In this document: positions 1 to 64,000 of the stretch, in pieces
How positions within the stretch are numbered: position 1 is the stretch's first letter
Layout: each line of letters begins with the position of its first letter
Assembly (NCBI GenBank): GCA_946699065.1
Contig: CAMPDV010000241.1
Span: 186,001-250,000 of the forward strand
Source: Loxodes magnus
Taxonomy: Eukaryota; Ciliophora; Karyorelictea; Loxodida; Loxodidae
Length of the DNA stretch: 64,000 nt
Direction: 5' to 3'
The notes under the pieces: model-generated
Told to the model about the DNA's origin: nothing
Databases searched by the model: none
The model's input: the letters and a program-made list of their open reading frames with translations, nothing else
Program-made: the position numbers and the translations under genes

Positions 1-649
1 TTTAAAAAAATGTTCGTAAAGAAATGCTTTTAATAAATTGTATTTCTTTAGTTTCCATATTAATTTAATAACTTACTTTAATAATTGCTAAATTAAAGTA
101 ACTCATATTATGAATTGAAAACGATTTATCAGACTTAATTTAATTGAAATAAAGTATTTAAATAATTAATTTACTAATTATACTTATAAATGAATTATCA
201 TTAAAACATAATTTTAAATTTAATCCTTTTAATTAATCTAAATATAGAAATAATATTTTAACTCTTATTTTCTTTATATTTTCACTATAATTTTCATATT
301 AACAAAATTAAATAAAATTAATTATCATTGTGATTTTTAATTTTTGTTATAAGTAAAACTGTTTTAAAATTAGTTTAAATAGATATATGATTTATTTATT
401 TTGAAATAAGCGATTTTTATATAAATTAAATAGAATAATATTCTATACAATAATCAATGAAAAAGTTACTAACATTAATTACATAAAAAATGCGTTAATA
501 TTAAATAAAATATACTTAATAGTAAATATTTTATAATCTATTTTTAGTAAACTAATTTTAGGAAAAAACTAATACTTAAAATTAATTTTTTAGTTATAGC
601 TTAAATTATTTACTGCTAAGTTTTAATTTTATTAATTATTCGAAGCTTT

Positions 650-1330
650 TCCTTTTTTTATTTCATTGGTAATTAATTATATTATCCTATTGAATAGCTA
701 TCTGCTTCTTATAATTACACTCTTCGAGTTGATATCTTCCAAAATACAACACCCAAAGAATATGTTCAATTATTTGTTGCATTTTTTTCTTGAAATAATT
801 AATTCAGAAGCAAGCCGACAGATATTATCAACTTGTCTCTTTAATTCTGTAGATGAGGATTTAATTCTTATCTCGATAATCCGAAATCAGTAATCTTAAC
901 TCTCAATTCGGAATCCAACAAAATTTTGTTACTTTTCATATTTCCCGAAATATTTTTCTAATGCATATAATAACTTAATATTATTTACGCACTTATTTAT
1001 TAACGTAATTTCCAAGATTTTTCCTTAGGAATATGTAATAAATGTAGTAAACTTTAAGACAATAATTCCATTACTAATATAGGAAAGATTAACAATATCC
1101 ATACAACATTATTATATTCGGATGCCTTATTAAATAAGTCAACGCTATCTCTATACTCCAAATACTGTATTGCTAATTAATTTATATTTTGATTATGCAA
1201 CTTTTTATCGTAAACTCTATACTCCCTTATAAATCCCTTGCAAATAATTCCAAACAAATCTAAACTTAGTCTTCTAATTTTTTAGCTTTTGGAGTCTTAA
1301 ACAATGTAACTTTAATTGAAGTCTAAACCA
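650..1330 (-). pseudogene. Decayed TKL-like protein kinase domain
   Basis: Reading the minus strand with TAA/TAG as Gln, kinase subdomains appear in the correct order from high to low coordinate: RHPNIIMLYGYC (beta4 region, near 1120), VMELL with KLRQQIS (hinge and alphaE), KSNKILLDSELRVKITDFGLSR (catalytic and DFG segment, near 880-940) and YSLGVVFW (alphaF, near 740). The catalytic HRD is lost (ISGNM is in its place), and the pieces lie in different frames, so at least two or three frameshifts separate them. The glycine loop is not convincing. This looks like a dead kinase copy, not a working gene. The plus strand of the same stretch is also open for about 210 codons, which I take as an antisense shadow. 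Family assignment (TKL or Raf-like) is inference from the DFGLSR and SLGVVFW segments. Confidence 0.6.
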
Positions 1331-1786
1331 TTTATAAATTTAATTAAATTTAAACTTTCAAAAAAATAATATAGCAGAACACAAAAATAAGAATTACTAA
1401 AATTTATATTTATTTAGGATTTAGAAATAATAATCATTTGATTATTTAAATTTTTATAAATATTTATATTAAAAATAATTTATAGTACAACAAAAAATAA
1501 ATAAAATTCATTATTTAAAAATTATTTAAGTTTATTAAAAACAGATTAGGAAATAAAAAAGAACATTTACTTTAATATTAATATTAATTTTATTATTAAA
1601 CCTCAATGAGAAAATAATAATTTTTATAGCAGTAAATTTTTTTTAATTAAAAGATTAAATTTCTAGTTAATCTTTTATAAAGAATACAAATTTTATTTAA
1701 AATATAAATTTAAACTTTTTTTATTATTATTTTTAATTATAAATAAATGTGTGAGAGTAATCTTTAATTAGGGAAACATTTCCTCT

Positions 1787-2242
1787 TCAAATTAAAGACG
1801 ATAAAGTTTTATTGTTCTTTGGTAAATTGTTCATGTCTTTATCTGAGTCAATTTCAAACTGAGATGATTCTTCTTTCTCTTCAAAATGCTTGCAGCATTG
1901 TTCTTACATCTCTTGTTAATTTTCTCCAGTTTATCTAAATAAATTCTAAGACCATTGTTGTCCTTATAATTCTATTTATTTTATTGCTATTAATTACCAT
2001 AATCCTATTTGATTAGTGTCTCAATTGAATCAATTAATGCTAGCTACTTTCTGTAAATACCTCCAAAGCAGTTACAATATAGCTTCTTGATGTTCAAAAT
2101 TCTCTTCAATACTGCTCAATCTCTCTTTTTCACTTTAAGCATTACCTCCATATTGTCCAGTCTTTTGGCAACAATAGCAACGTTTTATTAAGGATTTGAA
2201 GTCAAAATTTTTTTTAATTATAATTTTTCTCTCAATTTCCAT
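1787..2242 (-). CDS. Unrecognised small Glu/Gln-rich protein
   Basis: An open frame of 151 codons from ATG (2242) to a terminal TGA (1787-1789), with TAA/TAG read as Gln. It has three in-frame TGA codons read as Trp by position (two close together in WFNW near the middle). The sequence opens MEIERK, carries a small Cys cluster (CYCC then QKTGQYGG), then a helical, probably coiled-coil middle, and an acidic C-terminus with HFEEKEES and DSDKDM. The same frame stays open and protein-like upstream of the ATG to about 2330 (YERKFDYKKCIHRK), so the gene may begin further upstream or have an upstream exon; a TTTCCAG sits there. I do not recognise the family. Confidence rests on composition and the terminal TGA only. 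Confidence 0.45.
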
Positions 2243-2726
2243 ATTATCTATTTAAGGTTAGATTTTTATTTGGTAATATAGCTTCTTCCTTAATTTTCTA
2301 TGTATACACTTCTTGTAATCAAATTTCCTTTCATATAGTCTTACTCAACTTCCTGGAAATATTAAATAATAATAATTTTATTTTAAAAGATAAAAATTTA
2401 TATAATTAAATTAAAAAAATAATATAATCTAAATATTGAAAATTTTATATCCATTTTAGAAGAAAATCAAAGAATATTTAATATTTAAACAAAAAAGGTT
2501 GAATGATTATAAAAACCAAACTAATAAATAAAGAAATAACATTCTTTATTTAAAAAAGTCAATAAATAATAAATAAAGGCAAATATAAAAAAATGATAGT
2601 TAGGTATATAATCATAAGACTAAATTCACAAATAAATAATTAATATATGAGATATGAGATATCTCAAATTTATAAGCAAATTAAATAAAAAAACTTAACT
2701 AGAAGACTATTTTATGCAAAAATTTA

Positions 2727-3690
2727 TAATAATAATAATAGGATAAAATAAGTTTAGCAATTATTGAGGATTTTCACCTCTTTATGCTGGCATCAATTTG
2801 CTCATGTGTTAAAAATAAAATTTTAAAAGTCTCTCTTCATCTATCCTCCCATTGCTCATGTAATTTCCAATTCTATCTTCATTTCTAATCAGATTTTTTT
2901 TGTTGATTTATCCTAATTCATTTAAATATAATCTCTCTCTGATTTGTCTCTACTTCATTTATTTTCTTCATCTGCTGTACTTGTATTATTCTTTATTTAT
3001 TCCAATACTACGTCTTGAAATTTTGGAATTTCTTGCAGCGTCTTCACAAGTGTTTTGTCGAATTGCAGTAGTAACAATTCTTCATTACTTTTTTTGGTTT
3101 AACCCTTGTCTTCATGTTGGTCTCTTCAATCATCATTGATCTCCCCTTTGTTCGTCTAGGTTCTTTTCTAATTTTTCCATTATGTTACTTGGATCAGATT
3201 GTTTCTTGAATTAATTTTAGGATTAGTTATTCTAGTCATAGGATATGCTTCAGAAAGCACTTAGTTCTCTTTCTTAGAAAATAAGTCTGGATTCTATTCC
3301 TTCCGCTAGGCTGAGATGCTCCATAAGCTTCTCATTATCTTTCCTCAGTTTCCTAACCTGTTGTTGGAGGTTTAGGACCACTTTGATGAGCTACTCCATG
3401 TTAATCTGATCAGAAGGATTAAATACTGACACCTCCTTGTGAAGAGCAGACTTCATTTGCTTTCTTAACTTTTCCTCCAATGTAGGATTTATTACGTTAA
3501 TCGCTTTTTTAGGATTTCTTTTGGTAGTCATATCATGCTTGAATTCCAGGTTGTTAAGATTAAGAAGAAGGTTAAGGGTAAGAAAAAGATGTCTGGGCAA
3601 GATTGGATTCAGGTTTACTCTCCAACTTTTTGTGTGGTGCAGAAACCTCTTTTGAATCTTTCTCATTTTTATTTTACTAAAAAGGCTATA
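2727..3690 (-). mobile_element. Family A non-LTR-type element, coiled-coil ORF
   Basis: The minus strand carries the same protein as the element at 55478-56419: an N-terminus RFKRGFCTT near 3670 (compare FKKGFYTT there) and a well-kept segment with SALHKEVSVFNPS followed by MEQLIKVVLNLQ and a heptad-rich coiled coil. The low-coordinate end is a TAATAATAATAATAG tail preceding a stretch shared with the other copy (AAGTTTAGCAATTATTGAGG). Only part of it is open in one frame, so the copy is damaged. I class it as a short LINE-like or SINE-like element from the (TAA)n tail, the variable-length target duplication of the 55-kb copy and the coiled-coil ORF1-type product; that class is inference. Confidence 0.6.
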
Positions 3691-3959
3691 AAATATAAAA
3701 ATAAACAGAAGGTAGTTTAGAATAGATTTTAGTCGCAAATTTTTAATCTACCGTTTCTAAAGTAAAAACTGATTCATAAAAATGAGATCGAGCAAATGCT
3801 TATAAAAATTCAGACAAAGAATTGCTTCTATAATAAATTCCCTGTGAAATATATTTTCTTGGAAAAAAATTACTGACCTTAATATAATATAGGCAGAAGT
3901 TAATTAGCGAAAAGAAAACTAGAAAAAATCAAAAAGATTTTGATAATTAAAAAAAAAAA

Positions 3960-4782
3960 TATATATATATATAGTAAACTAAAAGTCAAAAAAAGTTTGC
4001 GTTCCCTGGAATCTAAACCAGGTTCTCGCTGCCAGTTTTTTAACGTGGTGGAAACCACGACCAAGTTTTTTAAGTGGGAGGTAACCACTATGATAATCTT
4101 CTTGTTCCGTTGGAAATCTTCTTCTTGAATACTCCTTATGGAGTTACGTATAGTCTTGTAAGTAATCTTCACGTCTTTTGATCTTCCTTTCTCTTTAGTT
4201 ACTTAAAGCTTTGGCAAGTCTTCAGTAAATGGTTATTTGAGTGGCAGAACCAGCATCTTCTATATTTGGTGATTTAAGGCTTGAATTCTGGATATAAGTG
4301 GCTCTCTATCTTTTCTATTCTAGCTATTAGATTCTATTCTTATTTCAATTCTTATTAATTCAATTAGTTCTATGTTTTTTATTCTTATTCAATGTCCATT
4401 CTGTCAACTTTGTTAGATCTAGATTAGGATTATAGTCAGAGTTGTTCTTTAGTCACTACTTGACTTTGTATCAGTTGATTCCTTAAACAGTTTGTTTCCT
4501 AATTAAGTTCTTCGATTGTATTTAGGAGTTCCCTTATCTTTTCCGCGAGATTAAATATTACCTCATCCTGCTTTTAGAAATTTTTCTTCATAAGTCAAAT
4601 TTGATTGCTTAATGATTCGATTGTATCAGATTCCTGCTCCTTAGTATTCCCTTCAAGGTGCTTTCCTTTTACCGATGGAGGAGAGTCAGGGTCGGTAAGT
4701 TCTTTTATTTGATGTTCTATTTGCTTTTATGCAAGCTTTCTGGCTTTCTTTGCTTCAATTTTCTACTGCTTGCTTAACATCT
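3960..4782 (-). mobile_element. Family B element, coiled-coil ORF with three-hairpin end
   Basis: An ORF starts at ATG 4778-4780 (MLSKQQKIEAKKARKLAQKQ) and continues as a Glu/Gln-rich coiled coil with segments LTDPDSPPSVKG, NLAEKIRELLNTIEELNQ and RMDIEQEQ. The 3' end (low coordinates, 4000-4095) holds three short hairpins in a row: CCTGG...CCAGG, CGTGGT...ACCACG and AGTGG...ACCACT. The same three-hairpin block recurs at 9237-9335, after a (TAA)n run, in a second copy. The repeated block at the 3' end suggests a recognition structure for the element's reverse transcriptase, as seen in many LINE/SINE pairs; that role is inference. No reverse transcriptase is visible nearby. Confidence 0.5.
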
Positions 4783-5123
4783 TTTTTTTAATATAATTAA
4801 AAAAATAATTTCAGGATCTAGATAAGTATATAATTAATCATGTTCTTATACTCAGTTATTTCAAAATAATCTAATTAATATTTCAAAATAGAAATTATTT
4901 TCTAGTTTATAAGTTTAAAAAGATTAATATTTTTAATTCTAAACATTTTGACGTCTTTTTATTTAGTTTTTAAAGCATCAGGAAAAAATTAAATCTTTAT
5001 GCCCTTTTATTTACTAAAGAATTTGCACAAATATCGTTTTTTATTAGCACATATTTATATTATATATAACTTCTAGATAAGTTAGGTCATAAGTATATAA
5101 TAAGAGGATATAAACTTTATTTT

Positions 5124-5770
5124 TCATCTAATTTAGTATAAATTAAGATAAAAAAATCTTTATTATTTGAAAGAATATCTTATGCTAGTATTCGAGAAAA
5201 AATTTAATAATTCTTGATCATTACTTAATCTATGTGCTTGCTCTAATATAATTTCTACTACCATTTAAAAGAAGTCTTCCACATTTTATCCGGTTTTGCT
5301 GATGTTTCTAAAAAAGGAATTTTTCACTGCTATGCTAATTCAAAACCTTCTTCATAAGAAACTTCTCTATCATATCTTTTATCTATCTTATTTTCAACTA
5401 AAATAAAGCAATTTTGAGATTTTACTCATTATCTATTATTTAAATATTAATCCTGTATTAATTGAAAGGATTTAAAATTATAAATATCATAAAGTAAAGT
5501 AACTGCTTGCATACGTTAATAGTACCTTCTTGAAATAGATTAGTATCTTTAAGCACCTTTTGAGTTTCAAATTCTTAGTAAAGCTTTATTTTATTGAATC
5601 TTCATCAAACGGTGCTTAAAATCAATGCCAACTGAAATGAAATCTTTATTATTTTCGAATTCTAATTTTTCGAATCTTCTCATCAAACTTTTATATCCTG
5701 CATTACTTAATCCATTTAAAGAAAGTGAAATAAAGGAGGATTTTATTATATAAATAAAAGTAAAGAAATA
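5124..5770 (-). pseudogene. Degenerate Rab-family small GTPase
   Basis: The minus strand reads as a Rab protein over most of its length: ISVGIDFKHR (effector region and RabF1), RYYQRMQAVTLLYDIYNFKSF, NKID (the guanine-specificity NKxD motif), ETSAK (G5), then NVEDFFQMVVEIILEQAHRL in the last helix. The nucleotide-binding core is eroded: the P-loop reads GLSNAGYKS, one residue too long between Gly and Lys, and WDTAGQ is replaced by WNSKGA. A one-base shift in an A-run near 5284 separates ETSAK from NVEDFF. The expected C-terminal Cys prenylation motif is absent. TGA encodes the Trp of LAQQWKIPF. Either a recent pseudogene or a Rab-like protein that no longer binds GTP; I favour pseudogene. Confidence 0.65.
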
Positions 5771-6689
5771 TATTTAAATAATTTCCTTTTTCACTTTAAT
5801 TCTTTAGAGTTAATAACCAATTTGTTTCATAATATTATAGTCTTTGATCTATCATAAAAACTAAACCTAGCATATATATAGCATATTAATTATTGCTTTG
5901 GACTTAATATCCGATAAGTCTAAGTTGATATGAATATTAGTATTTTCTGTTAATAGTAAGAGATAGCTTTCTTTAATCCTATAAATAATGAATACCAAGT
6001 ATTAATAGTAGAAGATTAATAATTTGATCTATATAATAATAATATAATAATCTACTTTTTATTCAACTATATGATAATTATAATTAAGTTGTAATAAATT
6101 ACTAGAAACATGTATATTCAAAATTTGTTATTTATTTAAAATTACATTTTCCAAAATAATTTTAAATACAAAAGCAATTAAAATATCTTTAATACCCTTA
6201 CATTTCCCTAGCTTTATTAAGCTTTTTTTGCTTTACATCTACTTATATATTAACATTTTTAATCAACCTCTATGTGTTAAAAATACTATTTTAGTTAGTA
6301 AAAAAGATTTAAAACTTATATTAATTAGTGGTTAATTGTATAATATTATAATAATAAATAAATAACTATTAAATAAAAAATACCTAAAAAGCTAATTAAG
6401 TAGTAATTAATATCAAGTTATCAAGATATTTAGTTTTAAATTTATTTACTATAAATGCATTTTGGAAATTAAAACACTATTTATGGAAAATTGGATTCAG
6501 TTATTATTTATGAGTAGACTCAAAAGTTTATATCTTAAAGAAATTAATTATATACAAGTTATTAAAGCAACCTATATTAAAAGATATTATTTTATTTAGA
6601 AATTGTATAAATATATAGAAATATAGTAGAAATGTTTATAAATGGAGATATAAATAGAATGTAGTTGTAAAAATATGGAAAAATGCATA

Positions 6690-7441
6690 ACATAAAGTAG
6701 CCTAATCTTTTAAGTGACTTCACCTTTATTTGGTTTTGCCCTATTACTTTATGAAGAGATTTAATTCTCAATAATAATTTTCATCTTCGGAATAGACTTG
6801 CATTATATCTTTATTTCCCTTATTTCTGCTGAGACTCGTCTTCATAAGCTTTCCTACGTCACATTCGTATTATATTTTGTTACAGTTTCCTGCTTCCATT
6901 ATGAGATATTGTTTGTATAATTTATTGTTATTTCCTTCTATATAATTTTGCTTAATTTGTTCAATATATTCTAAATATTTTATTTCAAGTTTTTGTTCTT
7001 CTATTTTTCTTTCCAAAAATCCGCAAAAGTTTCTTATCTTGTGACCTTGCTTCCTGCATTATCAGCACCTTATTTTAATTATTCTATATATAAATTAAAG
7101 CTTACTATGTAACTTCTTTCTCTGTCTCTACATCCATAGAATCATAGTTCATCTTATTTTACGTTTCCTAGTTCTTTTCAGAATTTATTCTTTGTAATTT
7201 TTATTCAGTATGCTGGATTATTGAGTATATTTGGCTATCAGAAGGTCTACTTGCAATATCTTATTTTAATTCATTGCTTTCTTTTTTCAGTTAATCAATT
7301 TCTAATCTAGAAAGACAGACTTTATTTGAAAGTTCTTATACTACTGATATAATTTAAGATTTTCGTTTTGTTGAAGATTGATTTATATTTCTTATTATGT
7401 TCTATTGGTCTAGTTTAGAAAGTGTTATTTTTTGGTGCCAT
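6690..7441 (-). mobile_element. Family C element, copy 1
   Basis: An ORF starts with ATG at 7439-7441 (MAPKNN) and continues, with frame changes, as a Lys/Glu/Gln-rich coiled-coil protein (segments RLEIDQLKKESNELKQDIAS and DSMDVETEKEVTQ). The whole block from the ATG to about 6700 is repeated at 15455-16196, with the same order of motifs and obvious sequence identity on the nucleotide level. Related start segments (MAPK or TPKK) open the ORFs at 34568 and about 44126, the second of which leads into a LINE-type ORF2 remnant, so I infer that family C is the ORF1 part of a non-LTR retrotransposon. Confidence 0.5.
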
Positions 7442-7449
7442 TTCATAAA

Positions 7450-9190
7450 TATAGTATAATAAAACTTAAAATAATTTATTAAAGTTGCTTCACCTTTATT
7501 AGATTAGTCACATATTGACTTATAAAAATCTTGATAATTATCTTAAAAATCATTTAAATCGCTCAATTCTACTGTAGATTCGTATTCTCAAGTAATTTAT
7601 TGATAGTTTTTAATCTATCCTTCTTTAACATTGATATTTTAATCCAATCTAAATACTTTCCAAACTTTTACTTGATTCTTCCTTTTGAGTATCTATTATT
7701 TGCTAGTAATTAACTTAATCTTAAATTTTTCTAAATAGACCACCTTCAGATTTATAATAAATCTTGGTTAGATATTTTCATAATTTTTAATTTTTGTTTT
7801 TCTAATTTTGGTATCTCCTGCAGGATTTTATATATACCATAGCCTTCTTCAGAATAAGCACAAAATTGGTCTTCTTTTTATTTAATGATTAATAGTTAAT
7901 TTTTTTTGTTTAATTAATATTTTAATTGATTATTCAATTTCATCGGATCATATATGGCTTTATTCATAATTATTCACGGTTTATTCGATTGAGATTTCAT
8001 ATTTCTTATATTTAAATTTTTAGGCTAGAAGAGTTTTTTGACATTTATAACTGTAAAAGTTGCTTCTTTCAATTATAGAAGTTAATAAATATTTTAATAT
8101 TTTTAATATAATCTTGATATCCTCAATCCCAATTACTCTTGTTACAGTTTCATCTTTCATTTCTTTCTTTCTTTTTTTCTTTTTCTATTCTAATAATTCT
8201 AGTCTTCTCACATAAGTTTCTTGTAAAAATATTTTTATTTATAAATATAAATATCCAAAAAACTTAGAAAAGGGTTTTATAACTTCTTAATCATATAATA
8301 TAAGGTATCTAGTCATAATTCTCAATCTTTTACGGTTAGTCAATCCCTTATAATAGAATAGTATATACATTTAAAACGTAATTGAATGAATCATACTCTC
8401 CACACATAAAATAGATAAATGACGATCGTAAAGATAATTTCGAAAATTATAGGATTGGATTCTAAGTTTGCATAAGCTGCTAAATTTTTGTCTAAATTAT
8501 TTGTTCTATGTATTGTATGTAATTAGTGGAAATTGATTAAAGATTACTAAACTGTTTAGTATATATTTTAGCTGTTTTCATTCTCTTAAAATTTAAAGTA
8601 TCTGTATTATAGAAATAATGAATATTTTGTCTCTTATATATTTAGTAAATTTTTTTTATTTGCATTAATCTAGGAATTCTACAGATCAATACTATTAAGG
8701 TCTGATAATTGTTAAACTTGATCTTAGTATTTAAATTATTTTTCCAGTTGATAATGAAAAGAGAGCTTATTGCCAATCTTTGGAAATAAATGCTTTCTTT
8801 TTTCATTTTATAATATAATTTAATTTAAAAACTTTATTGCCATAATGTGTTTGAAAGGTAACAGTATAAATCTAAATAGCATGACGCGTTATAAGTTGAA
8901 ATTGCTGCTTAAAATGTTTTTCTTGAGATAATTCTCATACTTGATTAAATTCTATTCAAAACACCATCTATTCCTTTCAAAATACTTTCATGTAGTTCTC
9001 TTTCATATTCTGCTTTAGTCAGTGTAAAAACTTTGCATATAGCTTTAGAATGTCAAGGAGTCACATTCTTATATCCCATTTGCTAAAAAGCAGTTTTTTA
9101 TTGCAGCTATATACTTCAACGAGACTTCTCTACAAAGGGGGGGTTCAAATTCTTCTTTTGATGTAGAATTACACCTAAATAAGTTACTTG
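7450..9190. other. AT-rich stretch without a recognised gene
   Basis: Nothing I can support as a gene. Scattered T-rich and C-containing segments on the plus strand suggest worn minus-strand coding DNA, but no frame keeps a protein-like composition. A G7 run occurs near 9138. Confidence 0.3.
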
Positions 9191-9199
9191 TTCTTTTTA

Positions 9200-10005
9200 A
9201 ATAATAATAATATACTTAAATGTTGAGAGTTTTAGCTTCCCCTGGACTTTCAACCAGGAACCTGCTACCATTATTTTTACGTGGATGAATACCACAACCT
9301 TTTTTTTTATATGTGGTAGGTCACCACTAATAGTAACTTAATTTCTTGATAAAATTTTTTACTTTTGATTCAATTTTCAGTTATTAAGAGTTTATTTAAA
9401 CTTCTTCATGTTCTTCGTTATTTTCTTATCCTTAGTTACTTTCAGGTTCAATATTGTAGTAAAATATGGTATGTTGAAATGCGGTAAAAACAATTTTTAA
9501 TCGATTTTTCTGATTTTGCTTCTAAATTTTTTTCCAATTTCTCTATTCGATTTTGTAAATTTTGTAAATTTTTAAGTTTTTCCTTCTTATTATTTTTCTT
9601 ATTCAATTAATTTAGTTTAGTCTTTTTCTATAACCATATTTGCTAATGAATAACTATCGATTGTGATTATTCATAAAATTATTGTTCTATTATTAAGTTA
9701 TTTTAGATTAACTGACGACGTAGTATTAACATCTCATTATTTTAGCGTCAACACTGTTCATAAATTCTCTTATTTTTCTCCTTAATTGTATATTATTCTT
9801 CATACTTTTAGATTACTTTTAACGTTTGGTCTAATTTATTTTATATTTTAGCTCAATTTCATTTTAAGTTTTTTCTATCTTTGCAGTTCCGATCATAACT
9901 TTACCTTCTGATGATAAACTCGATTCCTCTTGTTGTTATTGCTTTTTCTCTATTTCTTTTGCTGTTTTTCTACTTAATTTCCTAAGTTAATTTTTTTAGA
10001 GGCGA
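9200..10005 (-). mobile_element. Family B element, copy 2
   Basis: The low-coordinate end is a (TAA)n run at 9203-9215, followed by the same three-hairpin block seen at 4000-4095: CCTGG...CCAGG, ACGTGG...ACCAC and TGTGGT...ACCAC. The minus strand between about 9450 and 10000 reads as a Lys/Asn/Glu-rich coiled-coil protein (clearest segment NRIEKLEKNLEAKSEKSIKN) with frame changes. This copy keeps the hairpin order while the loops have diverged, which suggests the stems themselves are maintained or the copies are young. Confidence 0.45.
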
Positions 10006-10009
10006 ACAG

Positions 10010-10790
10010 ATTATTCTATCTTTTTAATTAACATTAAAAAATCTTTATTATAAGATGAAATAAAATTACTATCTTTATATAAATTAAAACTAGTTTTTTT
10101 TATTTATTTAAGTTTTTGCTTTTACCTTTAATATCCTAAACTTTAAATAATTCTTTAATTTTTAGATATCAAGATTTAATGTTAATCAAAGATAGAATAA
10201 AAGTTTTTTTATATAATGTAGAATTATTTTTTAGAAGCATTAAATCAATTATCGTGACATCATCGTTAATAGGTTTGTCACGGTTTAGTTATTCATTTTT
10301 ATTTAAATTTTCTAATCAATTTATTTATCTAAATTTAGCCACCAAATGAAGGCCCGAAAGATTCTTCAAATTAAAAATCTTCTTATTAAAAAATTATTCT
10401 CGAGTTTTGAGATAAATATCCCATTTTTCTAAAATAAAATCACAATAAATATTAGAAAAATAAACTTAAGAAACCCGTCATTCAAATCTTGGGTAAATTC
10501 GACGAGTCTCTTTTTTTTTGTACTTCCTTATCCTTGGTGGTATCTAGTACAAGATTACTCTCAATGCAATATACATTGAACCAGATTAACTAGAAGTTCT
10601 TAGGCTGTTGTTGACATCCATATTTTATATAATATAACAAAATTAAATTCTATATTTACTGTCCAAGAAAGCATTTGAAAAATGCTTAAAAAGATTTTTC
10701 TTTTATAAAATAAAGTAAAACTTATTATTTAAAAACTTATAATTTTACTTCTTTATCTATTTAATTAACTTAATTAATAACTAAATTATT
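10010..10790. other. AT-rich stretch, unassigned
   Basis: No recognisable gene. The segment 10330-10620 is noticeably less AT-rich and may be a worn coding remnant; a T10 run follows CGACGAGTCTC near 10505. I could not assign it. Confidence 0.3.
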
Positions 10791-10797
10791 AAAAAAG

Positions 10798-11589
10798 ATG
10801 GAAGATATATAGAATTCACTAGATTCTAATAGCGACTCTTCTTTAATTAATTTCAAAGAAGTTGCAAATTCATATAAAAAGCACAGACTGGAGCATAAAA
10901 ACCTCCTAACAAAAGATTATGAGTTAGTACAAATTAAATAAGTAAACTTAATAATGAATGTATTAAGGTAACTACTAAAATATTACATTCAAAAACCGGA
11001 AAATTAATTCATACGCGTTCCACTAAAACTGCTTAGAAATTCTCTTCAATTTTGGCATTAATTGTAGTATTTAATGAAAGTGAAACTAACCTAAAAATAT
11101 ATAAACAGTTTAGCCGCTTAAAATAATACCACCAAAAATATGAAACGATTACCCAAGAAATCTTTTAAAAAATAAAATAATCTACACATTAGATCTAAAT
11201 ATATGGCTTCAAATCCTAATTAAAATTCAAATAAAATAATCCTTTTATGGTACCAAAAAATATAAGCATAAAATTTATTTTTTAATAATACTAATTAATA
11301 ATTCTATTAAGTTTCAAATATTGAAAGTAGTCAAAAAAAAAAAATTACTAATCCTAATAATTCACATAATCACTATTTATCTGATCTTTAAAGCACAAAT
11401 TTATTTAAACTGACTTTATTATGTTCTTAGAAGTGTTTCTATGAATTAAGATTGATTTAAGAATTTTTCTTTAGTATATATTAACTATATTAATCTATAA
11501 AATATTATGTTTAATATTTAAATAGTTATAACAAAGAAAATTAGAGATTTATTAATTATAAAAATTAAATTCAGCATACTATTTAATGA
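10798..11589 (+). CDS. Unrecognised 263-residue protein
   Basis: A frame that keeps phase for 264 codons from ATG (10798) to TGA (11587-11589) with no internal TGA. The N-terminus is acidic and Ser/Asn-rich (MEDIQNSLDSNSDSS), followed by a Lys/His-rich helical part (SYKKHRLEHKNLLTKDYELV), a basic Asn/Gln-rich middle (KRLPKKSFKKQNNLHIRSK) and a Phe/Tyr/Gln-rich C-terminus. I do not recognise a domain. The start is chosen because an acidic, hydrophilic N-terminus begins right after a run of A residues and because no upstream Met continues the same composition. It stands alone, with AT-rich DNA on both sides. Confidence 0.55.
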
Positions 11590-11599
11590 CAACCAAAGA

Positions 11600-12990
11600 T
11601 GAAAAATAAGCTAAATTATCATTAAGATTAGGGCTTTTACTCATCTTCTTATAATCTGATTTTTGGATAAACGAAATGTTTATAATCTACGATATTACTT
11701 GATATGCTTAGCTTTTTATACTTAAACTAATTTTTGGATTTAGGCTTTTAATTAGTATGTTTAAATCTTCTATAATTTTTAAATTGAGTAGCTGAGTGAA
11801 TAAAACTAATGAGATATTTTATTTATTAATTAATATTATAAGATCTGTTTTAAATTATTAACGAACACTGATATAAGTAATATTTTAAACAAAGATAAAT
11901 TATATTAGGAAATAAAAAATGATGAAGAGTTACATCTAAAATATCTAAATTCTAAAATACAGTTGTCTCTATAGTTTAAATATTTTTAAGAAAATTATTT
12001 ATTTTATTTATACTTATCCAACTCTTGTAAATTATCATATCTTTTTTATTTTTATATTTAATTATATTTTGTACTATTAAACGCTGAAATTAAATAAAAA
12101 TTATATAAGTTCAAAATAATTTAAATTAAAATGCTATATTTAACTTAACCTGAAAATATTTAATTTTACTATTTTTCTCATTTTTCAATTATTTTTTAAT
12201 GTCTAATAATCCTTTTCAAATTTAAATATTTTCTTAAACCAAAAGCTTTATCATTTAATTTAGTTATAATTTTAGTATATTTACTTTATTTTTTCTTTTA
12301 ATTTAATATGAAAATTATAGATTATATACACTTTATTTTATTATGAAATTATTTTAATTTTGCTATTCTTTTAGATAGCCTAACTTAATTTTAGAACTTC
12401 ACTATTTAGCAATTTAATTAAATTAAATTAATCTTATTTTTAATTATTTTATTTATTTTTATCTTCAACTTCTCCTTTAGATAAACTATTCTCATACTTA
12501 TTAGTGATTTGATTTTTCAATCTCCTATTTTTTCCAATTTTAATTTAATAATTTTAATTATTTATATTGGATATGGTGCTTTAACACGCTTTAATTGAAC
12601 TTAGATTTTAAAATATTTTTGTTGATCTTTTTTAATTATTTCTATTTCTATTTCAACTTAAACTTAAACTTAAATTATTTACTTATATTTTAATATTTTC
12701 TTTATTTCTCTTACTACATTGTTTTCTTAATTTATTTTCTGTAATTTAATTCAAAATCTTAAAATTTGTTTAAATTAGATTTATTTTCTTAATTTCTGTC
12801 TTAGCAATTTCTCAAAAGTATAATTATAATGCTAATAATTATGCATCTTGCTAATATTTTACTTTTCCCTCTTTTATACTTTTGCTTTGAATTAAAAAAC
12901 TATAAATTTTTCAATTTTACATACTAAATTTAAATTAAACTTTCAAACTTTTCAAATTAAGTAAAATCTTTAATAAAATTTGTTCAAAGC
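11600..12990. other. AT-rich stretch, nothing recognised
   Basis: Very AT-rich with no frame of convincing protein composition and no repeats or RNA-like blocks that I could see. Confidence 0.35.
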
Positions 12991-13000
12991 AAAGACAGAA

Positions 13001-13930
13001 TGAAGCAATGGTTTAATAAGTAAAGCTAAAAGCTTAAAACAGATTTAATGAAAATGAATACTAACTTAAAATTATTAGAAGAAGGAACTATAATAAAATT
13101 TTACTTAGAAAGTTAAAACAAAATTCATAAAAGATTTAGGAGTTTTATACTTCAAAATTGCTGAAAGGTTAACACTTGTTAAGAAGAGAACTTTTAAATA
13201 TTTATTCAACTATTTAAAAAAAAAAGATGCAGCAATAATTTCAAAAGATATAGCATAGTCTTTTAAAAATGGAGAGCTAATAGTAGAAAAAATTATCTTA
13301 TGCTGCTTATAAATTAGATAATATGAAAATAAAGGATTTCTAAATTTAGCGAAGATAATTATGTATAAATTAAGCTAAAAATCCAAAATTTTTAAAGATT
13401 ATTTTCTTTTGATAGATTTGAGAACAAATTCTAAATTTTTAAATTTATTATTTTATTTATTAAGATTTATTTTATCTTATAATATAAAAATAACTTTTTT
13501 CTAGCTAGAAATACTTGGCTAAGGAATCTAAAATATGTAAAGTAATCATAAAGATAATTTAATATATTCTAATAATAAGTAAATTAGTAGGTATTTTTCC
13601 AAAAATATCATTTTTATTTAGGCTCTCAATCTATAAATTTAGATTTATCTTTCGTTCTTAGCAAAATTAATGTATTTCATTTTCTTATTTCCTTATATTA
13701 ACTGCTTTATTAAAAAATTTAGAAATCCCTGTTAAATTACACAGATATTAAGATAAATTTATAAAATTTTGGTTTTACGTCTTTTCAGAAAATATTATGG
13801 ATTTCTAAATTTTTTGAAAGCTAATGACATCCATTAATTTATGTAAAAGAATATAAATTTAAATAATAAAAACTGGAAATTAAATAGGACTGAAATATCC
13901 AACCAAATAAAAGCACAAAATTAGTTTATC
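13001..13930 (+). CDS. Possible protein-coding remnant
   Basis: From ATG at about 13001 (MKQWFNKQSQKLKTDLMKMN) the plus strand reads as a plausible protein, but the best frame changes near 13130. After that point a second frame is protein-like for about 260 codons (segments KDAAIISKDIAQSFKNGELI, LVKKRTFKYLFNYLKKK, LLIDLRTNSKFLNLL). Either a gene with one frameshift or intron, or an AT-rich illusion. I recognise no family. Confidence 0.3.
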
Positions 13931-13939
13931 TAAGTATGA

Positions 13940-15450
13940 ATTAATTTGAATTAATAAAAGTAGAAATTACTTAAAAAAATCAAAAAATTTTAAATTAAAT
14001 TACAGAGAAACGCGAAATATTTTAAATCAAGAAAAACTTTTTTAAATATTGATATCAGAGACTATATTTTAAATATAAAAAGTTTTATTTATAAAATTGA
14101 TGTTATATATTAAAAAAAAATAAAAAATAACATGAATAAATTGAATAAATAAATATAAATTTACTTTTTTATAGCTTTCAAATTAAAAAATATTGCTTAA
14201 ATAAAATAATTTAAAATATAAAAGTTATCTGCTTTAAATTTTATAGGAATATTCAGAAAAAGCATTTCCTAAGCAAAAGATTTATTTCAATTATATTCTT
14301 TAAATTTAGTTAAGGAGTTTTAATCTCCTGCTGATTTTTTGCTAAATTTTTAGTTTACAGCAATTAAATAATTTATAAGTAAAATTTTCTTAAGCTACTA
14401 AATATTTAAGGATATAAAAATTAAATTGAATAATGATCTAAGTAAATTAAATTTTAGTAATAATATTAAATTAGCTTATTAAGTAATTATAATTAATTTT
14501 TACTTTATTAATTATTTTATTTAGTAAATGTTCTATTAAAAGTGGAAATAATTAAAATAAGTTTCTTATTCTTAAACAAATGTATGTTTAATTAAATGGT
14601 ATTCAATTATCAATAATTCTAAGTTGCTAGAGTTAGTTTTGATTTTAATTAATGGATGAGAAAAAAGATAAAAAGAGGAGTTAATATATATTTATATTAA
14701 CCGACATTAGATTTATAATTGATGAAAAAATAATAAATGAATAATAATTTAATAATATATTATAAGTAAATATATTAATCTTTACATAACATTTTATGAA
14801 AGACTACTTATTATCATGTTTATTGTAAAATATCATAATTATTAAATTTAAATAAAATAATTAATTTAAAAACTAAATAAAAATTAAATATTTTTAGTGT
14901 TTCTATGCTTAGAGTTTTAAATAGATTTTAATTTTTAAAAACTAAATATTATAAGAACTAAAATGTAAAAATGTTTAGTAAATAAAATAATTATTAATCA
15001 TTTTCTAGGATTTTAATAGTTGCTAATTTTAGAATGCTGTTCCTTATTAAAATAATTAATTTTTAAATTTATTTAATATTTTAGTACTTATTATATTTAT
15101 TTTCTTATTAAAAATTAAAATAAGGAAACTTAAATTAAATATAAATAAATTTTAAATTTACTAAATATTCATAGAATGTAACATTTATTAATATATTTAC
15201 CACATTCGTTACTCTATAAAAATATATAAACTATTTTTGTATTATAAAACATTTTTAGTAGTTTCATTAATTAAATAAATATAGTTTTAAATGTATATAC
15301 CTTTTAATTATAATTACAATACTAAAGTTAAAATCATAAATCAATTATTTATTATTAGATACTTTATTTCCTTTTTTATTAAAAAAGGTAAAAAGTTCTA
15401 TAAAACTTAACTTTTTACAAATATTTTTTTATAACATAACATAATTTATT
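13940..15450. other. AT-rich stretch, nothing recognised
   Basis: Extremely AT-rich, dominated by A and T runs. I see no gene, RNA or repeat block in it. Confidence 0.4.
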
Positions 15451-15454
15451 AAAG

Positions 15455-16196
15455 TTATTTACCTTTGTTTGATTTGCCATATATAATTTTGGGAAGTAGA
15501 GTTCGTTCTCAATCATAATTTTCTTCTTCGGAATAGACTTGTATTATGTCTTGCTTTCCCTTTACTTCTGCTGAGAATTGTCTTCATAAGCTTTCCTATG
15601 GCAAATCCGAATTATATTTTGTTCCATTTTCTTGATTTTATTAGTATTTGAGATATTGCTCGTATGATTTATTGTTATTTCCTTCTATATAATTTTGCTT
15701 AATTTGTTCAATAAATTCTAAATATTTTACTTCAAACTTTTCGTTCTTCTATTTTTCTTTCCTAAAATCTGCAAAAGTTCCTTATCTTGTGACCATGAAT
15801 CCTGCAGTATCAGCACCTTATTATCGGTCTTCTTATATATAAATTAAAGCTTAATTTATTTCTTCTCTCTCTGTCTCTACATCCATAGGATCATAGTTTA
15901 TCATATTTTCAATTATTAGTTCTTTTCAGATTTTATCCTTTGTAATCTTTATTCAGTTTGCTAGATTGTTGAGTATGATTGGCTATCAGAAGGTCTACTT
16001 GCAATATCTTATTTAGACCATTGCTTTATTTTTTCAGTTAATCAATTTCTAACCTAGAAGAAAGACGTTATTTTAAAGTTCTTAAACTAACTGATATAAT
16101 TTAAGATTTTATTGTTTGTGAGAAGTAAAGAATGATTTATATTTCTTAATGTATTTTATCTATCTAGTTTGGAAAATGTAATTTTTTAGGTGCCAT
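15455..16196 (-). mobile_element. Family C element, copy 2
   Basis: This block repeats 6690-7441 along its full length and in the same orientation, including the ATG at 16194-16196, the segment for the Trp/Asp-rich end and the spacing of the shared motifs. Many single-base differences and short indels separate the two copies, so the duplication is not recent. Product as for copy 1: a coiled-coil ORF1-type protein, here broken by frame changes. Confidence 0.5.
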
Positions 16197-16244
16197 TTTA
16201 TATTTATTTAATCATAATATTAAGTTTAAAATACTATTATATAT

Positions 16245-17225
16245 TATCTAATAATAATAATATATAAATTTAAATTTTACATTATGATGTATTTTCAACC
16301 CTTTTCGGAAGACAAAAGTTCATGCTTTCTGCTGTTAAATAAAAATGTTTGGGGATCTCCTCTTTTATCGAGATTAGGAACTTTGGTTTTTCCAGGTTTT
16401 CCTTTCTCTTCAATTCTGTTCTTGTTTTATTTCATCTACTTGATTTTATAAATTTAATTATTTGTACTGCAATACACTCGGTTTTTCTTTGCTTCTTCTT
16501 GTTCCTTTCTTCGTTTTTCTTGAATCTAATAGTTCAGTTTTTTCTGCTAGAATTTTTAACATTTTCGATATAAATGAAATGAGTTTCCACAACAGAAACA
16601 TTTTTTTTCTAATTTTTATCTACCTCTATTTTCTTTAAGACTTTCTGAAAATTTCTTCTTCATTCATTATTTGGTTACTTTTTTGCTCTCTTATCTCCAT
16701 TTTAAGTTTTAATTTTCTAGCTTTCTTCTTTTTCTCTTTTCTTTACCATTTCTATCTGCTTCTATTGCTAGTTTTAAGATTGGTTCTTTGATTTTATGAA
16801 ATGCTTCGGAAAGCATTCAATTCTTTCCTGGGACATGCGTCTTGAGTAAGCTCTTCTTGTTTGCATAAAATTCCTTATAATTTTTTGTTGTCCTTCTTTA
16901 GCTTTTTCACCTCTTCCTGGAGATTTAGCGTCATTTAAACTAACTTATCGTAGTTCAACATTTTTTCAGTAGTGAATTCCGCGACTTTTTGGTGCACTAT
17001 GTTCTCAGCCTGTTTCTTGGCCTCTCCTTTGATGTTAGAGTCTTGGTTTGTCGAGGGCTTCCCTGTTATCTTTTTTTCTGGGTCATGATAAGTTATTGTT
17101 TAGTTTATTAAGAAAATTATTTTTTTAAAGATAACGTATATGTAAGAATTGACGCTTCATTACTTCCACTCCTATTCATAGTGGTGGTATAGAAGCCCTT
17201 TCTGAAGCCATCTATCATTTTATTT
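16245..17225 (-). mobile_element. Family A element, damaged copy
   Basis: The 5' end at about 17215 encodes MIDGFRKGFYTT, the family A N-terminus; the body reads as Lys/Arg/Glu-rich coiled coil (EADRNGKEKRKKKKARK, KMEIREQKSN), and the low-coordinate end is a (TAA)n run at 16247-16260. Several frame changes interrupt the ORF. Size, about 1 kb, and polarity match the copy at 55478-56419. Confidence 0.55.
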
Positions 17226-17579
17226 TTCTTTATTATTATTTAATTTTTTTAATTTAGTTAGTACTGATACTAAGTTTAACAGACATAGAATATAAGACAT
17301 AATTTCTATTTTCAAACTGAGGACATTCACCTATAATTCTAATACGAACTTAGTTTGCGTCACATAAGAACATAAAATGGAATTGATTGTGCATGAGGTT
17401 TAGCTCATGATGAACTCGATCATATATTTGAATGTACTTTATATAAAGATGTCTTTTAGAAATTATCTAATCGAAAAATATTTAATGACAAAGATTATAA
17501 AAAACTAATTCTGTACGACTAAAATTATATTAATTCAAACTTTGCAAAAATTGAAACCCCTAAGATCGACAAATATATT

Positions 17580-17940
17580 AAAAATTTTCATCAAAAATTA
17601 CTTAAAAATGGATAGAAATTTAAAAAATTTAGCAGTTGAGACAAAAGAAAAATTGATGGGAGAAAAAATACAATTTAAGAAAGAAACTTAAATAATAGTT
17701 GTGAAAAAAAATAAGAAGAAGATTGAAAATAAGAAGAGAGAGAGGAAAATGCGATTGCACAATTTAGAATCATTATAGAAGAAACAAAAGAACAGGAGTA
17801 GGAAGAATTAACTAACGGTTGATAATAAACTTGCATAAACTCTTATACTTAACATAATTCGCATGAAATATAACTATAAGTAGTGTAATTATTACCCAAT
17901 ACTCAATGTATTGAAACTTTTTTATCTTATTATTATTATT
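17580..17940 (+). mobile_element. Fragment of a coiled-coil element, 3' end
   Basis: A plus-strand Lys/Glu-rich reading (KEKLMGEKIQFKKE, KKKIENKKRERKMRLHNLE) ends in a TTATTATTATTATTA tail at 17927-17941. That tail is the reverse complement of the (TAA)n run at the low end of minus-strand copies, so this is an oppositely oriented, 5'-truncated copy. The family (A or B) is unclear. Confidence 0.4.
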
Positions 17941-17949
17941 ATGCTTATA

Positions 17950-19080
17950 AAAAAGACTAGCCAATTGATTGATAATAGAATATCATGTAATTTTTTGCTG
18001 CTATAGTTACAAATATCTTAATTATTTGTCTTCAACTTTAAATTAAAAAAAAACTTTATTTTAATAATTTTCTTTTGGGAAAAAGTAGTGCAGCAAGGTG
18101 TATTTTATTAATTAGAGCAACATTAAATATTAAGTGTATTATAGCTTAAGAAAAATAGCAAAGATGAGATTAATAGGTAGTAAAAGATCTATTTAATATA
18201 GATAAATATACTATTAATATTAACTACTCTTTGCTTTAGAAAAAAAAGATTTAAACAAAAAGGATACAGTAGAGAAAAGAATATGCCTTATTAAAAAGTT
18301 TATTATGCCATTTGTTATTATAAGCTAAACTTGATTAAATAATTAATTTTAAGGAAATGTATATCAAATAAAAATAAAATTTTATTTTATTTTGCTTTTA
18401 TTAACTCTTAAATTTTTAATTTTTTACTTGTACTTTTCATTAAATATTCTAACTAAAATTAAATTTTAAAAACATCTTAATTCTTACTTTTACCAAAAAT
18501 AAATCTAGAATATTATTTCTGAAAATTTCTTGCTAAAGATAAGCTTAATCTCTACTTTTTTATTCTAATATTATTTGAAATATGACTAAGTACATTATGC
18601 CAAAATTTATTTTTATCTTTACTTTTACTTTTTTGGTTTTCTAAGTGTGTTTGAAATAATCTTACCTTAAATTATATTCATTTTTCTTTCATTTGTTAAA
18701 TTAAAAAATTATGAGTTATTTTATTTCTTTCTCTATTAGCTTTTATTTTATTTGTTTCTTTTCTTTTTTTATATTTTAATTCAGTTATGTAACAAACCTC
18801 CATCTAGTATGAGATAGCTTTTCAATCAATCACCTTTTAGATATTTTCTGGTAGATAATTTAACTAAATTGGAATTAATTTAAAAGCATAAATATATGCT
18901 TTATATACTTTCTAACTTTAAAACACTTAAATGTTTCTAGACTTTAATCCTATCCTAAATATGAATAGCATATTTATCAAATGAATAAGCTAATTTTAAT
19001 AACATCCTTGCTTTATTAGAGACAGTCTTTTGATTTCTCTGCTTTATTGAACTAAATTAAATGCATGTAATTTGAGAATG
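17950..19080. other. AT-rich stretch, nothing recognised
   Basis: AT-rich with no supported gene. Confidence 0.35.
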
Positions 19081-19094
19081 GAATGATACTGAAA

Positions 19095-20100
19095 ATGAAT
19101 AATAAAAAAAATAGATAGTTATATACTTCCAAGAAAGCTAAGAACTTGATTCTGGTTTTAATTATATTTGAAAAATAGTGTTATGAAGATATTAAAGGAT
19201 AATATATAAAAAAATCCCATACATAGATAGATTAAGTCCTATGCTACTATTATTTATCTTAAAATTACTGTTTTGATGGATTAGAACAAGAAGCTTTCAA
19301 TACTTTATTGAGTAATTTTACTAGAACTAATGATATCAAGAAGGAAAAACAAATTTCGTTATGAAAAAGGAAAGTGAAAAAATACTTCTGCCTTAATATT
19401 CTAAATTTTATGATAAAACTCCAAAATTAATAAGAAAAACCTTTATTATAAAAGCTAATAAGTACAAAGCTAGCGAAGATAGTAAATTAAGGATTATAAT
19501 TCTAAGCTTTATTTATACATAATAAAATAATATAACTCCATAATATTAGCAAGAGTCTAAATGTTTATTGAGTAGCTAATGAGTAGAAGAGGGTTGTTTT
19601 ATTTATGTGAAATAAAGTAGCTGAAGCCTATAATTTGTTCTGCTCTAAAATCATCAACATTTTATCAAATTTATTAATTATCGGTGTTAATTTTAGATCT
19701 TAAACATCTGAACATCACTTTATTTCTAGATTATCAATTATGCCTATAATGAGTAATATTTAAAGGTATTACAAACTTGAATTATAATCCCAAAGAAAGG
19801 AGTATATAAGTTTGGTAAAACCTATAGACATTAAAATTCTTTTTGGTATTAATAACTAAGATATAACTAAATTGGCTTTCTTATTTTCCAAATTACTGCT
19901 TATAAATAACTCATATCTCTATCTTAAAGTTTAAAACAGAATTTCAAAAAATAATTAAATGGATATTAAACTACTTAAAGTTGAAAAATAAAAAAAATTA
20001 AGTTAAGCTATTTTATTAATTTAGTGACTATATAATTAGCAAGATAAGCAAAGAAGAAATATTAGTTAATAGAATATTGGCATTATGAATTTAAGACATA
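19095..20100 (+). CDS. Possible hypothetical protein
   Basis: From ATG 19095 one frame stays protein-like for about 330 codons (MNNKKNRQLYTSKKAKN; later LEQEAFNTLLSNFTRTNDIKK, KIINILSNLLIIGVNF, KPIDIKILFGINNQDITKL). No clear terminal TGA: the frame runs into an Asn-encoding (AAT)n run near 20130, so the 3' end is uncertain. I recognise no family. It would be convergent with the minus-strand frame ending at 20217. Confidence 0.35.
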
Positions 20101-20216
20101 TATTTTTATATTTCAAGAAATAAAGTATTATTATTAATAATAATAATAATACATGTTTGACTCAAATATCCTTTCGTGAAATACTAAGTTCAAAATTTTA
20201 AATGTTTTTGCATCTT

Positions 20217-21000
20217 TCACTTGCTACTTGGCTTATTCCATCAGATAATTCTTTCCTTTTTGTCATTTTTTTTGCTAAGTGAGTATCTTTTCGTTTATTA
20301 AATTTTTTTCCTGATTTTTTAAGTTTTATTGGATTTGTTCTGGCAGCTTTTATCTCCATCATTTCTATAATTTTACTTTTGATTCAATGTGGTTTAATTT
20401 CTTATTATTATTTTCATAATAAATCTTTCAGTTAAAAATACTCATATATTTTGTTTCTAATATTCCATAATTTCATTAAATATTAGTGAAAATTCTATCT
20501 TTTTGTGTTAGTCTATGTTCATCATTTGATCTTATTTTCCAAACTCATGTATTCCAAATATATAGAATATATCTTCTACTCCTAAATAAGGTTTGATCCA
20601 TTTTATCTAATTTTTCCTAGTTTATCTCTTCCAGATAGAATAAAAACATTTGATCCACTAATACGACACTTAATCTAATTTTCTAACTGAAAATAAGAAA
20701 ACGTTGAGTTATTTGGTTTTTATCCTTCTTAAGTACCTTTTTATTCCTGGTTCTAAGTTAATTACTGAACTTTTTACCCTTCAATTTATAGTAGGAAGGC
20801 TACTTTCATTAATTCTTTTAATTAATTGATTTTAACTTAATTTCTTTGCACATAAGTAGTCTTTCTATAATTTTAGACATCAATTTACTCTTTATAAAGA
20901 CTATAAAAGCTCAATTATTCTTTTATTTTGCAACTTTAAAGAAGTTCTTCAAGTTGGATCTTAGTTTCAATAGAATCGCTAAATTTAATATTTTACCATA
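20217..21000 (-). CDS. Unrecognised protein, start unclear
   Basis: A minus-strand frame ends at TGA 20217-20219. Its C-terminal 130 residues have balanced composition (YLGVEDIFYIFGIHEFGK, MMNIDQHKKIEFSLIFNEI, NYRNDGDKSCQNKSNK). Further upstream the frame remains readable (SSLPTINQRVKSSVINLEPG) to about 21000 but no start codon stands out. No known domain is visible. Confidence 0.4.
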
Positions 21001-21009
21001 AGGTTTAGC

Positions 21010-22120
21010 CAACTTTTTCCCTTTTTATCTGACTCAAAAATTAAATTGCGATTCAGAAGCAAAAAGATAGAAAAATCTAAGATTATATCAGAGGTTTACC
21101 TATTAATTGATTAGTTTCTTTTATATTTTTGAGGTTCTTTGCTGTCTTTTTAACAAAACTTATGTTTTCCTTGATATCGAACGGATTTTCTTACTCTTTC
21201 TGCTTTATTATTTTTTGTTTGTTGGATATTAAACAGATTTATGAATCTTTTTTATTATCCAGATTTTTAATGGGGCAAATCTCATTTCTAAATAGTCTCT
21301 CTATCAGTTGTCTGTAAGATACGTATAGTCTACTAAATTATTATCTAAAAATGAAATCTATTCTTATTATTAATTATTTCTCAAAATCATAAGCATCTAA
21401 GTAACTAATATCATCATTAGCTATAACTAGTTATAACCATATTTTTATTCTTTTACTAGTCAGCGAAATAAACGTTCGCTTATTTTTTTTCTCAGCTTAT
21501 ATGAGAGAACACACTTAAATATTTAAGTTTATCTGTCTTTTTATACTCATAGTAATTATAGTATTTTTCTTTTAAATTATCCTTAACAGAATAAGAACAA
21601 AAATAGAGATAAAAATGATGTTTCCTTTATATTCTTCCTACTTAATTAGAAAAATTGGGGAAGAGCATCCTTTTATATTTTTATTATGTCTACTTCTACA
21701 GTTTTAGTGGAAGCTTCGACTAAAGTAAGTAATAATTAAATACTCAATCTTTTACTTACAGCTTAGTTATTATAATATCCTTCCCTCATACTTAACAGTT
21801 ATCGTTTAACTTCTCTATATGCATTTAAGCTTTATTACACGAACAAAAGCTCCCAAAATTTTAATTCTCTAATTCGACAAAAAAATTCAAAAATACATAA
21901 ATAAAATAGTTTAAAAGCAAAAGGAAGTATAAAAAATAACGTCTTGTAATAAAAGTCTTAAGATAACTAAAGTTAAAAATGTATTTAGTTACTAAATGAT
22001 TAATCATCCTAGGAAAAATGTTAAAAGTATAATATTAAATTATTTATCAAATGATTACAAAAACCATTTACATTAATTCATAGCATTACAGGCCATAAAT
22101 ACTTAATCTGTTTTAAAGAG
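21010..22120. other. AT-rich stretch, nothing recognised
   Basis: AT-rich; a minor C- and T-rich part (21120-21310) may belong to worn minus-strand coding DNA. No supported gene. Confidence 0.3.
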
Positions 22121-22129
22121 CTAAGTAAA

Positions 22130-22702
22130 ATGATAAAAAGAAATGTTCTAAAGTTAAAATTAAAATAGCTAGATCAATAATTTGAATATACAAAGAAAAA
22201 GCACTCACCAGTATAGTTTGAGTTTTAAACAAGTAAATAAGGAGAAAGGATTGGAGGGTAACCTCTATTTCTTTATTTTTGCATTTTCAAATAGAATATC
22301 TAAGACTAAACTATATTTTCCTCAGGATCAGACTTAAAAACAAGTATAGCATTGTTTTATGATTAATATTCCATAAGCACTTTAAAATGAAGAGTTAAAT
22401 TCCTTTTATCAATAAGGTTAACATGAAAAGCGAATATTATAAAGGAATAAATGAAGTCTGATAGTAGCTCATATAAATTTTTATAAACAGAATGAGCTCA
22501 ATGAGTGGAAAATTTACACAAATATAAAAAATCTAAAATAATTGTGTTGTAGCTCAGAAATATAAAGTATAAATAAACAAAAACAAATAGTAATAGAAAT
22601 AGACAATCCAAAGAAGGATTTAAAGTATATTTCTATATTTTAATTCAGTCTAATTATGTTAAAAAAAAATTGAAATTTGAATTTTTAAGTTTACACATTT
22701 GA
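22130..22702 (+). CDS. Unrecognised protein, possible PH-like fold
   Basis: A phase-keeping frame from ATG 22130. It contains four in-frame TGA codons that read well as Trp (segments LKWRVKFLL, LTWKANIIKEQM and TEWAQWVENLHKY). I place the end at the TGA at 22700-22702 (190 residues); reading that TGA as Trp extends the frame to a second TGA at 22778-22780 (216 residues), and the sequence alone does not decide. The pattern of short strand-like segments followed by a helix of the form EWAQWVENL resembles the C-terminal helix of pleckstrin-homology domains, but I would not assign it on that. A tRNA-Asn gene lies about 500 bp downstream. Confidence 0.5.
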
Positions 22703-23208
22703 ATCATTTATTACTATCTCCTAGAAAATTAGAGTTAAATACCTATAACTAAAGCCTTAAACAATACTTGGTAATTTTGAAAAGATTGTGTCATTTATGA
22801 TCTTTTTTAATTTTTAGCTTTAATTTAAATAAATGAATGATGCTTTTTATTATAAACAAAGATAAAAAAATCTAAGTCAAAACTATATAAATTTATAAAA
22901 TCCTTTTAGTGATTAGTTCCTAAGAAAAATTTAAAGTTATAGAGATAAAATGAAGTATTATGGAAACTTTCTCTATGATATAAATTTATTTTACTACAAA
23001 GGTATTTGTTTAATCATAATGTAGAATCAATATAACTCATATTTAGCTATTTTAGTGATTAAAAAATCTTATGATCTAATAATTTGATGTTTGTCTTCTC
23101 TTAGAATAATTGTGATTCTCTATCTATTAGTTATATATTTTATATAGAATTGAAACTCATTCAGATCGCAAAAGTATTTTTAAAGGATATCAAGAAAGTT
23201 TAATAAGA

Positions 23209-23282
23209 GCCTCCGTAGCTCAATAGGTTAGAGCGTTTGGCTGTTAACCAAAAGGTCGGTGGTTCAAGTCCACCCGGTGGCG
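23209..23282 (+). tRNA. tRNA-Asn (anticodon GTT)
   Basis: A complete cloverleaf of 74 nt. The acceptor stem GCCTCCG pairs with CGGTGGC, with one T-T mismatch at the fourth pair, and the discriminator is G. The A box is TAGCTCAATAGG, the anticodon stem-loop TTTGGCTGTTAACCAAA places GTT in the loop, and the T arm GGTGGTTCAAGTCCACC contains a perfect B box. There is no intron. A T6 run at 23283-23288 immediately follows and fits a Pol III terminator. Confidence 0.93.
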
Positions 23283-23288
23283 TTTTTT
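23283..23288 (+). terminator. Pol III T-run of the tRNA-Asn gene
   Basis: Six T residues directly after the tRNA discriminator base, the usual RNA polymerase III stop. Confidence 0.8.
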
Positions 23289-23749
23289 GATGATTTTTAA
23301 TTTAGCTTTTAAAATAAAAATATAAACCATTAAATAATCATAGCACTATAGCATAAAGTTAAGAAGTATAAGATTAAAAGAAAACAAAAGCTTAAATAAT
23401 ATAAAAGTAAATTCAAAGCATACCAGATAGTACATTACTTCTAAGAACTTACCATTTTGCTTTTACTTTTACTCTGGAATTTTTTATCTTTTTATCTTAA
23501 TTTATCCGTATATATGAGCATCTTGCTTATTATTCAATTTAACGATTAGAGAATTATGTATATACTCATTTTATTTAAAAAAGCTAAAGTTTAAAAATAA
23601 TCACTATTTATGTTTCTAATCTACTCGAGTAAAACCTTTCTTGTCAAACTCTTTATCAGTTTTTTTTTACAAAAAGCAAATTTATTTAATTGTTTCCTTC
23701 TAGCATTTAGGATAAACTATCCGATTTTATTTTGCCTCTATAAGTTATG

Positions 23750-24540
23750 GAATTTAAGCTGAGCTTTAAAGCTGCTCAGATTACTTCTTGTTGATGGAAA
23801 CTTGATCTGGAATCATATTCTGTTGATTTTCTTAAGTCAGTTCAGGCATAATTTTGGTTATTGAAGATTATGACTATTATTGAACTATTTTATTTAAAGA
23901 ATGAATCTAGACATCAATTTAAGCAATCGAAATTCCCTAATTTACGTTATGATTTACATTTGATAAAGCATTAGAAGATACCTGTTGAGCCTAAATTATA
24001 GTTATGTCAGTTGGTTATAAATTACTGTTGGTGCTTTGAGATTGAATTGGAGAATAATGATTCAAGACTTAGTAGAACTATATCTTAGGAATGAGCTTCG
24101 TGATAAGAAATATAAAAATAGGATCTAAAATTAGAAGATAGAAGAAGTAGCTGATCAAAAGGCTATAAATCCAGTGAGAGTCTTTTTCGGTGTTAAATCT
24201 AAAGCTGACCCAGGTTGTAATTATGATACATATTATTAGTTGACCGCTTATGAAGAAACGTTAGATACTTTAAAATTTCAGAAAAAGGCAGATATTTAAT
24301 ATCTTTCAGATTATTACTATAGAGGCTTTTCATAAAGCAGTTGTGAAGTCTTATAATTCAAATTTATTCTTCTCAGTACTTTAAGAAATCCAAACAAGAT
24401 TAATAAAAAAGCAAATTTAAGCTACCATTCAGTCCATTAAGAGGAGAGAGATATGCTTGACTTTTCTTAAGATTAAGGATTTTTCCAAGGGCCAATAAGA
24501 GATAAATAAGCACATATTGTCTCCATGACAAAGTTGCCAG
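23750..24540 (+). CDS. Unrecognised coding remnant
   Basis: Two plus-strand frames look coding in succession. The first (about 23750-24030) gives segments such as SYSVDFLKSVQAQFWLLK and KFPNLRYDLHLIKHQKIPVE. The second (about 24036-24316) gives VELYLRNELRDKK, DQKAINPVRVFFGVKSKAD and YDTYYQLTAYEETLDTL. After about 24300 a third frame becomes the better one (AFHKAVVKSYNSNLFFSV). The alternation suggests a decayed gene with two or more frameshifts, or introns that I cannot identify. No family recognised. Confidence 0.4.
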
Positions 24541-24889
24541 CTTGAATTTATTATATACTTTTAGTTACTAATCTGTCGATTTGAGTTTTTAATCTTTAAA
24601 TATCCAAATTAGAATAATAGAAGAAAGAAAAAATCGAGGAAATGCATATGAGTGTATAAAATTCACTTTATTTGCCATAAATTTCTTCTTTAAATTTGCT
24701 TCCAGAATTTTAATGATCCACATTTATGTCGTCTCTCTCTTTTTATCTTGCAAAAGAATCATCCTCTTCATGATATTATTTTTAAGCATCTTCTTAACTT
24801 TAATCGATTATATAATTTATTCTCAAAAGACCTGACTTTCAGCATTTGCAAATGTATAAAAAATCTTAATATGTTCCCTATAAGAGACA

Positions 24890-26110
24890 CGTTAACTCCT
24901 TAATTCAGATTTCTTGATCTGAATCTCACATCTAGCATGCCAGTACTTCGATATTGGTTTCTTAAAAATAGAGTGTATATTAAATTGAAACTGAATCTTT
25001 CAAGGGACTATTTAACCTTGATCAAGAATCATTATCATATATTTATCAGCCTTTGTATATCTCTATGCTTAAATAAGTCCCTTCAGATTAACTGTTTTCT
25101 CAAGGATTATTAAAGTTGCTAGTATAGAGAAGTGTTCTCTATCAAGTGACTACTAAGGTAAAAAATTTTGAACTTAATCTTCGAAGTAAAGATAGATTGA
25201 TCCAGCATAGTCTATTGACAAATTCAAGTTTTAGCGTAGCCATAAATATCTGAAAAAATTTTCTTTTGATAATTAGATTTTAGACATCGCAAATAGTAAA
25301 GAAGACTTCTATATTATTTACCAAAATGTTGCTTCAAACTATTCTTTCGATTAGTTTTGTTATCTTAAAGATCTTTAAGTATTTTCTCTTTTTTCCTAAA
25401 TTGGTTAATTATCTATTATCTTTCTTTTGTTTCCTCAATTTTATTTGAACAATATAGAATCATAAATTTCTGAGATATTTTCTAACTTATCAAATTTAAG
25501 CTCTTATTTTCATTTAAATCTAGACATTTTTCTAAGTAGTTAGAATATCTTCAGGCTTAATCATCTAGCAAGATACGTAAAAGCTCTCGATTGCAATTCT
25601 CTATTTATCTAGTGTGTTTGCATTAGAAGACAGCAAATCCAATAATTTCATTAAGTTCTGCTTAACAACTGTCTAAGAGCTTTAACTCATTTTAATAGCT
25701 AGGTCATACAAGAAGTTATTTTTCTCTAGGCTAGAATTAAAGACTCTATTTTCTATTTTTTTAATTTCAAGATTTGCATCTCAAATTGTCTTATAAACCT
25801 TGATATTTTAGTACAACTTTCAAACTAGTCGCATATACTTTCACCTACTACTAAACTTTAGTCGGTGTAGTTAGCAAACTAAGGCAACTTAAAATTTTGT
25901 CCTGATCACTCACTTTTAACACCAAGCGGTAGTTCTTCCACTGTTCCTGTTAGATAGAAAAATTGATATTATAAAGTGTAATTTGCTTCCAAATCAAAGC
26001 AATCTGTACTTTACATTAAGAATTGAGTTTCTCATGCGAATCCATTTAAGAGACTTTGCATAAATGATCCGCGTTCAGGAACTTTGTTGACTCAGCCAAC
26101 ATTTTAGCTA
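24890..26110 (-). pseudogene. Duplicated unknown gene, copy 1 (damaged)
   Basis: Minus-strand protein with balanced composition in successive frames: NGFAWETQF and QSTDCFDLEANYTLQYQF, then VEELPLGVKSEWSGQNFKL, then IENRVFNSSLEKNNFLYDL and SFYVSCQMIKPEDILTTQ, then LSIDYAGSIYLYFEDQVQ and AQRYTKADKYMIMILDQG. The same gene occurs at 38790-40040, near-identical over long stretches. Copy 2 has ten extra bases after the codons for ESCTK that keep it in frame where copy 1 shifts, so copy 1 carries at least one disabling deletion here. I do not recognise the family; the N-terminal part has the look of an extracellular or luminal domain. In both places it lies beside a coiled-coil element copy. Confidence 0.55.
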
Positions 26111-26149
26111 ATAAAGGTTTAATTATTAACATCTTATAATATTTAAATA

Positions 26150-26550
26150 GAGCAAATAGACTCTAAATACACTTATAAAAAACTACTAAAAATAGAAGAG
26201 AACTTATATTCATAGAAGGAAGAAAAACTAGAAATAAGTAAAGACCTCATAAATCAAGAAGATGAAGTTCATATGGTAGACTGAAGAGCTTAAGCTGGAG
26301 TTTATGAACGAATGGTAGAATTAGAGTATGATATTTGAATAATGAAAAAGTATAAGGCTAGAAAATTGAATAAAATTAAATTCAAGATTCCAATTAATTG
26401 TAGAAAACTTGAACCAGACTTCAAAAGGAATGTATGGAAATGGAAAGAAATTATATTTCATGTAAAAAAAGGGGATGTTATATTTGTAAGAGCCCTTTAC
26501 ATTTGTGATTGGAAATGTCCAAGACAAGAAAGAATAAGAAATAACATCTG
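26150..26550 (+). mobile_element. Fragment of a coiled-coil element
   Basis: The plus strand at 26200-26340 reads as the same protein as 38200-38340: SQKEEKLEISKDLINQEDEV here against SQKEEMFVLSQDLINHKDD there, followed in both by EVHM and a VYERM or VYEQM helix. The later part (26342-26550) gives a basic reading with KLEPDFKRNVWKWKEIIF that has no counterpart I recognise. A 5'-truncated copy of the family A-like ORF. Confidence 0.45.
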
Positions 26551-26579
26551 ACGAATATTAACTTATAGATAATAAATTT

Positions 26580-27400
26580 AATGATGATCTTAGTAAGCTT
26601 TAAATGATTAATAATTAAAATAACTGTCTGGCTTCCGGCTTAATTAAAGTTTTAAATATATAAATATATAAATAAATAAAAAATGATAAACCATTATAAT
26701 ATTTATAAATTAAAAAGTTCTAAATTAATTAATTTAGTTTATAAATATAGACTTTATTATTGAAAATATAGGTAATATATAAAAATATTAGTGATATAAT
26801 TATATATAGTAAAAATAGTAATTTAATTATCATAAATGAGAATAATAAATAGTTTATAATATTGATGGTAATTTAAAGTAGTATAAAATTAATTAAATAT
26901 ATATTTTAAAGTTGATTAATTATTGTTATTATAGTTAAGATTTATTTTGATATATATTTATTTATTTAATTTGAATATTAAAATTAAGTATAAATTTATA
27001 TTTATTAATTTTATATAAATTAGTTAATTTAATAATTATAATAGTAAAAAATGATTTAAACTTATTTACATTTCTAGTTTAAATAAACTGTATTATTACA
27101 GTTAAATTTAGTTTTATTATAGTTACTATTTTAATTATTTATTTTTAATAATAACTTTATAAAGTTAAAATTTATGTTCTGTTAATTTAATTTTATATAT
27201 AATAAATGTTTTTACTTTTGATAATTCTAGTTTAATTATCTTAAATATTATAAATTAATATTAGTTTATTTTATATTTATTTTATAATATTTAAGATTAT
27301 TCAATGCTTAAGTATAATATTTATTTTTTATTTTATTCTGTTAAAAAAACTAAATTTCCGTGATTAATTGTTACTGCATCAAGGGTAGAATTTTCATAAT
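26580..27400. other. AT-rich upstream region of the RING-UBL gene
   Basis: Almost pure A and T over 800 bp, with no coding frame of quality. It presumably includes the promoter of the gene starting at 27414; I see no distinct element except AATAATAATAAAAG directly before the ATG. Confidence 0.4.
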
Positions 27401-27413
27401 AATAATAAAAGAA

Positions 27414-28757
27414 ATGTCCTAAAACATTAGATGTTAATCGTGTTAAGGAGATTTCGAGAGCTAGATGAAAGTACCTATGGTTCTCCCATGTACCCATAAC
27501 ATCTGTTTCACTTGTGCATCTGATTAGTATTAAAGCACTATGACCATTAGATGTGTTTAGTAATCATGTTAACTACCTCATAAGATACATCCCGTAAAGT
27601 TACAAGAGGATACGCAGTTGTTGAAGTATTTGGAGTCAAAGGGGTTGCTCGATAGCATATCATTACTAGAAGGTTAATAGGCTTCAGTAAAATCAGTTCG
27701 TATTTAGTTAGTTAAGTAGCAATTTACTTTCATCTAGTAGTTGATTTAGCATATCAATTTATTCGTCTTCAAGGACAGTTTAGCTGTATAAAAGGACTTA
27801 AAATAATCAGCTAAGGTTATCAAGTAGTAGTTAAATCTTCTGAGAATCTAGTAGAGTCAAATAAATAAGAATCAGTAAGGAAATTCTCAGTAGTTAAGTT
27901 ACGACAATCCATAATTGAGTTAGAGAATATCATCCTTAGTTTCTAAAGCTCAAAGAGTCATGTAATAGTTGTCTTAGGTATCGACAAAGGTATTTGAGGA
28001 CTTATAGAATGTTAAGAGTTCTTTTATTTAAGTAACTAAGGTTAATGGTTAATACTAGGTTTAGTTATAATAGTTGAATTATCAAGCTTAGGTTAGCTAA
28101 TAGGAGAAAGGAGCATTAGAAAGTTAAATAAAAAAATACATTGAGGAGAATAAGAGACTTGCGAAATAGTTGAGTTAGATATAAAGCATTTTGATTTAAA
28201 AGCTTAAGCCACCTAAATAGTCATGTTAATAGTCTATATAGCCTATCTAGTTCATATGTTAGTCCATTGAATAGGTCTAGTAGTAATAAGAAATTTAAAT
28301 TATACCTTAATAGCTTTAATAGCTTTAGCAGCCTCAACGACCTTAGAAATAGATTTAATAGAATCAATAATCTGAGTAGCCTTAGATATCTTAATAATAG
28401 ACTTAATAGCAACCTTAATTATTGTCGTAATAATATTCTATCTAATAATAAGGTTATCAGTAATCAAATATTTAAGTTATGCCTTAATAAAAACCTTAGT
28501 TAAGTTTAGATATATCTATAACAATAGTATCGCCTAACAATAAGACATTGAAGTTCGTGGTCAAATAAGATATTACAATCGCATAGATAAAGGAATAGAT
28601 AGAATAAAATACAAGATTAGAACCACCTTATTTAGAATTATTAAAGAACGGTTAAATCTTGAATAACTCTTATACGATAGCTTAAAACAAAAAAGTGAAT
28701 GGAGAGAGTCTTAAAATGGTATTGAGTAAGCTATAATCATAAAAAAATAGGTGGTGA
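27414..28757 (+). CDS. RING finger, Gln-rich, ubiquitin-like domain protein
   Basis: A single uninterrupted frame of 447 codons plus TGA (28755-28757), visible only when TAA and TAG are read as Gln. Residues 7-52 form a RING-type zinc finger: C7-x2-C10, C26-x-H28-x2-C31-x2-C34, then C47-x4-C52. Residues 60-270 are helical and Gln-rich with a likely coiled coil (QQEKGALESQIKKYIEENKR). Residues 270-360 are a Gln tract in which almost every third codon is TAA, TAG or CAA. Residues 366-440 look like a ubiquitin fold: ISITIVSPNNKTLKFVV, then DITIAQIKEQIEQNTRL and LLKNGQILNNSYTIAQNKK. Likely a ubiquitin ligase or adaptor; the ligase activity is inferred from the RING. The coding composition (more G and C than its surroundings) and the absence of any frameshift argue that it is functional. 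The minisatellite starts about 110 bp after the stop. Confidence 0.85.
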
Positions 28758-28865
28758 GAGTTATACTATTTAAAGATAAAGGTGAATAAAAATTTTTTAT
28801 TTAATAAAATTTAGGAAGTAAGCAGAATTAAGAAACATATTTTATTACAGAGAGTAAGTTTTATT

Positions 28866-30990
28866 AATATTCTTAATTTAGGTAAGTTAATTTAATATTC
28901 TTAACTTAGGTAAGTTAATTTAATATTCTTAATTTAGGTAAGTTAATTTAATATTCTAAACATATAGAAGGCAAATTTAATTTAATATTCTTAACTTAGG
29001 TAAGTTAATTTAATATTCTTAACTTAGGTAAGTTAATTTAATATTCCTAACTTAGGTAAGTTAATTTAATATTCTTAACTTAGGTAAGTCAATTTAGTAT
29101 TCTTAACTTAGGTAAGTTAATTTAATATTCTTAACTTAGGTAAGTTAATTTAATATTCTTAACTTAGGTAAGTTAATTTAATATTCTTAACTTAGGTAAG
29201 TTAATTTAATATTCCTAACTTAGGTAAGTTAATTTAATATTCTTAACTTAGGTAAGTTAATTTAATATTCTTAACTTAGGTAAGTTAATTTAATATTCTT
29301 AACTTAGGTAAGTTAATTTAATATTCCTAACTTAGGTAAGTTAATTTAATATTCTTAACTTAGGTAAGTTAATTTAATATTCTTAACTTAGGTAAGTTAA
29401 TTTAATATTCCTAACTTAGGTAAGTTAATTTAATATTCTTAACTTAGGTAAGTTAATTTAATATTCTTAACTTAGGTAAGTTAATTTAATATTCTTAACT
29501 TAGGTAAGTTAATTTAATATTCTTAACTTAGGTAAGTTAATTTAATATTCTTAACTTAGGTAAGTTAATTTAATATTCTTAACTTAGGTAAGTTTATTTA
29601 ATATTCTTAACTTAGGTAAGTCAATTTAATATTCTTAACTTAGGTAAGTTTATTTAGTATTCTTAACTTAGGTAAGTTAATTTAATATTCTTAACTTAGG
29701 TAAGTTTATTTAATATTCTTAACTTAGGTAAGTCAATTTAATATTCTTAACTTAGGTAAGTTTATTTAGTATTCTTAACTTAGGTAAGTTAATTTAATAT
29801 TCTTAACTTAGGTAAGTTAATTTAATATTCTTAACTTAGGTAAGTTAATTTAATATTCTTAACTTAGGTAAGTCAATTTAATATTCTTAACTTAGGTAAG
29901 TTTATTTAATATTCTTAACTTAGGTAAGTTAATTTAAAATTCTTAACTTAGGTAAGTTAATTTAATATTCTTAACTTAGGTAAGTTAATTTAATATTCTT
30001 AACTTAGGTAAGTTTATTTAATATTCGTAACTTAGGTAAGTTTATTTAAAATTCTTAACTTAGGTAAGTTTATTTAATATTCTTAACTTAGGTAAGTTTA
30101 TTTAATATTCTTAACTTAGGTAAGTTTATTTAATATTCTTAACTTAGGTAAGTCAATTTAATATTCTTAACTTAGGTAAGTTAATTTAAAATTCTTTACT
30201 TAGGTAAGTTTATTTAATATTCTTAACTTAGGTAAGTTTATTTAAAATTCTTAACTTAGGTAAGTTTATTTAATATTCTTAACTTAGGTAAGTTTATTTA
30301 ATATTCTTAACTTAGGTAAGTTTATTTAATATTCTTAACTTAGGTAAGTCAATTTAATATTCTTAACTTAGGTAAGTTAATTTAATATTCTTAACTTAGG
30401 TAAGTTAATTTAAAATTCTTAACTTAGGTAAGTTTATTTAATATTCTTAACTTAGGTAAGTTAATTTAATATTCTTAACTTAGGTAAGTTTATTTAATAT
30501 TCTTAACTTAGGTAAGTTAATTTAAAATTCTTAACTTAGGTAAGTTAATTTAATATTCTTTACTTAGGTAAGTTAATTTGATATTCTTAACTTAGGTAAG
30601 TTTATTTAATATTCTTAACTTAGGTAAGTTAATTTAATATTCGTAACTTAGGTAAGTTAATTTAAAATTCTTAACTTATGTAAGTCAATTTAGTATTCTT
30701 AACTTAGGTAAGTTAATTTAATATACTAAACTTATAGCATGTAAGTTAATTTAATATTCGTAACTTAGGTAAGTTAATTTAATATTCTTAACTTAGGTAA
30801 GTTAATTTAATATTCTTAACTTAGGTAAGTTAATTTAATATTCTTAACTTAGGTAAGTTAATTTAATATTCTTAACTTAGGTAAGTTAATTTAATATACT
30901 TAACTTATAGCATGTAAGTTAATTTAATATTCTTAACTTAGGTAAGTTAATTTAATATTCTTAACTTATGTAAGTTAATTTAATATTCTT
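28866..30990 (+). repeat. 28-bp palindromic minisatellite array
   Basis: About 75 head-to-tail copies of a 28-bp unit made of an 18-bp perfect palindrome, TTAACTTAGGTAAGTTAA (8-bp arms around GG), and the 10-bp linker TTTAATATTC. The palindrome is strongly kept; most variation is single-base and clustered by unit (TTTATT against TTAATT, AAAATTC against AATATTC), with higher-order runs of the same variant. Odd units occur near 28955, 30720 and 30900, the last two with AGCATGTAAGTTAA in place of AGGTAAGTTAA. The array begins about 110 bp after the stop of the RING-UBL gene and fades into GT-rich DNA after 30990. Confidence 0.95.
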
Positions 30991-30999
30991 ATTTTTTAT

Positions 31000-32420
31000 T
31001 TATGTTAATAGTATGTAAGTTTTATTAATTTTTCTATTTTTTATTTCTAGATCGTAACGTTATTTTCGAATAATCTTTAAAAATAGTTGGTAAGTAATTT
31101 ATAATTGTTATTTAGAATGTTAGTTTGTTTAATGTTTTAAATTAGGGGGTGAGCGTCTTTTTATTAACTTCAAACAGGACGTGAGTATCAATATAACATT
31201 TCTCCAGTTATTAAAAAAGAGAAGCATTGATTTTAATACTTTAATTAAATTTCTACTTAATTTTAATTTGAAATATTTATATCTTTTTATTATTATAAAA
31301 GTTTTATTTATTGATATTTATAAATATTTATATTTATAAATATGCCTAATGTATATATAGAGTGTATATATAAATTTTATATATCTTTTTTCTTTCTGTA
31401 TTTAAGGTTTTTTATATAAATTGTTTTTTGCATATTGGTTATATTACTTATGTGTTATAAATTCTATTGTATGATTACAAATGTGTAACTAAAATGTATT
31501 AATAAAATTATGTATTTTTAATTTACTAATTTAACAAGTGATTTATTAGTATATTTTTTAATTTGGTAAATATATTAAAAAGTATCCATTTAAGTTTATG
31601 GTTTAATGAGTATCGGTGTTTATATTTTATTATTAATGTTATATGTTTCAATTAAAAGAGATAGTTTTAGGTGGAACTTTTTTATTTTTTTTATTTATAA
31701 TTTTAAATAGTATGTGAATAGTGTGTGTGAATAGCGTGTGAATTCGTGTGAGTAAAAAGTTTTTTTTTTTTGTGTGTAATGTGTTTTGTGTGATGTTAAA
31801 AGGTGTGATGGTACAAATTTTATTATAAAGTGTTGAATGATATGTAGTTTAATATGAGGTATAGTATGTTATAAGATATAAGTATTTAAATTTTGTTTTA
31901 TTTTTAAATAAGTTTGTTTAATATTATTATTATTTAGTATAATATGGGTATATTATGGGAATAATATATATAATTAATAAATTAGAAAAATTTATTAATT
32001 TTATTAATGGTAGTGAGGTAAATATTTTCTTTAAATAAAAATACAATTTGATATAAGGATGTTTTAAGTATAAAAATTATTTTTGTTAGAATGATAGGGT
32101 AAAAGTTGTTTTTGCTTTAAATAAAAATATTTATGGTTAAAGCTTATTATAGTTTAAAGTATTTTCTTTTTAGAAGCGAAAAGTTAAATTATTTTAAAGG
32201 TGCGTAAGAGATATTATAATATTTGTAAGTGAATGGTTAATTATAAAAATTATTAATAAGGTGGAAAGGTAGTGAAGTTAAAGGCAATGTTTAATTTTGT
32301 CTAAAGAAAATTGTTTAGTATTTTATTTTAAAATAATTTTATTTTTTTAATGTTTCTTTATTTTTTTATTTTTAATTTCTATATTTTCGAGTAATAGGAT
32401 TCTGTTAAAACCAAAAAATT
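31000..32420 (+). other. Cytosine-poor, GT-rich tract
   Basis: The plus strand is nearly free of C over more than 1 kb, while G is frequent (runs such as GTGTGTGAATAGCGTGTGAA near 31720 and TGTGTAATGTGTTTTGTGTG near 31775). No protein-like frame on either strand. The strand asymmetry begins just after the minisatellite. Confidence 0.6.
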
Positions 32421-32429
32421 TGTTTTTGC

Positions 32430-33540
32430 TCATCGTTTCATACTATAGAAAATTTTTTCGGACGGACTAAAATTTTTTCTAAAATTTTGAATCTAATTTT
32501 TGTTTTTTTTTTCTTATTAAAGTAAATAATTTGAAGTAAAAAGTTTTTAGATAAGATATAATAGATAGATAGTGAATATAAAAATTTGTTAAGGTAGATA
32601 TACATTAAAAAAGTAAATATTTTATGATATTTTTTAATAATGTAAAAAAGATTTTAATTTAATATATATTTTTTATTTTATATCTCTAAGTTTTAATAAC
32701 AATATTTGCTTATTAAATTGATGCTATGCAATATTTATTTATTTTTCAAATAATAGTTTATTATTTTTTTAATATATAGATAAGGAAGATAAATCTAATA
32801 ATAAGAAAAAGATAAAATTTTCATACATATTTGTGAATTAAAAATAGTTAAAAACAAATTTTAACTCTTCTAAAAATTAATTAATTATAAATATTATATA
32901 ATTAGATGAGAGAAATAAATTAAATAGAAAAGAAATTAAAACCTTTCAGTCTAGCTCTTTAAAATTTGCTTATTCATTTACAAATTAAAAATTACAACTT
33001 TTATTTTTAATAATGAAAAAAGTATATTTTTAATAGAATATATATTATTTTTTATTTTGATATTAAGCCATTCTAAAAATAATCTTAGTATATTTAGTTA
33101 GAATCTATTTATTAGCAAGTATAAAGTTTTACAGCAGTTTTTTTAATTTATGCTTAGTGCATGATAATATGAACTGATAGATTTATAATTAAATTTTAGT
33201 TAACCTTAATATTTGTTTCACAATTTTAGAAGTTATTTTAAAAATAACTAAATTTTATTCTAATTCTACTAAGAAAAAATTATTATTTTTAATCTATAAG
33301 AAAAAAGTAATTATTGATGAATTTTTTAAGTTAGAACTAATCCTGCGGAGATTTAATCTAATAACATAATAAAAGATTTTTATTTATTTTAAATTTAGAT
33401 TTTTGAAAAAAGTGTTTTTGAAATTTTTAATTTAAGAGATGTTTTCATTAATAAACTGCTTGTGAATTATTTTTAAATAATTATTAATTTTGAATGTTTG
33501 AGAAAAGTAGTTCTCATCTTGCTGTTTTCTCTGAACGGAA
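32430..33540. other. AT-rich stretch, nothing recognised
   Basis: AT-rich, no supported gene. Confidence 0.35.
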
Positions 33541-33550
33541 TTTTTAATGA

Positions 33551-33576
33551 CAGGATATTCTTCTATCCTGTTTTTT
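33551..33576 (+). other. Hairpin followed by T6
   Basis: CAGGATA and TATCCTG form a perfect 7-bp stem around TTCTTC, and six T residues follow directly. The 180 bases downstream are less AT-rich and contain further short complementary words, so a small structured RNA is possible but not shown. Confidence 0.35.
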
Positions 33577-33779
33577 AAACAGAAAAAACCTTGAGTAGGG
33601 AATCTAGATTCGAAAATAATAGACTTGAAGCACTTATCAAATCCACATAATCTTCAGATATAATTTCCTTCAAGACCTTGGATCACCGCAAGGATCTCTC
33701 TAAAGCTAGAGATATAATCGCATAGATAAAAATCATGCTTCTGCCATTTTTTTTATATATTTTTTTAATTATGTCTCAA

Positions 33780-34560
33780 ATCTCAAAATCACTCTTATTG
33801 TCTTCGCATCTTTTACTTCATCATTTGAAGTATTATCAAATTTCAGCAATTAAAAAAATTAAATTTTAGCATTCTGTGAAATATTTTAATTAATTAATAT
33901 AAGTTTATATTAAATAAAGTTAATTTATGTAATTATTAGTACAATTTTCAAAAGCATATAGAACATGTTTTATTTGAATAAGGATAAATCATTTTATAAA
34001 AATAAATATATAAACTAAGAACAAAAACGAAAGTTTCAGGCTAAAACTATAGAATAAAGCAATTGTTCTACATTTCCTATATAAATAATATAACAGAAAA
34101 ATTAAAGATTTAATTGCATTGCTTATAACTAATGTAGACATATATTAAAAAACATCTTAAAAGATTAATTATTAAATTATTAACTTTTAAAAAGTTTTAG
34201 AGTATCAAAATAAAAGATTATAAAAGATTATAAAAGAATAAAAATAAATAATAATATCAAGCTACTTTAGTTTATTCATATAAATAAAAAATAAATTTTA
34301 AATCCTTCATTTAAAGTAACTATAAAATTAATAAATTTAAAATCAAAACTCTTTAAAAAACTCTTAACATCATATAACAAAAAAAAGAAAAAGAAAAATA
34401 TTAAATAAGAATTCGAATAAACTATTTAAAATTGTGAGTCAAGATCTGTAGATAAAATTTTAATAAATAGCAAAATAAAACATTAATAATAAATAAAAAA
34501 ATTAATTTTAATAAGTTAATAGAAATTGCATAAAAAGTAACTATAATTTTATTATGAATT
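33780..34560. other. A-rich stretch, nothing recognised
   Basis: A-rich on the plus strand; direct repeats of AAAAGATTATA near 34215. No gene supported. Confidence 0.35.
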
Positions 34561-34567
34561 ATATAAA

Positions 34568-35390
34568 ATGGCACCTAAGTAATAATCCTCTCTTGGCTCT
34601 TTTGTAAAAAACAAGAATAATAATCTAACATAAATGAATAAGAGCATCAATAATATTAAAAAATAGAATATAAGGAAGCTTTTACATAATCTGTGTAACA
34701 ACGAATTACTAATATTTAATTCGAATTAAAATAACAAAGATAAAGTTAGAAAAACTAGAAAAAAATGTACGAAGAATTGATTTAATCATTATATCATTAA
34801 TTTCCATCATTGGAAGAAGTAATCGATAAATTCGAATCGTAAATAGAAATTAAATTGGAACAAATTGATAAAAATGTAATGAAATTCCTCAAATGTTTTA
34901 ATTCCAATTTTATAAAATTTAATACGAAATAAAGAAACTTTAGGAAAATAAGAATAATAGCAAATATAATCAAGTATTCCAATGGAAATCGAAACGGAAT
35001 ATTAATAATAAGAGACAAATAAGATATATTTCTATCGTAGAAAGATCCGGTACAACATATGTCGAAGAATCACTGCTGAAGAAAATGCTGAAAGAAGGCA
35101 GAAATCGAAAGAATCAATAAGAAACAAATATTAGAATAACTCTTCTGCTTCTGACCGACAAGGACAGGACAAATTTACAGAAAGAAATTCTATATATCAA
35201 GATTTAACGAGGAGAATAACAACTGGAGAAGAAACGAAACGGAAAATTATTTTTGAGGGAGACAAGGAAGTCGGACTAATGAAGTCTTAAGACATCCTTT
35301 AGCTTAGGAAAGAGAGCAGGAGCAAATAGAAGTTAACGTGGAAACTCTTCTCTAAGACTATAAACTTAATTTTTCTCTTATAATAGCATA
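34568..35390 (+). mobile_element. Family C-like ORF1 copy
   Basis: A plus-strand ORF opens MAPKQQSSLGSFVKNKNNN and continues with a basic, Asn/Gln-rich body, the family hallmark IPMEIETE near 34985 and a charged C-terminal part (AEENAERRQKSKES, SASDRQGQDKFTERN, GEETKRKIIFEGDKEV). The hallmark PMEIE recurs in the ORFs at 38440 and 44447. The frame may change near 35000. It is read as the coiled-coil ORF1-type protein of a non-LTR element; no reverse transcriptase follows here. Confidence 0.5.
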
Positions 35391-35399
35391 AATTATAAA

Positions 35400-36590
35400 A
35401 ACTAAAAAAAAATTGTAATCTAACATCTTATGTCAAAATTTTGTAATTTTTTGATTATAACTCTTATAAGTTTTATTTTATTAATCTTTAAAAAGAAAAG
35501 ACTTTAAATTCATATATTTTATGAAGATAATTATTAGATAGTATTAGAAAATTAAAAAAGTAAAGTATGAAATAATTCCTTTAACTCAACTTATATTTAA
35601 AGAATTAATATTGAATTTCTTTAAATATGCACAAAAAATCTTAGAGAAGTGTTCTATAAAAGAAGAATAAGGATTTTATATTTATTTAAGTAAGAGTAAG
35701 AATTTAATGAAACCATAAGTAGTAATAAAATAAATTTATATTACTATATTTCTTATTAAATTTATTTGAAATTAAATTTTTTAAGAAAAAGTTTTTAATA
35801 ATAATTAAATAAACCTAAAACTGTAAAATTTATTAATTAATTCACTTTAATCAAATTTTTATTATATGAAACTTTCAATTTAATTCAAATCTTTTAATTT
35901 ATATAAGTTTAAGTTTATTGATGTAAACATTTTTTTCTCATTTGATTTGTTACATTTCTTGCTTTTCATCATCGCTCCAAAAGCTAACATTTGATAATAA
36001 CTATGATTATGTTTAAATCGATATACTTTTTCTAAATATTTAATTTATTTTTCTAGTAAATTATTATGAAAAATTTTACTTTAAAAGTCTATTTCTAATT
36101 ATAAACAAACTAATTTGCTAGTTTAAGTAGATTTAATTTTATATTGTTATTATTTGCTAATTTCTACCTAGAAATCTATCAGAAAGTATTGTAAGTGACT
36201 CTATATTGTAGAAATATTTGAAGACATACTTAAACATGTTTTTTCTTCATTCAAAACTGAGATAACTTTTCAAAGGATAATATTGCAAATGTAAATCATA
36301 TTAAAAAACTATAAGAATCAGTTCGGTAATTAAAGATTAAAATTATTTTTTTGCTATATTGCTTGTTAAGTTTAATATAGTTAATTTTAGGAAATTTATA
36401 AATTCCTTTGAGATTTTCTCGGAACATTTATTTTATCTGCATATCTCTATAACGTAAAGTTGCTTCTTAATAAAATGTGGTTAAAATTTATCTTCTTTAT
36501 AGTTCTAAGTAGGAAATTAACTTTAAATAATGAGTTGGTAGTAATTATTTATTTCTTAGAGATAAAAATGTTAAAGTTAATAAATTAATA
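35400..36590. other. AT-rich stretch, nothing recognised
   Basis: No supported gene, RNA or repeat. Confidence 0.35.
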
Positions 36591-36633
36591 AATAGAATTA
36601 GATATATATATAAATAATGAAATTAAAATGTTC

Positions 36634-37330
36634 AACAGTGCCAATCCGGACACTGTTTAAAATAAGTTGTTTTATCAACAACACTTCTCATCCTTCTTGA
36701 CTTTCTAATGAAATTATCTTCACTAAGGTCTTCTCAGTTTCTTTGATTTCTTGTTCTTATTATTTCAAAAGGTACTTCACATCATTTTCTTCTGTAAATA
36801 TCTCCATGCTAGTTGCAATAGAACCTTTAGTATTTTTCTTATTCTTTACGCCAAAATTTTTAGCAATTCTTGTACAAATGTCACTTACTATTACAGTAGT
36901 AGCATTTCTTCCTTACTTACCTAATTGATTTTCGATTTATAACCTCTTTTTATTCTAATTCCATCTAATTTGTCTAATTAGTTATGTTTGTGCTAATATT
37001 CTTTTGTTTAATAAACTCCAACTCTTGTTTTTATACGATATTTCCAAGCCTTGCTGTTTCTTATCTATGTTCAGTTTAAATGTTCCAATATGCTTGGAGT
37101 TCCCTTTCTTAATTAATAATTCTAATCTCTAAGTTATTTTATCCAAGTGATAATAAGTTTCTTAGTTCTTAATTTTCCTGCTTAAGCACTTTAATATCTT
37201 CCTAGAGATTGGATATTTCAAATACTAACTGTTAAATATTGATTTCCTTTTTAATTATCTTTGATGGAAGTTCTTTTCCTGTTATTATATTAGATTCCTT
37301 TCTTTTTATTACTTTAGGAGGTGTTTATTA
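36634..37330 (-). mobile_element. Family A-like element with 3' hairpin
   Basis: The minus strand encodes a heptad-rich helix homologous to the family A coiled coil (INIQQLVFEISNLQEDIKVL then KQENQELRNLLSL), preceded by KELPSKIIKKE. Near its low-coordinate end, AACAGTG (36634-36640) and CACTGTT (36651-36657) form a 7-bp hairpin around CCAATCCGGA, comparable in place to the hairpins at the 3' end of family B. The N-terminal part is not clear. Confidence 0.45.
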
Positions 37331-37741
37331 TAGTTATTAGGTTCTTTATTAGTTTTATAAGTGGGGAGAAGAAGACTCTTGATACTTTTTTTATGCCTAC
37401 TTTTTCTCTAGAGCTTTTTTCTCTTCTTTGCTCAAGAAAAAGCCGGGAACAAGATTTTAAGACTCCATTTTATTTTTTTAATTCTAGAATTAGATATATT
37501 AAGATTGTATTTAAGTTACTAATAATTCTTAATTTTCAAAAACTTATAGAATGAGCTTTACAAGATAAAGTGACTTAAGCAGCTTAAATTTTATTAAGTA
37601 AAGTTAAATATATGAACATAATCTAACCTTATTTATAATAAAATAAAGATTATTTAATAAAAGTTAAAATTTTCTGACTAGTAAAGTTTTAGATAAAGCA
37701 AATATAATAAAATTATATAAGAATGTTAAATATAATATAAA

Positions 37742-38520
37742 ATGGCTGGCTACAAGAAGGGTTTTTTTACCACCTCCTCAGAATTGGAGAGAAAACCAGA
37801 AACACATATTCTCACCACGTCTTCTTCAACTTAACGCTCTTCTTAATAAAAATAACCAGAACTATCTAACAGATTAGAAGAGCTTATAAAAAATACTTAT
37901 TCCTAAAAATTAAAATAAAGCGAATCTCTTTCATCAAAGGACAATTAAGAACTAAGATAATAAATTCAAAACAGAAAAGTTAACATAGCTCTCAACACCT
38001 TCATTGAAAACTGAAAAAAAGAGACCACTCAACTGATCAAAAATAATAACGAAAAAATAAAAAGTAAATGAAGAAGGTAAAGTACGATAATTCAATATAG
38101 ATCCTATTTCCTTTGATTTAGACAATACTGAAATAGAATAAATGGACTCTTAGAAGATGAAACAGCTGAAACATAAACTTATTAGAAACATAAAAAAACT
38201 CGAAGAGGAATTAAACTCCCAGAAGGAAGAGATGTTTGTATTAAGTCAGGATTTGATAAATCATAAAGATGATGGTGAAGTCCATATGAGAGACCAAAGA
38301 GCTAAAGTCGTAGTTTATGAGCAAATGACAAGTTTAGTGAATGATATTCGAGTAATGCAAGAGCAAGACGAGAAAAACCGAGTAAAGTTAGATTCAAAAC
38401 TCAAATTAATAGAAAAAAATCTGTAGAAACCTTCATAAGGAACTCCAATGGAAATAGAGAAACAAGAAAAGACATTTCCTAGAGCAAGAAAAAGATGCTA
38501 AACCTGCAACAGCACTTGAC
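37742..38520 (+). mobile_element. Family A element, plus-strand copy
   Basis: The ORF opens MAGYKKGFFTTSSELERKPE at 37742, the family A start, and runs as a Gln/Ser/Lys-rich protein with coiled coil (KDNQELRQQIQNRKVNIAL, ENQKKETTQLIKNNNEKI). The coiled-coil part 38157-38426 lies in another frame (IKKLEEELNSQKEEMFVL and YEQMTSLVNDIRVMQEQ), so there is at least one frameshift between about 38050 and 38157. The C-terminal hallmark TPMEIEKQEK lies near 38440. Direction is opposite to the other full copies. Confidence 0.55.
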
Positions 38521-38789
38521 TCTTATGACAGAAATGTCCCCAATAGAAATAACTAAAATTGAATATCTAGAGAAGTATTAACTAACAGCAACTGAAGTAG
38601 CGAGCAACGGAATTTTCCCATCGGGAAATGGGAAAATCTGAAAAAAATTATCAACTCAGATTATTCAAAAGAGAGAAATCAAGGAAAAAGAGCAATAAAA
38701 GGAACAAACATGCAGATCGGAAATATTATACATTTAAAACTTCAATTAAGCCGAAATAAACAGTTATTTAAATGATTAATGATTAATGT

Positions 38790-40040
38790 TCCCTATATAA
38801 GACAATTTAACTCATTAATTCAGATTTCTTGATCTGAATCTCACATCTAGCATGCAAGAACTTCGATATTGGTTTCTTAAAAATAGAGTGTATACTAAAT
38901 TGAAACTGACTTTTTCAAGGGATTATTTAACCTTGATCAAGAATCATTATCATATATTTATCAGCCTTTGTATATCTCTATGCCTAAATAAGTTACTTCA
39001 GATTAAATGTTTTCTCAAGGATTATTAAAGCTTGCTAGTATAGAGAAGTGTTGTCAACTGACTGCAAAAGTAAAAATTTTGAACATAATCTTCGAAGTAA
39101 AGATAGGTTGATCCAGTATAGTCAATTGACAAATTCAAGTTTTAGCGTAGCCATAAATATCTGAAAAAATTTTCTTTTGATAGTTAGATTTTAGACATCG
39201 CAAATAGTAAAGAAGACTTCTATATTATTTACCAAAATGTTGCTTCAAACTATTCTTTCGATTAGTTTTGTTATCTTAAAGATCTTTAAGTATTTTCTCT
39301 TTCTTCCTAAATTGGTTAATTATCTATTATCTTTCTTTTGTTTAATTATTTTATTTGAACAATAGAGAATCATAAATTTCTAAGATAGTTTCTTATTTAT
39401 CAAATTTAAGTTCTTAATTTTTATTTCAATCTAGACATTTTTCTAAGTAGTTAGAATATCTTCAGGCTTAATCATCTAGCAAGATACGTAAAAGCTCTCG
39501 ATTGCAATTCTCTATTTATCTAGTGTGTTTGCATTAGAAGACAGCAAATCCAATAAATTCATTAAGTTCTGCTTAACGACTGTCTAAGAGCTTTAGCTCA
39601 TTTTAATAGCTAGGTCATACAAGAAGTTATTTTTCTCTAGGCTAGAATTAAGGCTTTATTTTCTATTTTTTTGAATTTCAAGATTTGCATCTCAAATTGT
39701 CTTATAAACCTTGATATTTTAATAAATTTTAGTACAACTTTCAAACTATTCGCATATACTTACACCTACTACTAAACTTTAGTTGGTGTAGTTAACAAAC
39801 TAAGGCAACTTAAAATTTTGCTCTGATCACTCACTTTTAACACCAAGCGGTAGTTCTTCCCCTATTCCTGTTAGATAGAAAAATTGATATTATAAAGTGT
39901 AATTTGCTTACAAATTAAAGCAATCTGTACTTTACATTAAGAATTGAGTTTCTCATGCGAATCCATTTAAAGGACTTTGCATAAATGATCCACATTCAGG
40001 TGCTTTATTGACTCAAATGACCTTTTAGCTAATAAAGGTT
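38790..40040 (-). CDS. Duplicated unknown gene, copy 2
   Basis: The second copy of the gene at 24890-26110. It stays in one frame through the region where copy 1 loses ten bases (CEQFESCTKIYQNIKVYKTI), giving LQYQFFYLTGIGEELPLG, NFLYDLAIKMSQSSQTVV and SFYVSCQMIKPEDIL. Small compensating indels near 39650 change a few residues relative to copy 1, and after about 39400 the best frame is less certain. No start codon is obvious near 40030, so this may also be a damaged or partial copy. Function unknown. It lies between a family A element (5' side on the plus strand) and the AP2-like ORF that begins at 40250. Confidence 0.5.
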
Positions 40041-40249
40041 TAATTATTAACATCTAATACTGATATTTTATAAGTATATTGCACACCTTGACTAAGTTTA
40101 GAAGAGTTTAAAAAGATTCTAGCTATTACAGTTTAAAGAGAGAAACTTCTTCAATATTCCCAGGATATTAAGTTCAAGAAATCTGTTAGACTTGTAAATT
40201 AGAGTCGCGAATTTTAGCTTGGAGTATAAATTAAGAGTCTTAGCTTATT

Positions 40250-41521
40250 ATGTTAAAATCTTTTGATTTAATATAAATTGAAAATGGAGAGGATAATATT
40301 TTGGTTATGTGTAATTATGACTGAGTTAAGTCCATATCTTCCAGCGGGTGTAGAGGCGTTCACTGTAATACCAAGTAAAATCCCTACTGGAAATTATTCG
40401 GCAAGAATAAGTAATCAGGGACCTTAAGCATTGCAATGGCTTATAATCTGATCTACTTTCTTTACATCATATTAAAATGCTTCTGATTGTATTTAGCAAG
40501 TTCATTTGTATTTAATATCTTAGGTAAACTAATCAAAAGCTTTAGTTTATAAAGTCAGCTTTTCAAAAGGGAGGAGCTCAACATACTAATCTCCAGAGAA
40601 TAGAACATTTAAATCAGAAAGTCCCAAAGTAAAAAGAAGCAAAACTAAAATAGCTCTCATTTTTATTTATTTATTGTTATGCAAATAAGTAACTAATTCC
40701 ATATGATAGCTCTTTAATATATTAATATAACTTTAAATTAATTTCATTTGTTTACTTCCAATAACTCTAAATCATTAAAATATGGAAAAGTCATTTTAGT
40801 GGTAAAGAAGAAAGATTAGTTTAGATTTGAAGAAATAAATAGATATTTTTGTATTAAGCTAGATTTCTAAATTATGATATAAAGTTAAAGGAAAAAATGT
40901 GATAGTAGATCTTAAATGAATGCTTAGGACTTAAATAAAGATAAATATAATATCATCTTAACTTTTATTCATTAAAGCAAAGTTATTTCTCTTTAGCTTC
41001 TTAATAGTCGAAGTATCCTTATAGATAAAATAAATTTTATTAGCAATATAATTATTTAAATACGGAGGAGGAAACTCATTAAGAGATTTTTAAAAAATTT
41101 TGGGACAAGAAAGTAAACTATGAACTAAGAACTGATCAAGAGTCAAAGGAACAGGATTTGATGCATTGAGTAATGTCTAAGTTAAAAGATGTCCAGAATT
41201 TAAGATCTCTTGGAGAAGCATTCGATTGAAGTTGTATAGAAGACGAGATTGCTCAAGAAAAAGTAAGCAAAGAGGGGAAACTTCCAAAGAACCTTCAAAA
41301 CTGTAATAATTTTAATTTAAGAGCTTCTTGCAATTGGAGAGTTACATATTCTATAATCTAAGATTTTTTCAAGAGGCATCATAAGAATTTAAGCTTGTAA
41401 ATAATAAAATTTAGTTGGATTATAAAATAAATAAATATTTAAACAATTGAATAAATAGTATTTAAAATATAGAATCTATCAAATAAAAATTAGAGCATTT
41501 AATAAATTTTAATTAAAATGA
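40250..41521 (+). CDS. Protein with AP2-like N-terminal domain
   Basis: A phase-keeping frame of 423 codons from ATG 40250 to TGA 41519-41521, TAA/TAG read as Gln. Residues 1-30 (MLKSFDLIQIENGEDNILVM, then a TGA-coded Trp in NYDWVKS) lead into residues 31-70, which resemble an AP2 DNA-binding domain: SGCRGVHCNTKQNPYWKLFG, then an AMAYNL helix; known AP2 domains have the pattern SGYRGV...W...I followed by a helix with AAxAYN. The rest is basic and Gln-rich (KYGKVILVVKKKDQFRFEE, QRTFKTVIILIQELLAIG). From 41055 to 41400 another frame is also protein-like (LMHWVMSKLKDVQNLRSL), so the C-terminal assignment is uncertain. Possibly a transcription factor or a transposon-derived protein; AP2 domains also occur in mobile endonucleases. 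Confidence 0.45.
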
Positions 41522-41529
41522 GAGAATTA

Positions 41530-42460
41530 AATAAAGGTACTAGTTCAATAAATATAAATTTCATTAGCAAGCATATTTATAGTTTTTTGATTTAAACAAT
41601 AATTTTATAAAATTAAATTAATTAAGGCTAATATAAATATAAATTTGCAATACTTTTAATATTAATTAATGCTCTAAAATCAGCCATATTTTAAAAATTA
41701 TTTTTAATTATTATAAAAGAAAAAAAATTATAATCTAATTGAATTATTTAAATCAATTATAAATTTATTTTTTTAAGATTAAATTTTTACTTTTTATCGT
41801 TAATGATTAAATAAAGATTGAAATATTACTAAAAAAGTATTATTAGTAAAGATAAATGATTATAATGATTAAAGTAAATAATCTTATAAAGATAATATTA
41901 AAAGAAATTGTATATAAAATAATAATACTATTTATTAATACTAATTCATTTTAATTTTAGTTATAATTTTTTGGTTTTTGGTATTTGGAATTTTATTTTA
42001 TTATGAATTAAAAATTTTTAATTTAATTTTTTTTTCGATTTTTTTAAGTAATCCTCCTTAAGATTTTATACTTCCTTTGCTTTAAATAAAATATTTCTAT
42101 TCATAGAAAAAAATTTATTTAGTATCTCATCACAATATTTGATAAATATCATTATTAAATTAGAAAACTTTAATTTTATTATGTATTAAATATCTTTAAC
42201 TATGTAAAATTTAATTTAGACTATTTTTTTATAAATTTAAAAAATGTCTATAAATATTGATTTTTAGTTTAACTTTATAATTATTTTATTTATATAACAT
42301 ATTTCCAATATAATCAAATCTGGAAATTATTTACATTATTTACATTTTTACAAATTATTTTTATGCTTCTTATAACATTTTTAGTTTAAATTAAATTAAG
42401 ATAAATTAGCCTTTTGGTTTTATCGAATTTAAGGGTTCAATTTTATGCTTCTCTCTAGGA
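41530..42460. other. AT-rich stretch, nothing recognised
   Basis: No supported gene. Confidence 0.35.
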
Positions 42461-42484
42461 TATTATCTTTATAATATTTACCAT

Positions 42485-42650
42485 TCTTCAAGAAAGGTAG
42501 AAAGGGTGAGATCAGAATAGAATAATTTCGCTTTCAAAGCTGAAAGTTTTAAAATAGTGTTGGTGCACAGCATTAACTGCGTACATCCACTTACTTGAAT
42601 GCGAATTACCAGAGTCTACAGTAAATTTCCAGCTTACCTCCCTTTTAAAA
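42485..42650 (+). ncRNA. Candidate structured RNA
   Basis: An island of more balanced base composition in nearly pure AT DNA, with no protein-like frame. Its ends are complementary (AGGTA near 42495 with TACCT near 42638), and it contains a hairpin CTTTCAAAGCTGAAAG and complementary words around GTGTTGGTGCACAGC. It ends with a short T-run. I compared it by eye with U1-U6, SRP, RNase P and tRNA consensus motifs and found no match. Confidence 0.3.
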
Positions 42651-42659
42651 TTTTTGGTT

Positions 42660-43900
42660 TAAATAATATATACAAAAACACTATAGTTGTATAAAAAATT
42701 TCTTAAGGTATAAAATTTATTTTCCTAAAATATGTGTTTATTATTTAATTTTTTCTAATAATGATTTTAATTTTTATTAATATAGTCGTATATAAAAACT
42801 TTTATTTTTTCATTTATATCTAAACCTCCATCATGGAATAATTATAAAATTTATATAAAATATTACAAAAAAATAAATCTTACTACTATGTTTATTACAT
42901 CCTTATAAAATTAAAAAATGTTAAGATTTATAATTTTATTTTGTTATTTTATTTATTTTACATTTTTTGATTAAGATAATTAAAAAATTAAAAAAATTAG
43001 ATTAATATTTTAAAGTTAAATATAATTAAAAAAAATGATTATCTTTTAATATTAAGGAGTAAAATCAAAAATTAAATTAGGAAAATTAGTGTTATCAACA
43101 GAATCTCATTTTTATTAAAAGGTTAACTTTTAAATATGAAATCATTGCTAATTAGCACCTAGAAAATTTTGAATTATAGACATGTATTTTTAATATTTAT
43201 TTGAATTAACTTAATTATTATAAAAGCAAGATATGAAATTTAACATTTTAATTTAAATTTAAGTTACTTATTTCCAAACATTTTAAATACTTTAAAACTT
43301 GTTAATTACAAAAGTATAATTTTGATATTTATTGTTTATTTTTCATAAATAGATCATATTTTATTTAGGTTTTAAATTAAATTTTCTGTTCCTTTTCTAA
43401 TTAGTTTAAATCACTAATTTTTTTAGTTATCTATATTATCAAATAAATTAATCAAGATTTATTTCAAAATTCTTAGGCAAAACCAATTATAAATATTAAG
43501 CAAGATTCTCAGATTTGTTATCTGAAAATTAAAAACTATATCTATAGAATTAAAATCTAGTGAATTGAATTAAGATCTTAGCAAGAAAATATCTTACCTA
43601 ATCACTAGTATAGATAAATTCAAAGTGAAAGTGAATGAGTAATCTTAAATTTAATTTATTATACATTATCATTTTGTTATTGAACATCAAAATTAAACAT
43701 TCTGAAAGGAATTAAAAAGACTTAAGAGATACTGACTTTGGAAGAAAAAAGACACTATCAAGAAACTGCAGATTTTTTAAGAAAAACTATAGACTAGGAA
43801 AGATAAAACTGATTACTAATCTATTTTAATACTGTATGATTGATGATAAACTATATAAAATAATATAATCTTAGATAATGGGATTACTATAAACAGCGAT
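42660..43900. other. AT-rich stretch, nothing recognised
   Basis: No supported gene; a short plus-strand reading frame at 43918-44043 (MKSAYLKIIKFEEQEYVKVK) may be a remnant. Confidence 0.3.
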
Positions 43901-44419
43901 AAGCATAAATTAAAAGTATGAAAAGTGCATACTTAAAGATAATCAAATTTGAAGAATAGGAATATGTGAAAGTGAAGAAGACGAAGATCAAGAATTTTCC
44001 CAGCTTCTTTGCAAGAATATTAATCCAAGAAAATGAACTTTGAAAAAATTAAAGACGTAAATTTTAAAGTGGTTATAGTGATATTTATAACCACTATAAT
44101 AATTGATATTATATTTAAAATAAAATTACACCTAAGAAGCAATTCTCTTAAAGCTAATCTCCTAAATAGAAATAAGATACCTTGATTAAGATTTATTCGT
44201 TATAAGCTAAGATAAAAAAATTATTGGATGCAGTGTTGCAACTAATTTAGTAAATAAATAGCTTTGATTTAAAAATTAAAAATTCTATAATGATAATAAA
44301 ATCTTGAATACAAAATTGAGCTTAAAAGCTATACACATTTATTTAATTAAGAAATTAAAAAAACAGGAAATTAAATATAAGGAGTTCGAAAGCTTTACTA
44401 AATAAGCCACTAATAAGTT

Positions 44420-44917
44420 ATGAATAAAACTACATACAATCCAATGGAGATTGAATAATCAAATTTAAATAATATTCAAACAGAAAAAAAATTAGATAAC
44501 TAATTAAGTAATAAAAAGAAGATCTTTTATGCACTGATTCTTTAAAAGGAAAGACATATAAAAAAGAATTATTGGAGATATCAAAAATAACAAAAAACGA
44601 AAATAAAAATCCTGAAAAAACCTAGCAAAGAATTTTTGCATATCTAAAAAGGACCTTTAAAGGAAAAACTGGTTGGCAAAGACAGATTACTCTAGTAGAT
44701 GGTGGATGCTTAAAAAAAAGAACCAAGCAAATGTTTGGACACAACTGAGATTGGAATAAAATAACTACAGTAAAGAAAGTATATTTTAGCAGCTTAAGAT
44801 ATTTTATTCAAGAGTAATAACCTGGAGAAGAAATTGAAGATTTCAATGAGTTTTGCGATGATTCTTGAGACTTTTTAAAATAAATACGTGACAAAACATT
44901 AATAAGTTATATTATGA
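44420..44917 (+). CDS. LINE ORF1-like protein (C-terminal part)
   Basis: A frame of 165 codons from ATG 44420 to TGA 44915-44917. It opens MNKTTYNPMEIEQSNLNN, then a basic helical body (KKIFYALILQKERHIKKN, RLLQQMVDAQKKEPSK, LFKSNNLEKKLKISM). The PMEIE segment is shared with the ORFs at 34568 and 37742. Another frame over the same DNA is also open, so the choice rests on the shared hallmark and the terminal TGA. The family C start about 290 bp upstream suggests that the true ORF1 begins there and was disrupted. Confidence 0.45.
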
Positions 44918-44940
44918 TATTATATTTTATGTTAAAATTA

Positions 44941-46320
44941 GAATCAAGAATGTTTTTAAATTTTTTATTTGATTCTATTTTTTTATTTTCAAGATCAAAC
45001 AACATATTAAAAAAATTTAAATAAAATACATTATGAAAAAATAAAAAATGATTCAAGAAAAATTTAAAGGTCGAACTTCAGTATTTTTCATTTGATTTTT
45101 ATCCAATAAATGCTTTATTAAATTTGATTTATAATCTATATAAAGTTACAATATTTTCAATTATCTATATTAATTTTGTTAAAATTTGATTATTGTGTTT
45201 CGAATTTTTTCAGTCATAATATGGCTTCTAAATCTGAAAAAATATAAACTAAGTTATTTTCCTAAGAAAACTTATAAGGAAATATGACGTGAAGAAGATG
45301 GCCCAGTTTTATAATATTGATTTAAGGGATGAAAAAATAAACAGAAATTTAAATATATTTAGTACACATGTTAAAAACTAAATAAAAGCTAGATTTTATA
45401 GAGATTCAATTTAAAGAATCAGCAGAATGACTACAGCTAATATTTTTGCTAAATAATTTCAAAATTTGTCTTAGTTTCCAGAAATAACATATACAAAACT
45501 TAATAAGCATTACGTAAGAGAAATTAATAGCATTTATAAAATGAGAACCCAGTCTTACAATTTTCGGAAGGAATTATAAGACCGTCATTATCCTATTGAT
45601 AATCCTTATTGTAAATGTGGAGAATATGACACTTTTGATCATATAATGATATGTATATATTATAAACACTTAAGGAACTGATTTTTATAACAGGTTGGGA
45701 ATCTTGATATTAGGAAATTAATAATTTACGATTAGATATATATTAATTAATTTCCTAGAAAGTAATTAGATTAGATCTTTAGATTTAAATTTTTCACAGA
45801 AAACTTCTATCAGAATGCAATTCTTGGATGTAATAGATGGGATTGGAAGAGCAGAATTCAAGTTGAACAAATTGAAGAAGAGAGAATGATGATTTGTTTT
45901 TTAAAGACTTTTAAAATGTCTTTGATTGAAAGAATTAATTCTTACAATTAAAGATGTCCACAAACACTTATAGTTAAAATTAATTAATTAACTTATAAGG
46001 AAATCAAATAACTTGAGTTATAGCAGAGTTTTCGCTAAATTTGGAATTGGAGTAACGAAATATGAAATATGCTCCAATCTCAAGTAAGAACTTTAGCTTA
46101 AATTAATATCTACGATATAAGATTCAAATATTAAAGAACATATGAATCAAATCTAATTCATCTAATGTCTAAGCTGTTGAAACTGAGTAAATTAATTTGA
46201 GCAATACATAAGTGGAATAGCTATTTAATGATACATTTCTTATATCCGCAGGACGACAAAAAAATTAGATTAGATTCACGATATAGTCCCATTATATTAA
46301 AACTTAAGAACTCTAAATGA
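44941..46320 (+). CDS. LINE ORF2 C-terminal region with zinc knuckle
   Basis: The frame ending at TGA 46318-46320 is protein-like for several hundred codons: SFDFYPINALLNLIYNL, RKLIRKYDVKKMAQFYNIDL, RFYRDSIQRISRMTTANIF. At about 45600 it has the knuckle NPYCKCGEYDTFDHIMICIY, i.e. C-x-C followed by H and C, as found at the end of LINE ORF2 proteins (pattern CxxCG...E..H....C). Then NRWDWKSRIQVEQIEEERM. In-frame TGA reads as Trp several times (NLRNWFLQ-like and NEIWNML positions). The catalytic FADD box is not seen upstream in this frame. The 5' limit given is only the point from which the frame reads well. Confidence 0.5.
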
Positions 46321-46709
46321 AATTTAGAGATATTCTCATAGAACGGTATTTAATAGGAGGAATTTAATATATATCATGTCAGGAGAAACTTATGAAAACA
46401 ACAAATTTCATGATGTTAAAGAATGTGAATTCTAAAGAAGGAACACAAGAGAGTTTGGAAGTATAGAATTAATTTTGATTAGGATATATTCAATTGGATG
46501 CAGTAATAGTGATAAAAAAATAAATTTTTCGGAGGTTAAATTAAAGCCAAATTTCCTCCTAGAAATAAATTCAAGTTTATGATACCTAAACAAATAGCTG
46601 ACAATAAAACTAGATATAGCTAACTAAATTGGCTTAAACTTCACTGCTTGCATTCCTTAAATTTAATTTTTTTTTATTTATAGAAACTAAAGTCACGTAA
46701 TGGAAAACT

Positions 46710-47120
46710 AATTATTTGACATACAAAATGTTATTTAACTAGGAGTAAAATTAATCTAACAAAATGATAGCAAAATAGCAATGAAAGATATCTTTTTATT
46801 TAATTAATAATGAATGTTTACACTTAAAAATAAATATTAAACAAGCTTCTATTATTAATTTTAATTAGTTAGATAGCCATTACAAAACCTTTTATTTAAA
46901 TAAAGCTAACCAAATATTATGATTTATCCTATAAAAGTAAAATTAGTTTTCTTAGTTAAGCTGAAAACTTTTTTGTAAATAAAGGAGAGTATGTTACTAG
47001 TTAATTAATTGAGTATTTAAAAATTTATATTTAGTTATTTAAATTAAAATTATTATTTTACTATGTAATTAAGGCTATTTATAAGGTATTATTTAAATAA
47101 ATGCTTAATTTTTATATTTT
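46710..47120. other. AT-rich stretch, nothing recognised
   Basis: No supported gene. Confidence 0.35.
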
Positions 47121-47129
47121 ATTACAACA

Positions 47130-47199
47130 GGACCTATGGTGTAATGGTGCACTTTGGATTCTGAATCCAATAATACGAGTTAGAGTCTCTGTATTTCCG
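47130..47199 (+). pseudogene. Degenerate tRNA-Gln (anticodon CTG)
   Basis: Clearly related to eukaryotic tRNA-Gln: GGACCTATGGTGTAATGG matches the acceptor and D arm, and TTTGGATTCTGAATCCAA is an intact anticodon arm with CTG. The acceptor stem has two mismatches (GGACCTA with TATTTCC), the D loop is short by two or three bases, and the T arm reads ACGAGTTAGAGTCTCTG, with two stem mismatches and A in place of the invariant C of TTC. A T6 run follows at 47200-47205. I read this as a decayed gene; a tRNA-derived promoter for the RNA-like units downstream is an alternative, though the B box is damaged. Confidence 0.7.
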
Positions 47200-47358
47200 T
47201 TTTTTGAAGTACTATAATTTTCTCATTTAAGATTGTTAAAACTACTTAATTTCAATTTAAACTTATATAGCCATTAATGATTAATTTATCCTTCTTTATC
47301 TTCACATACTTACTTTTATAATTTTAGCATTATAAATAAATAAATAAATTTGATTATA

Positions 47359-47390
47359 GAGCGCGTAGCACTCTCGTTGGTGCGCAGCTC
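47359..47390 (+). other. GC-rich hairpin
   Basis: GAGCGCG and CGCAGCTC pair over seven base pairs with one bulged A. This is the most GC-rich short word in the surrounding kilobase and is followed by TTTAAAAAAA. Confidence 0.5.
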
Positions 47391-47397
47391 TTTAAAA

Positions 47398-47535
47398 AAA
47401 ATGTTTCATACTGACAAGAATGTTTGTTACTGATAAAATTATCAGATACTGATAAACCTTGTTCAATACTGGTATAATTATTCAGTACTGATAAAAATGT
47501 TCAATACTGATATAATTTTAGAATACTCGTAATCT
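47398..47535 (+). repeat. Short imperfect tandem repeat, ATACTGATAAAA-type
   Basis: Six to seven degenerate units of about 22-26 bp, each with the core ATACTGATAA and a TGTTCA or ATTCAG word (for example at 47410, 47430, 47451, 47471, 47493 and 47511). It lies directly before the first structured RNA-like unit, so an upstream control region is possible. Confidence 0.6.
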
Positions 47536-47544
47536 TTTCTACTT

Positions 47545-47667
47545 GTTGGAGGTCCAAGGACATGGCAGGATTGTGTCTCATTGCATCACCAAAGCAGAGG
47601 ACGACATGTGTCAATTATGGGTACTTAAATTCCCCACCTCTGATGAAGCTCGCAATATTTTTTTTTT
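47545..47667 (+). ncRNA. Candidate structured RNA, unit 1
   Basis: The core is closed by CAGAGG (47595-47600) and CCTCTG (47637-47642) and holds two inner hairpins: GACATGTGTC and TGGG...CCCA around TACTTAAATT. Upstream, GACA...TGTC around 47566-47578 offers another stem. The unit ends in CTCGCAATA and a T10 run (47658-47667), a plausible Pol III stop. No protein-like frame. It is repeated 154 bp downstream with the same stems. Confidence 0.5.
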
Positions 47668-47706
47668 CTCCAGAATTAAAAATAAAATAAGTCAAGCCCA
47701 GTCAGT

Positions 47707-47832
47707 GTCGAAGGTCTAAGAATCTTATGTCTCGAGGCAAAACCAAAGCAGAGGAAGACATAAAGTCGATTATGGGTACTTAACTTCCCCAACCTCTGAT
47801 GAAGATGACCTTGTTGTTCACCTTCGAACAAC
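47707..47832 (+). ncRNA. Candidate structured RNA, unit 2
   Basis: Second tandem copy of the unit at 47545. The closing stem CAGAGG (47749-47754) and CCTCTG (47793-47798) is unchanged and the TGGG...CCCC hairpin is kept, but the first inner hairpin is now GAC...GTC around ATAAA instead of GACATGTGTC: the loop changed and pairing remains. After CCTCTGATGAAG this copy has a 7-bp hairpin GTTGTTC...GAACAAC and ends TATGGCGGTTT. Shared unpaired words are ACCAAAG before and ATGAAG after the core. Confidence 0.5.
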
Positions 47833-47839
47833 TATGGCG

Positions 47840-48600
47840 GTTTAAAAAAAATATAATAATTCACTAATACTAGAGCAAAATATTATATAATAAACAATTT
47901 TCAAGATTGTTAGTCATGAATGATTAGTTACAAAGTACTTTATAAAAGCATAATATTTGAGTCTATATTAATATATCTTACTATATCGATATAGGTTTGA
48001 TGCTTATTTAATATTTGTATAGTAAATAGAAATAGGAAAGCTATTATAATAGTATGTATATAAATAGTGCTGGTTTTCTATTTTGCCAAATTATAAGCTT
48101 ATGCAATGAACTAAATTCCAAGCTTTATAAATAGTTAGAATGAAAAATGTTAGTTAGCTTTAAATTTCTGATTTTAGGTTAGTTTATCTGATTTATTTAA
48201 TAATTTAAGTTTGATATGCTTTTTGACCTAATAGAATTACTTAATACTTAAATAATAAAATGGTTTGATATATTAAATTTGGCTTAGGTTTTTGAAGGTA
48301 TTTGTAAATAAATAATAAATTAGTAAGAGGTAATTGGTATCAATAGCTTGGTACATTGTATTTCATATGTATATATAATTTGACATTCTATTATTAGAGA
48401 ATTGATAGTCTTAAATCATATTTAATTAAAGGATTTATTTCTTATTTCATTTCTTTAATTTAGTTAAATCTATTGCTAATCACTTTGGCTTTAGTAATAT
48501 AGACAGAAATTTAGGAACTTATAAGCTGTTTTTAATACTACTGTATTTATGCTTCATTAGGTATTTTTTAGCTAACTCTTTTTTAGATAGGTATAAAAAG
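47840..48600. other. AT-rich spacer before the gene-dense part
   Basis: No gene recognised; it should contain the promoter of the gene starting at 48626. Confidence 0.35.
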
Positions 48601-48625
48601 GGTTAGCAAGTTAATTAAAATTAAA

Positions 48626-51600
48626 ATGTTGTTAGATTAAAATGGAAAAGAAATGAGGCTTAACTTTAAAAATCTGGTACATTATTTTCTTTATTTAGAC
48701 TATTTCTATAGCTTTTTAACTCTACTCTGGTAGTATTAGCACGGTTACTTAAATTACATTAGCTTTACTTTTCAAGAATAATAGGAATGATCTTAATTTT
48801 TGTTTTATTTTCATCTATAGAAGCATTAAATTAGCTTTATTATTCTAAAATTAGGTTTTGACTCTATTGCATCTTTGACAATTATATCACTTTGCAATTC
48901 AAATTTCTGCTTAAATATTGCTTATATAATAATTTTTAAAAGCTTTATAGGAAACATAAGCTTGTATGCAATCAAATTAATTTTAGTTATTTAAAGGCTT
49001 CTTATACGGTTTTATCTTTCTTCTTACACAATTTTAAGTTTCTTTCACAGTTCCTAAAATTATTAGTTCTGAAGACTCATTTTTTCAGAGAGTTAATTTA
49101 GTCTAAGCATTTTATTTAAACATTTCCTTTATTTTATTCTAATTTTCCTAGCTTATTTATCCTTCCAGTCTTAAGCTTAAAACTCAAGCATTTAGACTAA
49201 AGTCTTACTAATCATTTTCTATTTTCAAATAAGCATCAATGAATGTAAAATTATCAAGTCTCGTAATCAAAAGGCATGAATGCATTTTCTATTTAAGCAT
49301 TCAAATTTAATCAATTAGAAAAGTACCTTGAAATATCTCAAGACTAATAGTAATAGAGATAATAAGAGAGCTATATAAATTAGGGTATCAAACAAGCTTA
49401 GTTAAATACTTAAAGTAGAAAGATCAACTTAGCATCTAATCACTATTAATTCACCTTCAGAACTTATTTCCTATTTTTATTCAAGGAGCAATAAATAAGA
49501 TACCAACGAATAATCGTACACCATTTCTTTATAGTTGCTTATCAATTAATCAAAAGCTTTATTTACTTTAGTAAGGGATCAGTTCCAGACACTTATATTT
49601 AACAGCTAATTTAGATCTCCTTTTTAAAGCTGTTTTAACTAGAATAACTATAAATGTATCAACTTCATACCTCAAATAAATACTTATATTCTATATATCT
49701 TTTAGGTCTAAAACTCAAAACAAAATTATAGCACTAAAGCAGTTCATTTAAATACACATGCTTTATGCTATACCTAACTTTAAATATACTTCACTAACAG
49801 ATAAGGATTAAGATTGCCCTAATTATTACTATTAACCCAATATTTTCAAAGCTCTATAAACAATACAGTAGTAAGTTACGATTTAGAGTTATGGAATCTA
49901 TTAGCTCAGCATCAATAGTTCTATACTTACAAGGAGTAAGTTATAAATATATGATCTGATGGTAAGCCTAACATTATTATACTTCATACTTATTATTTTA
50001 TATAAAGCTAAGTATTTATCTCAAACCACTAGATTTTCGTTCCTTAGTAAACCAGAAAGTATTAACTTTTCAAGTTGTAGATTTAGTTAACTACCTTAAG
50101 AGATAAACTTTAGCATATGATCTAGTATTTGCAAAGAATTACCAAATGATTCTTTTTTTATTTCTATAGCATTAAATTTATTTTCATCTAATAGCCATAA
50201 AGAAATCCTAACCTGCTAATCTTAATATAAGCATATAGTCTTTATTTTGCTGTTTCTTTAATGTCTATTGTATAGAATCTTTCACTTTAGGATTTAAAAT
50301 TGCTTTCCTTATAAATCACAGAACTGATATCTATTACCTTCTTATTCCTATTTTATAGACAGAGAATAAAACAGATAAAAGAGTATATTAATAAAGGTTT
50401 GAATGGATCATACTAAACACTGAAGGTTTTTGAATATATACCATAATTGTGCTTATGAATACCTATAGAGAACTTATATAAAATAGCCATAAGAAGGATA
50501 GCATTAAAGCTTTCTTTTCTTTATAGTTATTCTTATTTTCTTAGATCAGTTTAGAATAAAATTCAGTTTATATTAGAGGATTTCTCAAAGCTAGATAGTT
50601 ATAAAGCTATCAGAAATACCATAAGGAATATAGAAGATAGTACTGTATATGAAAGATAAGAGCAATGCTAGAATAGAAGGTTCTAGAGGATATAATTTTT
50701 TAGGAACTGAGAGCTTAAATAATGTCTATCATAGCTCTTAGCTAAGCATTCAGTAAAATCCCATTTTATAAATAAGCAAAGCTAAATTGGATTTAATTAA
50801 ATTCATATGACTCTAGCCTTCGAAAGATACTAGCAAAGTCTAAAAATAAATAACAGAAGTCTAGTTGTAAGTTAGTCTCTTTCTTAATAATGCTTCATTC
50901 AAAGTTACTACAATCTAAGTCATATTCTATAAAGTAATTAGATAGTTAGAATATCTAATGATTTAAAAAGCATGCAAGTGCAAGTGAATATAAAAAGGAT
51001 ATCTTCTATTTTTAAAGGTGAAAGAGATAGGATAGCATCTGCTTAATCTTTCGTTTATACAATATGCTATATTAAATAATTCTAAATTAAAGAAGCTTCT
51101 AGATGACAAGTATTTAAATGAAAAGTGCAAATTGAATTTTAGAAACAAAAAGAAGTATAAGTTATTAAAGCCATCATTACAATAGGAACTAACTCACCCA
51201 TTTTTATTAGGTACTAGTTTATAGGAATTAATTTTAAATTGCTAAAATAAAAAGAAAACCAATAAATTCAATTGTAATAAGCTTTGATTTTTGAGTTATT
51301 TATTGATTATAGACAAATAGATATCAAGCTTATTAATGAAAGAACTTAGTTAAGCTTAATTAGTTATGTGATGATATATTTAATACTTTCTTTTCTAATT
51401 TATATAAAAAAGAAAATTTAGAAATGAGAGGTATAAGAGAAGATAAATGTAACCTAGAGGGAGTTATCAAAAGATTGTATAAAATAGCTAATAACAACAT
51501 TAAGAAAAAGAGAATTTGCATTCGTTATACTGTTGCCTCAATTCTATAGTCACATAAGACCTAATTAATTTTTTATATTTAAAATGCGTTTAAAATCTAG

Positions 51601-53221
51601 CAAGTTTATCAAAGGCTTTAAGAGCGAAATTCAATCTTAAATTTCTTGTCTAGAAATTAAATTTCCAAAACAGAACAAAAAATTTAGTTCAGTGAGCAAT
51701 TTTCCTTTATTCATGATTACAAGAAAATTAGATTCAATCGCTTATTATTAAGCAATTTCAGCTATCTCTATTGAAAGTGGAATAAATACAAATAGATAAT
51801 ATTGAGATAGCTAAATGCAATGCTATTCATCGTATTAGAACACATTTAACCCTATTTAAAAGCCAAGCAGTAAGAAATAAATTTGCTCATCTATATCAAT
51901 AAATATCTTCAAATACTTCACTTTTGTTCCTTAAACAAATTTACAGTATAAAAGCTTTAAAAATAATCCAATATTTAAAGATTAAAACTACATCAAACAG
52001 CCATAGCATTTAAAGATAGCACTTCAACCACTTATTTCAACTATAAGTGATAGAAGCATTTCAACTAGTTCTAGAACTCTTTTATAAGCTTTCTAAATGG
52101 AAGCTTATTAACTTAATAAAATACCTTTCTTAAATTTAAAGTTAAAGTTGGTTATTAAATACAAGGTTTAAAGCAAAAAGGTTATAAAAATACTAATGTC
52201 GCTGTTTTGAAAGGAAAACTTGGGAAGATAAATTTAGCTGGTTGAGATTCAAAGAGCAAAGTCAAATTTAAACCGCGTAACTTCTAGAAAATCTCTTGAG
52301 TTGCTTTTAAAGTAAGAATTTGGATAAAGAGCTGAAAGAGATTTAATGTAGGGTAAATAATCTAACGAGTTTCCATATAGTAAGGAAGTACTATTTAAGG
52401 TAAAAAGCTTGGAAGTTATGACTATAAATAGTAAAGAAGGAAATGCTGATTAAACAAATCAGCCATTTAGCAGTAAGAATACTCTTGCAATATCTAAAAA
52501 CTAAGTCAGAAGAATATTAATTAAATGGCAGAGGTAGAGAGACGAACTTGTTAGAGTAAGTGATAAATAACAACCTAAAGAAGGAGATCTAGTAGCTTAA
52601 AGATAAAGCAAGGCTTCTTTTTTCAAAATTAAATCCACTCCATAAATTGATTTATTAAACCTTTCTAATAGTAATCTCTTATTTCCTAGTCAAGAATGCT
52701 TGAGTTCTACTTATCATAGTAGTGAAGTAGCATATTTGAAATAAAAAAGCTAGGAGATACTAAAGGTCAAATAGAAGAACAACAATAAGTGCTTACCTAC
52801 TTGGAAAACAGATGTCTCTTGCTTTGACAAAAGTAAATCTACTATTTTGATGAAAAGGAAAAGAAGTAACACTCTGAAGGCCAAAGATTAGAAATAGTTA
52901 TAATAAAAACGTTCCTTATAGGGCGAATTGTTTGATAAAGAAGCATAAGATTAAGATTTTGAGAGTATGATTGGATAAAACAATTTTTCTTAAAAAGTAA
53001 CCGAACAAATATTCCTCCAGGATGAAGATCTTAAAAGAGCAAGTAGCAAATTAGATGATCAATTAAGTTTTAATAAACTATAATATACTTAAAGTTTACC
53101 TATCGAAAAAATTGGTACAAGTGAACTAGATAATTCCTATTTTAAAACGACAGAGAAATTGGAACAGATTTAGGAGAAGCATCCATTTAGTTTATATTAA
53201 AACTGCAAGAGTAACTAATGA
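48626..53221 (+). CDS. Large multi-pass membrane protein (1531 residues)
   Basis: One frame of 1532 codons keeps phase from ATG 48626 to TGA 53219-53221, with TAA/TAG as Gln and at least ten in-frame TGA as Trp (for example QEWSQFLF, KAWMHFLF, NIWSDGKPN, SRWQVFKW). The N-terminal 200 residues hold several transmembrane segments (LVHYFLYLDYFYSFLTLLW, ILKLGFDSIASLTIISL, YFILIFLAYL, VLLIIFYFQI), then a long cytosolic-looking part (SYDLELWNLLAQHQQFYTYK, DGKPNIIILHTYYFIQSQVF), more hydrophobic segments near the middle, and a Ser/Lys/Gln-rich tail (ASSKLDDQLSFNKLQ, SELDNSYFKTTEKLEQI). This layout resembles the very large ciliate membrane-protein families with PAS-like cytosolic parts; that link is inference. 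It converges on the minus-strand gene that ends at 53281, with 59 bp between the stops. The start is the first Met before the first membrane segment. Confidence 0.7.
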
Positions 53222-53280
53222 TAAAATGTTATTTAAGCAAAGATTTTTAATTAAAAAAATGTATCAAAATAAGTTTTTTC

Positions 53281-56200
53281 TCAGTCTTAAATGCAATTGC
53301 TATATATGAAGTTTTATAGTATTCTCGCTTTAAAAGATGCTTAATTCTTCCTTTGAACTATATATTTAATAACACCAAAGTTTTCATAAATCCTAGTATG
53401 TATAGTCTCTATATATAACGATAAAAATAGAAGCTTCTAATCTTCCAAATTGGCTAGCTGTTTGAATTTATAGAAAAAAGGTTTGATTAAATAAAAAATC
53501 CAAAATTCAGACAACTAAACTCCTTCTCTATATTATAATGCTTATTAATAACTCTTTCTAACTGTCACAGTATAGTGGAAAGATTTTAAATGAACTTAGT
53601 ACTTAAACGCTAGAAGTTTCCAAATCTATATCCAATCTACTTTCGTATATCTACACTATAATTAAATTATTATTTTACCTATACTAACTGGTATTCATTT
53701 CGTCTTACTATAGAGTTATCTCTATTAAGTCATTTAGGCTTTTTATAAGTAGAATAAGTTAGTTAAATTAGATCTACTTAGAGTGTATAAACTAACCTGA
53801 TATATACGCTTTGTGTCTTAAATTGCCTTTTTTCCTTAAGCTTTTCTTTGTAATATTTGATTTAGCATTCTTTAAAAATAAAAATATAGACATTTAGTGT
53901 ATTTACATCTTATTCTCAGTTCAAGCGATAACTAAAATATAAGGAAAAGAGATAAAAATCCAGCTTTTAGAAAATAAAGGATAGTTAAGGAAATAGCAAT
54001 GAGATTAGGAAGTCTAAGGAAATAAATTAGAAGGGGTAAGGTTAAAATATGCCAATTAAACCTGATTAGTATTTTTAGGTATGTCAATTATATAATTGAA
54101 GCATCTTGCTAGCTAAAAGCATATCTACTATAGCTTAATTAATATCATAAAAAGGTAGTTAAATTAATAAATAAAATTGCTTGAACTGAAGATAAAGAAA
54201 ATCGAAGTTTTTTGAAAGTAAGTCTGGTTAAATAAATTCAGTCTAACGCAAGATTTTTATAGGAAGCCTTTTCTTTTAGCAAGAGAAGTACTACTAAGGA
54301 AATTATTTAAATAGATGTGGCTTCAAAATCATATTAGCTTTACTTTTCTCATATCATAGTGAATTTTTAAATTCCTTTATATTTAACAAGCATTTTTAGT
54401 ATACTAAGAGACTGATTAATTAAAGTATTTACATGAGATATAACTACATTGCTAGTATGAGACTATATAGAGTTATAAAAGCTAGAGCTTTCTCCTTACT
54501 TAAGATAAATAGCTTTGACATTTAAAACTAGTATCTTTATTCATATCAGATTGGTAATTAGTTTTAATCATCCTTAATTTTAGCCTTAAGAAACCATAGG
54601 AATTTTAATGTAAGTTAATTGGTTCATTTTCTACCCTTTAAGTGAAAACCCAAAATAAATGGATTTAGTTTGATCAGGTAACTAATCATATCGAAAGGTT
54701 ACTAAATATCCTATAATATATAAACTAGAGCAATAAAGTAGATTAGTAGACTAAGTAAAGTAAGCGAAAAAGGCATTTATCAGCACACTTTTTCAGCTCT
54801 TCTAATTTAAAAAGTTATAGGAGATAGAATCAAGAAACAGCTTCATCAGCTTTAGCGTTTCTAAAGGTTGCTTAGTTATCATGTAAGTGAAATTATATTA
54901 CTAAATGAAAAACCATCCATGTAAACTTATAGCTCAAATGGATAGGCTGGGTATAGTAATTCCATTCTATTATTTATATTATTACGATTTTGATCTTAAG
55001 AGTATTTAATTACTAAAGCCTAGCTAACATATCTCTATCATTGATTGTCTTACTTTTATATCTGGAAATTATAAAACTTTTTTGGTATGAATTTATATTG
55101 AAAATTTTAAGTTAGTTATATACTTAAAAAAGGAAGTAAGTAATTAGAAATAAGCGAATTTGAATAAGGTTATTAAATAGTGCATAGAAAAGCTGATTTA
55201 TATCCAATTTAAAGGAGTACTAGATATCTAAGTTCTATAATATTAGCCTTTTTTAAGATTCGATTCTTCTATATCTGGATGCATTATGTTTAGTATTTGT
55301 TTGCTCTTTTAGTTCTAGCTTTCTTTCAATTAAATTTAGTTATATATTAGTTAGGAATACTTAGTGTATACTTATCTTAGGACTTATCATTAAGAAGCTA
55401 GTAATTAAGAGACGATAAATACTTAATACATTTTATGATCCTAATGTCCATTAAAGCCTTATTTAAGGCTTATATTATAATAATAATAAAATTAAGTTTG
55501 GCAATCTTGGAGGAATTTTACCTCTTCCTGCCGATCGCCGGATTGCTCCGGGATTATATAAAAATGTTTAAAAATTTGATATCCCCTCTCTCTCACTTGG
55601 TCTTATTGTCATCAGTTTCATCTTTCATTCTGTTCTGATTTCTTTCTATAGATCTTGCCAAGCTCATTCATATAAAGTCTTTCTCTATCTCTTCTCTATT
55701 ACAGTTGATATTTTTTCCTTTATTGCGCTTGTAATTTTCTTTGCTTTGTTCAGTATTAATTCTTGAAACTTAGGAATTTCTTGCATCTTCTTCATAAATG
55801 TTCTCCCGAATTACAATAATAACATCTTTTCTGAATTCTTTTAGGCTTTCTTGTTTCTTCTTTCTCAATCACCATTGGATCACTTCTTTGCTCATTTTAC
55901 TCTATTTGTCGTTGCAATTTCTCTTCTATCTTTTCAAGTCTATTCTCCAGTTCTGTCTGTTTCTGAAGCTAATTTTGGGATTAGCTACTCTGATCTTGTG
56001 ATATGTTCCAAAAGCGCTTAGTTCTCTTTCCTAGGACATGAGTCTTGATTCTATTCGTTCTGCTAGGTTAAACTGTTGCATTAGCTTCTCATTGTCCTTC
56101 TTTAGCTTCTTGATCTCTTCCTGGAGATTTAGTACTACTTTGATGAGCTATTCCATGCTCATCTGGCCAGAAGGATTAAATTCTGATACCTCCTGGCGCA

Positions 56201-57103
56201 AAGCAGACTTCGTCTGCTTTCTGGGTTTCTCCTGGGACGTTGGGGTGATTGCATGGGTGATTTTCTTAGATTACTTCTGTTCTTCTTAAACCTATGTTCC
56301 GGATTATTAAGAAAAATGTTAGGGTTAAGTAAAAGAAGACTGATTGAGAATGGCTTCTGGTTTCCTCTCCTTCTTGGAGGTGGTGTAGAAACCTTTTTTG
56401 AAGCCTTCCATTTTTTAATTTATTTAAGGCTTATATTACTATTATGCTTTAGAACTTTGTAAACTTATCTAAAACAAGCATGATAAGCAATAATTTTGTC
56501 TTATACCTTAATAATTATTATACAGTCAGACTGCTAATAGTTTAAGCTTCTTATGGCTATTAATGACATAATTTAAATGGCTTTACTTTCTAAGTACCTA
56601 GACTATTAAGATAAGAATTACCAGACTTGTTAAAAATTAAGATTCACTGCTATTTAATTTAGATTAATGTACTAAGAAATAAGCATTGCTTCATAGTCTA
56701 CTAAGAACGATAGATCTAAACTTAAAATTACATATAAAAAGCTATGCTCTTGATCTATCTTTACCTTTACACCTTTCACCTTTATTTTTAGATTAAAAAC
56801 TCATTAGCCTCATTTATAAAGATCTATATAAGAGGATAATATTCAAACTATTTGCCCAGTTTTTATTTATGGAGTCACATAACGTTTAAGCTCTTTCTTC
56901 ATATCTTCGATGATCTTTTTAGTTTTATCTTTTAGTTTATTCCCAAATAATATTAACTAAAAATAGACTAACTAATAAGAAAGCTATATGAGTATAGTGC
57001 TTAAGAAGAGATTCCCACTTTGTTAATTTTTTATTTTTACATACTCCTTTTAAGATAAATCATATAGCTAGTTTTATGCTTATTTTGCTGAAACTAGCAT
57101 CAT
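53281..57103 (-). CDS. Membrane protein gene split by an element insertion
   Basis: Minus-strand gene from ATG 57101-57103 (MMLVSAKQAQNQLYDLSQ) to TGA 53281-53283. The frame upstream of the insertion (KKIIEDMKKELKRYVTP, DQEHSFLYVILSLDLSF, YHACFRQVYKVLKHNS) and the frame downstream (LNIMHPDIEESNLKKGQYY, IEICQLGFSNQILLRS, LVTFRYDQLPDQTKSI, QAILFINLTTFLW) differ by one base, exactly what a 961-bp insertion (942 bp plus one 19-bp duplication) produces: 3823 minus 961 is 2862, or 954 codons. Hydrophobic segments dominate the second half (ILTLPLLIYFLRLPNLIAI); the tail is soluble (RIYENFGVIKYIVQRKN). TGA codes Trp several times. Family unknown, perhaps related to the gene at 48626. Either a broken allele or a gene whose insert is removed in the somatic nucleus. 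Confidence 0.65.
55459..55477. repeat. Target-site duplication, left copy
   Basis: TTATTTAAGGCTTATATTA, 19 bp, repeated exactly at 56420-56438 on the other side of the inserted element. Confidence 0.85.
55478..56419 (-). mobile_element. Family A element inserted in a host gene
   Basis: 942 bp between two exact 19-bp repeats. Its 5' end is at the high coordinate, with ATG about 56411 (MEGFKKGFYTTSKKERKPEA); the body encodes SALRQEVSEFNPSGQM, MEQLIKVVLNLQEEIKKL, and a coiled coil (KDNEKLMQQFNLAERIESRL) followed by QERELSAFGTYHK. It ends with a TTATTATTATTAT tail next to the left repeat. A long, precise duplication and a simple-repeat tail are marks of target-primed reverse transcription, so I class it as a LINE-dependent short element or a compact LINE derivative. 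The frame is mostly open but changes near 56300. Confidence 0.75.
56420..56438. repeat. Target-site duplication, right copy
   Basis: Exact match to 55459-55477. Together the pair marks the insertion point inside the minus-strand gene. Confidence 0.85.
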
Positions 57104-57168
57104 ACTTTAAGGAGTTAATTAGATTGTTTAACTTCAAGATAAAAATTAAAATCATAACTTATGTTCTT

Positions 57169-59172
57169 TCACTATCCTTCCAACTCCCTTAATTAGCACT
57201 AGCTTGTTTTCTTCCTTAACGCTTCCAACTAATCCATTAGCTATTCAATTGTGTATTGTTTCTTCTCTTTATAGGATACTTCCCAGCTTTTTTAGTCAAT
57301 GTCGTAAACACTTATCTGGTTTCCGTCGTACACATAAATTTTCTTTTAGAAGACTATTGGGTTTTAGTTGCAAGCTTCTCCTGGGTAAGAAGCGTCTGTT
57401 ACCTGTTCATATTTTAGGCTCATCTACTACTCGTCTCATTATAGTTTATAGACTCCTTCTAAATACTGGCCAAACATATAAACATCCTCTAAATCATCTC
57501 TTACTAAACTAACTGTAGAACATAAAGGAAGGCAATCTGAAATTATATCCCATACTTTGAGTTATAAATCGTATTTTTATCCTAAAATTTATAGCGAGCT
57601 TGTGGAATCTTATCCACCTAGAACTATAATATTCTATTCCATAATGATGCTACCAAAGTTTTAATCGTTAAACAAAACTTCGTCAAACTCTTAGAACTTT
57701 TTTTCCTTTAGATTATAAAATTCACTTTTCTTATTGGCTTAATAAGGCTCAGTACCTGAAAAAATATACACTAAAGTGTTATTTGATACCGTGTTTCGAT
57801 GAACTATCCCAGGTGCACTTCTTGAATATAGCATTTAACCTTCTGATAATACCTGAAAACTATTTCTATCCAGAATTTGAAAATTCCTTGAGAAGCTTCC
57901 ACTCAGTTTACCTCCTGCTACGCAAATTCAGTTATCAGTATAATAAACAGTACTTTCTTCATCTATATTAATTTAAGAGCTTTACTATATAAATTCTTAG
58001 AATTGAGTACCATTTTATACTAGCATAGTATTACCATTCTTTATAAAACAGACAGTTGGAAGTTAAACTTACTGCTTTCACTACTGTTGCTATTTTAATT
58101 CCCTGGTATGCTATTTCTGTGAGTTTGAAGATTTATTTGTCTTCTATTTGCTCTCGATTCCTGTGTATGTATTCTCTTAAATGTCAACATCCTAAGATAT
58201 TGGATATTATAGTTGAGACTCATATTTCTGCTGTATTTATTATAGCCTTTATCTGAAATCTGCAATATTAGGCCTATTTTATGCTTCATAGCTAAATGAA
58301 TCTCTTAAAAGACTGGCCAGAAGTTCATCTTACATTATTTAATTTGAGAACTGCGGTATTTGATGATTTTACACGAAATTTTTAATTTCTTAGTAGCTTT
58401 TCAAAAGAGGAAAAGGAAGAGTTTCATTGAATATTTCTACCGCTACACAAGCAAGAGCTCAAATATCACTCGCATATGATATTTAGTTCTCAAAAACTTC
58501 AGGAGCCATTCATTGGGTAGTTCCTTTTATTTATGAACTGATAGAAGCGGAATAATCTCTTGCTAGTCCTAAGTCTCCAATTTTAGGAGAGTCACTATCG
58601 TCCGTTAGAATATTAAGGGATTTAATGTCTCTATGAATGATTCCAACATTATGTATAGCATGAATTCCTTCAGCTATTTAACCAAGCAACTTAATCTTTT
58701 TGTAAAATCGAAATTGAGTCTTATCTTGAAATTCTCTGAACAATTGTTTATTTTCTAATAGGTTTCTTAAGCTTCCTTTTTATTAGTAGTTTGTATAATG
58801 ACATAAGCAAAAGTTTTCTTCATTAGTTTCAATAGCAACTCCAATTAATCTTAGAACTCTTTAATGATTAACTGATAGAAGTTATTTGCATTCTATATAA
58901 TAATCGTTGATTAACTGTTGCTATGAAAAGCCTCTTTTTTAAGTCATTATTTTAAGTGCATAATCAAGTCCTTCAATTCTTATTACATAGACTGAACCAA
59001 ATGAACCTTATCCAATCTTCTTTAAGTTGTTCAAAATTTTTTAATTAGGTATTAATTGATCATAATCTCATATCCTTATTTGAGCTCTTAGGTCTCTCGA
59101 TGCACCTTGTGATTTTAATAACTATTATAAATCTTCAATAGAATAATCCTTAGCCTTTTTTTATTCCTCCAT
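57169..59172 (-). CDS. Protein kinase with C-terminal Kelch repeats
   Basis: 667 codons in one frame from ATG 59170-59172 to TGA 57169-57171. Kinase domain, residues about 45-330: glycine loop IGQGSFGSVYV (53-63), ATP-binding Lys74 in YALKIM, catalytic HRD (180-182), DLG (200-202) in place of DFG, activation segment ending GTTQWMAPE, then SDIWALACVAVEI. Kelch-like blades follow (about 370-640): WICVAGGKLSGSF, LVYIFSGTEPY, NIIVLGGQDS with KYDLQLKVWDII, YMFGQYLEGVYKLQW, KIYVYDGNQISVYDI with QKSWEV. Trp at 34, 221, 238, 365, 415 and 579 is encoded by TGA. Residue 365 joins the two halves: read as stop, it would give a bare kinase of 364 residues; as Trp, kinase and Kelch are one protein in the same frame. 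A Ser/Thr (TKL-like) kinase by inference. The ATG overlaps the end of the upstream gene by 38 bp; the stop lies 65 bp before the next gene's ATG. Confidence 0.88.
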
Positions 59173-60808
59173 ACTACGAAATTATAAAATAAATTTTATC
59201 TTCACTAACAATAATCTTAATTAATAAACCAACTATATTTACTTCTAGCTTGTTTTAGAAGCTTATAATCTCTTTAGCTTCTTTAAAGAACTTTAAAATT
59301 ATCTTCCTTAGAACTCTTGGCTGATATATATCTAACTTGCCTTTTCTCTTTTCTATATCCTTACTTTCTATTCTTACTATGATTATTAGATAACAATATT
59401 CATACTCTTGACAAAGTATTTAATGAGACTTTTTTTCTTCTATTTACACAGTTTTGCTTTAGATCTAACTAGAAATAAGAGTTTTCTATAATCTCGCTTC
59501 TTGGATTATTTTAGATTTTTATTTACTCTTTAACTTAGTTATAAGATAATTCAGCTCATAGTATGATAATCAGCATTAAACCTTTATTTCTCATACTTTA
59601 GAACACTCTATATTTCTCTGCTTACACATAGACCTAATTTGCATTTCCACTAATATTAATTTAATTCTCCTTCTCAGAGTTTGCTTTCTAAGACTTTAAC
59701 CTTTCAAAGTCATTTTATAGACATTAAGTAACTCATTGACTTATTTCTCCTAATCTCTTTCTTATTAGACTTAATTTTCCATGTGACTGTTAACTTTAAA
59801 AGTTCATAATACTTATCATATTTATGCCTTTGGTTATTTAATAGTCTTTGTATAAGATATATTGATAATGATTTTCCTTGTAATGAAAATATATTTATGT
59901 ATTTAATCTTTCAAACTGAAATTATATTCCCTAACTTATAATCAAATCTTTCTTTTTTTTCTCGATGTCTAGGCTAATCTCAGTACTTATTATGCTTAGA
60001 TCACTCCTTCTTATATATTCAGTTTTGATATCAGAGCTAGAGTCTTTAAAACCAAGTGTTTGTTCCTTATGTTTAAAGAACCATTCTCAGGATATCATTT
60101 AAAGGCTCCTAAACTTATGTCTTTCCGCTTGAAGTTTAATGCTTTTGATTTGGTATTAAAGACTCCAAAACTAGCAATCCTCTCTAGCTTGTTGATTTAA
60201 AGAAGAGAATTATTTTTTATGGATAGAGTACTTGAAGCTCATTTCATACTCTTTTGCTTACTAACTTTATTAACGAAATTACTTTCTTCGTAATCTTCTT
60301 ACTCAAATGCTAGAAAAGCCTTGAAAAGTAGATCTTATCTAAGCATATCAAACATATTCCTATCTCTAACACACCAGAAGATTAGATAACCTAGTTTTGC
60401 AAGAGTTGGCTGATTAGTGAAGAACTACAGTCTTTCAACCTAGGAAAAATAGTAGAAATCACTAGTTTATTTTAGACTTCAATGGATAGTTTTATACCCT
60501 ATCTCTTATATCTCATAGAACTAATAAGAGTCATAAAGGAAAATTAGCCTGAATTTAAGTTAAATTTAATAAGCTTTAAAAGGAATAAAACTAATAATCA
60601 GCATCTTTACTCCCAGCTACTTTTCCCACACTATGTGGACTATGACTAGGCATATCATTTTAAATGGTCCCTAATCTACAGAAGCTACATATGAAATAGC
60701 TTTACTTTAAAAAGCTGAATTTAAATACTTGTACATTTATAAGGAAACAGCATCGTTTTATGTCAATCATTAAGGTTAAAGCATCTTAAGCCATTAGTTT
60801 TAAGGCAT
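59135..60808 (-). CDS. Unrecognised 557-residue protein
   Basis: A phase-keeping frame from ATG 60806-60808 (MPQNQWLKMLQPQW) to TGA 59135-59137, 558 codons, with in-frame TGA as Trp. Protein-like segments: YVASVDQGPFKMICLVI, YEIQEIGYKTIHWSLKQ, RQDLLFKAFLAFEQEDYEE, ERIASFGVFNTKSKALNF, then a charged helical part (ENQVQQERDQEKQVNELLN) and a basic C-terminus (ESKDIEKRKGKLDIYQ). Between 59200 and 60060 other frames are also plausible (one ends at TGA 59202-59204), so the C-terminal half is uncertain. In the frame given, its end overlaps the kinase-Kelch start by 38 bp. It is divergent from the small plus-strand ORF at 60857, 48 bp apart. No family recognised. Confidence 0.45.
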
Positions 60809-60856
60809 TTCCACTAGCTAATTAGTTTATCTATAACTCAGACTGAAAGAATCAAA

Positions 60857-61165
60857 ATGAATAGCAGTAAAAGGGATTTCCAGAAATATCGAAGCAAAGA
60901 TTAAGTTAAACTTCTGGATCTTTCAAAGATATTTAAATGAATAGCTTCTTGAGCTTTCAAGTTGGGAATTGAAACTACATTCAATAACCTTTTAAAAAGG
61001 ATCAAGGAGAATGAATTTCTAGTATTGGGAAAATAAAACTTATGCTAATGGGTAGAAACAGATGGACTGTAAGAGAAGCAAACTAAAAGAGTCTAAATAA
61101 TAAAGTTGAAAAGCCTTATAAATGAAGGCTATTTATGCTTTGTCTATCCTCTAAGCTTTATATGA
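60857..61165 (+). CDS. Unrecognised small protein (102 residues)
   Basis: ATG 60857 to TGA 61163-61165. It opens MNSSKRDFQKYRSKDQVKLL and has helical segments (LSKIFKWIASWAFKLGIE with two TGA-coded Trp, TFNNLLKRIKENEFLVLG, RVQIIKLKSLINEGYLCF) that give it the look of a small winged-helix or helical-bundle protein. Reading the TGA at 61163 as Trp would extend the frame to 61462, but that would overlap the convergent minus-strand gene by about 180 bp, so I prefer the early stop. The function is not known. Confidence 0.5.
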
Positions 61166-61283
61166 TTACTGAAGTTAAAAGAGGTAAAAATAACTAGGGA
61201 GAAGTTAAAAAATTGTAAATTTTATCCTTCTTAAATATTTAAAAGGTAGATAATAAATAAAAGACTAAACAAGCAGAAGTAGA

Positions 61284-64000
61284 TCAGTAAGCTTATTTTA
61301 ATTATATCTGCTCTTATAAATCTTAAACCACAAAAGTTTACAATAATACATGATAAAGCATTAGTCTAAATCCATTTATAGCTAATGCTTAAATATCTCT
61401 TAAATGGATATAGAAATAGAATATGATAAATAATGCTTGAAAGAGAGAATGAATAGAGTTGAGTATATAAATAGACTTAGATTAAGATAATTATTAAATC
61501 TATACTTTTTAAAATCTTTTATAATAAGGATATGCAGAAGCTTTGCTATTCTCATTACAGTTCCCTGGATGCTTATGCTCAAGACAAAGATAGCAGAATT
61601 ATTACAAATCCTAGTAACAGAGAGGCACTCCATAAAAGCCAGGGCTCTACAGAGCATTTTACTTTTTACATTTTAAGCATATGCCTGCCTATTAATAACC
61701 TTGAAGCTATGCTTATTTTACTTCTTACTTAGTTTAATTACCAACGTTATACAATAGTTATCTATTTTACTACTAAATATTCGTAATTTCTCCATCAATA
61801 GCAGGAATCTTCATAGCATTAGGATTTATTTAAGATTATAATTATAATCTTTTTTATACAATCCAAACAACGATTTCTTATTTAAGTATCTTTCGAAGCT
61901 AATCTTCATTAAAAGGTAGACTACATCTATAGCAGCTTAAGTCTTACTCTGTTATCTTATCACTGTTGTATTTACTAATCAAGAAACCACTAAGACATTT
62001 TAAGCAAAAGGTATGTCCACATTATGAAATATAGAGCTGTTGCTTATCCTCAATTTGCTTATTGCATATTATACATTGATATGTTGAGATCTAACTTATC
62101 TAAAGGGTAGATGCTTGCTGTATATTGCTCATCTGAGCTTATTATTCATTTGTGGATGATAAAATGCTCTTAAACTTTAAAAGGATAAACTATTAGCCTG
62201 AGTCCATTTAAGTTCCGCAAAACTTGCAACTCATGCTGTAATAAAAATGGTTGATGGAGCATTATAAGCATATACACTAAACATAGCATATGCTTAAGCA
62301 TTTCGTTATGAATTTCTATTTTGCTTGTTTATTGCAAATCTAGCAAGGAAGTGTTTGCTGCATATCTTACTATAGATATTGACTTCTATAATAGATAAAA
62401 AGTTTAGCTTCTTAGATTTACTATTCATTGAAGCATTTTTAGTAATCTTCGTTCATTATTATTTGACTACACTTTTGGCATTTTACTTAATGGCCTTTTT
62501 CTTACTAATTAGTGAAAATTAATTAGTTTGTTTCCTATAAAATATAGCTTCTGAGATGCTATAAGCAATAGCAATGCCCACATGCTTTTAAATTAATTAG
62601 TTCCTGGTTTTAGCATTGAGCTTAGAAGCAAACTTTATCCTAATTATCTATTTATTAGTTCTACTACTAAGGAACTACATTGGCCTCTTAATTTCTCTTA
62701 GGTGTTATTAGAGCAACTTCATAGGATTTAGATATTTCCTCATTCAGTTTTTTGTTCTCTTCAGACATTTTTAAAAGCTTCTATTCATTTTCACTAGCGG
62801 AATGTTAAGTAAAATTTAAATTATTCTATAGTGCTTAGATCTATAGTTCTAAGGATTTTTCCTTTTTCTCTTGTTCTTAAATTCTTTATTTTAAACTTTC
62901 ATCTATCTGCTTGAGCTCATTAATATCCTTTAAGAGGAAATTATTTATATATTTTGAGTTTTCAAATTCTCTTTGAAGTTCCTCTAATTCATTTTAGACT
63001 CTTTTTTAATATGATTCATCTAAAATTTTTCTTTACTATTAGTTTTAGTTTGATTCTGATGATTTTGACTGTTCATTTTCTTAGTTTTCTTAAACTTTTA
63101 CCCTTAATTTTTCTATTTCCTCTATCTACTCAAACAGCATTAAATTCTATTTGAAAATCTTTTCTTCGTAGTTTTTTTTTGCTTCTTATAGCGATTGTTT
63201 ACTCACGTTTTTCTCCTACTTTTGATCTTTTATTTTAAGAAGTTATTAGATAATTTCATTAGCTTGGATAGAATCACTGTTTACAGTTAGTTACTCCTAA
63301 GTTCTTTCAATCGTTTAGCTTTACTCATCTTTATCCTCGCTTTCTTAGATTTCTCTAAGCGTTTAATCCAAAATATTTTCTTAAGAAGGACTTCTAGTTA
63401 ATTCGCTTATTTAGCTATTTTAATCTATTATTTGCTATATTTTTTGCGTTTAAATTTCAAAAAAGCTAGTACTCTCCTTTAAGACTTTACACTCAGTCTG
63501 TGCTTTCATTAATTCAATTTGACTAGAACCCAAGGCCTCCAGAGTCTTATTTTTTTCAGTCAATTCTTGAATTTATAATTTATAGATTTCAACTTCTTAG
63601 CTTTTAAGCGCTTATTTACTTTCCATATCTTTAATTTAAGATTAAAGCTTTTAAATTTAGACTTGAGCTTAAAGCTATAAAGTTCGTTAGTTTTCCAGCT
63701 AATTATTACTCTTTATTAGTTAATCTAAAATCTCATTTCTCTCGCTTTACTACTTTAAAAACACCTCCATCTTACTTTGCTATTACTCATACAGCCCATT
63801 AATAGTTTGCTTGTCTTTTTGCAGTATGCTAACTTAACTCTACAGGATAAGAGCTACTTATTGGTTTTATTAGTTCTGCCTATCTTAATCTTAATATTAC
63901 TGCTATAGATGATCGCAGGTCTATTTATACTACAAGTTCTTTTCATTTAAAGCGTTTATATCATTTTGAAGTTTCTTAACTATACTATTCAATTATACCT
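61284..64000 (-). CDS. Coiled-coil RBR-like ubiquitin ligase, 5' end outside the window
   Basis: One frame is open from the window edge (63998) to TGA 61284-61286, 904 residues without a shift. The first 450 residues are a long Gln/Glu/Lys-rich coiled coil (EVEIYKLQIQELTEKNKTLE, LEELQREFENSKYINNF). Zinc-binding modules follow: about 62630-62440 (KVCFQAQC, CGHCYCLQHL, VKCQKCSQ), about 62350-62180 (LPCQICNKQ, CICLQCSINHFYYSMSCKFCG), a classical RING at 62075-61925 (CIICNKQIEDKQQLYISQCG, HTFCLKCL, CYRCSLPF), and a last module at about 61680-61545 (ICLKCKKQNAL, FCYLCLEHKHPGNC), whose FCxLC...H..C pattern is typical of IBR and RING2 domains. A hydrophobic tail (SLFQALFIIFYFYIHL) may anchor it in a membrane. 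The RBR class and ligase activity are inferred from the module order. Confidence 0.75.

Follow-up and report, generated by a model that had tools for sequence, protein, structure and literature searches.

Several described classes of small RNA come close, in one trait or another, to the duplicated element reported here, which lies in a window (the whole stretch of DNA that was analysed) of 64 kb with 23.8% GC and a longest stop-free stretch of at most 120 codons. The C box of the box C/D snoRNAs reads RUGAUGA, and hammerhead ribozymes were defined for the comparison by CUGANGA, stem II, GAAA and the cleavage site NUH. In a box H/ACA snoRNA, a pocket hairpin is followed by ACA 14-16 nt below the pocket; a Pol III gene with an internal promoter has the A and B boxes within its transcript and a T-run as the terminator.

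A further likeness can be found in the fungal candidate structured RNA motifs of Li and Breaker (2017, PMC5640933), which the consulted part of that paper presents as orphan candidates for small structured eukaryotic RNAs, as the element is here. Those motifs rest on 12 to 208 examples, as against two in our case, and the likeness is one of kind.

The duplicated element and the described RNA classes

The duplication of an element of about 80 bp is real: there are two direct copies in the same orientation, unit 1 at 47571-47648 and unit 2 at 47725-47804, with 83.75% identity over 80 columns (E 7.6e-15, self-BLAST of the window). The spacing of the copies changes from 154 to 156 bases along the units, which is caused by two 1-nt indels. 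An earlier note on this DNA had described two tandem copies that share the stem CAGAGG/CCTCTG, a TGGG hairpin and the words ACCAAAG and ATGAAG, with a run of ten T after unit 1; all of this was found again, the stem, hairpin and words in both units. The parts of the units and their immediate neighbours are as follows.

47405-47517, strand not given: tandem repeat array of 19/38 bp with TACTGATA words, upstream, 54 bp from unit 1
47580-47583 with 47653-47656, + strand: outer helix P0 of unit 1 in the joint fold; in two of its four pairs, both bases are changed relative to unit 2
47734-47737 with 47809-47812, + strand: outer helix P0 of unit 2, from the joint fold, the flank-column shuffles and the comparison of pairs
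47588-47594 (unit 1) and 47742-47748 (unit 2), + strand: ACCAAAG, the 5' strand of the internal loop, from the alignment of the copies
47595-47600 with 47637-47642, + strand: stem P1 of unit 1, CAGAGG/CCTCTG, invariant
47749-47754 with 47793-47798, + strand: stem P1 of unit 2, CAGAGG/CCTCTG, invariant
47603-47612 (unit 1, GAC-ATGT-GTC) and 47757-47767 (unit 2, GAC-ATAAA-GTC), + strand: inner hairpin P2
47618-47636 (unit 1) and 47773-47791 (unit 2), + strand: inner hairpin P3, TGGG/CCCA with an 11-nt loop, from the single-copy folds
47643-47648 (unit 1) and 47799-47804 (unit 2), + strand: ATGAAG, the 3' strand of the internal loop
47658-47667, + strand: T10 behind P0 of unit 1, with one A between; a possible Pol III-type terminator
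47813-47832, + strand: possible hairpin, GTTGTTC-ACCTTC-GAACAAC, following P0 of unit 2 at the place of the T-run of unit 1

The identity of the copies differs by block: 11 of 17 columns agree before ACCAAAG, 56 of 63 in the block that opens with ACCAAAG and closes with ATGAAG, and 3 of 9 beyond it. The best-kept block is a single hairpin domain composed of ACCAAAG, CAGAGG/CCTCTG, the two inner hairpins and ATGAAG. Beyond the units, the 45 nt upstream are aligned as well by 242 of 500 shuffles, and the downstream flanks (42/66 nt and 76 nt) by 118 and 303 of 500, respectively; considering that the flanks are at the shuffle level, the likeness of the copies is concentrated in the hairpin domain. 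The upstream word GGTCYAAG, common to both copies, may represent genuine homology. The GC content of 47545-47832 is 0.417 as compared to 0.238 for the whole window, which we counted in favour of a structured RNA; the surroundings look like an AT-rich, gene-poor, repeat-rich and decaying stretch.

The units resemble box C/D snoRNAs in the word CTGATGA (TGATGA at 47641 and 47797), which is near the C box; they differ from them in having C instead of a purine before UGAUGA, and their CUG is inside stem P1. This class was rejected: in 47520-47870, RTGATGA is absent from both strands and the + strand has no CTGA outside CTGATGA. The presence of CTGATGA in both tandem units is also a likeness to the hammerhead ribozyme, which was rejected as well, since neither strand of 47520-47870 has CTGANGA followed by GAAA and the + strand has no GAAA at all; hammerhead models are absent from the Rfam matches up to E 10. 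A box H/ACA snoRNA was rejected by eye on the + strand, where TAT (47656-47658) and TGT (47812-47814) are found 14-16 nt past P1; H-box-like words are frequent at this base composition. By the consensus sequences, the interval 47380-47900 lacks a Pol III A box and the units lack a B box; the B-box-like words of this interval are confined to the upstream array.

The earlier note could not match the units to tRNA, 5S, SRP, RNase P, spliceosomal or known ribozyme consensus sequences and had proposed an Rfam search as a check. The search (release 15, 4227 models, a match being a score at or above the gathering cut-off of the family) agrees with it: there is no match in 47340-47920. Five chance-level matches to snoRNA, miRNA and NsiR4 models (E 0.59-8.5) in the region of the units are far below the gathering scores, and the two tRNA matches across the window, at 23209-23282 and 47130-47199, are both outside the units. 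The note had also looked to a covariance model built from the two units for further copies. None came to light in the 64-kb window, the part that was searched with filters off: the units, from which the model was built, necessarily score high (116.7 and 108.2 bits), and the next best place, whose stems are mismatched, reaches 15.1 bits (E 0.2).

The plasmid collection contains no match to the units. In the phage collection there are five records at E 0.5, with the best places at query positions 81-122, i.e., in the upstream array and outside the units. No relative of the units was found by three sequence patterns in viral contigs or by two in prokaryote genome contigs; two of the patterns, used on both collections, fit both units, so the stretch as read in the window is present in neither. 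These collections consist of viral, plasmid and prokaryote DNA, and the absence is therefore weak evidence regarding a eukaryotic RNA. In a literature search for five sequence words, each of the matches listed contained CCTCTGATGAAG or CTTCATCAGAGG but not the three other words. Among the matches listed in further literature searches, nothing in the titles and abstract openings names this element.

Joint fold and double changes of the copies

The joint fold of the aligned copies consists of P0 (4 bp), P1 (6 bp), P2 (3 bp) and P3 (3 bp, or 4 bp in the single folds); in P3 it pairs GGG/CCC in a register slightly shifted relative to the TGGG/CCCA of the single copies. On the + strand, an energy as low is reached by 12 of 2000 column shuffles (z -2.90; 6 of 1000 in an earlier run), and for the core without P0 the count is 12 of 1000. 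On the - strand it is 6 of 2000 (z -3.42), with the same P1-P3 and with P0 shifted by one pair. Wobble pairs are no guide to the strand, since P0 of unit 2 contains a single G-U pair whichever strand is folded. A candidate fold of 47809-47842, including the GTTGTTC/GAACAAC hairpin that follows this helix, has an energy of -8.5 kcal/mol.

The earlier note placed a compensatory change in the first inner hairpin, and this we cannot uphold: GACATGTGTC and GACATAAAGTC have identical GAC/GTC, all three pairs are invariant, and the difference is in the loop only (ATGT as opposed to ATAAA). Two true double changes, which the note missed, are in the outer helix P0, where the pairs A-U, U-A, U-A and G-C of unit 1 correspond to G-U, A-U, G-C and G-C of unit 2 and the pairing is kept. 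Shuffling of the flank columns produces a helix of at least 4 bp common to both copies in 7.2% of cases, and in 0.9% one that also has at least two double changes; under a looser control, a helix of at least 5 bp anywhere in both flanks is obtained by chance in 17%. If the 3' letters are shuffled in the pair count, the observed values are reached in 121 of 500 trials (two sequences only), and hence covariation alone carries no significance with two rows; the general mark of a conserved structured RNA would be significant covariation across many homologues. In the core, substitutions affect none of the 24 paired columns as compared to 7 of the 39 unpaired ones (P 0.028).

Taken singly, the long extents of the copies have z values of 0.53 and -0.22 against dinucleotide shuffles; on the + strand, the cores have -1.23 and -1.52, or -0.80 and -1.95 with P0, and on the - strand the range is -0.45 to -1.86. 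Four windows on the units were compared with 1598 windows of 80 nt, of which 44 to 108 reach an equally good fold. All these tests were made after the fact, and the P values are optimistic, because the region was chosen for looking structured. A review of structural-RNA detection (PMC11234323) warns, in the part consulted, that alignments with low variation cannot decide and that pseudogenes are a hazard; both cautions apply to this two-copy case. We believe that a fold shared by both copies is modestly supported by their comparison. The description of the units as structured-RNA-like is supported in part by the joint fold and the double changes in P0, and not by the compensatory change it named; the single-copy folds are weak. 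The earlier observation as a whole is partly confirmed, and its interpretation partly supported.

A possible structured RNA and its alternatives

Our tentative reading is that both units are genes for small structured RNAs belonging to a single unnamed family, or relics of such genes, on either strand; we hold it possible and speak of a candidate rather than a finding. With only two copies, a working RNA cannot be proved and no class can be named. The conserved block coincides with one hairpin domain, its loop strands are fixed, and P0 is changed yet paired; judging from the letters, this would be the imprint expected of a structured RNA. The RNA would be about 80-110 nt long; its variable P0 would close off the conserved internal loop, and P2 and P3 would branch from a three-way junction on stem P1. 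The fixed strands ACCAAAG/ATGAAG could be its working surface, in contact with a ligand, a protein or a guide, and RNA polymerase III could terminate at the T10 that follows P0 of unit 1. We prefer the + strand because of this T10, which is the sole strand hint; runs of at least ten T occur on the + strand of the 64-kb window only three times, one of them being that behind unit 1. Transcription, strand, polymerase and function of the units are what we infer from these features. By analogy, invariant loop strands within a variable closing helix may be likened to the layout of ligand-binding or catalytic RNAs. The more specific proposal, an undescribed small eukaryotic RNA family represented by a tandem gene pair, with the fixed asymmetric loop ACCAAAG/ATGAAG, a variable outer helix and a fixed three-way junction, appears to us rather doubtful. 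Points against an RNA include that Rfam offers no match, the window has no third copy, no T-run follows unit 2, the single-copy folds are weak and both strands fold.

The last two points equally favour a function-free repeat relic, which we presume to be about as likely: a fragment of some 80 bp from a transposon or dead gene, duplicated or inserted twice, with chance pairing in a GC-richer piece and no RNA function. Other related pairs of segments in the window, at 68-93% identity (24871-26144/38786-40068, 6692-7473/15431-16233 and 2725-3676/55473-56422), agree with such an origin, as do a decayed-looking tRNA-like sequence, a lone kinase piece of 48 codons and the want of any stop-free stretch beyond 120 codons. 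On the other hand, the units are unlike the other repeats of the window (best E 0.084 outside the units and the array), no Pfam family is present in the pieces scanned, the similarity falls off on both sides at the strands of the internal loop, and the changes in the core avoid the stems.

A present or former protein-coding exon, or its duplicate, is improbable and was rejected. The earlier note had denied a coding frame; in fact, frames of 65 codons (47522-47716, + strand, over unit 1) and 41 codons (47720-47842, + strand, over most of unit 2) are open, and the GC content of the units is raised (0.40-0.42 in a 24% GC window), which would suit an exon. In effect the note was right, as a frame of at least 65 codons is present in 352 of 1000 dinucleotide shuffles of 47501-47860. 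An exon is expected to keep its frame between the copies and to change mainly in third positions; the units do neither, considering the two 1-nt indels and the nine substitutions in ungapped blocks, which are distributed 3/4/2 over the codon positions. Neither Pfam (best E 0.096) nor PDB (best E 0.093) gave a noteworthy protein match. An element acting at the DNA level, e.g., paired palindromic protein-binding sites beside the upstream 19-bp array, is very improbable in our opinion: the two strands do fold about equally well and the array is only 54 bp upstream of unit 1, but the paired segments are far apart, conservation is strongest in the loop strands, which the model leaves unpaired, and no binding site was identified.

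If the fold assumed for a structured RNA is genuine and further copies exist, the units would belong to a eukaryotic family of orphan structured RNAs that Rfam does not contain, and the prediction for such a family is clear: a variable P0 and a fixed internal loop. If not, they are a decayed duplicate of no special interest.

Neighbouring features of the window

To the right of unit 2, TATAATAATTCACTA resembles an array unit, and it was therefore considered whether the units had been inserted into the upstream 19-bp array. This was rejected: 123 of 1420 windows of 45 nt match the array as well or better. The array itself (47405-47517, TACTGATA words) contains two of the six B-box-like words of the window (GTTCAATAC). 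Another tandem array, at 28864-30991, repeats a 28-bp unit (TTAATATTCTTAACTTAGGTAAGTTAAT) about 75 times with 94% matches. The spot 3982-4143 is GC-richer (0.41 over 150 bases from 4001) and has GTGG/CCAC hairpins between short T-runs; the fold at 4001, with -24.8 kcal/mol, is among the lowest-energy 80-nt folds sampled.

Dispersed segment pairs also include 16631-16928/55836-56132 and 7496-8018/44368-44905, the whole set being 68-93% identical; the five pairs are probably transposon remnants. The likeness of the window to the transposon-filled AT-rich isochores of filamentous fungi is an impression only, and its RIP indices, TpA/ApT of 1.07 and (CpA+TpG)/(ApC+GpT) of 1.05, are borderline.

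An open frame of 51 codons at 40272-40424 (+ strand), with no Pfam match up to E 1, has a hydrophobic stretch after a near-start methionine that looks like a secretion signal by eye. The tRNA-like sequence at 47130-47199 scores 35.1 bits with the Rfam tRNA model and is missed by ARAGORN; its acceptor and T arms are damaged by eye, and it is probably a decayed tRNA, whose anticodon would be CTG (Gln). A good tRNA-Asn is present at 23209-23282. The isolated kinase piece of 48 codons is at 58534-58677 on the - strand (words HRDIK and DLGLAR, Pfam Pkinase E 2.8e-12), with no long frame around it; together with the tRNA-Asn and the dispersed repeats, it makes the window point to a eukaryote.
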